From positions 744,001 to 808,000 of the forward strand of contig JAHBVX010000002.1 in the NCBI GenBank assembly GCA_019637295.1: a stretch of 64,000 nt of DNA, in the 5' to 3' direction. Positions 1 to 64,000 of this stretch are shown piece after piece. This DNA is from Polyangiaceae bacterium (lineage in GTDB: Bacteria; Myxococcota_A; Polyangia; Polyangiales; Polyangiaceae). Under the pieces are notes generated by a model. It was not told the origin of the DNA, searched no databases, and was given only the letters and a program-made list of their open reading frames with translations. Within the stretch, counting starts at the first letter, position 1. Each line of letters begins with the position of its first letter. The position numbers and the translations under genes are program-made.

Positions 1-1038
1 CGGCTCGAGCGAGTGGAGCCCATCGTCATGGCTCACCCGGGCGCGCCGCCGCTGCCCGGGCGCGAGGACATCCGTCGGGTGAACGTGTATCCCGATCGGG
101 GCAGCTTCACGCCTCGTCTGCAGGACAACGCGCGGGCCGCGATCTGGTTGCTCCTGGCCAGCCGTGCGGACGTGTGGCACTTCGTGTTCGCGCCGAACGA
201 GCGCACGAGTCGCATCGCGCGCGTGCTCTCCCGCTCCCGGCGGGTCCCGACGCTGCAGACGGTCGCCTCGCCGCCCCGGGACTTCTCCCGCGCCGAGCGC
301 TTGCTGTTCGGCGACTGTGTCGTGGCGCAGAGCCGGTGGACCGCCGAGCAGCTCACGCGCGCGCTCGGTCCCCGCGGCCGGCGGCGACCCATCGAGGTGA
401 TCCCGCCGCCCGTCGCCGAGATCGAGCCCCGCTCGCCCGAGGCCTGCGCTGCGCTGCGCGCCCAGCTGGGCATCGACCCGAGGGCGACGGTGTTCGTGTA
501 CCCGGGTGATCTGGAGTTCAGCTCGGGTGCCCAGCTGGTCGCCGACGCGGTTCGCGGCCTGGTCGAGCGCAACCCAGCAGCCGTCGTGGTGTTCGCCTAT
601 CGCGCCAAGACGCCGGCTGCGGCGGAGGTTGCCGCCCGGCTCGAGGCGGAGCTCGCCGGGCTGCCGGTGCGCTTCGCCGCCTCCCTCGCGGACGTGCTCG
701 TGCTGATCAGCACGGCCGAGGCCGTGTTGTTCCCGGTCGACGATCTGTACGGCAAGGTGGACCACCCCATCGTCCTGCTCGAAGCGATGCAGCTCGGTGT
801 GCCGGTGATCACCCTGGACAGCGGACCGCTGATGGACCTGGGCGGTGTCGAGAAGATCCCGCTCGCCGACGCCGGGCTCTTGGTCGAGGCGGCGTGCGGG
901 GTCGCAGCCAACCCTGACCGGCGCGCACGCATCGTCGCGGCGCAGCGCGCCGCCATCGCGGAGCGTCACCACGCCGACATCGTTGCGGCCCGCTACGAGG
1001 CGCTGTACCTCGAGCTTCTCGGAGGCAGGCGAGCATGA
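1..1038 (+). CDS. GT4-type glycosyltransferase, 5' end outside window
   Basis: Likely transfers a sugar from a nucleotide-sugar donor to an unknown acceptor in the cytoplasm or at the inner membrane. The frame is open from the window's first base; a GTG at 13 gives 341 residues, but family members usually have a longer N-terminal Rossmann domain, so I treat the gene as 5'-partial. The C-terminal half has the GT-B look: a VFVYPGDLEFSSGAQL beta-strand/turn near residue 160, then HPIVLLEAMQLGVPVI near residue 250, the conserved donor-binding E-x7-E-like region of family GT4. It overlaps the next gene at ATGA, so the two are probably co-translated. The acceptor cannot be read from the sequence. 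Confidence 0.75.
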   Translation, partial: RLERVEPIVMAHPGAPPLPGREDIRRVNVYPDRGSFTPRLQDNARAAIWLLLASRADVWHFVFAPNERTSRIARVLSRSRRVPTLQTVASPPRDFSRAERLLFGDCVVAQSRWTAEQLTRALGPRGRRRPIEVIPPPVAEIEPRSPEACAALRAQLGIDPRATVFVYPGDLEFSSGAQLVADAVRGLVERNPAAVVVFAYRAKTPAAAEVAARLEAELAGLPVRFAASLADVLVLISTAEAVLFPVDDLYGKVDHPIVLLEAMQLGVPVITLDSGPLMDLGGVEKIPLADAGLLVEAACGVAANPDRRARIVAAQRAAIAERHHADIVAARYEALYLELLGGRRA

Positions 1039-1781
1039 GCGTGTCATTTCAGACCGACGGACCCGTGGCGATCCTCACGCTCGACCGGCCCGAGCGGCGC
1101 AATGCGGTCGATCGCGCGACCGCCAGCGCGCTGCGCGACGGCTACCACCACTTCGCTGGGGACGACGCGCTGCGGGTCTTGGTGCTCGCCACCGGCGATC
1201 CGCGGGCGTTTTCGGCGGGCGCCGACCTGGTGGCGCTCGACAACGACGTGGATCACCCGGACGGCCCCATGGGCTTCACGCGCGTCCGGCCGTCGAAGCC
1301 GACCATCGCGGCCATCGAGGGCTACTGCGTGGCGGGTGGGCTCGAGATCGCGCTGTGGTGCGATCTGCGGGTCGCGGGTCGCTCGGCGAGCTTCGGCTGT
1401 CTCGAGCGGCGCTTCGGCGTTCCGTTGATCGACGGGGGCACCCAGCGGCTCGCGCCCATCGTCGGCCTCGGCCGCGCGCTCGACCTGGTGCTCACCGGCC
1501 GATTGATCGACGTCGTCGAGGCCGAACGCATGGGTCTCGTGAGCCGAATCGTGGACGACGGCAGCGCGCGGGATGCGGCCGTCGCCTTGGCCCGAGAGAT
1601 CGCAGGCTTTCCCTGGAGCTGCGTGCTCGCGGATCGCGAGAGCCTGCTCGACAGCACCGAGCTGGACTTGGGCGAGGGTCTGCGTCGCGAGGCCGCGCGC
1701 GGTCGAGCACTGCTCACCGAAGCCGCTGTCGGCGCGGCGCGGTTCGCGTCCGGGCGCGGCCGCCACGGAGAGGGCACGTGA
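1035..1781 (+). CDS. Enoyl-CoA hydratase/isomerase (crotonase) family protein
   Basis: A 248-residue crotonase-fold protein, predicted to act on acyl-CoA thioesters. The oxyanion-hole segments are SAGADL at residues 60-65 and EGYCVAGGLEIAL at 95-107. The first catalytic glutamate of hydratases aligns with Glu124. The second aligns with Asp150 (ALDLVLTG) instead of Glu, so hydratase chemistry is not assured; isomerase, hydrolase or decarboxylase activity are alternatives in this superfamily. The start ATG overlaps the upstream stop (ATGA) and its own stop overlaps the udk GTG, so 1-2395 looks like one operon. The metabolic link between a glycosyltransferase, this enzyme and uridine kinase is not obvious. 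Confidence 0.85.
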   Translation: MSVSFQTDGPVAILTLDRPERRNAVDRATASALRDGYHHFAGDDALRVLVLATGDPRAFSAGADLVALDNDVDHPDGPMGFTRVRPSKPTIAAIEGYCVAGGLEIALWCDLRVAGRSASFGCLERRFGVPLIDGGTQRLAPIVGLGRALDLVLTGRLIDVVEAERMGLVSRIVDDGSARDAAVALAREIAGFPWSCVLADRESLLDSTELDLGEGLRREAARGRALLTEAAVGAARFASGRGRHGEGT

Positions 1782-2395
1782 GCGTGTACGTCGTGGGCGT
1801 GGCCGGTGGCACCGGTTCGGGCAAGTCCACCGTCGCGCGCGCCATCGCCGAGCAGTTGCCCTCCGGCAGCGCCACGCTGATCGAGCACGACTCGTACTAT
1901 CGAGATCAGCCGGAGCTCGACTACGACGCGCGGGCCGCGCTCAACTTCGATCACCCCAGCGCTCTCGAGACCGAGCTCTTGGTTGCCCACCTCGAGGCCC
2001 TCGAGCGCGGAGAGAGCGTCGAGCTGCCTAGCTACGATTTCGAGACGCACCGGCGCCGACCCGAGCGGCGCTCGGTGACCCCCACCGCCGTCGTGATCGT
2101 CGAGGGTATCTTGGTCTTCGCCGACGCGGCGTTGCGGCAGCACTTCGCGTTGAAGCTGTTCGTAGACACGGACGCGGACATCCGGGTCTTTCGCCGGGTG
2201 CGTCGTGACATCGAGCAACGCGGTCGAACCTTCCAGTCGGTTCGCGAGCAGTACTATTCGACGGTGCGGCCCATGCATCTCGAGTTCGTGGAGCCATCCA
2301 AGCGCTTCGCGGACCTGGTGATCCCCGAGGGCGGCGAGAACCGCGTTGCCATCGAGCTGGTGGTCAGCCGCCTGCGAGGCATAGCTGGTGCATGA
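1778..2395 (+). CDS. udk: Uridine kinase
   Basis: Phosphorylates uridine and cytidine to UMP/CMP (pyrimidine salvage, cytoplasm). The 205-residue product has the P-loop GGTGSGKST at residues 10-18, the nucleoside-binding HDSYYRD segment near 36-42, the PSYDFETH motif typical of Udk, and VIVEGILVF as the Walker B-like strand. I chose the GTG at 1778 because it overlaps the preceding TGA (GTGA) and places the P-loop at the usual distance from the N-terminus; a GTG six bases downstream is a less likely alternative. It is the last gene of the 1-2395 operon and converges on the next gene, leaving 7 bases between the stops. Confidence 0.93.
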   Translation: MSVYVVGVAGGTGSGKSTVARAIAEQLPSGSATLIEHDSYYRDQPELDYDARAALNFDHPSALETELLVAHLEALERGESVELPSYDFETHRRRPERRSVTPTAVVIVEGILVFADAALRQHFALKLFVDTDADIRVFRRVRRDIEQRGRTFQSVREQYYSTVRPMHLEFVEPSKRFADLVIPEGGENRVAIELVVSRLRGIAGA

Positions 2396-2402
2396 GCCCG
2401 GG

Positions 2403-4784
2403 TCAGCCTCCGAGGGCGTGTCGCTCGAGTCGTTCGTAGTCTTCGGAGATGTAGAAGGAGACCAGCGCCGCGATGCGGATGGCCAGATCTTGGTATACGA
2501 GCGCGCCATCGTCTGCGCGAGCGGCGAGCACCGGATCGATCCCGCGCGTCAACATGGCCTCGTATAGCTCGCGATGGTCCGGGCGCACGTGGAGCATGGC
2601 GCGTACGGACGGTCGCGGATCCCGAGCCAGGAGCAGACCTGCGCGGTCCGCCGTGAGCTGCATCGCCCGGTGAGCGGCCACGAGCTGTTCGTTGAGCGCA
2701 GACAGACCCTCGTCGCTCGGCGGTCGGCCCGGACCAACTCGCTTCCTGTCGACCAGCCCGCGCTTGAGCGCGAACGCGCCTTTGACGGTGCGCCCCAGCG
2801 CGCCGAAGGGCACCTTGCTGGTCACCCGCGTGACCTGCTCCAACACCCGAACCCCGCGAAATAGCGGCAGCACCCCGAGCGCGAGGTCGAGCCCCTGCTT
2901 GCTCTTCTCGAGCGCGCCGGACCAGACCTCGCTCGAGGTGACGCGGCTGTGCCCACAGCGAAGGTGCGCGACCTCCGTACCGATCGCGAAGCAGAGCTCC
3001 GAGGGTGACAGAAACGCCTCGTCGTTCGGATCGAGGTGACGACCGCCCACGAGCACGAAGGGGGAGGCTCCTTCATACGAGCGGATGCCCGTCCCCTTGC
3101 GGCCTCTCGAGATGAACCCCGAGAGGTCCGACACGTCGAGCAGGCGCGCGGCGGCGGACAGGGCGCGGGCGGCGTCCGGGTGCTTTTGTTCGGAGATGGG
3201 CTCCACGTAATCGCTGAGCGCGCGATGGTCGGGCACTGGCACCGCGCCGAGCAGTGCCTGCAAGCGTCCGAGCAGGTCGGTGCCCTCGCGGGCGATCGGG
3301 TGACGCAGCTTGCGCTCGAGCAGGGCCGCTCCGAGGGGACTCGGATCCACGAGCGGGGCTACGTCCTTGCCGGCGATGCCCCCGGGCGCGAGCACCTCGA
3401 GGACGTGCTCGGCCCGGTCCTTGAGCCCGCCCTCGGCGGCTTTGGCCAGCTTCTCGAGCCGCTCGGGGACGAGCGGTTCGAGCTCGGCGAGCTCGCGCAG
3501 GGCGCGCACGGAGTGGTCGTCGTCGGCGCGGTTGAGCAGTTCGAGCAACACGACACGGTGCTCCGGGCTCGCTGCACCTTGGGTCAGGTCGGCGCTCTTC
3601 GGTGGCAAGAGCTCGGAGAAAGCCTCCCTGGGCAGCAGCGCGAGGCGAGACTCGATGAGCGCTCGGGCCTCGTCGTTCAACCCCAGCGCCACTAGGTGCT
3701 CCGCGAGCGCCGCGTCGGCCTCCGCGAGGCGAGTATCGTCCTGACGCAGGGCGATGAGCTCGGCGTGCACTCCTCGGTGAAGGGCGATCGCGAACCCCTC
3801 GACGCCACGGCGCCTGAGGCGTTCCACCAACGCGTAGCCTGCCTCGGGGGAGAACTGCCAGCGTTGCCACAGCTCTGCCACCTGAGCCGGAGTGACGCCG
3901 CCCTCGAGCAGCGCGCGCTCGCCGGGCAGCTCCGGCTCGCGCACGCCGCGGCCGAGGGCGAGCAGGACCTCGAGTAACCGCGCGCGCACGTCGCCTTGCT
4001 CTCGCGCGTAGGCCAGGATGGTCTCGGTCTGGTGGTCGCTCGCGCGAGCCTCGGCGACGTGCTCGAGCCTCGCGACCTCCAGCGCGCGCTCCACGCCCGA
4101 GCCGGCCAGCGCGGGCGCCAAGCTCAGCCAGCGCGCGGTGTCGCCGCGCCGGGCTCGCCAGCTGAACGATGCGGACGCGAGGGTGCAGCCGCCCCGCTCC
4201 TCCGTCACCGTCAGCGCTTCGAGGGGCTCACACGTCGCATCCCCCACGCCGTCGATGGCCACGAGTAGGAGCCGGGTCGGCGTCAGCACGCAGCGGACCG
4301 GTTGCTCGTGTCGTCCGAGCAGCGCGCTGTGGACCTCGAAGGTGAGATCCGTGTCGAGGTAGGCCAGCAGGGGCTCGCCCGCGAGCTCCCGACCGAGCCA
4401 CGCGGCCTCGACGGGCGAGGTCTCGAGCACGAAGGCCGCGGCCTCGAGCTGTGGGGCTCGCCCGTTGGGCGTCAGGCGAGCGAGGCCCAGCCACTCCTTC
4501 ACCCGCTCGCCACGCAGCGCCGGCACGCTCAGGATCTCCCCCGCCACGTGCAGCCGGTCGCGCACGCGGCCGGACTCGTAGCGCAGGGAGGGTTCGTCGT
4601 TCAAGGCGACCACCCGTCCGGTCGCCGCGTCGCTCGCGGCGAGCAGGAAGATGCCCCGGGGAGTTCGCACCAGCGCCGTCTCGGCGGGACCGCTGCCGAC
4701 CGAGAGCTGCCCGGACAGCGGGATGCGTTCGTCGATTCGGCCGAGCCCCGCGTAGCGGGCGTGGTCTGCGAGCACGTCGCCCAT
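2403..4784 (-). CDS. Large protein with degenerate M48-like metallopeptidase domain
   Basis: A 793-residue soluble protein with no signal peptide or membrane segment. Residues 1-250 look beta-rich, 250-560 helical (possibly helical repeats). The C-terminal part has the spacing of an M48 peptidase: ELCFAIGTEVAHLRCGH at about 597-612 and QLTADRAGLLLARD at about 709-722. In an active M48 enzyme these would be HExxH and ExxAD. Here the first zinc histidine is Thr603 and the third-ligand glutamate is Gln709, while Glu604 and His607 remain. Seen: the motif losses. Inferred: a non-catalytic scaffold or binding protein. It stands alone between two + strand operons, so its partners are unknown. Confidence 0.6.
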   Translation of the reverse strand: MGDVLADHARYAGLGRIDERIPLSGQLSVGSGPAETALVRTPRGIFLLAASDAATGRVVALNDEPSLRYESGRVRDRLHVAGEILSVPALRGERVKEWLGLARLTPNGRAPQLEAAAFVLETSPVEAAWLGRELAGEPLLAYLDTDLTFEVHSALLGRHEQPVRCVLTPTRLLLVAIDGVGDATCEPLEALTVTEERGGCTLASASFSWRARRGDTARWLSLAPALAGSGVERALEVARLEHVAEARASDHQTETILAYAREQGDVRARLLEVLLALGRGVREPELPGERALLEGGVTPAQVAELWQRWQFSPEAGYALVERLRRRGVEGFAIALHRGVHAELIALRQDDTRLAEADAALAEHLVALGLNDEARALIESRLALLPREAFSELLPPKSADLTQGAASPEHRVVLLELLNRADDDHSVRALRELAELEPLVPERLEKLAKAAEGGLKDRAEHVLEVLAPGGIAGKDVAPLVDPSPLGAALLERKLRHPIAREGTDLLGRLQALLGAVPVPDHRALSDYVEPISEQKHPDAARALSAAARLLDVSDLSGFISRGRKGTGIRSYEGASPFVLVGGRHLDPNDEAFLSPSELCFAIGTEVAHLRCGHSRVTSSEVWSGALEKSKQGLDLALGVLPLFRGVRVLEQVTRVTSKVPFGALGRTVKGAFALKRGLVDRKRVGPGRPPSDEGLSALNEQLVAAHRAMQLTADRAGLLLARDPRPSVRAMLHVRPDHRELYEAMLTRGIDPVLAARADDGALVYQDLAIRIAALVSFYISEDYERLERHALGG

Positions 4785-4853
4785 GGCCCGGGGACTCTTG
4801 CACCATCGGGCGGGGATCGACAGAGGGCGCGAGTCGCACTATTGCATCAGGTG

Positions 4854-6077
4854 ATGGTCTCCCAAGCGTCCCGCCTCCTCCCATTGGCTCTTGCCCTTGG
4901 TCTGCTCGCCTGCGGCGGCGACGACGCGAAGCCTGCCGGGGGCACGGGAGGGAGCGGCGGCGGCGCCGGTTCGGGCGGAGGGTCGGCCGCGTGCCAGACC
5001 CAGCCGGCGGCCGCTCGCGCCGGCTGCGACTCGACGGCGCTGCTCGAGGTGCCGCCGGATCGGGGCGAGCGCGGCCCCTGGACCGTGGGCTCCCGCCTCA
5101 CCACCCTGGGCGGCTTCCCGCTCGAGGTCTGGTATCCCGCGCGCGTCGACGGCGCCAGCTGCCCCGCGACGGTGCGCTACGACATCCGCGAGCACCTGCC
5201 CGAATCGCAGCAGAAGAAGATCCCGGACTCCGCCAACCCGTTCCAGGACTGCGACTGCTATCCCGATCTCCCGCTCGACGCGGAGCACGGTCCATACCCG
5301 GTGATCGTGATGGTGCACGGCACCGCTGCCTTCCGCACGCTCAGCCTCGATCTGCAGACCCACTGGGCGAGCCAGGGGTTCGTCGTGCTCGCCGCGGATC
5401 ACCCGGGCATTCGCCTCAAGCACCTGCTCGGCGCGCTGACGGGCGAGCCCTACGACGTGACCACGGATCAAGCGGGCAACGTGCGCGACATCTTGGCGGC
5501 GCTCGACGCGCCGAGCGGCGGCCTGGCCTTCTTGGCGGGGAACATCGATCGCGGTCGCGTGGGTCTGGCCGGGCACAGCGCCGGCGGCGGCGCCATCTCG
5601 AAGCTGGGCGGGGAGGCTGGCGTGCAGGTGCTCGCTTCGCTGTCGTCCGGCGGCACCGAAGCGGGCAGCTCGCTGAAGTCCACCCTCGTGCTCAGCGGCC
5701 TCGAGGACGGCCTCGTCGACTTCGAGAAGGGCGCCCTGGTCGGCTACGACGCTTCCCCCACCGCCAAGCGGCTCGTCGGCGTCAACGGCGCGGGTCACTC
5801 GCTGCCCACGGAGCTGTGTCTGCTCGGCGCCGACCAGGGAGGCATCCTGCAGATCGCCATCGACAACGGCGTGGACGTGCCCCCGTTCATCGCCGTGCTC
5901 GCGCAAGATGGCTGCGCGCCGACCAACCTGGACGCCGAACGCGGCTTGCACATCACGCGCGCGCTCACCACCCTGGTCTTCGAAGAGACCCTCGCGTGCT
6001 CGTCCACCGCTACCACCGCGCTCGCTCAAACCCAGTCCATGTTCCCCGAGGTCAGCGAGTTCCGCGAGGATCTCTGA
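4854..6077 (+). CDS. Secreted alpha/beta-hydrolase lipoprotein
   Basis: A 407-residue predicted lipoprotein: hydrophobic signal followed by LLAC with Cys20 as the lipidation site, then a Gly/Ser-rich linker (residues 21-45) typical of myxobacterial outer-membrane lipoproteins. The mature part resembles the PAF-acetylhydrolase/dienelactone-hydrolase group: VIVMVHGTA for the oxyanion strand, GHSAGG with nucleophile Ser242, and a GAGHS segment near residue 315 as the catalytic His region. Substrate unknown; an ester or lipid is likely. The ATG at 4854 is chosen because it immediately precedes the signal peptide, although the frame stays open upstream. Divergent from the 2403-4784 gene with a 69-base intergenic region. 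Confidence 0.75.
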   Translation: MVSQASRLLPLALALGLLACGGDDAKPAGGTGGSGGGAGSGGGSAACQTQPAAARAGCDSTALLEVPPDRGERGPWTVGSRLTTLGGFPLEVWYPARVDGASCPATVRYDIREHLPESQQKKIPDSANPFQDCDCYPDLPLDAEHGPYPVIVMVHGTAAFRTLSLDLQTHWASQGFVVLAADHPGIRLKHLLGALTGEPYDVTTDQAGNVRDILAALDAPSGGLAFLAGNIDRGRVGLAGHSAGGGAISKLGGEAGVQVLASLSSGGTEAGSSLKSTLVLSGLEDGLVDFEKGALVGYDASPTAKRLVGVNGAGHSLPTELCLLGADQGGILQIAIDNGVDVPPFIAVLAQDGCAPTNLDAERGLHITRALTTLVFEETLACSSTATTALAQTQSMFPEVSEFREDL

Positions 6078-6157
6078 GCCGCCAAAAACACGGAGGGACG
6101 TCTGCTGCGGCTTCCCTTCGGAGCGCGGCGCGTCTACGACCCCGCCACGAACCGCCA

Positions 6158-8833
6158 ATGAACAGCTCAGCCAGCGACATCCGTCGTTCCTTTCTCGAGT
6201 TCTTTCGCGCCCGAGGGCACGAGGTGGTGCCCAGCGGCTCGCTGGTGCCGGCCAACGATCCGACGCTCATGTTCGCCAACGCGGGCATGGTGCAGTTCAA
6301 GGACCTGTTCACCGGGCGCGAGCGCCGCGCGTACCAGCGAGCCACCTCGAGCCAGAAGTGCATCCGCATCAGCGGCAAGCACAACGATCTGGAGAACGTG
6401 GGCCCGTCGCCGCGGCACCACACCTTCTTCGAGATGCTCGGCAACTTCAGCTTTGGCGACTACTTCAAGGAAGAGGCCATCGTCTTCGCGTGGGACTTCC
6501 TGACCAAGGAGGTCGGCCTCGATCCGAGTCGCTTCATCTTGACGGTCTTTCGTGGTGAAGAGGGCGTGCCGGGGGACGACGAGGCGGCGGCGCTGTGGCG
6601 CAAGGTGACCGGCTTCGGCGACGACCGGGTGCTCGGCCTCGGCATGGCCGACAACTTCTGGCAGATGGGGGACACCGGTCCGTGCGGCCCCTGCAGTGAG
6701 CTGCACTATTGCGTGGGGCCCGAGGTGAACCTGTCCACCTTCGGCCAAGAGCAGACCGCCGAGGGGCACGGCTGGATGGAGATCTGGAACCTGGTCTTCA
6801 TGCAGTTCGAGCGCAGTCTGGTGGAAGGTCAGCCCGAGCTCATGCCCTTGCCGGCGCCGAGCATCGACACTGGAGCGGGACTCGAGCGGCTCGCCTGCGT
6901 GGTGCAGGGTCGCTCGAGCAACTACGACGTCGACCTGCTGCGTGAGCTGGTCGCCGTCGCGGAGGAGGCGTCCGCCAAGCGCTACGGCGCCACGATGAGC
7001 CCGGACGACGTGAGCATGCGAGTCATCGCGGATCACGCGCGTACGACCGCGTTCTTGATCGCGGAGGGGATCCTGCCGGACCGCACGGGTCGCGAGTACG
7101 TGCTCCGTCGCGTCATGCGCCGCGCCATCCGTCACGGTCATCGGCTGGGGATCGCCGAGCCCTTCCTGCACCGGGTCGCCGGTCGTGTGGTCGACGTGAT
7201 GGGCGAGCAGTATCCCGAGCTGGTGGAGCGACGTGAGCTGATCGCGAGCATGGCCGAAGCGGAGGAGGTCCGGTTTCGACAGACCATCGAGCGTGGGCTC
7301 GGCCTGCTCGAGGAGCGCTTCGCCGAGCTGTCGCAGGCGGGCCGCACCGAGCTCGACGGCGCGGATGCGTTTCGACTCTACGACACCTATGGCTTTCCGC
7401 TCGATCTCACGGAGGTCATCTGCCGCGAGCGGGAGCTGACGGTCGATCACCCGGGCTACGAGGCCGCGCTCGAGGAAGCGCGCCGGCGCAGCGAGTTCAA
7501 GGGCATGGCGCAGGCGGTGGAGTCGGTGTACCGGGACGCGCTGGCGCGCGTCGACGGCGGCGCCGTCAACTTCACTGGTTACGAGCGAGACGCGGACGAG
7601 AGTCCAATCGCGGCGCTCGTGGTCGCGGGTACCCTCACGGAATCGGCGAGCGAGGGTGCGGAGGTGGAGCTGGTCGTGCCGCGCACGCCCTTCTACGGCG
7701 AGTCTGGCGGTCAGATCGGCGACGCCGGCACCATCACCACGCCCACCGGCAGCGTGGAGGTGCGGGACACGCAGAAGCCGGTGGCGGGCCTGATCGTGCA
7801 CCGCGGCGTGGTGATTCGCGGTTCCGTCAAGATCGGTGACGTCGCGTCGTTGGTCGTGGACGGCAAGCGTCGCGAGGCGACGAGGCGCAACCACTCTGCC
7901 ACCCACCTCTTGCACTGGGCGCTGCGTCGGGTCATCGGCACCCACGCGCAGCAGAAGGGCTCGCTGGTCGGCCCCGACCGCCTTCGCTTCGATTTCACGC
8001 ACACCGCGCCGCTGAGCCCAGAGCAGCTCCGGCAAATCGAGGACCTGGTCAACGCGCGCGTGCTCGCGAACTCTCCTGTGCGCACCGAGGTGCTCGACAT
8101 CGAGGCTGCCAAGAAGCGCGGCGCCGTCATGATCTTCGAGGAGAAGTACGGCGACACCGTGCGCATGCTGACCATGGCGGAGTCGGTCGAGCTGTGTGGC
8201 GGCACCCACGCGCGCGCCACCGGGGACATCGGCCTGTTCAAGATCGCGAGCGAGGGCGGCATCGCCGCGGGAGTGCGGCGCATCCTGGCGACGACCGGGG
8301 AGGGGGCGCTGGCGTACGTTCGTGAGCTCGAGGGCAACGTCGAGCGCGCGTCGCGAGCTGCCCGCACGGCTCCGGCGCAGCTGGTCGAGAAGATCGAGAA
8401 GCTGGTCGCGGAGGAGCGCGCGCTGCAGAAGCAGGTAGACGAGCTGCAGAAGAAGTTGCTCACGGGTGGGGGGTCGGGGCTCGAGACCTTGCTCGGTCGC
8501 GCGCGCGAGATCTCGGGCGTGAAGGTGCTCGGGGTGCGCACGGAGGTGACGGATCGCGGAGCGCTGCGCGAGCTCGCCGAGCAACTCCGCGACAAGCTGG
8601 GCGAGAGCGTCGTGCTCGTGGGCTCGGAGGCGGAGGGTAAGGCGCAGCTGGTGCTCACCGTCGCGAAGACGCTCACCGGTCGCTTCAAGGCGGGCGAGCT
8701 GATCCGCCCGGTGGCTGCCATCGTGGGCGGCTCCGGCGGCGGGCGCCCCGACCTGGCGCAGGCTGGTGGGACCGACCCCGACCGACTCGATGAAGCCATC
8801 GAGGCCGTGTACGCCGCGGTCGGGCCGAGCTGA
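6158..8833 (+). CDS. alaS: Alanyl-tRNA synthetase
   Basis: Class II aminoacyl-tRNA synthetase that charges tRNA-Ala and hydrolyses mischarged Ser/Gly-tRNA-Ala. At 891 residues it has the normal length. The catalytic core begins with the family signature FFRARGHEVVPSGSLVPAND and motif 2 region RHHTFFEMLGNFSFGD near residues 84-100. The editing domain carries NHSATHLLHWALR near 577 and the zinc-binding CGGTHARATGDIG near 678. The C-terminal domain ends with GGSGGGRPDLAQAGG, as in other AlaRS. The ATG at 6158 gives the canonical N-terminus; no strong Shine-Dalgarno is visible before it. The 80 bases upstream contain no recognisable terminator. Confidence 0.97.
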   Translation: MNSSASDIRRSFLEFFRARGHEVVPSGSLVPANDPTLMFANAGMVQFKDLFTGRERRAYQRATSSQKCIRISGKHNDLENVGPSPRHHTFFEMLGNFSFGDYFKEEAIVFAWDFLTKEVGLDPSRFILTVFRGEEGVPGDDEAAALWRKVTGFGDDRVLGLGMADNFWQMGDTGPCGPCSELHYCVGPEVNLSTFGQEQTAEGHGWMEIWNLVFMQFERSLVEGQPELMPLPAPSIDTGAGLERLACVVQGRSSNYDVDLLRELVAVAEEASAKRYGATMSPDDVSMRVIADHARTTAFLIAEGILPDRTGREYVLRRVMRRAIRHGHRLGIAEPFLHRVAGRVVDVMGEQYPELVERRELIASMAEAEEVRFRQTIERGLGLLEERFAELSQAGRTELDGADAFRLYDTYGFPLDLTEVICRERELTVDHPGYEAALEEARRRSEFKGMAQAVESVYRDALARVDGGAVNFTGYERDADESPIAALVVAGTLTESASEGAEVELVVPRTPFYGESGGQIGDAGTITTPTGSVEVRDTQKPVAGLIVHRGVVIRGSVKIGDVASLVVDGKRREATRRNHSATHLLHWALRRVIGTHAQQKGSLVGPDRLRFDFTHTAPLSPEQLRQIEDLVNARVLANSPVRTEVLDIEAAKKRGAVMIFEEKYGDTVRMLTMAESVELCGGTHARATGDIGLFKIASEGGIAAGVRRILATTGEGALAYVRELEGNVERASRAARTAPAQLVEKIEKLVAEERALQKQVDELQKKLLTGGGSGLETLLGRAREISGVKVLGVRTEVTDRGALRELAEQLRDKLGESVVLVGSEAEGKAQLVLTVAKTLTGRFKAGELIRPVAAIVGGSGGGRPDLAQAGGTDPDRLDEAIEAVYAAVGPS

Positions 8834-8839
8834 CCGGGT

Positions 8840-9982
8840 TCAGCAGACCCGGTCGTCGGGCAGCCGGTCGTCGAGGCTGGCAAACCCCCAACAGACTGGC
8901 TCGGGCACCAGGCGTACGGCGAAGCGAGTCTCCACCGCCCTCCGCACCTCGCGTGCAAGGTCCACCACGTCCCGAGCGCGCGCGCCGGGCAAGGCCGTCA
9001 GCGCCAGCGCGTGCTTGCTCGAGATCCCGGCGCGACCGCGGACCGTGCCTCGCACGAGCCCAGCGCGCTCGATCAGCCAACCCGCGCTGAGCTTCACCAG
9101 CCCGCCCGGCGCGGCGAAGCGCGGCATGGTCTCGCCGGGAAACTCGGCTTCGATCCGCGCCGCGTGGCTGGCTTCGACCACGGGGTTGACGAAGAACGAG
9201 CCGCAGCTCGCCGTGTCCGCGTCGGCAGGATCCACCACCATGCCCTTCTTGCGCCGCAGCTCGATGACGGTCCGTCGCACCTCAGCGAGGGTTGGAGCCT
9301 CACTTCCGAGCGCGCGCTCGAGCTCCGCGTAGCGCAGGGTTGGCGCGCCGTCGCGCTCGAGGCGATAGCGCACCTCGAGCACCACGAACCGATCCGGCTC
9401 CGCGCTCTTGAGTCGACTGTCGCGATAGGCGAAGGCGCACTCCGCGCTGTGCAGCGTCACCAGCTCGTCCCTGCGGCGATCGAAGCAACGCACCTCGGTG
9501 ATGGTCTCGGACACGTCCTGCCCATAGGCGCCCACGTTCTGGATGGGCGTGGCGCCCACGCGACCCGGGATGCCGCTCAAGCACTCGAGACCAGCGAGGT
9601 TCTCCGCCACCGCTCGGCGTACGACGTCGTCCCAGGGCTCCCCGGCGGCCGCCTGGAGGTGGGTCACGTCGCCGTCGGGCACGAGCCGCACGCCGCGTAT
9701 GTCCACCTGCAGCACGAGCCCCGTCACCCCCGCGTCGCTGACGACCAGGTTGCTGCCTCCGCCGAGGACGTACAGCGAGACCCGATGGCGGTCCGCCCAG
9801 CGCACCGCTTCGATCAGCTCGGCCTCGCTGCTCGCACGCCGGAAGTACTGGGCGCCGCCGCCGACGCCGAGCGTCGTGAGGGGAGCGAGCGGCACGTCCT
9901 GATCGAGCTGCACCGCGCGCAGGGTTAGCACGGATCGAGCGGGGGCTGGGCGCGGGGGTGGGCTTGGAGTAGCGTCCGGCAT
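8840..9982 (-). CDS. murB: UDP-N-acetylenolpyruvoylglucosamine reductase
   Basis: Flavoenzyme that reduces UDP-GlcNAc-enolpyruvate to UDP-MurNAc with NADPH in cytoplasmic peptidoglycan precursor synthesis. FAD-binding motifs are LTTLGVGGGAQYF at the N-terminus and LGGGSNLVVSDAG near residue 75. The catalytic serine lies in GSFFVNP and the catalytic Glu in the C-terminal VPEPV segment; GLVKLSAGWLIE and SSKHALAL follow the E. coli-like arrangement. With the ATG at 9982 the protein has 380 residues and a Pro/Ala-rich N-terminal extension. A GTG at 9931 (363 residues) gives a more typical MurB start and frees a 53-base intergenic region. It is divergent from the macro-domain gene, whose ATG is at 9985. 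Confidence 0.93.
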   Translation of the reverse strand: MPDATPSPPPRPAPARSVLTLRAVQLDQDVPLAPLTTLGVGGGAQYFRRASSEAELIEAVRWADRHRVSLYVLGGGSNLVVSDAGVTGLVLQVDIRGVRLVPDGDVTHLQAAAGEPWDDVVRRAVAENLAGLECLSGIPGRVGATPIQNVGAYGQDVSETITEVRCFDRRRDELVTLHSAECAFAYRDSRLKSAEPDRFVVLEVRYRLERDGAPTLRYAELERALGSEAPTLAEVRRTVIELRRKKGMVVDPADADTASCGSFFVNPVVEASHAARIEAEFPGETMPRFAAPGGLVKLSAGWLIERAGLVRGTVRGRAGISSKHALALTALPGARARDVVDLAREVRRAVETRFAVRLVPEPVCWGFASLDDRLPDDRVC

Positions 9983-9984
9983 TC

Positions 9985-10545
9985 ATGACCACGTTCTCGC
10001 TCCGCTGCGGCACCCTCGAGCTCGTGCAGGGGGACATCACCGTCGCCGACACGGTCGCCATCGCCAACGCAGCGAACTCGATGCTGATGGGTGGGGGCGG
10101 CGTTGACGGCGCGATCCACCGCGCGGCGGGTCCGGAGCTGCTCGACGCGCTGAGGGAGGTGAAGCGCGCTTTACCGGGCGGACTGCTCGACACCGGTCGC
10201 GCGGTCCTGACGCCGGGCTTCGGCTTGCCCGCTCGCGTCATTCTCCACTGCGTCGGCCCCATCTACGAGCGGGAGGGGGAGCGCGCGCCCGAGCTGCTCG
10301 CGAGCTGCTACCGCGAGGCGCTGGCGCTGTGTCGGGAGCACGCCATCGAGTCGGTCTCCTTCCCGTCCATCAGCACGGGGGTCTACGGCTACCCGGTGAC
10401 CGAGGCGGCGCCGGTGGCGCTCGGGGCGGTGGCGGCGGCGCTGGCCGAAGCTGGCCCGAGGCTGTGTCGTTTTGTGCTGTTCGACGCGGAAACGCTGCAG
10501 GCTTACCTGCTGGCCGCTCGGGATTTGGGCCTCGAGCCCGGCTGA
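9985..10545 (+). CDS. Macro-domain protein (ADP-ribosyl / O-acetyl-ADP-ribose hydrolase type)
   Basis: A stand-alone 186-residue macro domain, a fold that binds ADP-ribose and in the MacroD/YmdB group deacetylates O-acetyl-ADP-ribose or removes ADP-ribose from proteins. Visible motifs: VQGDIT (residues 14-19), NAAN (28-31), the substrate loop GGGGVDGAIHRAAG (36-49), and the phosphate loop STGVYGYP. These match the hydrolytic MacroD-like type rather than binding-only macro domains. It is transcribed divergently from murB with only two bases between the annotated starts. No ADP-ribosyltransferase is visible nearby, so the physiological substrate is unknown. Confidence 0.9.
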   Translation: MTTFSLRCGTLELVQGDITVADTVAIANAANSMLMGGGGVDGAIHRAAGPELLDALREVKRALPGGLLDTGRAVLTPGFGLPARVILHCVGPIYEREGERAPELLASCYREALALCREHAIESVSFPSISTGVYGYPVTEAAPVALGAVAAALAEAGPRLCRFVLFDAETLQAYLLAARDLGLEPG

Positions 10546-10710
10546 GCGCGCCGAGACGTGCTTTCGGGGGCTGGCCGGTCGTGCTATCTCCCCCGCGCCG
10601 GGCGTCCGGCCGGTGGTGGGAGCGATGTCTGCTCCCCCGGCACGGATGAGGTCCTGGCGCATCAGAAAGGCGGGGACGAGCTTTCCCGCACACAAAAGAG
10701 ACGAGACTTC

Positions 10711-12381
10711 ATGACCTTTACGGAAGCTGCGGCGCTAGTTCTGCGCTTGGTTGGCAAACCTCTTCATTACAAAGAAATAACGGACGTCGCGATCGAGAAG
10801 AACCTGCTGTCCCACGTGGGCAAGAGCCCCGAGGTCACCATGGGCGCGCGCCTGGCGGCGCTGGTCAAGAAGGCCGAGAAGGACAACCCGCTGGTGCGGG
10901 TCAAGCCGGGGGTCTTCGCGCTGCGGGACTGGGATCAGAGCACCATCGACAAGGGGCTGTCGGATCGGACGCCCGCCCTCGAGCTCGCCAAACGCGGGGA
11001 GGTCGCGCAAGCGGCCGCCGCAGCGGTGGAGGTTCAGAGCGGAGAGAACGGCGCGCGGGAGCACGCCTCGTCTCCGCTCGCGTCGTCGCCCCTCGGCTCG
11101 TCGCCCAACGGCTCGTCCCCCATCGCCACCGGCGCCCTGGACGATGACGACGAAGAGCTCATCGGCCCGGATGACGACGAGCGCGCGCGCGCGGCCTTGG
11201 CGTCATCGGCTGCCGAGCTGTTCGAGGCCGAAGACGACGACGACGTGCCACTCATCGGGCCGGGCGCCGTGGACGCGGAGTCCGCCGAGGGTGACGACGA
11301 CCCCAACGGAGCCCGTCGGCGCCGGCGGCGGCGACGCGGGCGCGGTCGGGATCGCGATGATCGCGAAGAGGGCGATCTGCCGGGCTATACCGTGAGCGAC
11401 GCGCCCGCGGATGAGGCTCTGGCTCGCGAAGACGCCCCGCGTCGCGACGAGAGCCGCCGCGACGAGAGCCGCCGCGACGAGAGCCGCCGCGACGAGAGCC
11501 GCCGCGACGACAGTCGCCGCGACGACAGTCGCCGCGGACGAGACGGACGAGACGGTCGAGACGAGCGGGACCGCTTCGGGGACGCGAACCTCGACGAGCT
11601 CGCAGGCAAGAACCTCGCGGACGTGCTGGAGCGCGCGCTCGCCGGACAGGACCGCGCGCAGGGTCCCATCAGCGCTCAGCGACTGGCCGATTTGGCAGTC
11701 AAGCGCGGTCGGTCTCAGGAGCCGGGTCAGCTGGCTTCGGCGTTGCTCGGCGCGGCCCGCGCCGACAACCTGCGGCGGGCGCAGCTCGGCAGGCGTGCGC
11801 GATTCCGGGTTGCTGGCGGCCGCATCGCGCTGACCGAGTGGGGGATGGACGGCGAGATGCTCAAGCTCGAGCGTGAGCTCGAGCAGGTGGCGGACCGCTA
11901 CCGCGAGGCGGCGCGCCGCGCGCTGCAGCGCCGGATCGCGGACCTTCCCCCGCGTGCGATGGGCGAGTTCATACTGCTGCTCCTCGAGCGGCTCGGCGTG
12001 ACCGAGCTCTCGCCGGTGCGCCGGCCTGGCGCACCCGGTGCGGAGCTGCACCTCTCGGGGGTGGCGCGCGGGCCCCTCGGCGAGCTGCGCACGGCGATCG
12101 TGCTGCGCCGGGACGGACGTGAAGTCGGCCGCGAGCGCGTGCTCGAGCTACGCGGAGCGCTCCACCACTATGGGCCCGCGACCTCGGGCATGTTGCTAAC
12201 GACGGGTCAGGTGTTGTCGGGTGCGCGCGAAGAGGCACAAAGCCCTGGTGCTGCGCCCGTCACGCTGATCGACGGCGCCGGTGTGGCCCGGCTCGCGGAG
12301 CAACACGGCGTGCTGGTGCAGTCGACGCGCATCGAGCTGCCCGTCATCGACCTGGAGCTGCTCGAGTCGCTGCGCGCATGA
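10711..12381 (+). CDS. HARE-HTH / Mrr-like domain protein with charged repeat linker
   Basis: A 556-residue protein with three parts. Residues 1-75 (FTEAAALVLRLVGKPLHYKEITDVA...) match the HARE-HTH winged helix found in RpoE delta, ASXL and restriction enzymes. Residues about 120-300 are low-complexity: acidic stretches, Arg-rich blocks and six RRDES/RRDDS units. Residues about 400-556 resemble an Mrr-type endonuclease domain (ELRGALHHYG, SGMLLTTGQVLSGA), but where Mrr enzymes have a QxK active site the sequence reads TAIVLRR, so cleavage is doubtful. The ATG at 10711 fits the domain start; the frame is open upstream to 10558. Its TGA overlaps the next ATG (ATGA). Probable nucleic-acid-binding or chromatin role, inferred. 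Confidence 0.7.
   Translation: MTFTEAAALVLRLVGKPLHYKEITDVAIEKNLLSHVGKSPEVTMGARLAALVKKAEKDNPLVRVKPGVFALRDWDQSTIDKGLSDRTPALELAKRGEVAQAAAAAVEVQSGENGAREHASSPLASSPLGSSPNGSSPIATGALDDDDEELIGPDDDERARAALASSAAELFEAEDDDDVPLIGPGAVDAESAEGDDDPNGARRRRRRRRGRGRDRDDREEGDLPGYTVSDAPADEALAREDAPRRDESRRDESRRDESRRDESRRDDSRRDDSRRGRDGRDGRDERDRFGDANLDELAGKNLADVLERALAGQDRAQGPISAQRLADLAVKRGRSQEPGQLASALLGAARADNLRRAQLGRRARFRVAGGRIALTEWGMDGEMLKLERELEQVADRYREAARRALQRRIADLPPRAMGEFILLLLERLGVTELSPVRRPGAPGAELHLSGVARGPLGELRTAIVLRRDGREVGRERVLELRGALHHYGPATSGMLLTTGQVLSGAREEAQSPGAAPVTLIDGAGVARLAEQHGVLVQSTRIELPVIDLELLESLRA
11443..11532 (+). repeat. Six tandem 15-bp units inside the HARE-HTH/Mrr-like gene
   Basis: Six copies of a 15-bp unit (consensus CGCGACGAGAGCCGC) lie head to tail, the last two with GACAGT in place of GAGAGC. 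They encode (RDESR)n and keep the reading frame, so copy-number changes would alter linker length without breaking the protein. Confidence 0.9.
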
Positions 12382-13295
12382 GCTGTCGCAGGGTGGCCGG
12401 GAGCGGGCGTGGGCACGCGGTGAGGCTACTGAGCCTGCCGCTGTGTGCGGCGCTGCTCGGTTGCCCACGCAGCCCCCCGCCGTCGCAGTTCCCTAGCGCG
12501 AACGACGCTCTGGAGCGCATGCGTGACACCTACTCCTGCAGCCGCGGTCTGCAGGGGGAGGCGTCCCTCGACTACTTCGGCGACGAGGGGCGAGTGCGGG
12601 GTAACGTGCTGTACAAGGCGCTGCTGCCCGAGCAGCTACGCTTCGACGTGTTCAGCCCGTTCGGCGTGACGATCTCGACGCTCACCTCGAACGGCAAGAC
12701 GTTCGCGCTGTACGACCTGCGCGAGAAGGTCTTCCTCACCGGTCCCGCCAACACCTGCAACGTCGCCCGCTTCACCCGCGTGCCCGTGCCACCGCACGCG
12801 CTGTCCCAGCTGCTTCGGGGCGAGGCCCCCGTGCTCGTTCACGAGCCTCACCAGGCACGCATCGCGTGGGAGTCGGGCAACTACGTGGTGCGCATCGACA
12901 GTAAGCACCAGGCGAGCCAGGAGATACACCTCGAGCCCGTGGACCAAGACTTCTTCCGTCCGTGGCAGCAGCAGCGCGTGCGGGTGCTCGAGGTCAACGT
13001 GCGACAAGAGGGGATCGACCTGTACCGGGCTCAGCTCGCCGACCACCGCTCCGCCTCCACCGCCAAGGCCTGGCAGGATCCGGATGGCTTGTCCGGTGGC
13101 GTGCAGCCGAGCGGGCCCCCGTGCTCCGCCGAGATACCTCGGCGCATGCGGCTCGAGGTACCCGGCACGGACCAGGACCTGATCCTGCGCGCGAAGGAGG
13201 CCTTTCACAACCCACCGATCGTGGCGGGGACCTTCGAGCAGGCGCCGCGCGGGGGGGTCTCGGTTCGTCACTCCAACTGCAGAGATCGCCGCTAG
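12378..13295 (+). CDS. LolA/LolB-like outer-membrane lipoprotein (DUF4292-like)
   Basis: A 305-residue predicted lipoprotein: Arg-containing N-region, hydrophobic core, then ALLGC with Cys29. The body (QGEASLDYFGDEGRVRGNVLYKALLPEQLRFDVFSPFGVTIST) follows the pattern of LolA/LolB/DUF4292 proteins, half-barrels that bind a lipid acyl chain, with YDLREKVF further on. That suggests a role in outer-membrane lipoprotein or lipid handling; the family name is inferred from pattern, not a search. ATGA overlap with the upstream gene implies coupled translation. The C-terminus (residues 265-305) is basic and probably disordered. Confidence 0.6.
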   Translation: MSCRRVAGSGRGHAVRLLSLPLCAALLGCPRSPPPSQFPSANDALERMRDTYSCSRGLQGEASLDYFGDEGRVRGNVLYKALLPEQLRFDVFSPFGVTISTLTSNGKTFALYDLREKVFLTGPANTCNVARFTRVPVPPHALSQLLRGEAPVLVHEPHQARIAWESGNYVVRIDSKHQASQEIHLEPVDQDFFRPWQQQRVRVLEVNVRQEGIDLYRAQLADHRSASTAKAWQDPDGLSGGVQPSGPPCSAEIPRRMRLEVPGTDQDLILRAKEAFHNPPIVAGTFEQAPRGGVSVRHSNCRDRR

Positions 13296-13361
13296 TCCGG
13301 CGCGGCGTCGGGTCCTGATATTGCTGCCCCCTGTGGGCCCCGCGGGGTATCCTCTCGGCTC

Positions 13362-14486
13362 GTGGCCTCTCGCAAGACGACGACCCCTGTGCGCACCAAG
13401 GCTCCGGCGTCCGCCAAGAAGCGCGTGAAGAAATCCGCCAAGCCGGCGCCGAAGGCGAAGAAGAGCCGCGCACAGGCGGCGAGCTATCGGCCCACGCCGT
13501 CGGCGCAATTGCCCCGCTACGCGGGTGTACCGACGTTCTTGCGCTTGCCAGTGGTTCGCGACTTGGGAGAGGTCCCGGCCGTGGACGTGCTGCTCACCGG
13601 CGTGCCCTTCGACGGCGGGACCTCCTATCGACCTGGGGCGCGCTTCGCTCCTCGGGCCATCCGCGAAGCGTCCTCGCTGGCTCGGGGTTTCTCTTCGGCG
13701 CTCGGCATCGACATCTACGAAGAGTTGTCGGTGGCCGATGGTGGCGACCTGCCCACTCCCCCGTCCGACGTGCACGCCGCGCTCGAGTTGGTTCGCGACC
13801 GCGCCGAGGCCATCGCGCGCTCGGGTGTCATCGGCGGCTTCGTCGGCGGGGATCAGCTCGTGACCCTGGGAGCCTTGCGTGGCATTCACCGCGCCAAGCT
13901 CAAGCCGCTGGGCTTCATCCACATCGACTCCCACCCCAACACGGCGCCCGCTGCCTGGGGCACCGATCTGCATCACGGCAGCGTCGTGCGCCTGGCGGTC
14001 GAGGAAGGTCTGGTCCGCCCAGACTGCGCGCTGCACGTGGGGCTGCGCGGGCCCTTCTCCAGCTCGGGGGATTTGGCGTACTCGCTCTCGCACGGGTTCG
14101 AAATCGTCACGGTCGACGAGGTCAAGTGGGACCTGCACGCCGCCGTCAGCCAGATCCGACAGCTGGTGCGGCACGGTCCGCTGTACCTCAGCGTCGACAT
14201 CGCGGTCGTGGATCCCGCCTACGCCCCGGGCACCGGCATTCCGTTGCCCGGCGGCATCAGCAGCTGGGAGCTGCAGCAGCTCTTGCGCGCGCTGGTGGGA
14301 GCGGAGATCGTCGGCTTCGACCTAGTCGAGATCTGTCCGCCCCACGACGTGGGCGGCATGACCGCGCTGCTCGGTGTGAGCGTTCTGCAAGAGGTGCTCT
14401 CCGCCATCGCCGACACGCGGCGTAGCGCGCGCCCCGCTCCCTCGACGAGCGAGTCCGCCCGGCGCGGCGGGCGCGTGTCAGCCTGA
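13362..14486 (+). CDS. Arginase/agmatinase-fold protein lacking metal ligands, with Lys-rich tail
   Basis: The 374-residue product has a ureohydrolase fold but probably not its chemistry. Residues 1-40 are Lys/Ala/Pro-rich (AKKRVKKSAKPAPKAKK), like a histone-H1 tail. The body keeps VPFDGGTSYRPGARFAPRAIRE and the APGTGIPLPGG substrate loop of agmatinases. Of six Mn ligands, three are replaced: GGDH reads GGDQ (Gln165), DxHxD reads DSHPN (Asn193) and SxDxDxxD reads SVDIAVVD (Ala281); Asp189, His191 and Asp279 remain. Start is the GTG at 13362. Seen: the substitutions. Inferred: a pseudoenzyme, possibly nucleic-acid- or guanidino-binding. The 3' end overlaps the convergent GDPD gene by 9 bases. 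Confidence 0.75.
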   Translation: MASRKTTTPVRTKAPASAKKRVKKSAKPAPKAKKSRAQAASYRPTPSAQLPRYAGVPTFLRLPVVRDLGEVPAVDVLLTGVPFDGGTSYRPGARFAPRAIREASSLARGFSSALGIDIYEELSVADGGDLPTPPSDVHAALELVRDRAEAIARSGVIGGFVGGDQLVTLGALRGIHRAKLKPLGFIHIDSHPNTAPAAWGTDLHHGSVVRLAVEEGLVRPDCALHVGLRGPFSSSGDLAYSLSHGFEIVTVDEVKWDLHAAVSQIRQLVRHGPLYLSVDIAVVDPAYAPGTGIPLPGGISSWELQQLLRALVGAEIVGFDLVEICPPHDVGGMTALLGVSVLQEVLSAIADTRRSARPAPSTSESARRGGRVSA

Positions 14487-15248
14487 GGCTGGGTCGAGCG
14501 CGGCCAAGATCTCGTCGGGCGCATCGCAGATCAACGTGTCGACCCCCCAGGCGGCGAGCAGGGCGGCGCGCGCTGGGTCATTCACGGTCCAGGTCCCGAC
14601 GAAGCGAGCGGTCCCGCGGTAGCGCGCGATGGAGGACCGGTCCAGCAGCACGTGCTCGGGGTGGACGCCGCAGGCGCCGGTCAGTCGAGCGCCCGGCGCG
14701 CGCGCGAGCCAGCGTTGCTTGGCGTGAACCAACCAGGCCACGGCGACCTCGGGCAATAGTAGCGACAAGCCGCGCACGAACACCGGATCGAAGGAGGAGA
14801 GCACGACGCGCTCGGGTGCGTCCGCCACCCGGGCAATGCGCCTGCCGACTTCGAGCACGAGCTGCGCTCTGTGGCGCACGTCGCGTTTCAGCTCGATGTT
14901 CACGCGCTGGCTTGTCTCGTGGCTCCACGCGAGCACGTCCTCGAGGAGCGGCACCGGCTCTCCGCCGATGCGCACGCGGGCGAGCTCATCCGCCGTCAAG
15001 TCCTCGAGCTGCCGCTGATCCCGCTGCTCGGTCGTGCGCCCGAGGGTCGGGTCGTGAAAGACGACGACCCTCCCTGCGCCATCGAGGCGCACATCGAGTT
15101 CGACGCCGTCAGCGCCCTGCCGGCGCGCCAGCTCGAAGGCGGCGATGGTGTTCTCGGGTGCGCGCGTGCGCGCGCCGCGATGCCCGAGCACCCAGGGCCG
15201 CCGGCCCTGGGGTCTGCGCCAACTTCGGGCACCGAACGGCTCGGCCAT
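14478..15248 (-). CDS. Glycerophosphodiester phosphodiesterase
   Basis: A 256-residue cytoplasmic-looking GDPD (no signal peptide) that would cleave glycerophosphodiesters to glycerol-3-phosphate and an alcohol. Catalytic motifs are intact: HRGARTRAPENT (His23, Arg24), VELDV (Glu50, Asp52), FHDPTLGRTT (His65) and a downstream NIELK metal-binding segment. The C-terminal TWTVNDPARAALLAAWGVDTLICDAP is the usual family ending. It lies downstream on the minus strand of the DHH phosphoesterase with a 6-base gap, so the two are probably one transcript. Length is standard for bacterial UgpQ-type enzymes. Confidence 0.92.
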   Translation of the reverse strand: MAEPFGARSWRRPQGRRPWVLGHRGARTRAPENTIAAFELARRQGADGVELDVRLDGAGRVVVFHDPTLGRTTEQRDQRQLEDLTADELARVRIGGEPVPLLEDVLAWSHETSQRVNIELKRDVRHRAQLVLEVGRRIARVADAPERVVLSSFDPVFVRGLSLLLPEVAVAWLVHAKQRWLARAPGARLTGACGVHPEHVLLDRSSIARYRGTARFVGTWTVNDPARAALLAAWGVDTLICDAPDEILAALDPASG

Positions 15249-15254
15249 CCTCCC

Positions 15255-16232
15255 TCAGCCGTCGGCCAACTCGCGCACGATCTGGAGCGCGATTTCGCGC
15301 GCGCGATCGACCTCAGTCAGGCGAAGGGAGATGCCGCCCACGACCGGGTGGCCACCGCCGCCGTGCCGCGCGCAGATCGCGCTGATGTCCGTGTCCAGCG
15401 GCTGCCCGCTCCAGGGGTTGTAGCCGACGCTGATCTTGGCGCCGCTACGCAGCACGCCAACGATGACCGAGTACACCGAGTCGGGGAACAACGCGTAGGT
15501 GACGAACTTCCCGACCGTCTCGAGCACCGTCTCGGTCAGATCCACGAACACCACCCGACCCCGCTGCTCGCCCTTCTGCCGCACGCGCTCGACGAAGCGG
15601 TCGTACTTCTTGCCCAGGGGCCGGTAGCGCTCCTCGACGAAGCTGCTCGACGCGACCTCCACCAGCGGTCGGGTCGTCAGCTCGGGTACCATGCGCTCGA
15701 GGAACGCGTCGTCGCCGTAGTACTCCACCACGTTCACCAGACGCTTGATCGGGTCCCGGCGGCTGATGGCGTCCTCGGCGCTCTCGAACCGGGCCGCGTC
15801 GATGATGTCCGCCCAGTGCACCAGGTCGTCCAGGTCCGGCGCGTGCCAGTCGAACTGCGAACGACCCACGTCGCGCACGAGCTTCGTGCAAGACGAGTAC
15901 TCCGGGTCGAAGAAATAGCGGTCCGCCTGTGGCGGCTCGAGGAAGCGAGCGCGGTCCGCCTCGGTCGCGAACGCGGTGCGGTGGTGATCGAAGTACCAGG
16001 TCAGCCGCGAGCTCGCCGCGAAGCGAAAGTCCAAGATCGCGTTCTCGTCGCCGGCCAGCAGTTGCTCGAGCGGGGGTGACTGCCCGGTCCCGTAGCCGCA
16101 GGCCCGGTAGGTGTAGGACGCACTTCCTCGCACCTCGCGATGCAAGCGACTGAACACGGCCGCGCTCGCGAGGCCATCGAAGCAATGCCCATGGGTTGCA
16201 ACGACGACCTTCACCCTTCGTCTGACTAGCAC
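15255..16232 (-). CDS. DHH/DHHA1-family phosphoesterase
   Basis: A 325-residue predicted Mn-dependent phosphoesterase of the DHH family, which includes nanoRNases, pAp phosphatases and c-di-AMP/GMP-linked enzymes. Motifs: ATHGHCFDGLASAAVF (motif I), ILDFRF (motif II), WYFDHH (the DHH box, near residue 80) and the DHHA1 loop HGGGGHPVVGG near residue 300. The substrate cannot be assigned; RNA oligonucleotides or a cyclic dinucleotide product are the usual ones. Start is the GTG at 16232; a second in-frame GTG at 16214 (MKVVVATHG) is equally plausible and closer to family starts. First gene of a two-gene minus-strand unit with the GDPD gene. Confidence 0.85.
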   Translation of the reverse strand: MLVRRRVKVVVATHGHCFDGLASAAVFSRLHREVRGSASYTYRACGYGTGQSPPLEQLLAGDENAILDFRFAASSRLTWYFDHHRTAFATEADRARFLEPPQADRYFFDPEYSSCTKLVRDVGRSQFDWHAPDLDDLVHWADIIDAARFESAEDAISRRDPIKRLVNVVEYYGDDAFLERMVPELTTRPLVEVASSSFVEERYRPLGKKYDRFVERVRQKGEQRGRVVFVDLTETVLETVGKFVTYALFPDSVYSVIVGVLRSGAKISVGYNPWSGQPLDTDISAICARHGGGGHPVVGGISLRLTEVDRAREIALQIVRELADG

Positions 16233-16285
16233 ACCCCTGGCGCGGTGGGAGGATGTAGGCCTACACTTCGCCGGTGAGAAAGCCC

Positions 16286-16290
16286 GGAGG
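16286..16290 (+). promoter_or_regulatory. Shine-Dalgarno deciding the start at 16298
   Basis: GGAGG seven bases before the ATG at 16298. It favours this ATG over an in-frame GTG at 16274 and places the signal peptide directly at the N-terminus. Confidence 0.75.
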
Positions 16291-16297
16291 CAGATCG

Positions 16298-16969
16298 ATG
16301 AATCGTCACAGTTGGCTGCTCGTTGCGCTGGTGCCGCTCGCGGCCGGCTGCAAGAAGAAGGATCAGCCCGCGCGAGACCCGCACGGGTTCCAGCAGGGTC
16401 AGACGGGCCCTCAGACGGGCCCGGGCGCCACCGCGGACCCCCAACAGAGCCCGGGCCCCTCAGGGGACACGCCGACGGGTCAGGCCCCCCCGCTCGGGGC
16501 CATCGCGAGCGATCCGAGCACGCTGCAGGGGATCCTGTCCGGCGCGCTGGCGGGTGGCGCCGCGAGCCTCGGTGCGCTCACCGGCGGCGAGCTGGCGACC
16601 ATCTCCGCCGGCATCAAGATGCAAGCCGACAAGGACGCCAAGGGCAAGAAGCCCGAGGGGCAGCTGATGAGCGCGTCCTTGCAGCAGGACGGTCACGCGC
16701 AGGCATCCTTCACACTGGAGCCCAATCGTTGCTACACGATCGTCGGCTTCGCTGGCTTCGGTGTGCTCCGCTACCAGATCAACGTGCTCACGGCGCCGCC
16801 GGCTCCGCCTCAGGTGCTCGCGCAGAGCAACGCCGACGGCAACTCCCCCACGGTCGGCCCGAACGACCAGTGCCTCCGCAATCCCACCCCAGTGCCCATG
16901 CCCGTGACCGTCGACATGCATGTCCTTCAAGGGCAGGGCACCGTCGGCGCTCAAGTCTACAAGAAGTGA
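16298..16969 (+). CDS. Myxobacterial lipoprotein, paralogue A of a tandem pair
   Basis: A 223-residue lipoprotein: signal LLVALVPLAAGC with Cys18, followed by KKKD and a Gln/Gly/Pro-rich linker to about residue 75. The mature domain contains a conserved-looking CYTIVGFAGFGVLRYQINVL segment and ends GTVGAQVYKK. It shares layout with the next gene: Cys followed by three Lys, a Pro-rich linker, the ADKDAKGKK/AKKDAKLMK segment, a CYTIVGFAG/CIGVIAVGG strand and an AQVY-K terminus. The pair probably arose by duplication. No enzymatic motif is visible; an outer-membrane-associated structural or binding role is all that can be suggested. The stop is 7 bases before the next ATG. Confidence 0.7.
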   Translation: MNRHSWLLVALVPLAAGCKKKDQPARDPHGFQQGQTGPQTGPGATADPQQSPGPSGDTPTGQAPPLGAIASDPSTLQGILSGALAGGAASLGALTGGELATISAGIKMQADKDAKGKKPEGQLMSASLQQDGHAQASFTLEPNRCYTIVGFAGFGVLRYQINVLTAPPAPPQVLAQSNADGNSPTVGPNDQCLRNPTPVPMPVTVDMHVLQGQGTVGAQVYKK

Positions 16970-16976
16970 GCTCAGC

Positions 16977-17564
16977 ATGAGATCGACCAACACGATGTTC
17001 TGGATCGCCGCGGCGGTAGCCGCCGGCGTGGCTCTCCCCGCTGCGTGCAAGAAGAAGGAGCAGGAGGTCGCCTACCCGCCGCCGCAGCCCACGCCGGTGC
17101 AGGACGCGGCGCCACCTCCGCCGCCGCCGACCAACACCTCGCCGCTGCCCGGCGATGGTGGCCCTGTCGCGCTCGATACCATCACGCAGCAGACGCTGTT
17201 CGAGGTCGTCAAGCTCAAGGCCAAGAAGGACGCCAAGCTGATGAAGCCCCTCGGCGAGCCCTTCGGCGCGTCCCTGAGCGAGGGCGGCCGACTCGAACAA
17301 CAGATCATGATCGACCCCAAGAAGTGCATCGGTGTGATCGCGGTCGGGGGCGCGGGCATCGAGGAGGTGGACATCGAGATCCAGGCGCGCGCGCCGCTGC
17401 CGGGTCTGCCCGGCGCCACCGTCTCGGTGGACAACAGCACCGGGCGCGAGGCCGCCATCAGCCCCTGCTGGAACAACGCCTTCCCCGTCGGATTCCCTGC
17501 GTCGGTGGTGGTGAAGGCCACCCGCGGAACCGGCGCGATCCTGGCGCAGGTCTACGTGAAGTAG
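16977..17564 (+). CDS. Myxobacterial lipoprotein, paralogue B of a tandem pair
   Basis: A 195-residue lipoprotein: signal WIAAAVAAGVALPAAC with Cys24, again followed by KKKE, then a Pro/Gln-rich linker (residues 28-60). The C-terminal domain (AKKDAKLMKPLGEPFGASLSEGG, KKCIGVIAVGGAG, AILAQVYVK) parallels paralogue A, including two cysteines (CIGV and SPCW) positioned like CYTI and QCLR there, possibly a disulfide in both. The ATG at 16977 sits 7 bases after the previous stop and fits the signal peptide; the frame is open somewhat further upstream. Function unknown. Confidence 0.7.
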   Translation: MRSTNTMFWIAAAVAAGVALPAACKKKEQEVAYPPPQPTPVQDAAPPPPPPTNTSPLPGDGGPVALDTITQQTLFEVVKLKAKKDAKLMKPLGEPFGASLSEGGRLEQQIMIDPKKCIGVIAVGGAGIEEVDIEIQARAPLPGLPGATVSVDNSTGREAAISPCWNNAFPVGFPASVVVKATRGTGAILAQVYVK

Positions 17565-17597
17565 CAACTCGGCCGGACGCCGGGCCGAGCGGGGGGC

Positions 17598-18584
17598 ATG
17601 CCCGAGGTGCGCGTGCTCGAAGCCGGCCTGCTCCCACACCGTGTGCGTGATCTGCCCTCGCCGCCCGCGCGACTGTACCTGGTCGGCGAGCTGCCGGGGG
17701 GTCCCGCGGTGGCCATCGTGGGGACGCGCGACCCGACGACCGAGGCCGCGCGCTTCACGGAGCACCTCGCCGGAGCCCTCGCCCGCGAAGGGGTCACCAT
17801 CCTCAGCGGCGGTGCGAGCGGCATCGACAGCGCGGCTCACCTCGGAGCCCTCGACGCCGGCGGCGTCACCGTGGTCGTCGCGCCCTCCGGGTTCGAGCGC
17901 CCGTTCCCCAGCGAGAACCGAGACCTGTTTCGACGCGTCGTCGAGCACGGAGGAGCGTACCTCACCGCCGAGGCGCCCGACGCTCCCGCTGCGAGCTCGA
18001 AGTTCTTCCCGCGCAACTCCTACCTGGTGGCGCTCGCGGACGTCGTGGTCGTGGTGGAGGCGCCCTTTCGCAGCGGCGCACGCAACGCCGCCAAGTGGGC
18101 TCGCCGGCTCGGGCGCAAGCTGTTCGTGGTGCCGGGGGTGCCCTGGAATCCCCGCTCCCATGGCTGCGTGCTGGAGCTGCGCCTGGGCGCCGAGCCGCTG
18201 CTCACCCCGCGGGACGTGCTGCGGGCCCTGGCCGACCAGCGCCTGCACGGGCTCGGGCCCCGGGGGGACGGCGTCGTGGCCGACGCTCCGGACGCGCCGG
18301 CCCCGGACCCCCGCTGGCCCTCACGGGCGCGCCCGCCCCCGCGCGGGCAGGCGCGCTCGCCCGCCCGCGCCCGCGAGGCCCGGCCCGCGGCGGCTGGGCT
18401 GCAGATTGCGGCATCGGACCTCGACCGGGTCCGGCTCGCGGTCGTCGAGGGGGCGTCGCATCCCGACGCAATCGCAGGAAAAACCGGCTTACCGCTGCCC
18501 GAGGTGCAGCGGCTGGTCTTGACACTGGTGCTAGATGGGGTCTTAGTTCCCGACCCATCTGGACGGGTCAGGTACGTAAGATAG
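17598..18584 (+). CDS. dprA: DNA-processing protein DprA/Smf
   Basis: Loads RecA on incoming single-stranded DNA in natural transformation and protects it. The 328-residue product has the Rossmann-fold signature: AIVGTR (39-44), ILSGGASGIDSAAHLGALDAGG (69-89), a FPRNSYLVALADVVVVVEA segment and VVPGVPWNPRSHGCVLELRLGAEPLL. Residues about 225-275 form an Arg/Pro/Ala-rich linker. The last ~50 residues (DLDRVRLAVVEGASHPDAIAGKTGLPLPEVQRLV) match the DprA winged-helix domain. The N-terminal SAM-like domain of longer DprA proteins is absent. It is followed after 99 bases by topA, a common dprA-topA neighbourhood in bacteria, which supports the call. Confidence 0.9.
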   Translation: MPEVRVLEAGLLPHRVRDLPSPPARLYLVGELPGGPAVAIVGTRDPTTEAARFTEHLAGALAREGVTILSGGASGIDSAAHLGALDAGGVTVVVAPSGFERPFPSENRDLFRRVVEHGGAYLTAEAPDAPAASSKFFPRNSYLVALADVVVVVEAPFRSGARNAAKWARRLGRKLFVVPGVPWNPRSHGCVLELRLGAEPLLTPRDVLRALADQRLHGLGPRGDGVVADAPDAPAPDPRWPSRARPPPRGQARSPARAREARPAAAGLQIAASDLDRVRLAVVEGASHPDAIAGKTGLPLPEVQRLVLTLVLDGVLVPDPSGRVRYVR

Positions 18585-18643
18585 CGAATCTGTTAGTTTT
18601 TGGGCCATAGCTCGCCAACCCGCGGCTTGCCAGGCTCGCTCGC

Positions 18644-18664
18644 CCACCACAAGTGAGGTGGTGG
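18644..18664 (+). promoter_or_regulatory. Hairpin in the topA 5' leader
   Basis: CCACCAC (18644-18650) and GTGGTGG (18658-18664) are perfect inverted 7-mers with a 7-base loop, ending 19 bases before the topA ATG. No U-tract follows, so it is not a canonical terminator. It could affect topA translation or attenuation; that is inference. Confidence 0.45.
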
Positions 18665-18683
18665 AAAGGATAGACCAGGGGTC

Positions 18684-21148
<2,465 letters not shown>

Positions 21149-21149
<1 letters not shown>

Positions 21150-22519
21150 TGGCGACGGTCACCGTCGTCGGGGCGGGGCTCGCGGGCTCGGAGGCCGCGC
21201 TGACGCTGGCGGCACGCGGCATCTCGGTACGCCTGCTGGAGCAGAAGCCCAGAGCCCGCACCCCGGCGCAGTCCATGGACTCGCTGTGCGAGCTGGTGTG
21301 CAGCAACTCGCTGCGCGGCGCGGGGCTCACCAACGCCGTGGGCCTGCTCAAGGAGGAGATGCGGCGGCTCGGCTCCTTCGTGATGCGCGCGGCGGATCTC
21401 ACCCGCGTGCCCGCGGGTGGTGCGCTGGCGGTGGATCGCGAGCGCTTCAGCGCCACCATCACCGAGTGGTTGAGCTCGAACCCGCGCATCGAGCTGGTGT
21501 GCGAGGAGGTGCAGCGGGTTCCCGCCGCGCGACCCGCGGTCATCGCCACCGGTCCGCTGACCGCCGACGCGCTGGCGACGGATCTCGAAGCGTTGCTGGG
21601 CCGCGAGTCCCTGGCGTACTACGACGCCATCGCCCCCATCGTCAGCGCCGACAGCATCGACTGGGAGCGCGTGTTCTTCGCGTCACGCTACGACAAGGGC
21701 GAGAGCGAGGAAGAGCGGCGCGCGTACGTGAACTGTCCCCTCACGCGGGAGCAGTACCAGGCGTTCGTGGCCGAGCTCGTGGGGGCGCGGAAGGTGGAGC
21801 CCAAGCCCTTCGAGGACGTGCGCTACTTCGAGGGCTGCCTGCCCATCGAGGTGATGGCCGAGCGGGGCGACAGGACGCTGTCCTTCGGGCCCATGAAGCC
21901 CGTCGGGCTCACGGATCCGCGCACCGGTCGCTGGCCCTTCGCGGTGGTGCAGCTGCGCAAGGAGGACGAGGCCGGCACGGCGTACAACCTGGTCGGCTTC
22001 CAGACGCGCATGGCGCGGCCCGAGCAAGAGCGCATCTTTCGCACCATCCCCGGCCTCGAGCAGGCGGAGTTCTTGCGCCATGGCGCGGTCCATCGCAACA
22101 CGTTCCTGAACGCGCCGCGCTTGCTCGACTCGACCCAGCGCCTGCGCGACGCGGGTGAGCTGTACTTCGCGGGTCAGATCACCGGCACCGAGGGCTACGT
22201 GGAGAGCGCGGCCAGTGGCTGGCTCGCGGCGCACTTCCTCGCGGAGCGACTCGAGGGGCGTGAGCCCGAGCTGCCCCCGGCCACCACCGCGCACGGCGGC
22301 CTGCTGGCGCAGCTGCGCCGAAATCCAGAGGACTACCAGCCCTCCAACATCACCTTCTCGCACCTCGCTCCGTGGCAGGGCGACAGGCTCAAGAAGCGGG
22401 AGAAGTATCAGGCGATGGCGGAGCGAGCGCTGGGGGATCTGGCGAGCTGGCGCTCACATCAAGCGTGCGATGATGGCGTCGGCGTGCAGCCAGTGCTCGC
22501 TCGGGATGGCGTAGCCTGA
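21149..22519 (+). CDS. trmFO: tRNA m5U54 methyltransferase, folate/FAD-dependent
   Basis: Makes ribothymidine at position 54 of tRNA using methylene-tetrahydrofolate and FADH2. The 456-residue product begins with the FAD motif [19 protein letters not shown], then the family signatures CSNSLRG and [12 protein letters not shown]. The [15 protein letters not shown] segment carries the conserved catalytic cysteine; [18 protein letters not shown] and NITF follow in the FAD domain. The last ~20 residues (after DLASWRSH) lie in DNA antisense to the end of hemW and look unconstrained, so the coding end may be a recent read-through into that gene. Coupled to topA by a TGATG overlap; the topA-trmFO pair occurs elsewhere. 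Confidence 0.94.
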
Positions 22520-23614
22520 GCCCACCCGGCCGAGCTGACCCCGCCGCAGCAGGTCGTCGCGCGCGCTCTGTCGCTCCGCGGGCCACGGGTTGACGCCGAG
22601 CGCGCTGGCCTGGGCCTCGACGTCCACGCCCTCCGCCAGGCGCAAGCCGAGCAGGATGCGTTCGGAGAGCGCGGTCTCGGCGGGGATTGGCTCGAGCTCG
22701 CGCACCAGCTCGTGCTGCCGCCAGGGGTCCACCCGTGTCCACGCCTCGGCGGCGAGATATCGCTCGGGAACCACGCCGTTGCGGTAGCGCAGGCGCGCCC
22801 CGTCGAGCACTACCGTGCCCCACGCGCCGACGCCGAGGCCGAGGTACTCACCCCCGCGCCAGACGCCCACGTTGTGCCGGGCGACGTGACCGTCCCGCGC
22901 GTAGTTGGAGATCTCGTAGTGCCGAAAGCCCCGCTCGCGGAGCGCCTCTTCCACGCCGAGGTAACCGTCCGCCACCGCGTCGTCCGTGGCCAAGGGCAAG
23001 CGTCCCTTGCGGGCGAGCTGTCCGAACTGCGTGCCCGGCTCGATGGTGAGGGCGTAGGCGGATAGGTGGGTGACGCCGAGATCGGCGATGGTCGCCGCCT
23101 CGTCCTGGGCTTGCCTCGGGCTCTGGCCAGGAACGCCGAAGATGAGATCGGCGCTCACTCGCTCGGGTCCGCTGCGAACGGCGGCGCGCACGGCCGACAG
23201 CCCTCCCTGTGGATCATGGAGGCGACCGAGGAACTTCAGACGGTCCGCGTCGAGGCCCTGAACGCCTACGCTCAAGCGAGTGGCGCCGGCATCGCGCAGC
23301 GCTGCTGCCCGTCCGTCGTCCAGGCTCGTGGGGTTGCACTCGACGGTCACTTCGAGGTCCGGCGCCACCTCGAATCGAGCGCGGATCGCCGCGAGCACCC
23401 GGCCGAGCGCGCTGGGCTGCCACAGCGAGGGGGTACCTCCGCCGAAGAACACGCTGCCGAGCCGGCGCTGCCCGAGCACCTCGACGCGGCGCTCGAGCTC
23501 GGCGATGACCGCGCTCGCGTAGGCCTGGTGGGGTATGTCCGCGCGGTCCGCCGCCACGCTGAGGAAGTCGCAGTAGGGACACTTCGCCAGGCACCACGGG
23601 AAGTGGACGTACAC
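22454..23614 (-). CDS. hemW: Radical SAM heme chaperone HemW
   Basis: Coproporphyrinogen oxidase-like radical SAM protein, now regarded as a heme chaperone. The N-terminus reads [16 protein letters not shown], giving the 4Fe-4S CxxxCxxC at Cys8/Cys12/Cys15 (GTG numbering). [17 protein letters not shown] and RLSVGVQG follow, and HYEISNYAR with [18 protein letters not shown] complete the HemW pattern; the C-terminal HemN domain is present. The GTG at 23614 gives 386 residues but has no Shine-Dalgarno. A CTG at 23647, in frame, has AGGGAGG six bases upstream and would give 397 residues starting [18 protein letters not shown], more like family N-termini. The 3' end overlaps trmFO by 66 bases. Confidence 0.92.
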
Positions 23615-23644
23615 GGCGAGGTCACCCGCCCGCGGCGGCGCGCT

Positions 23645-23660
23645 CAGCCGTCGCCTCCCT
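23645..23660 (-). promoter_or_regulatory. hemW: Strong Shine-Dalgarno suggesting a CTG start for hemW
   Basis: On the minus strand AGGGAGG (23660-23654) stands six bases before an in-frame CTG (23647-23645). The annotated-style GTG at 23614 lacks any Shine-Dalgarno. This implies either a rare CTG start or a lost ATG/GTG at that codon. Confidence 0.5.
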
Positions 23661-23778
23661 TCGGCGTTGCGCTGCGGGCAATGCCCGGACTTATCGAAGT
23701 GGTCCCCCGGCGGCTTTGCTGAAGCAGGGGCCCGGTGTTAGATTCCCTAGGCCGGCGAACTCCGGCCCGAAATCCCCG

Positions 23779-25941
23779 ATGCTTTCTGCTGAACAGCTCG
23801 TTCAAAAGATCCACAGCTACCAACCCAGCGCCGACGCCGATCTGATTCGCCGAGCCTACCACTACTCCGAGTGGGCGCACCGCGAACAACAGCGCAAGAG
23901 CGGGGATCCGTATTTCATCCATCCCGCGAGCGTGGCCGAGATCATCTCGGACCTCAGGCTCGACACCGCCAGCGTGTGCGCGGGGCTCTTGCACGACGTG
24001 GTCGAGGACACGCCCAGCACGCTGCAGGACATCAGCCGCGACTTTGGCGAGGAGATCGCGGAGATCGTCGACGGGGTGACCAAGCTCGGCAAGATCAACT
24101 TCACCAGCAAGGAAGATCGCCAGGCCGAGAGCTTTCGCAAGATGGTCGTCGCCATGGCCAAAGACCTGCGGGTCTTGCTGGTCAAGCTCTGCGATCGGCT
24201 GGACAACATGCGCACCCTCGAGCACATGAAGCCCGACAGTCAGGAGCGCATCGCCCGGGAGACGCTCGAGATCTACGCGCCGCTCGCCAACCGCCTGGGC
24301 ATCCAGCGCATCAAGAGTGAACTGGAAGATCTCTCGTTCAGGTACGTGGACCCGGACGGATACAAGGAGATCGTCAGCAAGCTCACCAAGAGCCGCAAGG
24401 AGCGGGAGCGCTACATCGAGGGCGTGGTGCGGACGATCACCAGTCGGTTGGCCGAGGCGGGCTTCGCCGCGGACGTGGCCGGGCGCGCCAAGCACGTCTA
24501 CTCCGTGCATCGGAAGATGAAGTCGCAGCAGTGCGACTTCGAGCAAGTGTTCGACGTCATCGCGTTTCGGATCTGCGTAGAGAGCGTGAGCGACTGTTAC
24601 GCGGTGTTGGGGGTCATTCACTCGCGCTGGACGCCGGTGCCCGGGCGGTTCAAGGACTACATCGCGCTGCCCAAGCCGAACATGTATCAGTCGCTGCACA
24701 CCACGGTGATCGGACCAGGGCGGCAGCGCATCGAGATCCAGATCCGCACGCACGACATGAATCGCGTGGCCGAGCATGGCGTCGCCGCGCACTGGAAGTA
24801 CAAGGAGCGCATTAGCGGCGGCGTGGCCCCGGAAGACGCCGAGAAGTTCGGCTGGCTCAAGGAGCTGGCGGACTTTCAGCGCAACCTCAAGGATCCAGCG
24901 GAGTTCCTGGAGAGCGTGAAGATCGATCTGTTCCCGGACGAGATCTACGTGTTCACGCCGAAGGGTGATCTGCGCGTGTTTCCGCGGGGCTCCACCCCCA
25001 TCGATTTCGCCTACTCGGTGCATTCGGACGTGGGCGACCGCTGCTCCGGCGCGCGGGCCAACGGGCAGATCGTACCCCTGCGCTACAAGATGCGCTCCGG
25101 CGACGTGCTCGAGGTGATGACCTCGCCCCAGCAGCACCCCAGCAAGGACTGGCTCGACTTCGCGGTCAGCGGTCGGGCACGCGGTCGGATCCGAGCGTAC
25201 CTGCGGCAAGAGCAGCGGACCAAGAGCATCAACCTGGGTCGCGAGTTGATGGAGGCTGACCTTCGCCAGAAGGGCATGAGCTACGCCAAGCTGAGCAAGA
25301 ACGAGGAGGAGCTGAAGCGGCTCTTCGAGGCGCACCGCTTCGGCACCTGGGAAGAGCTGCTGCTCGCGGTCGGCTACGGCAAGCTGCGCGCGGACGACGT
25401 GATCAAGACCCTCCGCTCCAGGGAGCCGGATGCGGTCGAGCCGCCGAAGGAGCTGAAGCCCGGTCGCATCGAGCAAATCGTGCGCAAGGTCACGGGCCGG
25501 GACCACAGCGGCATCAAAGTCAGCGGCATCGACGACGTGCTCGTGCGCTACGCGAAGTGCTGCAACCCCTTGCCCGGGGACGCGATCATCGGCTTCATCA
25601 CCCGCGGACGAGGCGTGACCGTGCACCGCCGCGAGTGCGCGAAGGCCTTCGACAGCGCCGACCCAGAGCGCCGCATCGAGGTCTCCTGGGACAGCCGCGC
25701 CAAGGTCAATCGTCCGGTGCAGCTCAAGGTCACCACCGCGAACAAGCCCGGCATATTGGCGACCGTGAGCCAGACCTTCAGCGCGCAGAAGATCAACATC
25801 AGCGAGGCGAACTGCCGGGCCAGCGACGACGGGCGGGCCTGCAACGTGTTCACCTTCACGGTGGCGGACATTGGCCAGCTCAAGACCGTGATGAAGGCGC
25901 TCGCGAAGGTCAGCGGGGTAGTGGACGTGGAGCGGGTTTGA
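23779..25941 (+). CDS. rel: Bifunctional (p)ppGpp synthetase/hydrolase
   Basis: Stringent-response enzyme that makes and degrades (p)ppGpp. The 720-residue product has the RSH order: HD hydrolase (GDPYFIHPASVAEI; LHDVVEDT with His72-Asp73), synthetase (KSQQCDFEQVFDVIAFRI; GRFKDYIALPKPNMYQSLHTT), TGS (DEIYVFTPKGDLRVFPRGSTPIDFAYSVHSDVG), a helical segment, the zinc-finger/conserved-Cys region YAKCCNPLPGD, and a C-terminal ACT domain. The intact HDxxED motif and RFKD in the synthetase fit a bifunctional Rel/SpoT rather than a synthase-only RelA. The ATG at 23779 (MLSAEQLVQ) is the family-like start; the frame is open from 23716. It is divergent from hemW. Confidence 0.96.
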   Translation: MLSAEQLVQKIHSYQPSADADLIRRAYHYSEWAHREQQRKSGDPYFIHPASVAEIISDLRLDTASVCAGLLHDVVEDTPSTLQDISRDFGEEIAEIVDGVTKLGKINFTSKEDRQAESFRKMVVAMAKDLRVLLVKLCDRLDNMRTLEHMKPDSQERIARETLEIYAPLANRLGIQRIKSELEDLSFRYVDPDGYKEIVSKLTKSRKERERYIEGVVRTITSRLAEAGFAADVAGRAKHVYSVHRKMKSQQCDFEQVFDVIAFRICVESVSDCYAVLGVIHSRWTPVPGRFKDYIALPKPNMYQSLHTTVIGPGRQRIEIQIRTHDMNRVAEHGVAAHWKYKERISGGVAPEDAEKFGWLKELADFQRNLKDPAEFLESVKIDLFPDEIYVFTPKGDLRVFPRGSTPIDFAYSVHSDVGDRCSGARANGQIVPLRYKMRSGDVLEVMTSPQQHPSKDWLDFAVSGRARGRIRAYLRQEQRTKSINLGRELMEADLRQKGMSYAKLSKNEEELKRLFEAHRFGTWEELLLAVGYGKLRADDVIKTLRSREPDAVEPPKELKPGRIEQIVRKVTGRDHSGIKVSGIDDVLVRYAKCCNPLPGDAIIGFITRGRGVTVHRRECAKAFDSADPERRIEVSWDSRAKVNRPVQLKVTTANKPGILATVSQTFSAQKINISEANCRASDDGRACNVFTFTVADIGQLKTVMKALAKVSGVVDVERV

Positions 25942-26039
25942 GGGTTTCGCGGAATTTCGGCGCGCTGCGTTGCGCCGGGGCTCGGGCTCTGGGACACTAG
26001 CGGCGTGGACTTGGCGGCGAAGTTGCGGGAGTGCTCACG

Positions 26040-27803
26040 ATGCGGCGACTGATCTGGGGCGTGCTGGTGAGTGTGCCCTTGGCGGTCGCGGTCGGAGCTT
26101 GCGCCACTGGCGGCACCGACACGGGCTCTCTGCCGGGAGGCGGCGGGCTGGGTGCGACCGGAGGCGGCAGCGGCTTCGGAGGCATCAGCCCCGATGGGGG
26201 CGGCGGGTTTCCGGGACAGTGTGAGACCGGCGCCACCCGAGTCTGCTACGCAGGGCCACCGAGCACGGACGGGGTGGGGAAGTGCAAGAGCGGGACCGAG
26301 TCTTGCGTGAACGGCACGTGGGGCGGCTGTCAAGGGGAGGTGCTGCCCAGCGCGGAGACCTGCAACGGCGAGGACGACGACTGTAACGGCCTAGTGGACG
26401 AGGACCAGGGCAGCACGAGCTGCGGCCAGGGTGCGTGTCAGGTCACCGTGGAGAACTGCGTCGCGGGAGTGCCGCAGACCTGCACGCCGCTGTCGGGCGG
26501 AGCCGAGCTGTGCGACGGACTCGACAACAACTGCGACGGTCAGGTGGACGAAGGCTGCAGTTGTCAGGACGGGCAAGAGCAGGACTGCTACACGGGCTCC
26601 GCGGCGACGAAGGGCGTGGGGCAGTGCAAGGTCGGCAAGCAGCTGTGCGCAAACGGCGCGTGGGGCAGCTGTCAGGGGCAGGTGCTCCCGGCCAGCGAGA
26701 TCTGCGACGGTCTCGACAACGACTGTGACGGAACGCCCGATCAGGGCAACCCTGGCAGTGGGCAGACGTGCGAGTCGGGCAAGCAGGGCGAGTGCAAGAA
26801 CGGCATGACCGCCTGCGTCAGCGGCGTGGTGGTGTGCAACCAGGTGGTGTTCCCGCAGCCCGAGATCTGCGACGGCAAGGACAACGACTGCGACGGCGAG
26901 ACCGACGAGGGCAACCCCGGCGGAGGGAGTGGCTGCAACACCGGAGCTCCGGGCGCCTGCGCTCAAGGCACCACCGCGTGCCAGAACGGCGCCGTGTCCT
27001 GTCAGCAAACCGTGCAGCCGCAGCCGGAGACCTGCGACGGTATCGACAACAACTGCAACGGCACCGTGGACGAGGGGTGCAACTGCCTCAACGGCTCCAC
27101 TCAGGCCTGCTACACCGGCGCGGCGGGCACCCAAGGGGTAGGCGTGTGCAAGGGCGGCAACCAGACCTGCACGAACGGCAACTGGGGCAGCTGCATCGGT
27201 CAGGTGACGCCCTCCATCGAGGCGTGCGACAACCTGGACAACAACTGCAACGGCCAGGTGGACGAAGGCAACCCGGGTGGAGGCGCGGGCTGCAGCACCG
27301 GCGCCCCTGGCATCTGCGGACCGGGCACCACCCTCTGCCAGAACGGCGCGTACATTTGCACCCCCAATCAGAGCGCTGCGCCGTCCGAGATCTGTGGCAA
27401 CGGGCTCGACGACAACTGCAACGGCCAGGTCGACGAAGGCTGCGCGGTGGGCTGCTCGCACGACAAGTGCGTGACCGGGGCCCCGTTGGTGTCGGGTTGC
27501 GAAGCCTGCGTCACCCAGATCTGCGCGGTGGATCCGTTCTGCTGCAACACCAGCTGGGACAGCATTTGTGTGGGCGAGGTGCGCACGGTGTGCAACAGCC
27601 TCAAGTGCAACGACTCGCGCGGGCTGTGCCCCCACACCCACTGCACCACGGGCTCGGCGTTCTTCAACGGCTGCGACAACCCACCCGTGAGCCCGAGCTG
27701 CGCTACCGCCATCTGCGCCCAAGACTCGTATTGCTGCGCCTTTGGCTGGGACACGCTGTGCGTCAACGCCATCCCCGCCGTGTGCGGCAAGAACTGTAAC
27801 TGA
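26040..27803 (+). CDS. MopE-like Cys-rich lipoprotein with seven DxDNDCDG-type repeats
   Basis: A 587-residue predicted lipoprotein (signal ending VGAC, Cys21) with a Gly/Ser-rich linker. It then carries seven copies of a calcium-loop-like repeat around (D/N)GxD(N/D)(N/D)C(D/N)GxxDE, each within a Cys-rich block containing GACxxGxxxCxxG. Such repeats are known from MopE and many myxobacterial secreted proteins and are thought to bind metal. The C-terminus has two copies of a different Cys-rich module: CSHDKCVTG...DPFCCNTSWDSICVGEV and CPHTHCTTG...DSYCCAFGWDTLCVNAI. Start ATG at 26040 has GGGAG upstream. Probably an outer-membrane or surface protein stabilised by disulfides. Converges on the next gene with 3 bases between stops. 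Confidence 0.8.
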   Translation: MRRLIWGVLVSVPLAVAVGACATGGTDTGSLPGGGGLGATGGGSGFGGISPDGGGGFPGQCETGATRVCYAGPPSTDGVGKCKSGTESCVNGTWGGCQGEVLPSAETCNGEDDDCNGLVDEDQGSTSCGQGACQVTVENCVAGVPQTCTPLSGGAELCDGLDNNCDGQVDEGCSCQDGQEQDCYTGSAATKGVGQCKVGKQLCANGAWGSCQGQVLPASEICDGLDNDCDGTPDQGNPGSGQTCESGKQGECKNGMTACVSGVVVCNQVVFPQPEICDGKDNDCDGETDEGNPGGGSGCNTGAPGACAQGTTACQNGAVSCQQTVQPQPETCDGIDNNCNGTVDEGCNCLNGSTQACYTGAAGTQGVGVCKGGNQTCTNGNWGSCIGQVTPSIEACDNLDNNCNGQVDEGNPGGGAGCSTGAPGICGPGTTLCQNGAYICTPNQSAAPSEICGNGLDDNCNGQVDEGCAVGCSHDKCVTGAPLVSGCEACVTQICAVDPFCCNTSWDSICVGEVRTVCNSLKCNDSRGLCPHTHCTTGSAFFNGCDNPPVSPSCATAICAQDSYCCAFGWDTLCVNAIPAVCGKNCN

Positions 27804-27806
27804 GCC

Positions 27807-28610
27807 TCACGCCCGTGGCGCCAGCCACGCCAGCATTCGCGCCGAGAGCTCGCCCCAGATCAGCGCGGCGAGCACCCACCAGAGCGCGATCCACAGCGGC
27901 ACGCCGAAGAGCCAGCCCAGGTGATAGGCGTGCAGGTTGCCCACCCGGATGTAGAGCACCTCGACCGCCGGGCCCAGGGAGGCGAAGGCGACGAGGACCC
28001 ACAGGCGCCGGCGCTCCGGTCGGAGCAGCAGCAGACAGACGGCGATGGCCAGGGCGAAGGGCAGCCAGGACCAGAGCGGATCGAGGTAGGTGCGATAGAT
28101 GGCCTGGCGCGTCGCGAGCACGACCGCGAGCATGAGCCCGACCCGCAGGAGCACCCCTCCGGGCAGCGGTCGGCGCAGCACCAGCGCGTCGCGCGCGGCG
28201 GGGACGGCGAGCCGCGTCCAGCGGAACAGCGACGAGACGTAGCGGAGGATCAAGCCCCAGTACAGCAGCATCCACAGCGGAATGAGCGACAGCTCCGGGA
28301 GCTCGACGGGCACCGTGTAGTCGTAGATGCGGTGGCGGGTGACGCTGTTCCAGTCGTTGACCGCGCCGAGCAGGGTGCAGACGGCGAAGAACAGCCCCTC
28401 CTGGCGGAGCGACAGATCGCGCTCGGTGGCGGGCAGCTTCGCGAACAAGGCCAGCCGTCCGACCAGGATGCCCAGGGTGATGAGGGTCATGGTCGCCAGC
28501 TGCTGTGAGAAGGCGCAGATGGCCACGCTCGAGAGCGCCACGCAGGCGCTGTCCAAGAGGAACTGACGATCGCCGACCGACGGCGCACGCGCGGCGCTCG
28601 AACGCGTCAC
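27807..28610 (-). CDS. Integral membrane protein, uncharacterised
   Basis: A 267-residue inner-membrane protein with about seven or eight hydrophobic segments: SACVALSSVAICAF, TLITLGILVGRLALF, LFFAVCTLLGAV, LIPLWMLLYWGLIL, VGLMLAVVLA, LPFALAIAVCLLLL, LWVLVAFASLGPAV and IALWWVLAALIW. The pattern GPAVEVLYIRVGNLHAYHLGWLFGVPLWIALWW resembles predicted carotenoid- or isoprenoid-linked membrane proteins with a GxLxE(x)n PLWxP motif, but I cannot name the family. The GTG at 28610 overlaps the TGA of the radical SAM gene (GTGA), so translation is coupled; the frame is open further upstream but that part lies inside the SAM gene. Third gene of the TetR-controlled operon. Confidence 0.7.
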   Translation of the reverse strand: MTRSSAARAPSVGDRQFLLDSACVALSSVAICAFSQQLATMTLITLGILVGRLALFAKLPATERDLSLRQEGLFFAVCTLLGAVNDWNSVTRHRIYDYTVPVELPELSLIPLWMLLYWGLILRYVSSLFRWTRLAVPAARDALVLRRPLPGGVLLRVGLMLAVVLATRQAIYRTYLDPLWSWLPFALAIAVCLLLLRPERRRLWVLVAFASLGPAVEVLYIRVGNLHAYHLGWLFGVPLWIALWWVLAALIWGELSARMLAWLAPRA

Positions 28611-29791
28611 GCGACGAAGCTCCAGGCCGCGCGCAGGAGCGAGAGCGGGCGAGCGAGCCCGTGCGCGTACTCGTCGGTCGTGTAGTTCTGAGCCCAGTTG
28701 CAGTTCGCGCCGCACTGGTTCTTGGCTGGGCCGTGAAAGCCAGTGGGGCTGACGCGCTCGCAGGCGCTCGCGTACAGCGCGTCGACGTGGTCGAAGTCCA
28801 GCACGCTGATGTACTCTGGCTTCACGTTCACGCTGGCCTTGCAGGGCCACACCAGTCGCCCGTCGTGGTCCACGTGGGGCTTGAGAGTGTTCCTGCAGTC
28901 GAGGGGCTCGGAGCGCAGGAGCCGCTCGTTCATGCGCAGCGAGCCGCTGATGGCTTGTCCGGCGCGCTTGCGCGCGAGGATCTCGTCGACCAGCGCGCGA
29001 TACTCCGGGTCATCGTGCAGCGAGGGGTCGACGCTCGGACCCACGTTCTGCGGCACCGGACAGAAGCCGATCCCGAGGTCGCGGGCGAAATCGAGCACGT
29101 CGCGGGCGTGCCGCACCCGGCCCGGCAGGATCACGGTGTTGACCATCAGCTTGAAGCCGAGGGTCTGCGAGAGGTCATGGAGCATGAACAGGTTGGCGAT
29201 GACGTTGCCGGGCTCGGGAGTCACCCACAGCTTGCGCAGGTAGGCTTCGTCGAGCGAGTCCAAGCTGACGACGAGGATGTCGATGTCCGCGAGGAAGGTC
29301 CGCCACTCGGGCTTCTCGAGCAGCTGATGAAAGAGGCTGCCGTTGGTGTTCACGACGATGGGGTGGTAGTCGAGGGCCTTGGCGGCGCGGACCAGGCGGG
29401 GAAGATCCTTGCGCAGGGTGGGCTCGCCGCCGGCGAAGTACACGCTGGGCGTGCGGGTCCGCATGATCTCGAGCAGGCGGATGCCCTGCTCGGTGTCGAG
29501 CTTTCCCTTCCCGCTCAGCTCGGGGTACTTGGCGCCCTGGTGGTCGTCACAGTAGCTGCAGCGGAAGTTGCATGGCCGCAGCGTGGTCCAGATGAAGTAC
29601 AGCGGCAGCAGATCTTCGCGGCCGGCGCGGGTGCGGCGACGGTTCTCGAGGTAGTTCTGGCTGGCGGTGCTCCAGGCGCGGGCGCGACGCCGAAGCTCCC
29701 GCGATCGGGGCGCGCGGCCCGCCAAGCTGGGCGCGAGCCGGCGCGCGAGGGAGCTGCCTTGTCGTTTCAGATGTTGCAGACGGGGTTGCAT
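28607..29791 (-). CDS. Radical SAM protein with C-terminal Cys cluster
   Basis: A 394-residue radical SAM enzyme: CNFRCSYC with Cys74, Cys78 and Cys81 binds the SAM 4Fe-4S cluster. GGEPTLRKDLPRL is the SAM-binding GGE motif, and NTNGSLFHQL and VSLDSLDEAYL complete the barrel. Near the C-terminus PCKASVNV and NQCGANCNWAQ supply further Cys that could bind a SPASM/auxiliary-like cluster. Basic Arg-rich N-terminal 60 residues precede the core. The product is unknown; substrates for related enzymes include peptides and isoprenoids such as hopanoids. A GAGAGGAG ribosome site precedes the ATG. It is 13 bases downstream of the TetR gene and overlaps the membrane-protein gene. Confidence 0.85.
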   Translation of the reverse strand: MQPRLQHLKRQGSSLARRLAPSLAGRAPRSRELRRRARAWSTASQNYLENRRRTRAGREDLLPLYFIWTTLRPCNFRCSYCDDHQGAKYPELSGKGKLDTEQGIRLLEIMRTRTPSVYFAGGEPTLRKDLPRLVRAAKALDYHPIVVNTNGSLFHQLLEKPEWRTFLADIDILVVSLDSLDEAYLRKLWVTPEPGNVIANLFMLHDLSQTLGFKLMVNTVILPGRVRHARDVLDFARDLGIGFCPVPQNVGPSVDPSLHDDPEYRALVDEILARKRAGQAISGSLRMNERLLRSEPLDCRNTLKPHVDHDGRLVWPCKASVNVKPEYISVLDFDHVDALYASACERVSPTGFHGPAKNQCGANCNWAQNYTTDEYAHGLARPLSLLRAAWSFVA

Positions 29792-29804
29792 GGGGGGGCT
29801 CCTC

Positions 29805-30431
29805 TCAAGACGACGACAGGGCGGGGAAGGCGGCCCTCAGCGCGCCCACCGAGAGCGACGCCAGAAGCTCGACGGCGCGCTTGCGCGGCACGTTGCCGAA
29901 CAGGTGCTGCATCGCGACGCGCGTCCACATGCCCAAGAGAGCTTGGGCGAGCAGCATCGGGTCCGCGAGCGGCTGCCCCAGCCGCGCGCCCAGCTCCGCC
30001 AAGCGCTCGCCGAGCAGGCGACCGACCTGGGGATTGATCCCGTCCCGCAGGCTCTCGACGCTGCCGTCGACGCCGGCGCGCTGGGCGAACGCGAGCACCA
30101 GGCCGCGCTCGGCCCGCCAGTGGTCCAGGCAGATCTCCGCCAACTTGCCGGCGGTGGCGAGCGGGTCCGCCTGGGCGTCGGGTCGCCAGGCGCGAGCCAG
30201 CTTCGCCACCAACGCCTCGTTGTGGTGAAGGAGCAGCTCGTCCAAGAGCCGCTCCTTGTTCTCGAAGTGGACGTAGAAGGTGCCGTGCGCGACCCCCGCG
30301 GCCCGCGCGATGTCGCTGACCTGAGTGCCCGGGAAGCCCCGCTCGGCGAACAGCCCCCGCGCGCCCTCGAGCAGGGCCGCCCGGGTCCGCTCCTTCTGCT
30401 GGCCCCGGTGGGAGGGGGAACTGACTGACAT
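29805..30431 (-). CDS. TetR-family transcriptional regulator
   Basis: A 208-residue TetR regulator. The N-terminal HTH is clear: RAALLEGARGLFAERGFPGTQVSDIARAAGVAHGTFYVHFENKERLL (residues 16-62). The remaining helical domain is the ligand pocket. Directly upstream is a promoter with a perfect inverted repeat overlapping its -10 box, so autorepression is likely, and the downstream radical SAM and membrane-protein genes are probably in the same regulon. The -10 to ATG distance of 7 bases predicts a leaderless transcript. The ligand cannot be read from the sequence. Confidence 0.93.
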   Translation of the reverse strand: MSVSSPSHRGQQKERTRAALLEGARGLFAERGFPGTQVSDIARAAGVAHGTFYVHFENKERLLDELLLHHNEALVAKLARAWRPDAQADPLATAGKLAEICLDHWRAERGLVLAFAQRAGVDGSVESLRDGINPQVGRLLGERLAELGARLGQPLADPMLLAQALLGMWTRVAMQHLFGNVPRKRAVELLASLSVGALRAAFPALSSS

Positions 30432-30467
30432 GGAGTCACTGATAACGAGTCAGTGAAAGCGTGTCAA
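30432..30467 (-). promoter_or_regulatory. tetR promoter with overlapping inverted-repeat operator
   Basis: On the minus strand a consensus -35 TTGACA (30467-30462) is followed after 17 bases by TATCAG (30444-30439), 7 bases before the ATG at 30431. The operator TCACTGA-7-TCAGTGA (30436-30456 on the + strand) is a perfect 7-bp inverted repeat covering the -10 box and the spacer's end. The arrangement fits TetR-type autorepression by blocking RNA polymerase. Confidence 0.75.
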
Positions 30468-30501
30468 TGGGCACCCCCGGGGCCGCATGACCGTCGTCAA
30501 C

Positions 30502-31662
30502 TCAGCCCGCGGCGATGCGGACCGAGTAGATGGGCGGGAGGTTGTGGCCCACGGCCTGCCAGCTGTCCCCGCGATCCTCGCTCACGTAGAGGTTGCCCGT
30601 GGTGCTGCCGAAGGCGAGGGTGTCGCCGCGGTTTCCGAGCGCGTGCCGGTAGACCACGTCGTAGGCGTGGGTTTGGGGCAGACCCTTCGTCAGCCGCTGC
30701 CAGCTCTGGCCGCCGTCGGTCGTGCGCGCGACGAACAGACCCCCATCGATCGCCATGCGCTGGTTGTCCGAGCGGCCCGGAACCAACCACGCGACCCGGC
30801 CGTCCGCGTCGTCCACCGCCACCGGGAAGCCGAAGTGAACGCCCAGCTCAGGCTCACTGACCTTGGTCCAGGTCGCGGCGCCGTCGGCGCTGTAGAAGAC
30901 GCCAGAGTGGTTCTGTTGCCAGACGTGGTCGGGCTGCGCCGGACACTGCTCCACGTAGTGCGGATCGTGTCCCCACTCGGCGGCGGGATCCGGCAAGTAG
31001 TCGTTGAGCATGCCCTTGTTGCGCCCGCGCCAGCTCTTGCCGCCGTCCACCGTCTCCAGCACGCCCGCGGTGGAGATGGCCACCAGCACTCGCTCGGGAT
31101 TGCGCGGATCGGGCACGATGGAGTGGATCCCCGGCGCGAACTCGCCCTCGGATGCGGGGGTGCCGTACCAGTGGGTGACCCCGGTGCCGTCGCCAGAGAA
31201 GAGATCGCCGCCGCGGGACTCGTGGTTCCACAGCGGGCGGTTGAGCTCGAAGGTCTCGCCGCCGTCGTCGCTCACGAACAAGCCTCCCGGGATGGTTCCC
31301 ACGTAGATCCGTCCCTGGGGTCCGAACGCGATGTGCCATAGCTTGAGCAGGGTCGCGGCGCGCAGCGTGGTGGGCGCTTCGGAGCCGTCTTCGCTGGGCA
31401 TCTCGTGCCCGATGTAGCGCGCGCCCTCGGGGTACTTGATCTGCGGCGCGTCCTGCCAGGTCTCGCCGCCGTCGCGGGAGCGCGACAACTTCGCGCCCCA
31501 GTGGCCATGGCCGAGCAGCGCCCAGAGGGTTCCCGTGTGCGGATCGGCGGCGACGAAGTTGGAGCCCGCGCCCGCGTGGCCGCTCAGCCGCGGGGTCCAG
31601 CGCCCGGCCTTCTTGACGACGAACGTGCCCTTGCGAGTTCCAACCAAGATGCGTTCCGACAT
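30502..31662 (-). CDS. BNR/sialidase-type beta-propeller protein
   Basis: A 386-residue cytoplasmic-looking propeller (no signal peptide). BNR/Asp-box-like repeats recur: SRDGGETW, SDDGGETF, VDGGKSW, SADGAATW, TTDGGQSW and SEDRGDSW, one per blade, with WxxGTxxGGLF-type strands between. These occur in sialidases, sortilin-like and photosystem-assembly proteins; no sialidase Arg triad can be confirmed, so I do not call it an enzyme. The gene starts 3 bases after the MoaD-like gene, forming a two-gene operon. That pairing with a ubiquitin-like carrier is the main clue to function and suggests a role in a sulfur-transfer or conjugation step; this is inference. Confidence 0.75.
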   Translation of the reverse strand: MSERILVGTRKGTFVVKKAGRWTPRLSGHAGAGSNFVAADPHTGTLWALLGHGHWGAKLSRSRDGGETWQDAPQIKYPEGARYIGHEMPSEDGSEAPTTLRAATLLKLWHIAFGPQGRIYVGTIPGGLFVSDDGGETFELNRPLWNHESRGGDLFSGDGTGVTHWYGTPASEGEFAPGIHSIVPDPRNPERVLVAISTAGVLETVDGGKSWRGRNKGMLNDYLPDPAAEWGHDPHYVEQCPAQPDHVWQQNHSGVFYSADGAATWTKVSEPELGVHFGFPVAVDDADGRVAWLVPGRSDNQRMAIDGGLFVARTTDGGQSWQRLTKGLPQTHAYDVVYRHALGNRGDTLAFGSTTGNLYVSEDRGDSWQAVGHNLPPIYSVRIAAG

Positions 31663-31665
31663 GAC

Positions 31666-31944
31666 CTAACCTCCGCTGAGCGCCTGCATGATGAGGACCC
31701 GCGAGTGCGGCCCTACGCCATCGGACAATCGCGCGCGGTCGACGATGCGCTCGTCATCGACGAAGACGTTGACGTGCATGCGCAGGCGACCGCGCTCGTC
31801 GCACACGTAGAAGGCGATGCCCGGCGCCACGCGCTCCATCTCGCGCACGACCTCGGCGACGGTGGACGCCTCGACGTGTAGCTCTCGGCCCTCGAGCTCG
31901 GGGAAGAAGCTGTAGAGGTGCCGCGTCAGCTCCACCTTCGCCAT
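31666..31944 (-). CDS. MoaD/ThiS-like sulfur carrier with C-terminal Gly-Gly
   Basis: A 92-residue beta-grasp protein: VELTRHLYSFFPELEGRELHVEAST, then VAEVVREMERVAPGIAFYV, RLRMHVNVFVDDERI, and a C-terminal VLIMQALSGG. The terminal Gly-Gly is the feature that MoaD, ThiS and ubiquitin-like modifiers need for adenylation and thiocarboxylation. No moaE, moeB, thiF or cofactor biosynthesis genes are adjacent, so the carrier probably serves a dedicated pathway rather than molybdopterin. The BNR propeller gene follows after 3 bases. The ATG at 31944 gives the canonical length. Confidence 0.85.
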   Translation of the reverse strand: MAKVELTRHLYSFFPELEGRELHVEASTVAEVVREMERVAPGIAFYVCDERGRLRMHVNVFVDDERIVDRARLSDGVGPHSRVLIMQALSGG

Positions 31945-32091
31945 GACCGACCCACTTCTACACCGCGAGGCCGGGGCTTGGCCATGGGCTTTACGCCCCC
32001 GGATCTCTGCACGCCGCTCACACCCTGCGACGATCTGGGCGCTGCTGGCGGGACCGCGCCCTTCGTAGCAGGCTCGCCGTGCATGAACGCC

Positions 32092-32221
32092 GTCACGCTG
32101 GGCGGCTTCGACGTGATCGTATCCGACATCGGGATGCCCGGCGCGAGCGGCATCGACCTGCTCCGGGTCGTGCGCGCGTACGACCTGGACGTGCCGGTGA
32201 TCCTGATGACAGGCAGCCCGG
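32092..32221 (+). pseudogene. Remnant of a response-regulator receiver domain
   Basis: In one frame the sequence reads FDVIVSDIGMPGASGIDLLRVVRA...DVPVILMTGSP, that is, beta3 with its phosphorylatable Asp through beta4 of a CheY-like receiver. The first third and last third are missing and there is no family-like start. It directly precedes the sensor kinase gene, so it may be what is left of a partner regulator. The 147 bases from the MoaD start to here contain nothing else recognisable. Confidence 0.55.
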
Positions 32222-32266
32222 ATGACAGTGGTGACTCCCATGCGACCGGACTATGCTTCGAACTCG

Positions 32267-33280
32267 ATGGCCGAGCCGATCACCGTCTTGTGGCTGATCG
32301 AGGCTCGTGAGGTCCCCGCGCTGCGTGGCGAGCGGTTCCGACACGTGCGCGCCCAGCGCACGACGTCGGCCTCGAGCATCGCCGCCGCGCTGCACGACGG
32401 CGCCGTGCTCGCGATTGTGCCGACCGAGGCCGAGGGCGAGCGCGCCCTGGCCCAGGGGGCTGACGAGGTGCTGGTCGTCGCGGACATCGACGTGCAGCAG
32501 CTGGTGGAGCGCGTGGTGGCGCGCACGACCGCTCGCGCCCGGGCGCGGCTGAATCGTGACCTGTACCTGGTGGACCTCGTGCGCACCGACGACACCACCG
32601 CGCTCGAGCTGCTGGCGGCGGCGTTGGGGCAGGAGCTGACGGAGCCGCTGTCGCGGGCGGCCGAGGAGACCGCGGAGCTCACCAACCACCCCGACGCAGC
32701 GGGCGCCCTGATGCGTCAGACCAATAGCATCCTGGACGCGGTGACGAGCGCGTCGCAGGTCGTGGCGCAGATGCGCGAGCTGCTGGTCACGGAGCCGACG
32801 GACGAGGTCGTGGATCTCGCCGCGGTCGCTCGCGACGTGGTGAAGGCGCTGGCTCCGGGGTTTCCTCGGTCGCTCGGGGTCGAGCTGGCCATCACGACCG
32901 AGCGCTGTGTCGTCGGGTTGCCGCGCTGGCAGGTCGCCATGCTGGTGGCGCGCCTGATCGGCAACGCGCTCGAGTCCGCCGCGCTGCGCGGGGGCGAGGA
33001 CCGGCAGATCTCGATAGGCGTCAGCGTCATCGAGCGCGCCGTCGTGTTCGAGGTCACGGACGATGGCGTGGGCATGGCGGAGGACGAGCGCGCCCACGCC
33101 GCCGATCCGTTCTTCACGACCTCCGGAGGCCGCGTTGGCCTGGGGCTGACGCTCGTCTCCGCCCGCGTGCGTCGCGCTGGGGGCAGCGTGCTCATCGAGT
33201 CGGATCCCGGGGAAGGCACCACGGTCCGAGTGTTCCTGCCCCTGACCGAGTCCGCGCCGGCGTCGGTCGTGCTGAACTGA
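32267..33280 (+). CDS. Histidine-kinase-like protein with degenerate receiver-like N-terminus
   Basis: A 337-residue soluble protein. The N-terminal ~90 residues (ITVLWLIEAREVPALRG...GADEVLVVADIDVQQLVERV) have receiver-like alternation without a clear phospho-Asp. The middle part is helical, but no HE-P or other H-box histidine is apparent where the DHp domain should be (NSILDAVTSASQVVAQMRELL). The C-terminal HATPase is good: GNALESA (N-box, near residue 230), VTDDGVGMAEDE (G1) and GRVGLGLTLVSARVRRAGG (G2), ending VRVFLPL. It may therefore bind ATP without autophosphorylating, or act with another kinase. ATG at 32267 precedes the first strand; an ATG at 32222 is in frame. Confidence 0.65.
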   Translation: MAEPITVLWLIEAREVPALRGERFRHVRAQRTTSASSIAAALHDGAVLAIVPTEAEGERALAQGADEVLVVADIDVQQLVERVVARTTARARARLNRDLYLVDLVRTDDTTALELLAAALGQELTEPLSRAAEETAELTNHPDAAGALMRQTNSILDAVTSASQVVAQMRELLVTEPTDEVVDLAAVARDVVKALAPGFPRSLGVELAITTERCVVGLPRWQVAMLVARLIGNALESAALRGGEDRQISIGVSVIERAVVFEVTDDGVGMAEDERAHAADPFFTTSGGRVGLGLTLVSARVRRAGGSVLIESDPGEGTTVRVFLPLTESAPASVVLN

Positions 33281-33282
33281 GC

Positions 33283-33601
33283 ACCGTTTCCACTGGAAAC
33301 GGCTCGGAAGCCCGGCGACGCGCATCAACGCGTCGATGGCGCGCACGACCTCCGTCTTGGGCGGTCGGCCGCCGGTTCCGCGGCGCACGGCACCAGCGGC
33401 CGCCTGTAGCGACTGCACGTCGAGGCGCTCGGACTCCGCGCGGGCGGCCGCAGCTGGGGCTGCCGCAGGGAGAGCTCGTAGATGGCGACCGCCCGCCACA
33501 GGTTCGCGCGGCTCATGCCGAGATCGGCGCGGGCGGCCAGCGGTCCGAAGGACACGTGCTTGGGGCCATCGCGACGCAGCAGCTCGAGATCTCCAGAACA
33601 A
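33283..33601 (-). pseudogene. Frameshifted HTH-protein remnant
   Basis: Minus-strand reading shows two matching halves in different frames: VSFGPLAARADLGMSRANLWRAVAIYEL (33480-33555), a plausible helix-turn-helix, and TGGRPPKTEVVRAIDALMRVAG (about 33300-33370), whose GRPP-basic pattern resembles the tail of DNA-binding proteins common in myxobacteria. The reading frame changes between them, so the gene is broken. Family not named with confidence. Confidence 0.4.
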
Positions 33602-33660
33602 CAGACCCCGGCTCGCCTGGCAAGATGGTAGTCTGAGGCGCCCGCCGGGGTTCAGCGACC

Positions 33661-33834
33661 ATGAGCGACGCCAAGCGCTCCGCCGTCGTTCACTACCACG
33701 ACGAGTTCACCTGGCTCGAGCACTGCCACGCCGGCGGCGTCGAGGGCACCTTGCGGCGCTGCGGAGTTTCGCCAACCGTGACTGCTCAGCTCGATGGTGC
33801 GTCCAGCGGTCGCCTGCTGATTTCGTGGGATTGA
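33661..33834 (+). CDS. Possible small hypothetical protein
   Basis: An ATG-initiated frame of 57 residues rich in His, Cys and Arg (YHDEFTWLEHCHAGGVEGTLRRCGVS). No domain is recognised and there is no clear ribosome site. It lies between two decayed or unrelated units and may be a remnant rather than a gene. Confidence 0.25.
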   Translation: MSDAKRSAVVHYHDEFTWLEHCHAGGVEGTLRRCGVSPTVTAQLDGASSGRLLISWD

Positions 33835-33868
33835 CCGCCCGCGCGCCTCGCGGCTCTCGCAGCGGGTG

Positions 33869-35320
33869 CTAGCGGGGCGCCCTCGTGCCTGGTCGCAGCG
33901 CTGCGCGCCGGCACCAGAGGGCGAGCGCCGCGCACAGCGCGAGCGCGCCGGCCGGCGCACCTCGACCGCTCGCCCGACACCCGCAGCCCGAGCTCGAGCT
34001 CGAGCCATAGCCCGGCCCGACGCCCGCGTCGGCTCCTGCGTCGAAGCCAATGGCGCCGCCCGTGCCCGGCGCCCCGGAGCCGCCGGCGTTCGCGCCGCTT
34101 CCGGGCGCGGCGCCCGCGCCCCCAGCACCTCCGGCCGCGGATCCCGCGCTGCCGGCCTGGCCGTCGCCGCCCGCGTCGGCGGTCGCGCACCCCACGCAAC
34201 ACACACCGGCCACACACTCCCCGTCGTCGCACTGCCCGGAGGTGCTGCAAGCGCAGCCCACCCCGCAGGCCGCGCGCACGAAGATGTACGACGTGTTCAC
34301 GCTGTTCGAGTTCTGGAGTTGCTGAGCGATGAGCGTGTCACCGTCCATGTCGAGGGCCGTGCCCAGCTGACCCTGCACCGGCGCGGTCAGCGACTGCTCG
34401 TGCAGCCAGACGTTGGCCTTGCGCGCGTAGGTCTCTACCCCTTTGCTGTAGTAGCTGCCCACCGCGAGCGAGTCCCCGCTGAGCGCCAGCGAGGCCACCG
34501 CAGTCACGCCGGGCCCATCGAGCTCGGCTTCGACGTTCCAGGTCGGCCCGCTGCGCGTGAACGTCACGATCCAAGCGTCGCCCTTCGTGCCGACGGCGAT
34601 CCGGTCTCCAGATAGCTCGACCGGACCTCCGAAGCCGGGGATGCTCTTGCTGCTCGGCGGAGTGAGCGTCGCCTCCAGCGCCCAGCTCGTGCCCTCGCGC
34701 TTGAACACGTGGGCCGTCACGGAAGCAGCGCCCACGACGATGCGATCGCCCTCCACGTCGAGGTACGTCCCCCAGCGCTGGGAGGCCTGGGGTGTGGGAC
34801 TCTGAAGGACGGCTTGCTGCGCCCAGGCGTTCGCCTCACGCACGAAGACGTAGACCGCACCGGCTTGAGCGAACGTGCCCGCGGTAACGTTGGGCGCCCC
34901 CACGACCAGCGTGTCGCCCGAGAGGCCGACGGCCTCGCCGAACCGCGCACCCGCGATCACCGGACTCGGCGTCAGGGTGTCCTCCAGCTGCCAAGCCGCG
35001 CCGTCCCACAGCAAGGTGGCGACGGCGCCCGCCGTCGTCGACTCCTGAGCTGCCCCGAGCGCCGCGCGCGAACCGCTCAGAGCGCAGGCCTCGCCGATCC
35101 CCTTCAGCGATGGCGGCTGCAGGCCCTTCATCGTCCAGCTCGTTCCCGTGCGGTGCAGCGAGCTCCACAGCCAGAGCGCCGTATCGCCGTCGATGGCGAC
35201 GTCGGGCTGGACACTCGCACCAGCGGTGGCGAGGGGCTGGGACTGCAGGCTCCAGGTCCCGGCCTTGGCGGGGGTCGAGACGAGCAGCAGCACCGCCGCG
35301 GTCAGAGCGATGGTTCGCAT
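33869..35320 (-). CDS. Secreted FG-GAP-like beta-propeller with MYXO-CTERM-type tail
   Basis: A 483-residue exported protein. Signal peptide ALTAAVLLLVSTPAKA (cleavage near residue 20). The body has repeated LSGDxLxVG / DGDTLI strands with VYVFVREANAW and AHVFKREGTSW, typical of FG-GAP/integrin-like repeats. A Cys-rich segment (ACGVGCACSTSGQCDDGECVAGVCCVGC) and an Ala/Gly linker lead to a MYXO-CTERM-like end: SSSGCGCRAS, a hydrophobic GALALCAALALW and a CRR...RTR basic tail. That tail is a sorting signal for surface anchoring in myxobacteria (established for the family). Start ATG 35320 chosen at the signal peptide. It is 125 bases downstream of the flavoprotein gene on the same strand. Confidence 0.8.
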   Translation of the reverse strand: MRTIALTAAVLLLVSTPAKAGTWSLQSQPLATAGASVQPDVAIDGDTALWLWSSLHRTGTSWTMKGLQPPSLKGIGEACALSGSRAALGAAQESTTAGAVATLLWDGAAWQLEDTLTPSPVIAGARFGEAVGLSGDTLVVGAPNVTAGTFAQAGAVYVFVREANAWAQQAVLQSPTPQASQRWGTYLDVEGDRIVVGAASVTAHVFKREGTSWALEATLTPPSSKSIPGFGGPVELSGDRIAVGTKGDAWIVTFTRSGPTWNVEAELDGPGVTAVASLALSGDSLAVGSYYSKGVETYARKANVWLHEQSLTAPVQGQLGTALDMDGDTLIAQQLQNSNSVNTSYIFVRAACGVGCACSTSGQCDDGECVAGVCCVGCATADAGGDGQAGSAGSAAGGAGGAGAAPGSGANAGGSGAPGTGGAIGFDAGADAGVGPGYGSSSSSGCGCRASGRGAPAGALALCAALALWCRRAALRPGTRAPR

Positions 35321-35445
35321 GCCTTCCAAGATACGCGGTTCGTCGCTCGCTATCGAGCCCTGCTTGCGAAGGACCGAACCCCCCTTGGGTCGCGGGCGAC
35401 GATCCACTGCGCTCTCGGTCGTCCAGGGACCGAGCCTCGGCTGAG

Positions 35446-36318
35446 TCATGCGCTGTGTTCCTGCGCGTCGTGGGCTAGCGCAGCGGCGAGCAGATCCGCG
35501 ACCGCGCTCAGCGGTGGAGCGGCCCCGGGCGACGGCTTGCGCGCCTCGGGCGAGAGCGCCACTTCGTAGCCGGTTCCCCAGCGCGTGACGAAGAAGCCGT
35601 CGCGCCGCAGCTGGTCGAGGTTTCGTTGAACGGAGGGGGCGGTCAGCATGGCTTCGTTCATGGCCACGACCAGGAGCACCGGGACCCGCGCCGCCACCGC
35701 GATGGCAGAAACCAAAGAAGAACAATCGCCGGCGGCGATGCGGGCGAGCGTCGTGGCCGTGGCGGGATAGACGACCACCGCCTCCGCCCAGCTCGCGAGG
35801 GCCAGATGAGGAACCGGCTCCGTGGCGTGCTGGGGCCAGAGCGACGTGGCCACGGCATGGTGCGTGAGCGCCGACAGCGCCAAAGGCTGGAAGAAGCGCA
35901 GCGCGCTGTCCGTCGCGGCGCAGCGCACGACGGCACCACGCCGCTGCAGGAGCTCCGTGAGCGCAGGGGCGTGCGCGGCCACGAAGCCGCCGCACAGGGC
36001 GAGCAGGAGGCGGCGCCCGTGCAAGGCACCTTTGGGCGCCGTGCCCGCGGGCCCTGTCGTCACGACGCCGGCGGCGCGCAAGGCCGTCAGGGCGTCCTGA
36101 ACCGCCGATGACTCCTCGGCGCGCTGACCGGAGAGCGCGCTGAGGTGCGCCATCAGCTCGTCGTGGGTGCGGGGCTCACGTAGGTGGTCGACCAACTCGC
36201 GCACGAGAGCAGCGCTGTCGCCGTCCGCGCGCCACACGCTTCCGTCTTCACTCACCAGCCCGACCGAATCGCCCCGTTCGTACAGTCGAACCAGCGGCGC
36301 GCGGTAGAGCCGTGTCAT
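35446..36318 (-). CDS. PqqD-like domain fused to an HFCD flavoprotein decarboxylase
   Basis: A 290-residue two-domain protein. Residues about 8-88 (GLVSEDGSVWRADGDSAALVRELVDHL...AVQDALTALRAAGVV) follow the PqqD-like winged-helix (RiPP recognition element) pattern. Residues 100-270 match the HFCD family of CoaC/EpiD: LLLALCGGFVAAHAPALTELL, the catalytic-type histidine His171 in PVPHLALASWAE, PATATT at 185-190 (canonical PATANT/PASANT) and MNEAML at 220-225 (canonical MNxxMW), then VQRNLDQLRRDG. Such FMN enzymes oxidatively decarboxylate cysteine at a C-terminus. The Asn-to-Thr change at 189 may alter activity. The ATG overlaps the upstream TGA (TGATG), coupling it to the peptide ending in Cys-Cys. 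Confidence 0.7.
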   Translation of the reverse strand: MTRLYRAPLVRLYERGDSVGLVSEDGSVWRADGDSAALVRELVDHLREPRTHDELMAHLSALSGQRAEESSAVQDALTALRAAGVVTTGPAGTAPKGALHGRRLLLALCGGFVAAHAPALTELLQRRGAVVRCAATDSALRFFQPLALSALTHHAVATSLWPQHATEPVPHLALASWAEAVVVYPATATTLARIAAGDCSSLVSAIAVAARVPVLLVVAMNEAMLTAPSVQRNLDQLRRDGFFVTRWGTGYEVALSPEARKPSPGAAPPLSAVADLLAAALAHDAQEHSA

Positions 36319-36575
36319 CAGCAGCAGCCGGCTCCGACGAACGCGGCACCGGACGCCAGCTCGCTCGGCTCTCCGCAGCCGGTGCTGGTCCTCGGTTCAC
36401 CGGCGTCCTCGCCAGCGTCGCTGGCCGCGTCGGCGCCGGCATCCGCGGGATCCGAGCCAGCCACGTGAGTGTCCGGGCCCTCCGCCCAATCCGCCAGGGC
36501 AGCGGGGGCACCCGTCAGCACCGTCAAGGCAAACGCCGGAGGCAGATAGAGACGCGACGCTCGGCGCAGGTTCAT
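36318..36575 (-). CDS. Small exported peptide ending in Cys-Cys, candidate precursor
   Basis: An 85-residue protein. The N-terminus (RRASRLYLPPAFALTVLTGAPAALA) is a signal peptide with paired arginines that could be Sec or Tat type; cleavage near residue 27. The middle is Asp/Ala/Gly-rich (about 36-60) and the end reads TGCGEPSELASGAAFVGAGCC, with Cys67, Cys84 and Cys85, the last two being the C-terminus. The stop overlaps the flavoprotein ATG (TGATG). Because HFCD enzymes act on C-terminal cysteine, this is a candidate substrate. No Shine-Dalgarno is seen before the ATG. It could alternatively be an ordinary small secreted protein; homologues with the same C-terminus would decide. Confidence 0.6.
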   Translation of the reverse strand: MNLRRASRLYLPPAFALTVLTGAPAALADWAEGPDTHVAGSDPADAGADAASDAGEDAGEPRTSTGCGEPSELASGAAFVGAGCC

Positions 36576-36729
36576 ACACGAGACGTTAGCAGCTTTCCGC
36601 AGGGCAGGGGAGCGTTCGACTCGCTGCCGTGACGGTGCGTCGCCCGGGGGCCGCTCACCCGCCGCGCGTCCGCGAGCGATGCAGAGCTCACGTGGTCGAC
36701 GCGGGCCGAGACGACGCTGCCCGCGGGAG

Positions 36730-37810
36730 TCAAAGCCGTGGCGGTCTCGCGATGCGGCGGACGGTTGCGAAGTTTACGTCCTTGCCAGTCGTGGCGAAGT
36801 AGACATCCTTGTCCGTTACGGCAATGCCACGAAAGCTCGACGACATGCGCTTTCCGTCGAGCTGGTCCTTCACGACCAGGAACTCGTCTCCGCCGGCGGC
36901 CGGTATGCGAATGATGCGGTTGGACCGCGCGAAGAACACCTCGTCGCCCGAGACGGCCACGGCGCTGGCGGGGCCGGCCGCGAGCTGTCGCGGCTGGGAC
37001 TCGTCCTTGCCGAGGCGGTACACGCCGCCGCCTGCGTCCTTGCCCCTCGGCCCGCTGGATGCCCAGTAGACGTTGCCACCGGCTGAGGCGATGGCGCGCA
37101 GACCGTCGTCGCTCGCGAGCGTCCTGATGTCGCCCCCTTCGACCGGCATGGCCTGCACCTCGGCGAGATCCGACGTCGCGTCCTTGGTGAGCACGGCCCA
37201 GTACAGCGTCGTTCCGTCGGTCGCGAAGGACCCGGAGAGGACGCGCTCGACGGTTGCGAGTCTCACGATTCGTCCTCGCGCAATCGTCGAGCGCACGAGC
37301 TCGCAGGTGCCGTGGTGCTCGCCGGGCGGGGCATCCTTCGGCGCGGGAACGCCCTCCCTGCATCCGTACAGATGCGTGCCATCGCTCGCTTCCGGAGCGA
37401 AAGTACGCTTGTGGGAAGCGGATGAGGTCTTTCCGCCGTCGAACAGGACCCGCCACGTCTCCTTCGAACTGCCCGAGCCGATGAGATAGAGCGAAGCCTG
37501 GTCGTACGCGGTGATCTTGTACGCGTAGAGATCGTTCGCCACGACTTCGACGGCCGCGCAGCGACCTTGGTCGCAATAGCTCTGTTCGCATGCCTTGTCG
37601 CACGCGCCGCAGTGCTGTGGGTCGGTGGCGACTTCGGTGCAGCGTGGGTAGCCAGGCCCACACGCCATCGCATGAGGGCTTTCCGCTGGCGCTCGCCGAC
37701 GGCGTCGATGTCGTCGTGGCAGTGGCCGTGGGTGCTGCGTCCTGGCTCGACTCCCGACACGAGCACAGCGCGACGATGGCAAGGATCGTCGCAAACCTTC
37801 CGTTCGCCAT
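36730..37810 (-). pseudogene. Frameshifted lipoprotein with beta-propeller body
   Basis: The start (ATG 37810) encodes a lipoprotein signal, RFATILAIVALCSC, then a Thr/Ser/Ala linker through GKPS in one frame. About 130 bases in, the homologous continuation HAMACGPGYPRCTEVATDPQHCGACDKAC is in another frame. The latter runs to the stop at 36730 with propeller-like strands (LYLIGSGSSKETWRVLFDGG, ATDGTTLYWAVL, ASAGGNVYWASSG, AVSGDEVFFARSN, VTDKDVYFATTGK). CxxxYPRC...DPQHCGACDKAC is a widespread myxobacterial lipoprotein N-domain. A single indel near 37670 restores one 350-residue frame, so this is either real inactivation or a sequencing error. The 154 bases between it and the peptide gene hold no gene. 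Confidence 0.6.
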
Positions 37811-38194
37811 GTCCGCGTGCCCATATCGCCGAGTCGTGGGGCCTGCAACACGCTAGAGACGGCTCCGCCCGAGAGCTTCGCCGTGGTGGCCATGGGCCAG
37901 TCGCGCACGCGGCCATCCGGGACCCGAGCCTGCGGTCGCTGGCGGACGTGATCGAACGACTGATGCCACGGTCGAGCGGGTTCGGTCCGTGGCGATGCAC
38001 GGCAAGAAGCGTGAGACGGCCGAACGACTGCTCGACGGCGCCGACAGCGCAGCGAGGCTCGACGCGGACGCGCTGCGCGAGCTGCTCGCCGGCCTCGACG
38101 ACGTGCCGAGCTCGGCGGACACGCGCGACAGTCAGTGCCAGGTCTGAGTTTTGTCTGGGTAGAAATCGCCGCGGCTGGCGTAGTGTTCGGGCCA
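37811..38194. other. Intergenic 384 bp with a small possible ORF and a repeated motif
   Basis: A 50-residue frame on the + strand (37995-38147, HGKKRETAERLLDGADSAARLDADALRELLAGLDDV...) has plausible helical coding character but no recognised domain. At 38137-38160 the motif GCCAGGTCTGA-(gap)-TTGTCTGG occurs; a near copy is found at 47991-48014 next to the split ATPase. No promoter is obvious. Confidence 0.35.
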
Positions 38195-40081
38195 ATGGCG
38201 AAAGCAAAGTGGCCGCTGCTCCCAAGGTCCTCGGACCTCGCCCCCCCGCTCTCCGGACGCCCGGAGGCGGTGGCAGCCGAGGTGATCGCGTCGCCCAGGG
38301 GCCGCGCGGTCGCCGTGTTCGATGCCCTGCCCCCGAAGGACGAGACGGACGCGAAGGCGCTGCTCCGGGTGCGCGCGTACGCTCCAGAAGGCGCCGGCTT
38401 CGCGTTGTTGCTCGAGCATTGTCCCGCCCGAGCTTCCTTCGAGAGCCTCGACGCGAGCGCCGGTCGGATCGCGGTGTCGGACGACGGGACTGTCGCGTTC
38501 ACCTTCGACGCCGCGATTCACGTCGTTCGACCGGGCGGTGTCCAGCACCGGCTCGACGCGCCAGGCGCGTTCCTCTTCTTCGACCCCATCGCGCCCGAGC
38601 GCCTGCGCGTCGTGGTGCGGCGCGCGAGCTCCGCAGACGGCTCCACCACGGAGTTCATCGAGACCTACGACAGCGTCACCAACACGCGACTCGACGCGCA
38701 CCCGGTCGGGAGCAGCGGCGGATTCGCTCCGCAGGTGGATCCAGAAACGGGCGACGTGCTGCTCTTCGATGGCTGGTACGCGCGCGCGGACGGTGCCTTC
38801 GTGGGCGTGGCCCACGAGCACGACGGGCGTGTGCTGCGCGTGGGCAGCACGAGCCTGCACCTCGGTCAGCAGGTCGACGACGACGCGACGACGCTGCGGC
38901 ACGCTCGCGACGGCAGCTCGCTGCCCGTGGGTCGCGCGTTCCTCGACTTCCGTCGGGCCGACGTGTGGCGCGCACGCGCGCCCATGCTCGCGAGCACGGA
39001 TGGTCGCTGGCTCCTCAGCTGTTGGAATGGCAATTCGGTTCTGTTCGACGCGGAGCGCCTCGAACCGGAGGCGCTCGGCGCGGTGCCGCCCGAGCACACC
39101 CTGGTCGGGCCGCACGTCGTCGCCGTGCTCGACGAGCACCGGGCCATCGCCGCGCGCTTTGGGCTGTATCAGGTCGACCTGCGCCGGCGCGAGATCCTCG
39201 GCGAGGGCCCCGTGTGCCTGCTCGGGCTCGCCGTGACGCCGGAGCGCATCATCACGCTGCACGAGGACGGACTGCGCAGCGACGGGACCCTGATCTGGCC
39301 CATCGAGGAGGCAGCGCTGGATGGACTGCGGCTGTCCCCGAACGGCAAGTTCGCCGCGGTCAGCGGCGCCAGCGCGCAAGCGAAGTTTCCCTTGGTGGTC
39401 GTCGATCTGAAGGGGAAGCGCGAGGTGGCACGCTTCGAGTCGGTGGCCTCCGTCGCCTGGATCGACGCGGAGCACCTGGCGATCCACGGCCCTGCGGGGC
39501 TGAGCGTGCTGCACGTCGAGCGCGGAGGGCTCACTGTCGTGGGCGAGTTGCCGCAGTCGGCCTGCCTCGGCAGCGATGGCGCGAGCCGGTTCTTCGCCGG
39601 CACGGACACCGAGTTGATCGAGTACGCCGCGGATGGCGCAGTCCGGCGCAGGTTCGCGGTCCCCAAGAAGCTCAGCGGGTACACCTGGCCCTCCGAGCTG
39701 GTCGTGGGAGCGGACGCGGTCTACGTCACCGCGCGAAAGCGCCTCTTTCGCTGGAGCGACGCGGGCGAATGCACGCGCCTGAACGCGCTGGAGAACGCCG
39801 TGGGTGGGCCCAAGGGCGATCCGCGATTCAGTGACGGAAGCCTCCGCAACGTGGCAGTGAGCGCCGACGGCCGGAAGCTCGCGGTCACGGTCAAGACCAA
39901 GCACGACATGCTCGCGGTGGTCGTGTGCGACCGAGAGGGCACCATCGAAGGCTGGTCGGGGCCAGTCTTCGGTCGGTTCTGTCGGCACGGCGAGCGCGCC
40001 TTCGCTGGGTTTCGGGACGGCACCCTGGTCGTCGCTACCGAGCACGGCGCGCTGATGACGTTCGAGCTGCCTGGGGCTTGA
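38195..40081 (+). CDS. WD40-like beta-propeller protein
   Basis: A 628-residue soluble protein without signal peptide, composed of propeller-like strands: VSDDGTVAFTFDAAIHVV, VDPETGDVLLFDG, LASTDGRWLLSCWNGNSVLFD, LSPNGKFAAVSGASAQAKFPLVVVDLKG, VSADGRKLAVTVKTKHDMLAVVVCD and VATEHGALMTFEL. The number of blades cannot be fixed by eye. ATG 38195 (MAKAKWPLL) is chosen as the first ATG in a context without upstream coding character; the frame opens at 38135. No catalytic residues are evident. It borders the accessory island that follows. Confidence 0.65.
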   Translation: MAKAKWPLLPRSSDLAPPLSGRPEAVAAEVIASPRGRAVAVFDALPPKDETDAKALLRVRAYAPEGAGFALLLEHCPARASFESLDASAGRIAVSDDGTVAFTFDAAIHVVRPGGVQHRLDAPGAFLFFDPIAPERLRVVVRRASSADGSTTEFIETYDSVTNTRLDAHPVGSSGGFAPQVDPETGDVLLFDGWYARADGAFVGVAHEHDGRVLRVGSTSLHLGQQVDDDATTLRHARDGSSLPVGRAFLDFRRADVWRARAPMLASTDGRWLLSCWNGNSVLFDAERLEPEALGAVPPEHTLVGPHVVAVLDEHRAIAARFGLYQVDLRRREILGEGPVCLLGLAVTPERIITLHEDGLRSDGTLIWPIEEAALDGLRLSPNGKFAAVSGASAQAKFPLVVVDLKGKREVARFESVASVAWIDAEHLAIHGPAGLSVLHVERGGLTVVGELPQSACLGSDGASRFFAGTDTELIEYAADGAVRRRFAVPKKLSGYTWPSELVVGADAVYVTARKRLFRWSDAGECTRLNALENAVGGPKGDPRFSDGSLRNVAVSADGRKLAVTVKTKHDMLAVVVCDREGTIEGWSGPVFGRFCRHGERAFAGFRDGTLVVATEHGALMTFELPGA

Positions 40082-40082
40082 C

Positions 40083-40530
40083 CGGGATCCGGACAAGACG
40101 GGCCACCGGGGTTGGGTCGTCCCAGCGCTCGTGATCGTCGTCGTTGGGGGGCTGTTCGCGCTGTTCGTGCTGACTGCGATCGCGGGGACGGCGTGGTGGT
40201 TCATGACGGACGCTGCGTCGCCAGTCGACGAGCACTCCGGAGGGCCCAACGCGACAGCGGTGCCGGCCGCGACGCGACAGGAGCCGCGCGTGGACGTTCC
40301 CGCGCCGGACAAACCCAAACGAAACGCCGACACCTTCACGTGTCCAGCGGTCCGGCGGTCGCATCCTGACGGACGGCAAGGTGCATTTCACGCTGACGCG
40401 CGCCGCGCTGTGCCGCGGGCTGCTGCGCTCGGGGCAGTTCACTGGCAGCGTGTCGATCGCGAACGTCACCTTCTTCCTCGACGACCCGGGCGATCCACCA
40501 CCGCGCCGGTGTGGACAGCCGGGGCGGTGT
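40083..40530 (+). pseudogene. Decayed pilin-like membrane protein
   Basis: Frame one reads DKTGHRGWVVPALVIVVVGGLFALFVLTAIAGTAWWF, a pilin-like N-terminal hydrophobic helix preceded by RGW, then a Pro/Lys-rich linker to about 40350. The plausible continuation GRILTDGKVHFTLTRAALCRGLLRSGQFTGSVSIANVTFFLDD (40357-40490) is in a different frame. No start codon fits. A second copy of the RGWVVPA DNA segment is found at 52088-52127, showing this sequence family recurs in the island. Confidence 0.5.
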
Positions 40531-40708
40531 GGGTGACGGGGGTGCGGCAGGAGCGCGGCTCACAGGAACGGGTCGATGGCCCGCACCGTCCCGTACTCGC
40601 AGCGGGGGGTTGTGAGGACTTCGGCCGGGGGTGATGGCGGAGTCGGAGGTTGTCCCCGAAGACCGTGGCGACAGCGATGGCACGAGCTCCGAGCGCGAGA
40701 TCCTCGGA

Positions 40709-40744
40709 TGGACACTCTCCATTTGTTGTGTTACAATAATTGCC
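40709..40744 (+). promoter_or_regulatory. brnT promoter with palindromic element, leaderless geometry
   Basis: -35 TGGACA (40709-40714), 17-base spacer, -10 TACAAT (40732-40737), then 7 bases to the GTG at 40745. TTGT-GTT-ACAA (40727-40737) is an inverted repeat overlapping the -10 box, a likely site for autorepression by BrnA. Confidence 0.7.
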
Positions 40745-41020
40745 GTGAAGATCCGGTGGGATCCCAAGAAAGCGGCCGCGAACAAGCGCAAACACGGGGT
40801 CAGCTTTCGGGAAGCGGCGACGTGCTTCGACGACCCAGACGGATGTTACTTGCGCAACGAGGCCCCTTCCTATGAAGACCGCCTCATCCTCATTGGACGC
40901 TCGGCGAAGAGTCGACTGCTCTTCGTCGTTCACGCTGAAGTGGGTCGCGACGAGATCCGCATCGTGAGCGCCCGGCGAGCCAGCCCTGCACAGCGGAGGA
41001 TTTATGACGGATTGGACTGA
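40745..41020 (+). CDS. brnT: BrnT-type ribonuclease toxin
   Basis: A 91-residue BrnT toxin, an RNase of the RelE-like fold that arrests translation until bound by BrnA. The N-terminus KIRWDPKKAAANKRKHGVSFREAATCFDD is the family signature (W-D-x-x-K-x-x-x-N-x-x-K-H-x-V-x-F). YEDRLILIGRSAKSRLLFVVHAE and IRIVSARRASPAQRRIY follow, with the ARxA motif carrying catalytic Arg. The GTG at 40745 gives the family start and fits a promoter whose -10 lies 7 bases upstream; longer in-frame starts at 40631 would read through the promoter. The 3' end overlaps brnA by 17 bases. Confidence 0.93.
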   Translation: MKIRWDPKKAAANKRKHGVSFREAATCFDDPDGCYLRNEAPSYEDRLILIGRSAKSRLLFVVHAEVGRDEIRIVSARRASPAQRRIYDGLD

Positions 41021-41285
41021 TGAGCCCATCGATACGAAGGCGTGGAAGCGCGTTCCTGGTAACCCGTTCGCCGACTACGATCCGGCTGACGGAATCGCCC
41101 TCTGGTCTTTATGGGAGATGCCCTCTAGCGCGGTGGGCAAGCTGGTGCGGCGCGGTCGGCCCCGCGGCAAGCCGACGGCGGTGCGCAGTGTTCGACTACC
41201 TTGCGACACCTGGAAGCGCCTCGAGGCAGAGGCCCGAGCTGCCAAGACGACGGTGAATGCGCTGATCGCAAAGCGAGTCGGGTAG
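41004..41285 (+). CDS. brnA: BrnA antitoxin
   Basis: A 93-residue antitoxin that binds BrnT and represses the operon. The N-terminal part (TDWTDEPIDTKAWKRVPGNPFADYDP) is the toxin-wrapping segment. The C-terminal part (KPTAVRSVRLPCDTWKRLEAEARAAKTTVNALIAKRV) is a ribbon-helix-helix DNA-binding domain. It is translated in a different frame from brnT with a 17-base overlap, which is the usual tight coupling of this module. Confidence 0.88.
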   Translation: MTDWTDEPIDTKAWKRVPGNPFADYDPADGIALWSLWEMPSSAVGKLVRRGRPRGKPTAVRSVRLPCDTWKRLEAEARAAKTTVNALIAKRVG

Positions 41286-41684
41286 CGTGCTGCGCGAAGA
41301 GTCAACGTTGGAACGTTGCTGGGGCTGACCCGGGAGGGCAAGCACCACCGCGGGGACGATTACGTCGCGGGCTAGCCGCGCTGCAGCGGACAAGGCGGCC
41401 GCCCGCTCGATGGACAAGCGCGTCAGGCGAGGCGCTGCTCACCGCGGGCGCGTCTCACCTCTTCGAGCGGGTCGGCATCGATGCCAACCCGCTCGACCCC
41501 TGCGTCGACGACGACGCGGGCTTGCATCTGGGCGGGCGACAAGGAGCGCCTCTCGAGATTGGAGGCCGCCATCGAGGCGTATCGTGCCTCGCCCACGCGC
41601 GTCGAACGGGGTGACGTGACGGAGGCGCCGGCCGGAGGCCTTGATGAACACGCAGGGCGTCTGCGCCGCCGGGGTCCCCATGCG
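41286..41684. other. 399 bp without a recognisable gene
   Basis: Open frames occur on both strands, for example a 49-residue minus-strand frame at 41423-41572 (MQARVVVDAGVERVGIDADPLEEV...) and an antisense + frame. Neither has a ribosome site or a recognised domain. Probably decayed material downstream of brnTA. Confidence 0.4.
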
Positions 41685-43331
41685 TCAGAGCCCCTCGCCC
41701 GCGCGGATCTCGAACAGGTGCGGGAGCGACAGGTGCTCGATGTCGAAGCCGATCGACTCCGGGTCGGGGAAGTTGGGGTTGTCCCGAAGGTCCATCTCCT
41801 CCACGCGCTGCAGCACCGCCGAGCTCATGAGGCGACCGAGCCAGGCGTAGTAGTCGATGTCCTGGGCGGCGAGCGACAGGCGCCGCAGCCGCGGTGCCTC
41901 GGCCGCGGCGACGACCTCGAAGCCCTTCGCGCCGAGGCGCCGACGCGCGTCGAGCGGCGTGGACAGGTGCAGCCCCTCGAGGCGCTCGGCGAGCTCGCTC
42001 CCGAGGATCGCGCGCAGCCCCTCGATGCTCACGTCCCCGTAGGAGAGATCGACCTCGACGAGCTCGGGCAGCGAGCTCGCGGCCTCGGCGACGGCGCGCG
42101 CCGTCTCGTCCCCCACGCCGGTCTCCGGGAGCGCGAGCCGCGCGAGCGTCGCCGCGGCGGGGGACGCGAGGAGGGCCCTCGCCCCCGCGTCGCCGAGGCC
42201 GGGCACGCGATCGATGACGAGCTCGCGGAGCGACGCCCCGAGACCGGCCAAGGCGCGCGCGCCCGCTTCGCCGAAGGCGCACTGCTCGAAGGTCGCCGAC
42301 TCGAGGCCGGAGAGGTGGGCCGAGCCGGCGAGCGCCGCGAGCGCCGCGTCGTCGATCTTCGCGCCCGCGACCAGCTCCAGCCGACGCAGCGCCGTCGCGC
42401 CGGGCCAGGCCGCCAGCGCCTCGCAGTCGGCGGCGTCGGTCCCGGACTCGTAGGTTGCGGCCAGCGTCGACAGGGCGCGCGTCTCGGCGCGCGCGCAGAA
42501 GCTGGCGAGCGCGCCGGAGGCGAGTCGCGCCCGGAGCGAGGCGAGGCCCGGGTACGCCCCGCCGATCGTCTCGGCGAGCGTGGCGCTCACGGGTCGCGGC
42601 TCGCGGACCAGCTCGAGCGAGACGACCGTGCCGCTCCCCAGCCCCATGAGGAGGCGCGGGGCGCTCTCCTCGCTCAGCGCTCGCGGATCGAGGGTGAGCG
42701 CGCGCAGCCGCCGCGCGAAGCCGGCGCCGCAGATCGCCTCGACGTGCTCGTCCCGGCACTCCGGCAGCGTGAGCGCCTCGAGGTGCGGCCAGTCGCGCTC
42801 GGTGAGCGCCGAAATCACCTCGTCGAGCGCCTCGCCCTGACGCGCGAAGTGAAGGGCGTGGATCCGCGCCGGATCCAGCCCGTCCAGGAGCCGCGCCGCC
42901 CAGCCCGGCTGGTAGGCCTGCCAGGCCTCCACGCGCAGGCTCTTCAACCGCGCGAGCCCCGACCAGGGCGCGAGCACCTCCATCGCCTGCGACCCGACGT
43001 CCACGAGGTGGAGGCCGACGAGCGCCGAGGGGGTGTCCCCCGTCATGCTCGGCAAGGGCGTGAAGCGGCCGGCGCTGCGCAGCGTGCGCGCGAGCCGCCA
43101 GAGCGGGCTCCTCAGCGCCGGGGAGCGGTCCGCGAGCTGGCCCTTGTGCCACGTGGCGCCCTCGCGCAGCTCGTCCGGCCAGGCCGCGAGCGCCGCCTCG
43201 GCGTGCGCGACCACCTCGTCCATCGCCGCGCGGGGCAGCTTCATCAGCGCCTTCTGGATCCACCCCCAGGTCTTGGGGGAGGGTCGGTCCGCGAGCTCGT
43301 CGATCAGGATTTTGGTGTCGTTGGCTTCCAT
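41685..43331 (-). CDS. Leucine-rich-repeat-like protein (TIGR02996-type neighbourhood)
   Basis: A 548-residue soluble protein with irregular leucine-rich repeats of the ribonuclease-inhibitor type: LRALTLDPRALSEESAPRLL, LRRLELVAGAKIDDAALAALAG, LRELVIDRVPGLGDAGARALLAS, LARLALPETGVGDETARAVAEA and VEEMDLRDNPNFPDPES. The N-terminal helical part (ILIDELADRPSPKTWGWIQKALMKLPRAAMDEVVAHAEAALAAWPDELR) is typical of large myxobacterial LRR proteins. Start: ATG at 43331, preceded by GGAGAG; the frame is open to 43394. Likely a protein-binding scaffold; no enzymatic motif. Confidence 0.75.
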   Translation of the reverse strand: MEANDTKILIDELADRPSPKTWGWIQKALMKLPRAAMDEVVAHAEAALAAWPDELREGATWHKGQLADRSPALRSPLWRLARTLRSAGRFTPLPSMTGDTPSALVGLHLVDVGSQAMEVLAPWSGLARLKSLRVEAWQAYQPGWAARLLDGLDPARIHALHFARQGEALDEVISALTERDWPHLEALTLPECRDEHVEAICGAGFARRLRALTLDPRALSEESAPRLLMGLGSGTVVSLELVREPRPVSATLAETIGGAYPGLASLRARLASGALASFCARAETRALSTLAATYESGTDAADCEALAAWPGATALRRLELVAGAKIDDAALAALAGSAHLSGLESATFEQCAFGEAGARALAGLGASLRELVIDRVPGLGDAGARALLASPAAATLARLALPETGVGDETARAVAEAASSLPELVEVDLSYGDVSIEGLRAILGSELAERLEGLHLSTPLDARRRLGAKGFEVVAAAEAPRLRRLSLAAQDIDYYAWLGRLMSSAVLQRVEEMDLRDNPNFPDPESIGFDIEHLSLPHLFEIRAGEGL

Positions 43332-43402
43332 CGCTCTCCGGCCATGCTCGGGGAGGCAGACTACTCTCGACGAGACCACGTCGGACAAGTACACCGTCCG
43401 CC

Positions 43403-43696
43403 GTGCAGGAGCCGCGCGTCGCTAGCGTGATGCTGTCTGCATCCGACGACGGTCCGCGACGTCGTCTCGCATCTCACCTGGCACGAGCCGCGGATCCGGC
43501 ACATTTCGGCTTCTGGTTGGCCGACGACCCAGGCGCCCCGCACTGCGCCTTCGGCTACCGCGCCATCGACACGACCCGCGGAGGGCGGGCCGGCTACCTC
43601 CAGTTCTTCCTGCCGCAGGACACGGACCCCGGGCTGTTCTGGCAGGCGGTGCTGGCGGTCGCCCATGGCCCCCGGTCCCGGCGCGCCGACGACTGA
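43403..43696 (+). pseudogene. Fragment resembling DUF3396 / type VI immunity proteins
   Basis: A 97-residue frame with a coherent core, HFGFWLADDPGAPHCAFGYRAIDTTRGGRAGYLQFFLPQDTDPGLFWQAVLAVA. Alternation and the GYLQFFLP strand recall DUF3396-type immunity proteins, which are about three times longer. Family assignment is tentative. Flanks are unrelated, so this is probably a remnant. Confidence 0.35.
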
Positions 43697-43854
43697 TCGC
43701 CGATCAGCCAGGCCGCCTTCACGAGTGATCGGTCGGGGCGCCGACCGTCGGTTCCGCGGGCGAAAAGACCAGATCCGAGGCCTGATCATCGCCGCGACGG
43801 GCTGGCACCGTCCTTGCGAAGGGGAGGGACGAACGCGCACACCGGGAGACCACG

Positions 43855-44010
43855 ATGGACACGAAGCGACGCACGGGCGGGTTGGTACTGGGGATCGGGC
43901 TGGCGGTGCAGGCCGTGGGCTGTCACGCCTCGACCGGACTGACCGCGCGAGCCAGCGGCGCGCCGAGCGGGTTTGCGGAGATGTGCGGAGCCCCGGGGCA
44001 CGCCGGCACG
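43855..44010 (+). pseudogene. 5' fragment of a lipoprotein gene
   Basis: GGGAG precedes an ATG at 43855 that encodes GGLVLGIGLAVQAVGCHAS, a lipoprotein signal with a good lipobox. After about 50 residues the frame enters DNA that is coding on the opposite strand (Uma2 fragment), so the gene is truncated by a junction near 44010-44040. Confidence 0.4.
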
Positions 44011-44040
44011 CGAGAGGAGCACGCGGGGTACCACTGGACT

Positions 44041-44232
44041 GTCCAGCGCGTCGCGCGCCCGCTCTTTGGGCTTGCGGTGCGGGTCCCCCTCCGGCGGGTG
44101 CAGGTCCAGCGGCATGTCCGCCGGCAGCGACGCGACCACACGCTCGCGCTCGGCGGCAGACATGCGATCCCACACCTCTTGCCGGGGGGCGCGGGGGTCG
44201 GCGGGATCGATGCTCCAGGCGGCCTCGGCCAT
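44041..44232 (-). pseudogene. N-terminal fragment of a Uma2-family endonuclease gene
   Basis: The minus-strand frame begins AEAAWSIDPADPRAPRQEVWDRM and continues ...ERVVASLPADMPLDLHPPEGDPHRK, the N-terminal region of Uma2-family (PD-(D/E)xK) proteins common in Polyangia and Cyanobacteria. After residue 64 similarity stops at the junction with the lipoprotein fragment; the nuclease core is absent. Confidence 0.5.
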
Positions 44233-44274
44233 CGCGCCCGATCCTAGCACGACCGCAACAGCGCGTCGGCGTGT

Positions 44275-44548
44275 TCAGCGCGGCAGCGACCAGACCTCGT
44301 TGTCCTGGAAGCTGGCCCAGAACACGTGAGTCGCGTTCAACGCGATGCCCAACACCTTGTTGGTGTCGGGCGCGGCGCGCGCAACGGGTCACGGTCGAAC
44401 ACGCTTCGTCGACGACCAAGATTTCGTTCGACTGATACGAGGCGACCCAGATGTCACCGGCGTCGTACGCCAAGTGACCGACGTTTCTTCCGCCAGGGCC
44501 GAGGTCGGCAAGCTCGGTGGCACTGCCGCCGGTCTGACACCCGTCAGC
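44275..44548 (-). pseudogene. C-terminal fragment of a propeller lipoprotein, frameshifted
   Basis: One frame reads ATELADLGPGGRNVGHLAYDAGDIWVASYQSNEILVVDEAC; the logical continuation DTNKVLGIALNATHVFWASFQDNEVWSLPR followed by a stop is in another frame. Both are YVTN/propeller-like strands. The rest of the gene is missing. The 195 bases between this and the phosphatase contain nothing recognisable. Confidence 0.45.
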
Positions 44549-44743
44549 GTCGTCACCGTCGTGGGCGTGCCCGTCAACGGCGCCGTCGCGCCGCCACAAC
44601 CCCCGCTCCCGCTCCCGCCGCGCCCCCGCTCCCGCCCGTCCCTCGCGCGACGCCAGCATGGTGGTCATGGTCCCAATGCGGCCGGCGCCAGGAGCACGTC
44701 GTCGTTAGCTCGGTCCGCCGATCGCCGTGACTGGCTTCGACCT

Positions 44744-45304
44744 TCACGGCCCGTCAGGGCGCCACGCGAGCACGTATTGCCGCTGCGCCTGCGTCTCCGG
44801 ACAGAGCTCGTCGCCTCGGGTCCTCTTCAGCGTGTCCAGCGCCTCCGCCCCCGAAAGCCCGCGGGCTCGCAGATGGCAGCCCGCGATCGTGCCGGTCCGA
44901 CCGAGCCCTCCCATGCAGTGGATCACCACCGCGCCGCCATCGGCGAGCCGCGCGTCGATGTCCACGAGCAAGCGGCGAACGACCTCGGTTTCCGCGGCCG
45001 GCGGTACGCACCCGTCCCGGATCGGCAGCCGCAGCACCTCGATGCCCGCCGCGCGAGCGGCAGCGAACAGCTCCGGTATCCGAGCCAAGTCCAGCTCGTG
45101 GTCCTCGAGCAGCGAGACCAACGTGGTGACCCCGTCTGCGCGCAGCGTAGCCAGATCCGTCCGCAAGTCGCGCTGCCACCGGTACTTGCCGTAGCGCGAC
45201 GCGGTCTGCTTGCCGGGCGCGAACGTCATCCCCAGCCTGCCGGGCCCCGGCAGAGCGAACCAGTCGACGCGCAGCGGGTGGGACTCACTGGTGCGTGGGG
45301 TCAT
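44744..45304 (-). CDS. Dual-specificity / tyrosine phosphatase (CDKN3-like)
   Basis: A 186-residue cysteine phosphatase. The P-loop VIHCMGGLGRTGTIAG carries the HC(x)5R signature (Cys130, Arg136). The general-acid loop is LPIRDGCVPP with Asp97. Upstream TTLVSLLEDHEL is typical of the CDKN3/atypical DSP group found in bacteria. It would dephosphorylate phosphoproteins or inositol phosphates; substrate unknown. A Ser/Thr kinase gene lies 1.1 kb away but is itself broken. ATG at 45304 chosen; the frame is open to 45556 without coding character. This appears to be one of the few intact genes in the island. Confidence 0.85.
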   Translation of the reverse strand: MTPRTSESHPLRVDWFALPGPGRLGMTFAPGKQTASRYGKYRWQRDLRTDLATLRADGVTTLVSLLEDHELDLARIPELFAAARAAGIEVLRLPIRDGCVPPAAETEVVRRLLVDIDARLADGGAVVIHCMGGLGRTGTIAGCHLRARGLSGAEALDTLKRTRGDELCPETQAQRQYVLAWRPDGP

Positions 45305-45350
45305 GTCCGTCTCCACTTGGAACCGTTCGCAGGCACGTCCTCGCCGATGA

Positions 45351-45600
45351 GTCGAACGTACCACGAGAACGACCGGCCGCCCGCGCAGCGGCAAGCAGAG
45401 CCGCGACGGCGCCCAACGGCTGCTCGCCATCGTCGCGACCTGTCGCGGGCAGGGTTTCCCCGTCCGAGTGTACCTTTGCGGGGCCTTCGAGCGCCTCGGA
45501 ACCCACCGCGACCTCTTCGCGTTGCCGCTCGAAGCCATGACCCCCGCGGCCTTCAAGAAGACGCTGCAGCCGCCGGCGAGTGTTGCGCCGGGTCTACCCG
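45351..45600 (+). pseudogene. Possible IS66-type transposase C-terminal fragment
   Basis: In one + frame: GKQSRDGAQRLLAIVATCRGQGFPVRVYL...LPLEAMTPAAFKKTLQ. The pattern of a helix followed by G-x-P-x-x-Y-L and a final L/M-TP-A-A-x-K resembles the C-terminus of IS66 transposases. There is no start, and the catalytic core and IS ends are missing. Assignment is tentative. Confidence 0.35.
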
Positions 45601-46098
45601 CGCTTGCCCGGTGTTCTCGAGGTCCGCTCGACGGAGGATGTTGCCCATTCTGAACAGGTGGCCGACTTCCTCGACCGCGAGTGCAAGATTGACGCTCTCT
45701 TGCGTCTGGACGGGCGCATCACGACGGTCTGCTCGCGGGTCCATCGTGTTCCTCCCGACGGGCGTCCGTACAACACGTTCACGCTTGGACTCGGGACTGG
45801 TCCGGATTCGAACGCGCAGTACCCGGCGCTACGTCGTGCACTAGACGGCTACGGTTCTCTCCGGCCCTATTACGTGATCGAGGCGTATGTGAGTGAGGCC
45901 TGCGATCAGCTCCTCTCGGTCGGCGTCATACCCGCCGAGGCCTTGATCAAGTTCGTGAGCGAACGATTGTTCCTCAAGGACGGCCGCTGGGATACCTACG
46001 ACACGGATCTTTGGATCGATGCGAGCCAGAGCGTCTGCTCGGTGGCGTGGAAGCACCTAACGGGGCACCAGCTTCGTACCTGGTTCACCGGTGGGTAG
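45580..46098 (+). CDS. Hypothetical protein, possibly 5'-truncated
   Basis: A 172-residue frame (GTG 45580) of clear coding character and lower G+C than its surroundings: VADFLDRECKIDALLRLDGRITTVCSRVHR, YNTFTLGLGTGPDSNAQYPALRRALDGYG, LRPYYVIEAYVSEACDQLLSVGVIPAEALIKFVSERLFLKDGRWDTYDTDLWIDASQSVCSVAW. No family recognised; the DGR...TYDTDLW pattern is reminiscent of phage- or nuclease-related proteins but this is only impression. The N-terminus abuts the IS66-like fragment, so the true start may have been lost. Likely horizontally acquired. Confidence 0.45.
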   Translation: MLRRVYPRLPGVLEVRSTEDVAHSEQVADFLDRECKIDALLRLDGRITTVCSRVHRVPPDGRPYNTFTLGLGTGPDSNAQYPALRRALDGYGSLRPYYVIEAYVSEACDQLLSVGVIPAEALIKFVSERLFLKDGRWDTYDTDLWIDASQSVCSVAWKHLTGHQLRTWFTGG

Positions 46099-46126
46099 TT
46101 TGCCCCACGGGCCGCGGATCACTGGA

Positions 46127-46358
46127 TCACTCCGTTGCCCAGTCCAGTCGCTCCTTCAAGTCATTCAAGAACGAGAACGGGATCGTCTTCTCATGTTGTA
46201 GCCGCCCCACGATGATCCCCGGGGCGATGCCCTGCTGCCCCGCGAACCGTTTCACCGAAGCCGCCGAGAAGTCTCGCGCACGCTCGAACTGAGTCCACGT
46301 CGCCGCCGGGATGAGGAGGTCCGATGCGAAGCGGTTGGCCTCGTGCTCGAGATCGCAG
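46127..46358 (-). pseudogene. C-terminal fragment of a HigA/ImmA-IrrE-type antitoxin
   Basis: LEHEANRFASDLLIPAATWTQF ... VKRFAGQQGIAPGIIVGRLQHEKTIPFSFLNDLKERLDW is the C-terminal half of the XRE-ImmA/IrrE fusion antitoxins. The N-terminal HTH and the HExxH helix are missing; the fragment is joined directly to the decayed end of the kinase gene. Confidence 0.7.
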
Positions 46359-46418
46359 CGCCTCCAGCTCCGCCACGCGCGAGAGCCCTGCCTCCGCCAG
46401 CGCGCGCGCGCTGCGCCC

Positions 46419-47477
46419 CTAGATGAAGCGCAGGACTTCCTGCCGAAACGCGCCCGCGTCCGCTGGACGACCTTCGGGGTCGCGCGCGGTCGCGCGGTTG
46501 CATAGGTCCGCCAGCGGCGCCGGCACATCCGCGGAGTAGCCCACTCGATCGGAGACCGCGGCCGCCAGCAGCACGCTCTGGAGATCCGTCCCGTGGTGGC
46601 GCGCGCGACCCGTGAGGACCTGATGCAGCGTCGCACCGAGCAGGTAGACGTCCGTGCGCGGCGAGAGCTCGGATCCGATCACCATCTCGGGTGCCATGTA
46701 CGCCGGCGTGCCGACGATACCCGCGACGTCGGCGTCCTCGCCCTCGTCCATGCGCCGCGCGATGCCCCAGTCCACCAGGTACACCTCGCCGAACGCGCCC
46801 ACCATCACGTTCTCGGGTTTGATGTCCAAGTACAACACCCCGCGGCTGTGCGCGAACTGCACCGTCTCGCACACACGCAGCAAGATCTCCAGGTTGGACA
46901 AGAGCGGTTCGTCGTCGCCGCGGGTGCTCCACAGCGCATGGCTCGGATCGCCGAGCAGATCGCACCACGGCGCGCCGTCCACGCGCTTCATCACCAGCAC
47001 CGGCCAGCCGCGCTCGTCCAGCCCGAGCGCGTGCACCGGGATCACGCCGGGGTGCTCGAGGGCGCCGGTGGTTCGCGCTTCGCGGACCAGGGCCACCGCC
47101 ACCCGCGACGTCGCCCCGCGCTTGAGCCCCTTGACCGCCACCTCGCGATCCAGCGAGCGCTGCCGCGCCAGGTGCACCCGACCCATGCCGCCTTCCCCCA
47201 GCGTGCGCACCAGCGTCAGATCCGGCTGCGACGCCTCGGCGGCCGCCTCGAGCGCACCGCCCTCCGCCGGGCCGAGGGAGATGCGCGGCAACGGTTCGTC
47301 GAGCGACGCCTGCGCTCCGTCGCTGGCCGGGCCGGGCTCGGTGGGCGCCGAGCCTCGCTGCCAGTCCGTCAGGCCCATGGTGAGCGGGCGGAGGGTCGCG
47401 TCCGCGCGACGCTCCGTTCGCGCGAGGCCCAGCGCGGTGATGCGCTCGCGCACCCTCGGCTCGACTTCGGTGCCCAA
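46419..47477 (-). CDS. Ser/Thr protein kinase, C-terminally truncated by TAG
   Basis: A 352-residue Hanks-type kinase with no transmembrane segment. Residues 1-85 are a disordered N-terminus. The kinase domain has GEGGMGRV (94-101), Lys116 in VAVK, catalytic YLDIKPEN (Asp218, Lys220; HRD replaced by YLD), DWG at 236-238, and GTPAYMAPE. It ends FRQEVLRFI followed by TAG. Directly after that stop the same frame continues GRSARALAEAGLSRVAELEAL, which looks like the start of the usual C-terminal helical region of such kinases, before the junction with the HigA-like fragment. The catalytic domain is complete, so the product may still be active, but its regulatory region is lost. Confidence 0.8.
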   Translation of the reverse strand: MGTEVEPRVRERITALGLARTERRADATLRPLTMGLTDWQRGSAPTEPGPASDGAQASLDEPLPRISLGPAEGGALEAAAEASQPDLTLVRTLGEGGMGRVHLARQRSLDREVAVKGLKRGATSRVAVALVREARTTGALEHPGVIPVHALGLDERGWPVLVMKRVDGAPWCDLLGDPSHALWSTRGDDEPLLSNLEILLRVCETVQFAHSRGVLYLDIKPENVMVGAFGEVYLVDWGIARRMDEGEDADVAGIVGTPAYMAPEMVIGSELSPRTDVYLLGATLHQVLTGRARHHGTDLQSVLLAAAVSDRVGYSADVPAPLADLCNRATARDPEGRPADAGAFRQEVLRFI

Positions 47478-48004
47478 GCGCCAAGCTTACCCTGGCGCCG
47501 GTCCGTCGCGCGACCGCGGAACTGCGAACCGCCATTCCCGCACCATGAGCCCAAGACCAGATCACGGTGCGCGACGTCCCCGAGGCAGCGGTTCCGATTC
47601 TGGCATCCTCGCTGCAGAAGTCCGAGGGGCCGAAGCACGCTGCGACTTGTGTGAGCGCTAGGCCATCGTGACGCTCTTGGTCCAGCGTTTCGATGGGGCC
47701 GGCCAGGCCCGAGTGTGCGGCGCATGCGTGCTCGGGATGGGCCCACTTGCTCGCCGAGACGGCTGCGAAACTGAAGGAGTGGTACGAGCTGCCCTCGCAG
47801 CACAGGAGTGGCACCGAGCTGCAACTGAGCGGGCTCGTCCCCCTAGCCGCGGTCGCGCTGCGGAGTGTCGCGACGGTGTTGGACGGCTCCGATGACGTCG
47901 AGGTGGAATCATGACCGCCGCGCCGAAACTCGACGCCGAACCCAAGCCCAAGCCCGGGCGCTGGACGTCGCCGAGGCCGGCAGAATCAGCGCCAGGTCTG
48001 ATCT
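47478..48004 (+). pseudogene. Decayed region with a zinc-finger-like fragment
   Basis: No intact gene. One + frame gives RCDLCER, a TAG at 47659, then AIVTLLVQRFDGAGQARVCGAC in the same frame: two CxxC pairs, as in a small zinc ribbon, interrupted by the stop. The next stretch HLLAETAAKLKEWYELPSQHRSG...VALRSVATVLDG (about 47745-47910) is in another frame, ending at 47914. Its TGA overlaps an ATG (47911) of a 36-residue frame of no apparent function. Confidence 0.35.
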
Positions 48005-48045
48005 TGTCTGGACAATTTTAGAGTTACATCGAAAACTGTCCAGGT
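48005..48045 (+). promoter_or_regulatory. Long inverted repeat before the DUF4143 ATPase gene
   Basis: CTGGACAATTTT (48008-48019) and AAAACTGTCCAG (48032-48043) form a 12-bp inverted repeat with one mismatch and a 12-base loop, ending 2 bases before the ATG at 48046. A weak promoter can be drawn (TGGACA 48009-48014, AAAACT 48032-48037). The motif just upstream, GCCAGGTCTGA (47991-48001), also occurs at 38137. Confidence 0.55.
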
Positions 48046-49296
48046 ATGATGGATCGGCGGATCGCCGCGCCGCTGAGCGCGGACGTGGCGAAGAAGATGG
48101 TGCTGCTCTCCGGCCCGCGACAGTGTGGAAAGACGACCGTGGTGCGTGCCCTCACCGCCAAGCGCCGCGGCCTGCCAGAAGTTTAAACTTCCTGATGCTG
48201 TCTTAGTACCGTGGTGCGTGCCCTCACCGCCAAGCGCCGCGGCGAGTACTTCAGTTGGGATGATCCCACCGATCGTCGTCGGATCCAGAAGCTGGAGCTC
48301 GACTTCGGCGCACCGCTCTGGGCCTTCGACGAGCTTCACAAGTATCGCCGGTGGCGCGGCTTCCTGAAGGGGCTCTACGACGCGCACCACCGCCAGCACC
48401 AGATCTTGGTCACGGGCAGTGCTCGGTTGGAGCTGTACGGTCATGGTGGTGACTCGCTGCAAGGCAGGTACTTCGGGCATCACCTGCATCCGTTCACTGC
48501 CGGCGAGCTGGCCCGCCGAAAGCTGGTCCCCCTCGACCAGTTGCCCGAGCTCCCCCGCACGCCGGTCCCGACAGACGTGCTCGAAGCGTTGCTGGCGCTC
48601 GGCGGATTTCCGGAACCCTTCTTGGGGGGCAGCGAAAGGGATGCGGCCCGCTGGCGGCTCGCGTACGCCGCGCGCCTGGTTCGGGAGGACGTCCGTGATT
48701 TGGAGCGGACTCGCGAGCTCGAGCGGATCGAGCTACTCTACGATCGGCTCGGCAGCGTCGCCGGCAGCGTGCTCTCGATCAACAGTCTGCGCGAAGACCT
48801 GGAAGTCGCGTTCGAGACGGTCCGAAGCTGGATTGGCATTCTCGAGCGGCTCGACGCCGTATTCCGGATCGCGCCGTACGGACCGCCGCGCGTCAAGGCC
48901 GTCAAGAAGGAGCAGAAGCTGTACTTCTGGGACTGGTGCCGCGCTGAGTCCCCGGGCGCGCGCTTCGAGAACCTGATCGCGTCGCACCTCCTGCGCTTGG
49001 TTCACTGGGCGGCTGACGTCGAAGGTGAGCGCCTCGAGCTCCGCTACTTCCGCACCCGCATGGGTCACGAGGTCGACTTCCTCCTCTTGCGCCGCGGAGA
49101 GCCTTGGATCGCCGTCGAGGCGAAGCTTTCCGAACAACCGCTCGACTCGGGCCTTCGCTATCTCCTGGAGCGGGTAGCTGTGCCTTTCGCCTTCCAGGTG
49201 CATCTGCACGCTGGCCGCGAACGCCAGCTCGCGAACGTTGGAAGCTCCCGATTGCGTATGATCTCCGCGGCCCGTCTTCTGGCCAGTCTGCCATGA
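48046..49296 (+). pseudogene. AAA ATPase of the DUF4143 family, split by a 72-bp insertion
   Basis: The reconstructed protein of about 392 residues has Walker A GPRQCGKTT (23-31), WAFDELHKYRRWRGFLKGLYD (Walker B region), VTGSARLELYGHGGDSLQGRYF, FTAGELARR and the DUF4143 C-terminus (YFRTRMGHEVDFLLLRRGEPWIAVEAKLS). Positions 48172-48243 hold 72 extra bases: a 36-bp spacer plus a second copy of the preceding 36 bases. The insertion keeps the frame but brings a TAA at 48184. Translation could restart at GTG 48211 but would lack Walker A. Such ATPases often accompany toxin-antitoxin and mobile loci; function unknown. Confidence 0.8.
48136..48243 (+). repeat. 36-bp direct repeat flanking a 36-bp insert
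   Basis: 48136-48171 and 48208-48243 are identical (ACCGTGGTGCGTGCC... to GCGCCGCGGC). Between them 48172-48207 is unrelated, AT-richer DNA with a perfect 12-bp palindrome AAGTTTAAACTT (48179-48190). The layout looks like an insertion with long target duplication, or a slipped duplication with filler. Confidence 0.9.
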
Positions 49297-49450
49297 GGGC
49301 CCCGCTCGAAGGGTGCGAGGGAGCCGAGCGAGGTGCCGGGGAACCACTCGCGTCCCCAGGCCCCCGCGAACGGAGCGCATGAATGCCGCCCGATGACCGA
49401 CGCGATGAACTGGACTCGACGCTGCCCACTCGCACGAGGCATTCCAACCC

Positions 49451-50125
49451 TCACAACCGAAACGCCTCCTCGACCTCTTCGTCGGTCAGCTCGTGAGCCG
49501 CCTTTCGAGGAGGCACCTGTTGGGGCGTCCCAACGTCGTCTTGGAGGCGAGCCTCCGCGCTCAGTGTCCGCCCGAGCGCCTGCAGAAACCCGGCGTCTTC
49601 GGGGCGCAGGTCGATGCGCGCGTCGCGGCGGGCGAGCACGGCGCGGTGTGTGGTGACCTCGAGCGTCCAGTCGTTGGGCATGGCGTAGATGGCGCCGGCC
49701 AGCGCACCCGCGTGCTGGCGTCCGTCGACGATGCGAAGCTCGGCGACGAGCAGCACCTCGGCACCGACGGCGCGGGCGGGCACGGCTTGGCGCCGGACGA
49801 TGACGCCGCGATCCGCCGGGTCGACCAGCAGGCCGCAGTGCGTGCCTCGCTCGACACGCAGCCGGCTGGGGGTGAGGCCAGGCCGGGCCGCCTGCCAGAC
49901 CCGGCATGCGGCGGCCAAGGCCAGGATCTCCGCTGCGGACAGCTCGACGCGCGAGCGCTGCCCCCGGGCGCCCCGTCGGAGCACGACGCGCTTGCCGGTG
50001 ACCTCCGCGATCAGCGCGTCCGGCTCGCAGGGGACATCCCCACAGTAGACGGCGCCCACGTCGACCCCGTCGCGGCAGAGCCGCGCGATGACGTACACGG
50101 TTCCCTCGTCGATTCGCTCCTTCAC
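49451..50125 (-). CDS. Hypothetical protein, unknown family
   Basis: A 224-residue soluble protein with good coding character: KERIDEGTVYVIARLCRDGVDVGAVYCGD, AEVTGKRVVLRRGARGQRSRVELSAAEILALAAACRVWQ, LTPSRLRVERGTHCGLLVD, YAMPNDWTLEVTTHRAVLARRDARIDLRPEDAGFLQALGRTL, and an acidic C-terminus ELTDEEVEEAF. The GTG at 50125 follows an AGGGAG ribosome site by about 8 bases; the frame extends to 50203. No domain recognised. The 154 bases between it and the ATPase pseudogene contain nothing clear. Function unknown. Confidence 0.55.
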   Translation of the reverse strand: MKERIDEGTVYVIARLCRDGVDVGAVYCGDVPCEPDALIAEVTGKRVVLRRGARGQRSRVELSAAEILALAAACRVWQAARPGLTPSRLRVERGTHCGLLVDPADRGVIVRRQAVPARAVGAEVLLVAELRIVDGRQHAGALAGAIYAMPNDWTLEVTTHRAVLARRDARIDLRPEDAGFLQALGRTLSAEARLQDDVGTPQQVPPRKAAHELTDEEVEEAFRL

Positions 50126-50523
50126 GGCGTCACTCCCTTCTCTCTCCTTGGCTCGGCGGACAGCAGGGCACGGGGCTGGGCCCCGTGCGGGTTCATGGTT
50201 CATCGGCTGCGGCGCTGGCCGCGGGGCGTTGCCACCTTGCCTTGGCAGGTTGGCCGGGTTTCGCAGGGCCTGATCCCTCTACCCGTCGTGATGAGCTGAA
50301 GTGTCAGCGTACGCCTCGGCGTCCAGTCACGCAAGCCGGGGTAGGACAGACAAGGACCGCGTGGCGACTTGGAGGCATCGCAGGTCACGGAGGAGCGAGC
50401 GCCGATGACCAATTTCGCGCGGTCTCGTGACATACAATGTCAGAGCCGGCTTTGACCTTCGCTCCCGCAGTCCGTAGTGTCGAGTCGTGGGACTGGGGCT
50501 AGCGTGTCGCTTCGCCGACCCCG
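50126..50523. other. 398 bp without a recognisable gene
   Basis: Short frames on both strands show no domain and poor coding character. The first ~30 bases hold the ribosome site of the gene to the left. The stretch 50400-50460 is relatively AT-rich (CGTGACATACAATGTCAG) and contains a TGACAT-AC-AATGTCA imperfect palindrome of unknown role. Confidence 0.4.
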
Positions 50524-50700
50524 TCAAAGGTCCTCCGGCCTCAACCCGGTTTGCTTCGCGATCTTCGCCAGCATGCGCGGACCGATCTCGTCTGAGCCGT
50601 GCCAAGCCCAGATGTGGTTGGCCCAACCCGCCCGATCCGATACGCAGCAACGCCGCCAAGACCTTCCGCGCCTTCGTCGACGCTCACGCCGGCAACTACG
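50524..50700 (-). pseudogene. hicA: Broken hicA toxin gene
   Basis: Minus strand, after hicB: one frame gives KARKVLAALLRIG (HicA alpha1) and another gives HIWAWHGSDEIGPRMLAKIAKQTGLRPEDL followed by TGA, the HicA C-terminus. The segment between, including the beta-strand with the catalytic SH(x)I/GSH histidine, is missing and the frame is lost. HicA would be an mRNA interferase; this copy cannot be functional. Confidence 0.7.
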
Positions 50701-50905
50701 CTGCTCGAACCAGTGAGAAGCTCAACTCGTTCGGGATGCTCTCCCCGCTCTCGACGCGGTCAGCGAGCACACGCAGAGCGAGAGCTCGGGCAGCCGCTAC
50801 TGCATCCGACTCCGTGGCCCCGTAGGCGTGCACGCCGGACAGCTCCGGCACCGACGCCATCCAGCGCCCGTCCGCCTCGACGTCCGTCTCGATCGTGAGC
50901 TGCAT
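50696..50905 (-). CDS. hicB: HicB-family antitoxin
   Basis: A 69-residue HicB domain: QLTIETDVEADGRWMASVPELSGVHAYGATESDAVAAARALALRVLADRVESGE, the partial RNase H-like fold of HicB antitoxins. It lacks a separate DNA-binding domain, as in short HicB. The order hicB-hicA fits a known subgroup. Its toxin partner is broken, so this is an orphan antitoxin. A promoter with flanking 9-bp inverted repeats lies directly upstream. A fragment of this gene (VSGESIPN region) is duplicated at 51978-52009. Confidence 0.85.
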   Translation of the reverse strand: MQLTIETDVEADGRWMASVPELSGVHAYGATESDAVAAARALALRVLADRVESGESIPNELSFSLVRAA

Positions 50906-50942
50906 AGTGACAAGCGTAGCTCCAACCGCGAAGGCTTGTCAC
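50906..50942 (-). promoter_or_regulatory. hicB promoter with 9-bp inverted repeats, leaderless geometry
   Basis: Minus strand: -35 GTGACA (50942-50937), 18-base spacer, -10 TACGCT (50918-50913), then 7 bases to the ATG at 50905. GTGACAAGC (50907-50915) and GCTTGTCAC (50934-50942) on the + strand are perfect inverted 9-mers that bracket the promoter, a likely operator. Confidence 0.65.
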
Positions 50943-51071
50943 AAAGTGCACCGAAAAGCCCAAGAGCCGTGCGCAAGCGCGGGGTGAGTACCGAGAGGCC
51001 GGGCAGGGTGCGGTGTGGAAGGCGACGGACGTGCTCGATCGGCATAGACCCGCGACTCACCGCCTGCCCGG

Positions 51072-52049
51072 TCACATCGCCGCGACGCCCACCGCCGTGT
51101 CCATCGTGCTCTCGCCGAAGACCAGCCGGCGCGCGAGGTGTTCGCGCTGGATGGTTGCGGGTGCGGTCAGGGCGGCGACGAGCTCGGGGACGATCACGGG
51201 GCGGAGCGCGACCCAAGCGCGGGCGCTACCGCCGACGGGCTCTCGGATTTCGATCAGCGCCTCCCTCGCGTCGGTGCTTGGGGTTGGATACAGGATGGCA
51301 GCGGTCGCGCCGCGGGGTTGACTGAGGGCGTAGACCGAGAGCTGGTAGAGCATGTCCCGCGGCAGCTCGCGGTGCCAGAGATCGCGGTACTTCGCGTCAA
51401 GCAACGCGCGCAGCTGTCCGCGCCGAGCGATCGCGAAGTCGGGGCGAGGTCGGGGCGCCCGCCGGGACCGGGGATTGGCCGAGGGCACGTAGCGCAGCAT
51501 CTCGGTCAAGCCGTGCTCTTCGTGCACGTCGTATCCCGTGAGGCTCTCCTGAAGGAAGCGAGCCATCAACGCCTGGAAGAAACGATTCATGTCGAACAGG
51601 AAGCCAGAGAGCTGGACGGCATGGTCGCCCTCCAACGAGGGCGCGTGGCTCTCGAAGAGCAGCTTGATGAGCTTGATGGCGGGACGATACGCTGCGACCA
51701 GGCGAGTGAGCTGGCGCTCCACTACGGGAAAGACCGCGGCGTTCAGCGGCGCGGGCGCGGCGCTGAGCTTCAACGCACCTTCGAGCCGCGCTGCGGCAAC
51801 CTTCAGCGCCGGATCCTCCGCGACGGCTCGGGCGAGCGTCATCCCAGCGACGAGGACGCCGGTCAGCAGGTGATCGGCCGAGCGATCGTGGTGCACGCAG
51901 GGCAACGTCGCGCTGGCCGTCCGGTTTGCCACCGCGAGCTTGCCCATCTCGATGCGACCGCGCGGGAGCTGGGCGACGTTCGGGATGCTCTCCCCGCTGA
52001 CGACGCGGACAAAGACGGGCCACCGGCAGCTCCGCGCTCGCCGCCGCAC
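51072..52049 (-). pseudogene. mcrC: McrC-like restriction endonuclease subunit, N-terminally truncated
   Basis: From RGRIE (residue 31) onward this is the C-terminal part of McrC, the nuclease partner of the McrB GTPase in 5-methylcytosine-dependent restriction. Evidence: LPRGRIEMGKLAV, an LLTGVLVAGM segment in place of NRxL, FLFDMNRFFQALMARFLQ, and the PD-(D/E)xK core PRPDFAIARR...RALLDAKYRDLW with Asp204, Asp218 and Lys220, then MLYQLSVYALSQPRGATAAILYP. The ~100-residue N-terminal half is missing; the first 30 residues are encoded by a hicB-derived duplicate. No mcrB is present. The nuclease core looks intact but the gene is probably nonfunctional. 51072 to hicB (166 bp) has no gene. Confidence 0.75.
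51978..52009. repeat. 32-bp partial copy of the hicB 3' region
   Basis: GTTCGGGATGCTCTCCCCGCT at 51980-52000 repeats hicB at 50733-50753, in the same orientation, with the following GACGCG also shared. It marks the junction where the mcrC fragment was joined. Confidence 0.75.
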
Positions 52050-52135
52050 GCCAGTTCGCTCTCAGCGCGCGTCGCCCCGCGGCAGCGCGGGGGTTGGGTC
52101 GTCCCACGCTCGTGGTCGTCGTCGTTGGGCTCGCA
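52010..52135 (+). pseudogene. Second pilin-like fragment
   Basis: GACAAAGACGGGCCACCGG (52011-52029) and GGTTGGGTCGTCCCACGC with the following GTCGTCGTCGTTGGG (about 52093-52127) match the pilin-like remnant at 40091-40147. The intervening sequence differs. It encodes RGGWVVPR but no full protein. Confidence 0.5.
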
Positions 52136-52175
52136 CCGGCGTCGCCGTGCCCCGGCCCAAGCCGGCACACAGTGC

Positions 52176-52571
52176 TCAGCGCACGACCTCCACCCTCCGC
52201 CTCGCACCGGGCGCGCGCGCCAGCCTCGCATCGCAGGTGAGGAGCGTCGCGTCGAGCGCCTCCGCGAGGGCGAGGTAGGCGGCGTCATAGGCGGTCAGGT
52301 TGGCGCGCAGTGCCCAGATCCGGTCGAGCAGCGGCTCGTGCGCGTGGCGCTCGAGGTCGAGGGAGCGGAGCTCGGCGAGCGCGTTCGACGCGGACGCCGC
52401 CTCGATCTCGCCTTCCCGCAGGTAGCGCCGCAGAACCTGGACGACCTCGAGATCGAGGAGGTGCGGGACGTGGAGGCCGACCGCAGGATCCTCGATCCGC
52501 GCAGCGACAGCGCGCCCGGGTACCGTGCCGAGGAGGAGCTCGACGATGGCCGAGGCATCCAGAACGATCAC
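52176..52571 (-). CDS. PIN-domain ribonuclease toxin (VapC family)
   Basis: A 131-residue PIN RNase: IVLDASAIVELLLG with the first catalytic Asp, PHLLDLEVVQVLRR with the conserved Glu, LTAYDAAYLALAEALDATLLTCDARLAR with the C-terminal acidic pair. It would cleave tRNA or other RNA when released. Its ATG overlaps the stop of the ribbon-helix-helix antitoxin gene (ATGA). All catalytic acids are present, so the module looks intact. Confidence 0.92.
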   Translation of the reverse strand: MIVLDASAIVELLLGTVPGRAVAARIEDPAVGLHVPHLLDLEVVQVLRRYLREGEIEAASASNALAELRSLDLERHAHEPLLDRIWALRANLTAYDAAYLALAEALDATLLTCDARLARAPGARRRVEVVR

Positions 52572-52798
52572 CGCGCGTCGCGCTCCTCGCGGAGCACCTC
52601 GGCCGCCGGCCGGGAGAGGTGCCGGACGGGTTGATTCCGGAGCCGATCCAGCACTTCCTGCCGGGTCGGTCGCTCGAGCGCCTTGCGGAGCTCGCGCAGG
52701 ACCAGCTCGGACATCGAGAGCCCCTCGAGCGCCGCCCTTGCCTTCAGCTGCCGGTGGAGCTCAGGCGGCACGTTCCGGATCTGCACCATGGTGGACAT
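52568..52798 (-). CDS. FitA/VapB-like ribbon-helix-helix antitoxin
   Basis: A 76-residue antitoxin. The RHH domain VQIRNVPPELHRQLKARAALEGLSMSELVLREL (residues 5-37) is the FitA type. The C-terminal tail (RLRNQPVRHLSRPAAEVLREER) would wrap the PIN toxin. It is first in the operon, overlaps the toxin by 4 bases, and has a promoter with a 14-bp palindrome directly upstream, consistent with autoregulation by the complex. Confidence 0.9.
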   Translation of the reverse strand: MSTMVQIRNVPPELHRQLKARAALEGLSMSELVLRELRKALERPTRQEVLDRLRNQPVRHLSRPAAEVLREERDAR

Positions 52799-52833
52799 GA
52801 AGAAAGCATGCTTTCATCGTCTCTTCATGTCAA
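52799..52833 (-). promoter_or_regulatory. Antitoxin promoter with 14-bp palindromic operator, leaderless geometry
   Basis: Minus strand: consensus -35 TTGACA (52833-52828), 17-base spacer, -10 CATGCT (52810-52805), then 6 bases to the ATG at 52798. GAAAGCATGCTTTC (52802-52815) is a perfect palindrome covering the -10 box. The remaining 109 bases to the next promoter hold no gene. Confidence 0.7.
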
Positions 52834-52942
52834 CGCAGAGGCTGCTGGCCGATCCGACGCGGAAACGCCTGGTCTCACGACGACCTTGCTCCCTCCCGCT
52901 TCGACGGATTGAGTCACCGTGCCGGTCACGGTGCAATCCGCG

Positions 52943-52976
52943 TTGACGAATTAGCTAACCTAGCTACATTGGGTCG
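52943..52976 (+). promoter_or_regulatory. Phd/YefM-type operon promoter with two TAGCTA boxes
   Basis: -35 TTGACG (52943-52948), 16-base spacer, -10 TACATT (52965-52970), then 6 bases to the GTG at 52977. The self-complementary hexamer TAGCTA occurs twice (52952-52957 and 52961-52966) with period 9, in the spacer. Paired short palindromes are how Phd/YefM antitoxins bind their operators. Confidence 0.65.
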
Positions 52977-53213
52977 GTGACCAAGATCGTGAACATGCAC
53001 GAAGCAAAGACCAACCTCTCGAAGCTCGTCGAAGAGGCCGAGCACGGTGAAGACATTCTGCTCGCCCGCGCCGGAAAGGTGGTCGCTCGGATCGTCGCGC
53101 TGCGGCCTGCTCGAGCGCGGGAGCTCGGCCAGTGGAAGGGGAAGGTACGAATGGCGGAGGACTTCGACGCGCCGCTCCCCGAGGACGATTTGGCCCACTG
53201 GGAGGGCCGCTGA
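52977..53213 (+). CDS. Phd/YefM-family antitoxin
   Basis: A 78-residue antitoxin: KIVNMHEAKTNLSKLVEEAEHGEDILLARAGKVVARIVAL is the Phd/YefM DNA-binding fold, and the C-terminal WKGKVRMAEDFDAPLPEDDLAHWEG is the toxin-neutralising tail typical of partners of Sll0205-type PIN toxins. The GTG at 52977 fits the upstream promoter. Three bases separate it from the toxin gene, so the two form one operon. Confidence 0.93.
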   Translation: MTKIVNMHEAKTNLSKLVEEAEHGEDILLARAGKVVARIVALRPARARELGQWKGKVRMAEDFDAPLPEDDLAHWEGR

Positions 53214-53216
53214 CGC

Positions 53217-53591
53217 ATGCGAGTCCTGCTCGACACGCACGCGCTGATCTGGGCACTGGAGGACAGCGAGCATCTGTCCGGTCGGGCGCGCGAGATCATC
53301 GTCGACCTCGAAAGCCAGGTACTCGTAAGCGCGACCTCCGCCATCGAGATTGCAGTCAAACGGTCGCTGCAGAAGCTCGAGGCGCCCGACGACTTGCTGG
53401 ATGCGATCGCCGCTGCCGGCTTCATCCCAATTACGGTCGACTTCGCCACGGCGGAGCGGCTTGCGTCCCTACCGTTCCACCATCGGGATCCGTTCGACCG
53501 TCTCCTGATCGCGCAGGCGCTCACCGAAGGCGTGCCGGTCGTGACCCGAGATCCCGCCTTCCAAGCCTACCCAGTGTCGACGATCTGGTGA
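53217..53591 (+). CDS. PIN-domain toxin (VapC, Sll0205-like)
   Basis: A 124-residue PIN RNase: RVLLDTHALIWAL with the first Asp, SATSAIEIAVKRSLQKL with the conserved Glu, PFHHRDPFDRLLIAQALTEGVPVVTRDPAF with the D-P-F-D-R motif specific to the Sll0205 subgroup, and TRD as the last acidic site. Catalytic residues are complete. It is paired with the Phd/YefM antitoxin immediately upstream. Together with brnTA and the other PIN module this makes three apparently intact TA systems in the island. Confidence 0.94.
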   Translation: MRVLLDTHALIWALEDSEHLSGRAREIIVDLESQVLVSATSAIEIAVKRSLQKLEAPDDLLDAIAAAGFIPITVDFATAERLASLPFHHRDPFDRLLIAQALTEGVPVVTRDPAFQAYPVSTIW

Positions 53592-53676
53592 TGTATGGCA
53601 GACACGTGGCACCGCACTTGGGAGGCGGCTCGCTGCGGTAGTGGCCTGGTGCCCCGCCATCGGGTACCTTCAAAGC

Positions 53677-54222
53677 ATGCTGACGGCGCGACGATTGGTG
53701 AGAGCTGCGGGCTGGGGTGCGTTGCTCGCCACTGGCGCAAGCTGTGGGGGTGAGTCGAGCGAAGATCCGAGTGGCGCTGGAGGACTGGACGCGGGCGGGA
53801 GCGGCGGAACCGGAGGGACGGGTGGCGCACTCGTGGACGCTGCAGCCGAAGCCTCCTTGCTTCCGACGGAGCCCTATCCGCTGCCCGCGGGTTGCGGGGG
53901 CACGTCCCACGAAGGTGGCTACTGGGGTCAGTGCTGCGAGCTGGTGGACTGCGTCGATCCCGACGGTGGCGTGTGCCCGCCCTTGGACCAGGCTCGCAAT
54001 GTCATTCCAAACTACCCACCGGGTTCGGGCTCCTGCGCTTGCGCTGAACCCCAGGGGCCCTTCGCGCCGCGAGCGCCGGACACGCAAGGCGCGTGTTGCT
54101 ACCTGTACAGCAGCATCGCGTGTGACGGACGACCGTTGCTCATTGCGGGCGCTGCCCGTCGTGCCACCCTCGTGCAGCGCTCCGACTGGGCGAGGGTTCG
54201 TTCGACAGTCTTCGAGGCCTGA
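53677..54222 (+). CDS. Cys-rich lipoprotein preceding a ferritin-like protein
   Basis: A 181-residue lipoprotein: signal WGALLATGASC with Cys23, a Gly/Ala linker, then a Cys-rich domain (PAGCGGTSHEGGYWGQCCELVDC, CAEPQGPF, GACCYLYSSIACDGRPLLIAGAARRATLVQRSDW). The CCYLYSSIACDGRPLLIAGAAR segment is characteristic of a myxobacterial family that commonly precedes a ferritin-like gene. The pair occurs in many Polyangia genomes (general knowledge of the group). ATG at 53677 matches the signal peptide; the frame is open from 53641. It ends 18 bases before the next gene. Function unknown, perhaps metal-linked. Confidence 0.7.
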   Translation: MLTARRLVRAAGWGALLATGASCGGESSEDPSGAGGLDAGGSGGTGGTGGALVDAAAEASLLPTEPYPLPAGCGGTSHEGGYWGQCCELVDCVDPDGGVCPPLDQARNVIPNYPPGSGSCACAEPQGPFAPRAPDTQGACCYLYSSIACDGRPLLIAGAARRATLVQRSDWARVRSTVFEA

Positions 54223-54240
54223 GCTCAGGGCGCGCCTGAC

Positions 54241-54948
54241 ATGACCGATTGGCTGAGCGCGTTCGAGGAGTCGCTGGCCGCCTTCGAGCCCGCCGGACAC
54301 GACCGCAGCGCGCTCGGTCTCGCGGCTGCGGGATGGGCAGAGCGCGCACGCGACGAGCACGCTTCCATCGCGGCGTTCGATCGCTTCTCGCTGGAGCTGC
54401 TGGCCGTCGCGGCGCCGCCGGAGTTGCTCGAAGGCGCCCACGTCGCAGCCCTCGACGAAATTCGTCATAGCCGCCTCGCCTTCGCCCTCGCGTCGACTTA
54501 CGCGGGCGCGCCCATTGGACCGGGACCGCTCGATGTGGATCGGGCGCTCGAGCACGTCGGGTCCCTCGCCCAGCTCGCCGAGGCCACCTTGGTCGAGGGC
54601 TGCATCGGCGAGTCGCTCGCCGCGATCGAAGCCGAGTGGGCAGCGGAGGCAGCCACGGAACCGGCCGCTCGCGCCGCGCTCCAGATCATCTCGGCCGACG
54701 AAGCGCGCCACGCGGAGCTCGCCTGGGCCACGGTTCGCTGGGCAAGCGCCGAGGACCCGGCGTTGACCGAGCGGCTCAGCGCGGTGTTCGAAGAACAGCT
54801 CGCGCGCGCCGTCGCCTTCGCCGAGACCGACTGCTCCAGCGTGGATCTCACGGCGTTCGGGCTGTTGCGTCCCGTTCGGCGTATGGCGCTGCGCCGGGCG
54901 GCGGCTCGCGACATCTTGGAGCCCGCGGCGCGAGTGGCGTTTGGGTGA
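54241..54948 (+). CDS. Ferritin-like diiron domain protein
   Basis: A 235-residue helical protein with the ferritin-like ligand pattern: Glu39 in RDEHASIAAF, ExxH in LDEIRHSRLAF (Glu73, His76), Glu124 in CIGESLAAIEAEWAAE and ExxH in ADEARHAELAW (Glu154, His157). These would form a diiron centre. No signal peptide. Similar stand-alone domains in myxobacteria are paired with the preceding lipoprotein; a redox or iron-handling role is inferred. The start is the ATG at 54241 just after the previous stop. Confidence 0.85.
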   Translation: MTDWLSAFEESLAAFEPAGHDRSALGLAAAGWAERARDEHASIAAFDRFSLELLAVAAPPELLEGAHVAALDEIRHSRLAFALASTYAGAPIGPGPLDVDRALEHVGSLAQLAEATLVEGCIGESLAAIEAEWAAEAATEPAARAALQIISADEARHAELAWATVRWASAEDPALTERLSAVFEEQLARAVAFAETDCSSVDLTAFGLLRPVRRMALRRAAARDILEPAARVAFG

Positions 54949-55114
54949 GTCCGCGTCAGCCCGGGGGTACGCCGGCGTGTGACCACGCCGCCTTCCACAG
55001 TGCCAGCAGCTGTTCAGGGGGAGTCGTGCATGCCAGATCGGCAAGCAGAAGGACCGCCGGCGCCGAGGACCGGAGCGCACCCTCGACTGGACCCCTCCGA
55101 AAATGGTGAGTTTG
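54949..55114. other. 166 bp flanking the tRNA-Gly gene
   Basis: The minus-strand side of this stretch is the 3' flank of the tRNA gene. A frame there (ALRSSAPAVLLLADLACTTPPEQLLALWKAAW) has coding-like composition but no start separate from the tRNA; possibly a small protein remnant. Confidence 0.3.
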
Positions 55115-55186
55115 AGCGGGAGAAGGGATTCGAACCCTCGACGTCCACCTTGGCAAGGTGGCACTCTACCGCTGAGTTACTCCCGC
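55115..55186 (-). tRNA. tRNA-Gly (anticodon GCC)
   Basis: The minus strand reads as a complete cloverleaf: acceptor stem GCGGGAG/CTCCCGC, D-arm with AACTCAGCGGTAGAGT, anticodon arm CCACCTTGCCAAGGTGG with GCC at the loop centre, and T-arm GAGGGTTCGAATCCCTT. The discriminator base is T (U73), as usual for tRNA-Gly. The 3' CCA is not encoded. The gene is 72 nt. Confidence 0.95.
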
Positions 55187-55321
55187 GACAGAGGGGCGGA
55201 GAATACTGGGCAGCCGAGGCTTGTCAAGCGGGTTTCGGGCGGGGAATGGACCGGCCGGGGCCAGCGATCGACGGGTGAGCGGGGGATCGACGGGGCGTGG
55301 GGCTCGCGGGGCCGGGGGGGC

Positions 55322-56869
55322 TCAGTTCGGCTTCTTCACCCAGAGCTCGACGTTGACGTGGCCGAGGTCGCCGGCGCCGTCCTTGCTCCAGCCGCTGGTG
55401 AAGTCGGTGATGCCGCGGCGACGGCCGTCGGCCGCGATGGGATCGTCGTCCGTGGCGAAGTCCACGGCGATGGCCCGGATCGAGACGAAGCCGTTGTCCT
55501 GGTCGGTGATCTCGATCAAGCGCACCTGGTGTGGGTAGTCCGCGAGGGCGGAGGTCTCCAGCTCCCAGTAGGGCGTCGCGGTCGCGCCGGCGGGCTCGAT
55601 GCGTGTGGTGCGGTGCACGTGGGTGTGACCCGCCAGGTGCATGAGCACGTTGTCGTACGCGCCCACGAGATCCGTCCACTCGTCGACGGTGATCGCGGTG
55701 GCCTGCGCGGCGCCGCCGAAGCCGCCGCCGTCGGTGATGTTGCGCGTGCCGTGATGGCTGGTGAGCACGACCCACTTGTTCGCGGCCTTGGCGGCGTCCA
55801 GCGCCGGGAGCAGGAAGTCGACCACGTCCTCGGTGAGGATCACGCCGTCCGCGCTGCCGGTCGGCGCGGCGGTGTCCATCACGATGAAGCGCACTGGCGT
55901 GCCCGGGATGTCGAAGGTGTAGTACGCCTTGCCGTAGGCGATGGTCGCCGAGTCGATGCCGAGCACCCCGGCTGCAGCCAGGCGATCGAGCATCAGGCCG
56001 TGATCCATCAGCGCGCGCTTCGGATCCGGGATCACGTCCTCCAGGGTCATGGGCCCGCCGGGCTTCGACCAGTCTCTCGTGCCGTTCGCGGCCCAGTCGC
56101 CCAGGGCGTCTTGCTCCCGGCCGTAGATGGGGAAGTTTCCCTGCACCAGGACGTCGTGGTTGCCCGTGACCCAGTACCAGGGTGGCAGCAGCCCCTCGGG
56201 GATGAAGGGATCCTTCGGATCGTTGTTGGCGCCGCGTACGGGATCGTCGTCCGCGCCCGAGTCGCACTCGACCTGGGGATCGCCCCCGAGCACGCCGAGG
56301 AACCAGTCCAGCTCGTTCTCTTGGGCGTTGTCCGCGTTGTCCCCGCCGAGCACGACGAAGTCGAGCGGCGTGCTGCGGTGGACGGCGTTGATGGTGCGGA
56401 CGGCGGCGTTGAGGATGCGACACTGGTGCCCCTCTTGCGGACGAAACGCGCCGGAGGTCGGGCCAGCCGTGTCGAAGCGCACGACCCGCGCGGGCGACTC
56501 GTCGTCCGCGAGCTGGGTGTCGGCCAGGTGCACGAAGCGCGTGATCAACTTCGCGCCCGCCCCGGGCGCCGGCGGCGTGGAGTCGTCTAGCGTGAAGCTC
56601 GTCACTGGACGCCCGGGCCCGAGGGTCGTCTCGCCGTAGCCCTCCGCGAGCATCTGGTTCATGTGCGCGACGTCGCGCGGATCGAGCTCGAAGGTCGTCG
56701 ACACCGGGTGCAAAAGCTCGAGGGTGACCTCGGTCGTGAGCGCCGCGCTCTCGAGCTGTGGGAGCGGCTTCGTCGTCCCGAAGGGCTGCTTGCCCTCGTC
56801 GTCCCCCGAGCCACACGCGACACCGAACGCGCCGAGCACCATGCACCCCAGAGCCTCACGTAGCGTCAT
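55322..56869 (-). CDS. Secreted metallophosphoesterase lipoprotein
   Basis: A 515-residue lipoprotein: lipobox FGVAC with Cys19. The calcineurin-like domain has the five blocks: HLADTQLAD (near residue 115), VVLGGDNADN, WVTGNHD, LTSHHG and LAGHTHVHR. These coordinate a binuclear metal centre that hydrolyses phosphomonoesters or diesters outside the cell or at the membrane. The substrate is unknown; the protein is longer than minimal enzymes, with an extra region PVTSFTLDDSTPPAPGAG that often occurs in secreted members. Start ATG 56869 at the signal. It is transcribed toward the tRNA gene. Confidence 0.88.
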   Translation of the reverse strand: MTLREALGCMVLGAFGVACGSGDDEGKQPFGTTKPLPQLESAALTTEVTLELLHPVSTTFELDPRDVAHMNQMLAEGYGETTLGPGRPVTSFTLDDSTPPAPGAGAKLITRFVHLADTQLADDESPARVVRFDTAGPTSGAFRPQEGHQCRILNAAVRTINAVHRSTPLDFVVLGGDNADNAQENELDWFLGVLGGDPQVECDSGADDDPVRGANNDPKDPFIPEGLLPPWYWVTGNHDVLVQGNFPIYGREQDALGDWAANGTRDWSKPGGPMTLEDVIPDPKRALMDHGLMLDRLAAAGVLGIDSATIAYGKAYYTFDIPGTPVRFIVMDTAAPTGSADGVILTEDVVDFLLPALDAAKAANKWVVLTSHHGTRNITDGGGFGGAAQATAITVDEWTDLVGAYDNVLMHLAGHTHVHRTTRIEPAGATATPYWELETSALADYPHQVRLIEITDQDNGFVSIRAIAVDFATDDDPIAADGRRRGITDFTSGWSKDGAGDLGHVNVELWVKKPN

Positions 56870-56876
56870 CTCCTGA

Positions 56877-57242
56877 TCATACGATCGTCATCCAAACTTC
56901 ACCAATGCTTGCGCCGTCCTCTCGTCGATTGGTCGTCCACTCGGCTGCGGCAAGGGACGCTTCGGGGGAGCTCCAGTCGCCGAAGCGCTCCTGAGCCACG
57001 TCGTCCGGGTTCAGGTATTCGACGCCGTGGCTCCAGTGAGTGTCACGGAGTCGTTGGGTCACCGTCGTCTTCCCGGAACCGTTGGGCCCGGCGCCCACGA
57101 GCAGCACCGATCTCACGTCGGCGGATGCCTCCCTGACGAGCTCGTGCAGCCGGTCGTCGCGCGGCTCGAAATTTGGGCTGCCGAAGTTTGCTTGCCGCGT
57201 CTGGGTGGCGGCCGAGACCATCTCAGCGATGCATACGCCCAC
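56877..57242 (-). pseudogene. Truncated zeta-toxin-like P-loop protein
   Basis: The minus-strand frame gives VLLVGAGPNGSGKTTVTQRLRDTHWSHGVEYLNPDDVAQERFGDWSSPEASLAAAEWTTNRRE, the N-terminal half of a zeta-toxin/UDP-GlcNAc-kinase-like ATPase (Walker A GPNGSGKTT near residue 54). The family usually continues for about 100 residues more with a G-x-S-F-x-F-E-T motif; here it ends after 17 unrelated residues at 56877, next to the metallophosphoesterase start. Probably inactive remnant. No epsilon-type antitoxin is visible. Confidence 0.6.
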
Positions 57243-57578
57243 CGACCGCGAGTGACGACGGGGCCGAGCTCGGGCTAGACTGGGACTCGTCCGCCCTGTG
57301 CGGGCGCCGCGGGTCGGAGACTCTCACGTGAGTGTGCCTCGACGTGGAACAATATAAGTGAATGATATCCGATACTCAGGTTAGCCGACCTGGGGTGTAT
57401 TGGGTACACTGTCAGGGAGGGTTTCGGGCTTTCTTGGGGTTTTTGTCGGTCGCGGTGACGCCGAGGGGCCGCTTCCGCGTCGGACCGGCATGCGAGGCAC
57501 ATCCGTGCAGTCTGACAGACGGTGTCCGAGCTCGGGTTGCGCTCTGCCCGCCCCGCAGCTCACATCGGTCTGTCCGTC
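57243..57578. other. 336 bp upstream of recC, no gene seen
   Basis: Includes an AT-rich stretch (57345-57380, GGAACAATATAAGTGAATG) unlike the surroundings and a T-run near 57430. Short frames show no domain. It probably carries the recCB promoter, but no pair of boxes with good spacing is convincing. Confidence 0.4.
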
Positions 57579-60500
57579 GTGAGCGCCTTCTTCATCCATC
57601 GCAGCAATAGGCTCGAGCGCCTGGTAGACGCGCTCACGGCGCTGCTGCGGGAGCCCGTGTCGGGGCCCTTCGACCCGGACGCGGTGGTGGTGCAGGGGCG
57701 CGGCATGGAGATCTGGTTGGGCGGGGAGCTGGCGCGGCGCTTCGAGGTGTGGGCCACGCGCATGCAGTACCCGCGAGGCTTCATCGAGCGGCTCGCGCGC
57801 GAGGTCGTGGGTGACGACGCGCCCGAGGGGCCGCCGCTGTCCGAGGACTTGATCGCCTGGGCGGTGCTGGCCTCGCTGCCGGCGCTGCTCGAGCGCGAGG
57901 AGTTCGTGACGCTGGCGCGCTATGTCGAGGGGGACGCGACGGGCGTGCGCAGGGCGGAGCTGGCGGCGCGCATCGCGACGGTGTTCGATCAGTATCTGAC
58001 CTACCGCCCGGACTGGATCCGGCAGTGGGAAGCGGGGGAGGCGGGCGGTGTCCCCGAGAGCGACCGCTGGCAGCCGGTGCTGTGGCGCGCGGTGTCCGAG
58101 CGCGCGCGGACGCCGCACCTCGGCGTCGCGATCGAGCGCCTGGTCGAGCGCCTTCGCAGCGGTGAGGCCGTCGCGGGGCTGCCGCCGCGCGTGCTGACCT
58201 TCGGGCTGTCCGCGCTGCCGCCGGCGTACCTGCGCGTGTGGGCGGCGCTGTCGCTGCACGTGGACGTGCACGTCTTCTCGTTCTCGCCGTCGCCAGGGCT
58301 GTCGCCGCCGCCTTGGCGTCCTGCGGGCCCGGGGCACCGCAAGCCCGCCCTCGACGTGCCGAGCCCGCTGGTCGCGTCGCTCGGCTCGCTGGGCGCGGAG
58401 TTCGACGACGTGCTGCGCGCCGCGCTGACCGAGTGCGGAGCGACGGTGCGCGACCAGCCCTGCTACGAGCGGCCCGCGGGCGATGGCCTGCTGCAGCGGC
58501 TGGGTGCCGCCCTGTACGACCTGAGCGCGCCGCCCGAGCCCGGGCTCGCGCCGAGGGACGACGCCGCCATCGCCATCCACTCGTGTCACGGCCCCCTGCG
58601 CGAGGTGGAGGTGCTGCGCGACCAGCTGCTCGCGCTGCTCACGCGCCGCGAGCCGCGCGTGCTGCCCGAAGAGGTCGCGGTGCTGGTGCCCGATCTGGAG
58701 ACCTACGCGCCGCTGATCGAGGCGGTGTTCGCGCGGGAGCCAGGGCAACCGGATTTCATCCCGTATCACGTCTCGGATCGCTCCGAGCGGCATGGCTCGC
58801 CGGTGCTCGACGGGCTGCTCCGGGTGATGCAGCTGGTGCGCGGTCGGGTCACCGCGTCGAGCGTGTTCGACGTGCTCGCCCTCGAGCCCGTCGCGCGCCG
58901 GTTCGAGCTCGACACCGCGGCGATCGAGACGCTGCGGGGTTGGGTGAGTGAGAGCGGTGTGCGCTGGGGCATCGACGCGGAGCACCGCGGGGCTCGGGGC
59001 TTGCCTCGCGACGACGCGAACACCTGGCGCTTCGGCCTGCGCCGCCTGCTGCTCGGCTACGCGCTGCCGGGGCAGGGGCAGCGGCTGTTCGAGGGCGTGC
59101 TGCCCTTCGACGAGATCGAAGGCAAAGACGCGGCGCTGCTCGGGCGGCTCGGCTGGTTCACGCGCACGCTGTTCGACAGTATCGCGGAGCTCGAGCGCGG
59201 GCGCACCCTCGGGCAGTGGTGCGCGAGCCTCGACGCGCTGGGCGAGAGCCTGTTCGCCGCGGGGGCGGACACGGCGCGACAGCTCGGGCGCGTGAGTCGA
59301 GTGCTCGCTCGGGCCAGCGAGCAGGCTGCCGCCGTGGGCTTTGACGGCGCGGTCGACGTGGCCGTGATCGCCTCGCTGCTCGAGCGGGCCGCCTCGGCCG
59401 CCGGCGCGGAGCGGGGCTTCTTGTCCGGTGGCGTGACCTTCTGTGCGCTGGTGCCCATGCGCAGCATCCCCTTCCGCGTGATCGCGCTGCTGGGCATGAA
59501 CGACGGCGACTTTCCCCGCTCGCCTCGGCCCACGGAGATGGATCTGATCCGCAGCGGCAAGCTGCCCCGGCGCCCGGGAGATCGCTCCCGGCGCGACGAT
59601 GACCGGCACCTGTTCCTCGAGACGCTGTGCGCGGCGCGAGAGCGGCTGATCATCACCTACACGGGGCAGAGCGTGCGCGACGATCGCCCGCGCCCCCCGT
59701 CGGTGTGCGTGTCGGAGCTGCTCGACACGGTGGCTGAGCGCGTGGTCGAGCACCCGCTGCAAGGCTTCAGCCCGCGCTACTTCGCGGGTCTCGAGCCCGA
59801 GCTGTTCAGCTTCTCGCCGGAGTACGCCGCGGCCGCGAGCAAGCTCCTGGCGGCGCGGCGAGAGACCCGACCGTTCATCACGCGCGCCCTCGCGCGCCCG
59901 GAGAGCTCGGAGATCCGGCTAGACGAGCTGGTGAAGTTCTTCAAATCCCCCGCGGCCTACTTCCTGAATCGCCGCCTGGGGCTGTATCTGGCCGAGGACG
60001 ATCGGGCGCTGTCGGATCGCGAGCCGCTCGAGCTCGACGATCTCGAGCGCTGGAAGCTCGGCGACACGCTGGTGTCGCACCTGCTGACGGACGTCCCGCT
60101 CGATTGCTCGGAGCGGCTCTTGCGCGCCGCGGGCCAGCTGCCCCTCGGCAACACGGGCCAGCTCGAGCTCGAGCAGCTCGCCGAGCGGTGTCAGCGCATC
60201 ACCGAGCTGACCCGTGGGCATCGCGGCGGCTCGGCCCTCGCGCCCCTCGCGCTGCGCGTGCCCGTCGCCGCGGGGTTCGTCACGGGAGTCGCGTCGAATC
60301 GCTTCACCGCCGCCGCGGTGACGCATCGCTACTCGACGGTGAGGCCCAAGTACGAGCTCGAAGCCTGGATCCGCCACGTGGCCCAGTGCTGCATGCCCGG
60401 CGCTGCGCAGCCGGCGGTGCTCATCGGGCGCAGCGGCGAAGCGGCGAAGGCGGTGAAGTGGCGGCCGCTGCTTCCCGGCGAGGCCCAGCAGGCGCTCGAG

Positions 60501-60797
60501 GGGTTGGTCGAGCTGTACCGCGAAGGACAGCAGGGGCCGCTGCCGTTCCTGCCGGACACCAGCGCCCGGTATCACGCTGCCGGCTCGGGCACGGAGGCCG
60601 GGGTCGCGGCCGCAGTGGCCGCGTTCGAGAGCGAGCGCGGAGAGACCGCGTACGATCCGCACCCCGCGCGAGCGTTCGGCGGCCTGCTGCCGCCCTTCGA
60701 CGCGGCCTACGACGCGGGAGAGCGAGCGCTCGACGAGACGCGCTTTCACGCCGTGACCCTGGCGGTCTACCAGCCGCTGTGCGAGGCGCGCACATGA
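57579..60797 (+). CDS. recC: Exodeoxyribonuclease V subunit RecC
   Basis: The 1072-residue subunit of RecBCD that recognises Chi and splits the duplex for RecB and RecD. Typical features: N-terminal FFIHRSNRLERLVDALTALL; RGMEIWLGGELARRFEVWAT; PPRVLTFGLSALPPAYLRVWAALS; IHSCHGPLREVEVLRDQLL; ITYTGQSVRDDRPRPPSVCVSELLD; and LDELVKFFKSPAAYFLNRRLGLYL. Length is near the E. coli value (1122). The GTG at 57579 starts at the first conserved residues; the frame opens at 57522. Its TGA overlaps the recB ATG (ATGA). recD is expected beyond the window. Confidence 0.95.
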   Translation: MSAFFIHRSNRLERLVDALTALLREPVSGPFDPDAVVVQGRGMEIWLGGELARRFEVWATRMQYPRGFIERLAREVVGDDAPEGPPLSEDLIAWAVLASLPALLEREEFVTLARYVEGDATGVRRAELAARIATVFDQYLTYRPDWIRQWEAGEAGGVPESDRWQPVLWRAVSERARTPHLGVAIERLVERLRSGEAVAGLPPRVLTFGLSALPPAYLRVWAALSLHVDVHVFSFSPSPGLSPPPWRPAGPGHRKPALDVPSPLVASLGSLGAEFDDVLRAALTECGATVRDQPCYERPAGDGLLQRLGAALYDLSAPPEPGLAPRDDAAIAIHSCHGPLREVEVLRDQLLALLTRREPRVLPEEVAVLVPDLETYAPLIEAVFAREPGQPDFIPYHVSDRSERHGSPVLDGLLRVMQLVRGRVTASSVFDVLALEPVARRFELDTAAIETLRGWVSESGVRWGIDAEHRGARGLPRDDANTWRFGLRRLLLGYALPGQGQRLFEGVLPFDEIEGKDAALLGRLGWFTRTLFDSIAELERGRTLGQWCASLDALGESLFAAGADTARQLGRVSRVLARASEQAAAVGFDGAVDVAVIASLLERAASAAGAERGFLSGGVTFCALVPMRSIPFRVIALLGMNDGDFPRSPRPTEMDLIRSGKLPRRPGDRSRRDDDRHLFLETLCAARERLIITYTGQSVRDDRPRPPSVCVSELLDTVAERVVEHPLQGFSPRYFAGLEPELFSFSPEYAAAASKLLAARRETRPFITRALARPESSEIRLDELVKFFKSPAAYFLNRRLGLYLAEDDRALSDREPLELDDLERWKLGDTLVSHLLTDVPLDCSERLLRAAGQLPLGNTGQLELEQLAERCQRITELTRGHRGGSALAPLALRVPVAAGFVTGVASNRFTAAAVTHRYSTVRPKYELEAWIRHVAQCCMPGAAQPAVLIGRSGEAAKAVKWRPLLPGEAQQALEGLVELYREGQQGPLPFLPDTSARYHAAGSGTEAGVAAAVAAFESERGETAYDPHPARAFGGLLPPFDAAYDAGERALDETRFHAVTLAVYQPLCEART

Positions 60798-63700
60798 GCC
60801 GGTCCGAGGCCAAGGCCTTCGACGCGCTGGGGCTCGAGCTCGGCGGCAAGCGCATCGTCGAGGCGAGCGCCGGCACCGGCAAGACGTACGCCATCACCAC
60901 GCTGGTGGTGCGCCTGCTGCTCGAGCAGCAGCTCGAGATCTCGGAGCTGCTCGTGGTCACCTTCACGGAGGCGGCCACGGCAGAGCTGCGAGATCGGGTG
61001 CGCGCGCGCCTGGTGGAGGCGCACGGGGCGTTCGCCCGCGTGCGCGCGGGTGAGGCCGGAGAGGGCACGCTCTTCGAGCTGGCCAAGCGTCGCGCGCCCA
61101 GCCTCGAGGCGGATCTCGTGCGCCTGCGGCGCGCGATCGAGAACGTGGACGACGCGCCCATCTCGACCATCCACGGCTTCTGCCAGCGCGTGCTCAGGGA
61201 CAGCGCGTTCCTCGCGCGCGTACCCTTCGACGTGGAGCTGGTGCCGGATCTGAGCGAGCTGGTGGACGACGTGCTGTACGATTTCTGGCAGCGACGCGTC
61301 GCCCACGCGCCCGCGAGCCTGGCGCGGCAGGCCAGCGCTTTGGGGGTGGACATGCCGCGGCTGCGCACCCTGTTCGAGCACGCCCGCCGCAACCCGCGAG
61401 TCAGCGTGGTGCCCGCCCCGGCTCCGGCGGCGACCGCGAGCGAGCTCACCGCTGCGTTTGACGACGCGCGCGCGCGCTACGCGGGCTTCGACCTGAGGGC
61501 GTTCATGGAGGTGCGCGGCAACGCGGGTCACTTTGGCGCGCCCGGCGCGCGCGCGTCCCTCGCCAGCGGCATCGACCTCTGTCTCGAGCACGCCAACCGC
61601 GCGGCGCCGTGGGTTCCGAGGCGCGCCGAGCGCTGCTTCGCGCGTGAGGTTCGCGCGCTGAACGGCGAGAGTGACCACGCCTTCTTCGCGGCCTTCGAGC
61701 GCCTGGCCCGGCTGTGTTGGAGCGGCGTGCTCGCGCTCGAGCACGCCGTCGTGAGCGAGGCGACCGGCGAGCTGCTGGCGCGAAAGCTCGCGACCGGCGT
61801 GCTCGGCTTCGACGACCTCCTGCTGCGCGTGGCCGAGGCCCTCGAGGGTCCGGAGGGCGCGGAGCTGGCCCGGTCGCTTCGGCATCGCTACCGCGCCGTG
61901 CTGATCGACGAGTTCCAGGACACCGATCCGGTGCAGTTCTCCATCTTCGAGCGCGCCTTCGGCGACGGCGCGGCGCCGCTCGTGATGATCGGCGATCCCA
62001 AGCAGGCCATCTACGCCTTCCGCGGCGCGGACGTGTTCGCCTACCTCACCGCCGCCAAGAGCGGCGCCCGCTACACCATGGGCACCTGCTACCGCTCGGA
62101 TCCGGGCGTGGTCGCGGCGGTCAACGCGCTGTTCCGCGGGCCCGGCCGCTTCTGCATCCCGGGCATCGACTACTCCCCCGTCACCGCGAAGCCCAAGACC
62201 AAGAACGCCTTCTTGGCGCCCGCGCGTGAGGGTGCGAGCCAGACGGCAGCGCTCGAGCTGGTGTTGGTCCGACGCGGAAGCGACGGCAAGCCGCTGGGTA
62301 AGCCCCTGGCGCGTCGCGCCGCGGCGCGCGTGACCGCCGCAGACATCGCCGAGCTCTTGCAGGGCGGCGCCAGCATCGAGCGTGACGGTGAGCGGGTGAG
62401 GCTGACGGCCGCCGACGTGGCGGTGCTGGCGCGCAGCAACGCGCAGTGCTCGCTGGTACAGAGCGCGCTGCGCCAACGCGGCATCCACTCGGTCGTGATC
62501 GCAGACGAGAGCGTGTTGGCGTCGGAGGAGGCGCGGGAGTTGTCGGCGGTGCTCGGCGCGGTGCTCGAGCCGACCAGTCGCTTGGCGCTGCGGCGCGCGG
62601 TCGCCACCTCGCTGCTCGGCGTCACCGGCGACACCATCGCCGAGAAGGAGGACGACCCCGAGTTCTGGTTCGACTGGGTCACCAGATTTCGCGCCTGGCA
62701 CGAGCTGTGGGTGGAGCGCGGCTTCATGCGCATGTTTCGCGCGCTGTTGGCGGAGACCGGCGCCGTGGGCAACCTGCTCGAGCAACCCGGCGGGGAGCGC
62801 GCGCTCACCAACGTCGCTCACCTGGCCGAGCTCTTGCACGGCGCCGCCGAAGAGAGTCACCTCGGCCCCGCGGCGCTCTACGCCTGGCTCGCGGATCAAC
62901 GCGCGGGGCGGCAGGCCGCGCCCGAGCGCGCGGAGATCCGGCTCGAGAGCGACGACGCCGCGGTGAAGATCATGACCGTCCACAAGAGCAAGGGGCTCGA
63001 GTTCGGCGTGGTGTACTGTCCCTTCTTGTGGGACTCGGTGGGCGGCAAGGACGCGGGGTCGTGTTTGTTCCACGACGACGCGGGGCGGGCGACGCTGGAT
63101 CTCGACATCGACGCGCGCGGTCGCAAGCCGAACCTCGAGCGCGCCGCTTGGGAGAGCTTCGCGGAAGAGGTGCGCGTGGCCTACGTCGCGCTCACCCGCG
63201 CCAAGCACCGCACGGTCGTGATCTGGGGCGGACACAACGAGATGGGCAGCAGCGGGGGGGCTTGGCTGTTGCACCCGACCTCGCTGGGTGCGAACGAGGT
63301 CCCGGCGGGCAACCGCCTGAGCAAGCACAGCGACGCCGAGCTCTTGGCGGAGCTCGAGGCGGTGGCGGCGGGGTGCGCCGACATCGCCGTACGCGAGGTC
63401 CCGCCGCACCATGACGCGCGCTACGAGGCCGCCGCACCGAGCGCCGACCGGAAGTTCTCGGCTCGCGACATCGAGCGGCGGATCAGCGCGTGGCAGCGTA
63501 CCAGCAGCTTCTCCAGCCTGATCCAACACGAGCTGGGCTGGCAGCTCGACGACGAAGAGGGACGGGATCGCGACGACGCGGTCCCGCTCGCCGCTCTGGC
63601 CGCCGAGCCAGCCGCGGTGGCCGCGCCGGGTCCCGCGCTCACCCCCATCACCCTCGAGGGCTTCCCCCGCGGCCGGCGCACCGGGGATCTGTTCCACGAG

Positions 63701-64000
63701 CTGCTCGAACACCTGGACTTCGCGACCGTGAGCGATGGCGAGCTGCTGGCCGCGTGCGCGGCGAAGCTGCAGAGCAGCGGCCTTTGGCGACGCTGGGGGC
63801 CGGCGGAGCAGGAGCTGCGCGCGCAGCAGGTCGCCCGAGCGCTGCGCGAGACCCTGGACACGACGCTGCTGCCAGGTGGTCCTCGGCTGGCGGACGTGGG
63901 CGCTCACCGCAAGTTCGCCGAGCTCGAGTTTCGCATGCCCGTCGGCGACGGCGGCTCGAGTCTGACCCGCGCCCGGCTCGCGGCGGCGTTTCGCGAGCAC
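60794..64000 (+). CDS. recB: Exodeoxyribonuclease V subunit RecB, 3' end outside window
   Basis: SF1A helicase/nuclease of RecBCD. The first 1069 residues are present. Walker A is EASAGTGKT (23-31). VVTFTEAATAELRDRV (motif Ia), STIHGFCQRVL, LIDEFQDTDPVQ (motif II, Asp372-Glu373), GDPKQAIYAFRGADV (motif III), IMTVHKSKGLEFGVVY (motif V) and RVAYVALTRAKHRTVV (motif VI) are all intact. The C-terminal nuclease domain begins with RTGDLFHELLEHLDF; its Asp/Lys core lies outside the window. No stop occurs before 64000. ATG overlaps the recC stop. Confidence 0.96.
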   Translation, partial: MSRSEAKAFDALGLELGGKRIVEASAGTGKTYAITTLVVRLLLEQQLEISELLVVTFTEAATAELRDRVRARLVEAHGAFARVRAGEAGEGTLFELAKRRAPSLEADLVRLRRAIENVDDAPISTIHGFCQRVLRDSAFLARVPFDVELVPDLSELVDDVLYDFWQRRVAHAPASLARQASALGVDMPRLRTLFEHARRNPRVSVVPAPAPAATASELTAAFDDARARYAGFDLRAFMEVRGNAGHFGAPGARASLASGIDLCLEHANRAAPWVPRRAERCFAREVRALNGESDHAFFAAFERLARLCWSGVLALEHAVVSEATGELLARKLATGVLGFDDLLLRVAEALEGPEGAELARSLRHRYRAVLIDEFQDTDPVQFSIFERAFGDGAAPLVMIGDPKQAIYAFRGADVFAYLTAAKSGARYTMGTCYRSDPGVVAAVNALFRGPGRFCIPGIDYSPVTAKPKTKNAFLAPAREGASQTAALELVLVRRGSDGKPLGKPLARRAAARVTAADIAELLQGGASIERDGERVRLTAADVAVLARSNAQCSLVQSALRQRGIHSVVIADESVLASEEARELSAVLGAVLEPTSRLALRRAVATSLLGVTGDTIAEKEDDPEFWFDWVTRFRAWHELWVERGFMRMFRALLAETGAVGNLLEQPGGERALTNVAHLAELLHGAAEESHLGPAALYAWLADQRAGRQAAPERAEIRLESDDAAVKIMTVHKSKGLEFGVVYCPFLWDSVGGKDAGSCLFHDDAGRATLDLDIDARGRKPNLERAAWESFAEEVRVAYVALTRAKHRTVVIWGGHNEMGSSGGAWLLHPTSLGANEVPAGNRLSKHSDAELLAELEAVAAGCADIAVREVPPHHDARYEAAAPSADRKFSARDIERRISAWQRTSSFSSLIQHELGWQLDDEEGRDRDDAVPLAALAAEPAAVAAPGPALTPITLEGFPRGRRTGDLFHELLEHLDFATVSDGELLAACAAKLQSSGLWRRWGPAEQELRAQQVARALRETLDTTLLPGGPRLADVGAHRKFAELEFRMPVGDGGSSLTRARLAAAFREH

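Follow-up and report, generated by a model that had tools for sequence, protein, structure and literature searches.

On balance, we favour reading the gene pair described here as a cysteine-type member of a family of peptide-maturation systems in the Myxococcota, in which the usual substrate would be a peptide with a C-terminal selenocysteine (Sec), and we set out this reading below as a model of five steps. The pair lies in the window, by which we mean the whole stretch of 64,000 nucleotides that was analysed (G000:C12:744001-808000 of the 7.65 Mb genome of a Polyangiaceae bacterium), and its features are collected in Table 1.

Table 1. Features of the peptide gene and the enzyme gene, in positions of the window
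Feature	Position	Strand	Basis
85-aa exported precursor peptide, C-terminal Cys84-Cys85	36318..36575	-	ORF call; TGA stop 36318-36320
Signal-region motif LYLPPAFALTV, proposed leader	36519..36551	-	Alignments A2/A3; motif common to Sec-type peptides
Cys84-Cys85 codons, proposed modification site, in place of the relatives' C-terminal Sec	36321..36326	-	Sequence
290-aa fusion enzyme, RRE-like + HFCD, without methyltransferase domain	35446..36318	-	ORF, Pfam, alignment
PqqD/RRE-like N-terminal domain, residues 1-88	36055..36318	-	AlphaFold model: beta strands, then three helices
HFCD flavoprotein domain, residues 100-283	35470..36021	-	Pfam; PDB sequence matches; structural alignment

The gene pair and its flavoprotein enzyme

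The overlap of the two genes at TGATG and the 85-residue peptide ending in Cys84-Cys85, both described in an earlier note on this DNA, were confirmed on the minus strand. The peptide (MNLRRASRLYLPPAFALTVLTG...GAAFVGAGCC, 85 aa) matched no Pfam or NCBIfam family, and a search of viral contigs returned no relatives of it. Its pairing with the enzyme is not a matter of chance, because contig C79 of a congeneric genome (G077) has the identical gene order, with a peptide that is 58% identical to that of the window and also ends in GAGCC. The gene upstream of the peptide (36730-37810, minus strand) is apparently frameshifted, one frame beginning like a lipoprotein (MANGRFATILAIVALCSC) and another holding a Cys-rich, repeat-like body. 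Elsewhere in the window, at 28607-29791 (minus strand), a protein that by eye is radical-SAM-like (CNFRCSYC) is encoded close to a multi-pass membrane protein; no link between it and the gene pair was seen.

Assignment of the enzyme to the EpiD/CoaC family of flavoproteins was borne out. Pfam Flavoprotein (PF02441) matches residues 103-237 of the 290-aa protein (E 7e-20), the three marks cited in the earlier note (His171, PATATT and MNEAML) are all present, and H171, PA-x-x-TT and MN-x-x-M are kept in the alignment of the enzyme family. Matches in a PDB sequence search include SpaF, TvaF, MrsD and EpiD. Since window residues 169-241 match EpiD 65-137 at equal length, with a constant offset of 104, H171 falls on EpiD H67 and N221 on EpiD N117; both are invariant in alignments A1 and A7, and the window enzyme has another residue where PxMN has its Pro. 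PDB entry 1g5q is EpiD H67N with the substrate DSYTC. The AlphaFold model of the window enzyme (mean pLDDT 83.5) has N-terminal strands and three helices followed by the HFCD domain, and the predicted fold of the latter is that of an HFCD protein, its VIA-align neighbours being CoaBC and TvaF (both Z 21.9; rmsd to TvaF 1.7 over 160 residues), MrsD and SpaF (20.7) and EpiD (19.0-19.2).

With CoaC/CoaBC phosphopantothenoylcysteine decarboxylases the window enzyme shares the HFCD fold and a near sequence score, but it is without the CoaB part, as the earlier note had stated. The CoaBC, CoaC and CypD models match it, all under their cut-offs, and the CoaBC model is aligned over its positions 1-147 of 392 only, which indicates that a CoaB part is absent; the other HFCD gene of the genome (G000:C12:516121-516540) lies within a longer frame of 436 aa. 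We take C175 of AtHAL3a to be the reductive Cys of the CoaC-type substrate clamp. A C175 mutant of AtHAL3a is named in PDB titles, and the window enzyme, with no Cys after residue 199, has no counterpart of the reductive Cys of CoaC. For want of both the CoaB part and this Cys, we rejected CoA biosynthesis as the role of the enzyme. The likeness to the LanD/HFCD decarboxylases (EpiD, MrsD, TvaF, SpaF, CypD) extends to the fold, to the equivalents of His67 and Asn117 and, in the window, to a proposed substrate residue that is likewise a C-terminal Cys. The differences lie in the fusion to an RRE-like domain and, in most members, to a methyltransferase as well, in a substrate residue that would mostly be Sec, and in a precursor that is exported and lipoprotein-like; nor did any lanthionine or thioamide enzyme recur in the neighbourhoods that were compared.

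The PqqD-like N-terminal domain proposed in the earlier note is plausible as a predicted fold, in that the model agrees with the RRE/PqqD domains of RiPP enzymes in its beta strands and three N-terminal helices (block pLDDT 61-86), but Pfam PqqD matches only 2 of 14 family members, under the cut-off (best E 0.016), and the window sequence is under the Pfam threshold. One weak row in the structural comparison of the whole window model is TigE (Z 8.0, 88 residues aligned over the range 1 to 287, the first aligned residue being 1), and for this domain a PDB profile search gave nothing relevant. A further difference from RRE/PqqD domains is that the proposed ligand here is part of a signal peptide.

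HFCD matches were found in 171 of the 183 genomes of the window's order, mostly to the HFCD part alone and within frames at least about 400 aa long, which are presumably CoaBC; 12 copies in 11 of the genomes also match from the N-terminus. Drawn from the genomes of the order, a sample of the phylum and named genomes (the best 80 of 525 relatives), and less five duplicates, the enzyme family comprises at least 21 loci, all within the window's phylum, to which the G genomes belong; the named-genome loci come from MAGs labelled Myxococcales, Nannocystaceae, Polyangiaceae, Myxococcaceae, Kofleriaceae or Deltaproteobacteria. The sequence of L048 starts within the enzyme, that of L043 stops 52 bases beyond it and that of L045 is cut within it. 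Complete copies other than that of the window have about 470-513 aa and consist of the N-terminal domain, the HFCD domain and a class I methyltransferase, the last recognised by Pfam scan in 7 copies and by alignment or profile coverage in the others. The window enzyme ends directly after the HFCD domain, and among the loci listed only it and one copy in the congener are without the methyltransferase. The pairing of enzyme and peptide in the earlier note was right in outline, but the copy on which it was based lacks a C-terminal domain of the usual enzyme. On contig C81 the congener G077 carries a complete copy with all three domains. In its second, methyltransferase-less copy, on C79 (L033 6579-7396), the HFCD region has a frameshift with a short gap that breaks the enzyme, representing either a pseudogene or an assembly error, and the Cys-Cys peptide is intact.

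When ORFs within 7 kb of the 21 loci were compared by recurrence, no other neighbour family recurred beyond four loci (close relatives) and no LanB, LanC or LanM was a recurrent neighbour; kinase-like ORFs recur beside three loci. The model of a full-length relative (L046) has a pTM of 0.46, and its domain arrangement is untrustworthy. The nearest folds to its methyltransferase are a Methanosarcina methyltransferase, a heterocyclic toxin methyltransferase and the echinomycin disulfide-to-thioacetal methyltransferase; halide and thiopurine methyltransferases are also among the neighbours, as are N-, O- and C-methyltransferases, a mixture by which the methyl acceptor is not fixed by structure. 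Thiol methyltransferase 1 is among the sequence matches of the domain.

Peptide ends, stop codons and SECIS-like hairpins

The adjacency of peptide and fusion enzyme holds in 12 of the 21 loci listed (11 with the small exported peptide upstream on the same strand and one, L040, with it downstream), but no peptide is adjacent in seven (L032, L037, L039, L041, L042, L153 and L155); none was seen in L043 and L048, whose flanks are cut. The linked peptides have in common an R/K-rich N-terminus, an L-x-[LIV]-P-x-x-L-x-V stretch in the signal region, the Pro of which is invariant in all 17 segments of alignment A3, and mostly a lipobox, the remainder being hypervariable. From the signal motif and the lipobox we infer export of the lipoprotein type, with the signal region doubling as a leader. 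The Tat twin-Arg consensus is S/T-R-R-x-F-L-K. Two adjacent Arg residues are indeed present in the signal of the window peptide, as the earlier note had it, but MNLRRASRLYL is without the consensus and most relatives have a lipobox Cys; Tat export, which that note had entertained, was rejected.

In the standard code, Cys-Cys ends are confined among the linked peptides to the window and G077:C79, and the others end in SS, NS, FT, VV, MD, II, VT or IA. The penultimate residue is unconserved and many of the tails are Cys-rich. In three genomes that have the enzyme without an adjacent peptide (G005, G006 and G007) we found five unlinked small lipoproteins bearing the motif, with standard-code ends of GFC in three, CAIA in one and LVC in one. 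The earlier note had looked to conservation of the C-terminal cysteines among homologues; most linked peptides have no C-terminal Cys in standard translation, and the Cys-Cys C-terminus was rejected as a conserved feature of the family.

Because C-terminal Cys was so infrequent, the 3' ends and stop codons were inspected. Apart from the Cys-Cys peptides, each of the 11 linked peptides listed was found to end in a TGA with another stop directly behind it and a hairpin after that, as were four of the five unlinked peptides. The hairpin loop starts at +19 to +23 from the T of the TGA, on a stem of 6-8 bp, and usually reads GGTC(T). A Sec-type end of this kind is present within the window's own genus, at G077:C81. 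Two peptides ending in Cys, L033 and L171, have neither the second stop nor the hairpin. The latter (L171, about 1007-1360) is a leader-bearing small lipoprotein that ends in CLVC, with a TGA, no second stop and no SECIS, and is possibly another cysteine-type precursor. In the window, the second TGA after the stop derives from the enzyme gene, whose ATG start overlaps the peptide gene, and the 3' end of the peptide gene has no hairpin that passes the bacterial SECIS (bSECIS) criteria and no match at the peptide to our SECIS model, R1; Sec in the window peptide itself is thus unsupported and was rejected.

Several comparisons bear on whether these hairpins are SECIS elements. By the bSECIS criteria of a published model, as given in PMC13188914, all 15 Sec-type ends pass and none of the three Cys-type ends does (window, L033, L171). 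Of 677 other TGA+stop sites in high-GC loci, a background that retains some SECIS-found family members, 119 pass as well, and the criteria are therefore loose when used alone. Covariation was assessed in 8 of 16 hairpins, picked for an equal 4-base GGTC loop and aligned by sequence only. In this set 98.2% of cells are paired, 13 cells are double-changed, and double changes occur at five of the seven pairs; none of 500 shuffles matched these hairpins on paired or double-changed cells, 12 and 15 of 500 did so on two coarser counts, and only 36-41% of cells were paired when the alignment was slid. As a positive control, formate dehydrogenases carrying an in-frame TGA gave 11 rows in enzyme-bearing genomes. 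One of these, from the window's genome, was left out; the 10 that were read, which form two homologous groups, all have a peptide-type stem and, at +21, a loop of GGTCT (nine rows) or GGGCT (one row). Among 550 TGA+stop sites in high-GC loci, 13 have a hairpin of at least 6 bp with a GGTC loop and all 13 are members of the peptide family; one of them, uncovered by its hairpin alone, is a previously unseen tandem peptide at L050 that has the leader motif.

Rfam, run on 10 loci, called no family for the peptide hairpins and placed SECIS_3 on one of two formate dehydrogenase controls, under the gathering score. A match to MIR8788, also under the gathering score, at L164 (1635-1792) falls on sequence that looks repetitive, downstream of a peptide of the Sec type, and is probably spurious. 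The tandem Sec-type peptides of L157 (6591-6633 and 6828-6870, genome G422) have the hairpin loops CGTGC and CGGGC, not GGTC, and these are perhaps matched by a diverged SelB.

By their endings, then, the peptides of the relatives almost certainly terminate in a UGA-encoded C-terminal Sec. The lack of a conserved Cys in standard translation would have counted against the earlier proposal, yet the proposal is rescued because the linked peptides end in a TGA, a stop and a SECIS-like hairpin and so most probably in C-terminal Sec.

Selenocysteine machinery and dispersed peptides

SelB exceeded its cut-off in all 11 enzyme-bearing genomes of the order and in 43 of the 172 others (Fisher p 7e-7, uncorrected for relatedness). 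The tRNA-Sec model RF01852 exceeded its gathering score in each of the 16 enzyme-bearing genomes searched, and the anticodon was TCA in six of six loci scanned; RF01852 exceeds the cut-off in 5 of 14 control genomes too, so that tRNA-Sec calls made without ARAGORN are not fully specific. The window's genome has SelA, SelB and tRNA-Sec.

R1 matches at E 0.02 or better lay at a plausible exported ORF in 13 of the 16 enzyme-bearing genomes, against 1 of 20 SelB-bearing enzyme-less genomes that were hand-chosen out of 43 (p 3e-6); without the five training genomes the figures are 8 of 11 against 1 of 20 (p 2e-4). The 41 R1 rows in enzyme-bearing genomes consisted of 10 known peptides, 29 rows that were read and 2 unread. 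Reading gave 13 plausible exported ORFs (two cut at contig ends) and 16 implausible ones; the 23 rows at E 0.02 or better are all known or read, and 20 are plausible. For the control genomes the best 10 of 33 rows were read, covering all 3 at E 0.02 or better, and 1 was plausible. The genome listing of R1 is incomplete, as the two linked peptides of G422 are absent from it though they score 21-24 bits directly. In G009 and the window's genome the R1 search found no SECIS-terminated peptide, the single match in the latter (E 0.37) not being at an ORF end.

The leader pattern, which like the lipoprotein pattern was composed after family members had been seen, occurs in 10 of 12 SECIS-found proteins and in 3 of 198 control lipoprotein N-termini (209 N-termini, 14 with the motif, from which 11 that were family members or A2-selected had been removed). 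This test omits L183 and L198/L219, whose N-termini are cut, as well as L212; it includes L222, which belongs to a genome without the enzyme. Some start codons are unsettled. L196 and L206 are SECIS-terminated without the leader motif, and the two L157 peptides deviate from it, with R in place of the first L. Taken together, the R1 enrichment and the leader enrichment tie two separate features, the SECIS and the signal motif, to the enzyme.

L222 (G004:C463:4361-4402) is a SECIS-terminated, leader-bearing protein in a genome with no enzyme detected; that genome is 76% complete and is congeneric with the enzyme-bearing G003. L206 (G169:C207) and L212 (G007:C4) are larger proteins with repeated R-N-x-IYAR segments, which we take to be YARHG-like; in both, the C-terminal MNGA precedes a TGA, another stop and a hairpin resembling a SECIS.

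Proposed maturation and alternative explanations

In the model that we favour, the relatives would read the TGA, with the second stop and SECIS behind it, to make an exported (lipo)protein chain ending in Sec, a step to which the comparisons above point, and in the window, where the SECIS is absent, the Cys-Cys end would be a cysteine replacement of Sec. While the peptide is still cytoplasmic, the signal-region stretch L-x-[LIV]-P-x-x-L-x-V may act as a leader to which the RRE-like domain binds. The HFCD domain, by its fold and catalytic residues, would then oxidatively decarboxylate the C-terminal Cys or Sec with a loss of 46 Da to give an enethiol or eneselenol. The class I methyltransferase that Sec-type enzymes carry as a fused domain would methylate the selenium, for a net change of -32 Da, and in the window's Cys version this step may have been lost. 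The modified peptide would finally be exported and its leader removed by signal peptidase, members with a lipobox becoming membrane-anchored.

That the enzyme acts on the C-terminal Sec (Cys85 in the window) is quite probable, because enzyme and Sec-type peptides co-occur, the active site is of the EpiD type, Cys replaces Sec, and the methyltransferase-less copies are the Cys-type copies; on that footing the decarboxylation idea of the earlier note appears to survive in a wider form. For methylation of the selenium by Sec-type enzymes the chances seem slightly better than even. The two copies without the methyltransferase are exactly the two linked Cys-type copies (window and G077:C79), but as this link is seen in a single genus, and its second member is frameshifted, it probably reflects one event. 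We put forward more tentatively, at somewhat less than an even chance, a genome-wide system in which one three-domain enzyme would recognise a motif within signal peptides and turn the C-terminal Sec of many dispersed exported lipoproteins into a decarboxylated, methyl-capped organoselenium tail, the window being a reversion to cysteine. The function of such a protected, soft-donor tail in metal binding or envelope redox defence is a guess.

Could the C-terminal Sec or Cys serve as such, with no enzyme-dependent change at the C-terminus? A precedent exists in SaoC (NF040734), a selenoprotein family listed in PMC13188914 that, by its name and motif (CU, Cys-Cys-COOH), has Cys-Sec or Cys-Cys at the extreme C-terminus as the peptides here would, and for whose Sec that paper suggests a metal-ligand role, which the Cys-rich tails of many of our peptides would suit. 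Yet NF040734 was unmatched in the 10 peptides scanned (NCBIfam, E up to 5, HMMER filters on), and the word flavoprotein is absent from PMC13188914, which lists the Sao families. In addition, no further protein family among the neighbouring ORFs compared recurs beyond four loci, the catalytic residues of EpiD are kept and the SECIS-terminated peptides track the enzyme in trans, and we therefore regard an unmodified, SaoC-like end as unlikely. Also listed among selenoproteins is a Sec-containing bacteriocin, selenobacteriocin (TIGR04081); it is given an SGUG motif with two Sec, whereas our peptides would have a single C-terminal Sec and have no SGUG at their ends. Searches of the literature found no system combining C-terminal Sec with an HFCD enzyme, although an earlier description in Haft and Tolstoy (2025) or Haft and Gwadz (2023) is possible.

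The remaining alternatives concern the hairpins. EpiD-like chemistry on Cys alone, with the relatives' hairpins irrelevant, would account for the Cys-Cys peptides that adjoin the HFCD fusion in the window and its congener, but it leaves most linked peptides with no C-terminal Cys and disregards the agreement of the hairpins with SECIS in position, loop and covariation, making it very unlikely. Slightly less credible still is a selenium sensor, in which UGA, stop and SECIS would couple translation of the enzyme to the selenium supply and the peptide would matter little: the peptide lies immediately upstream of the enzyme in 11 loci, in line with a sensor, but Sec-type peptides also occur on other contigs, far from the enzyme, and downstream of it in L040, and peptides that keep a signal motif while their tails are hypervariable look more like precursors. 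As many loci have a GC-rich hairpin between the two genes, transcription terminators or attenuators must be considered too. We think this extremely improbable, for no T-run follows in the sequences inspected, the loop and its distance from the TGA are the same as at the in-frame UGAs of formate dehydrogenase, unlinked peptides carry the hairpin too, and in each of the 15 Sec-type ends listed a second stop comes after the TGA.

If the maturation model on C-terminal Sec or Cys is true, it would reveal selenoproteins that standard gene calling misses, since their sole Sec stands at the very end of the chain and the called gene stops a codon short of it, and with them a class of selenium-containing peptides that has a dedicated enzyme. 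HFCD enzymes are, to our knowledge, known with Cys substrates only, and we know of none previously found to act on selenium; the family would thus extend HFCD chemistry to that element. Sec would here be a chemical handle instead of a catalytic redox residue, an unusual new use of selenium, and the signal peptide would serve also as a leader of the RiPP type. The window and its congener would record a natural switch from Sec to Cys within one genus, coupled with loss of the methyltransferase, in a modification pathway otherwise dedicated to genetically encoded selenocysteine.
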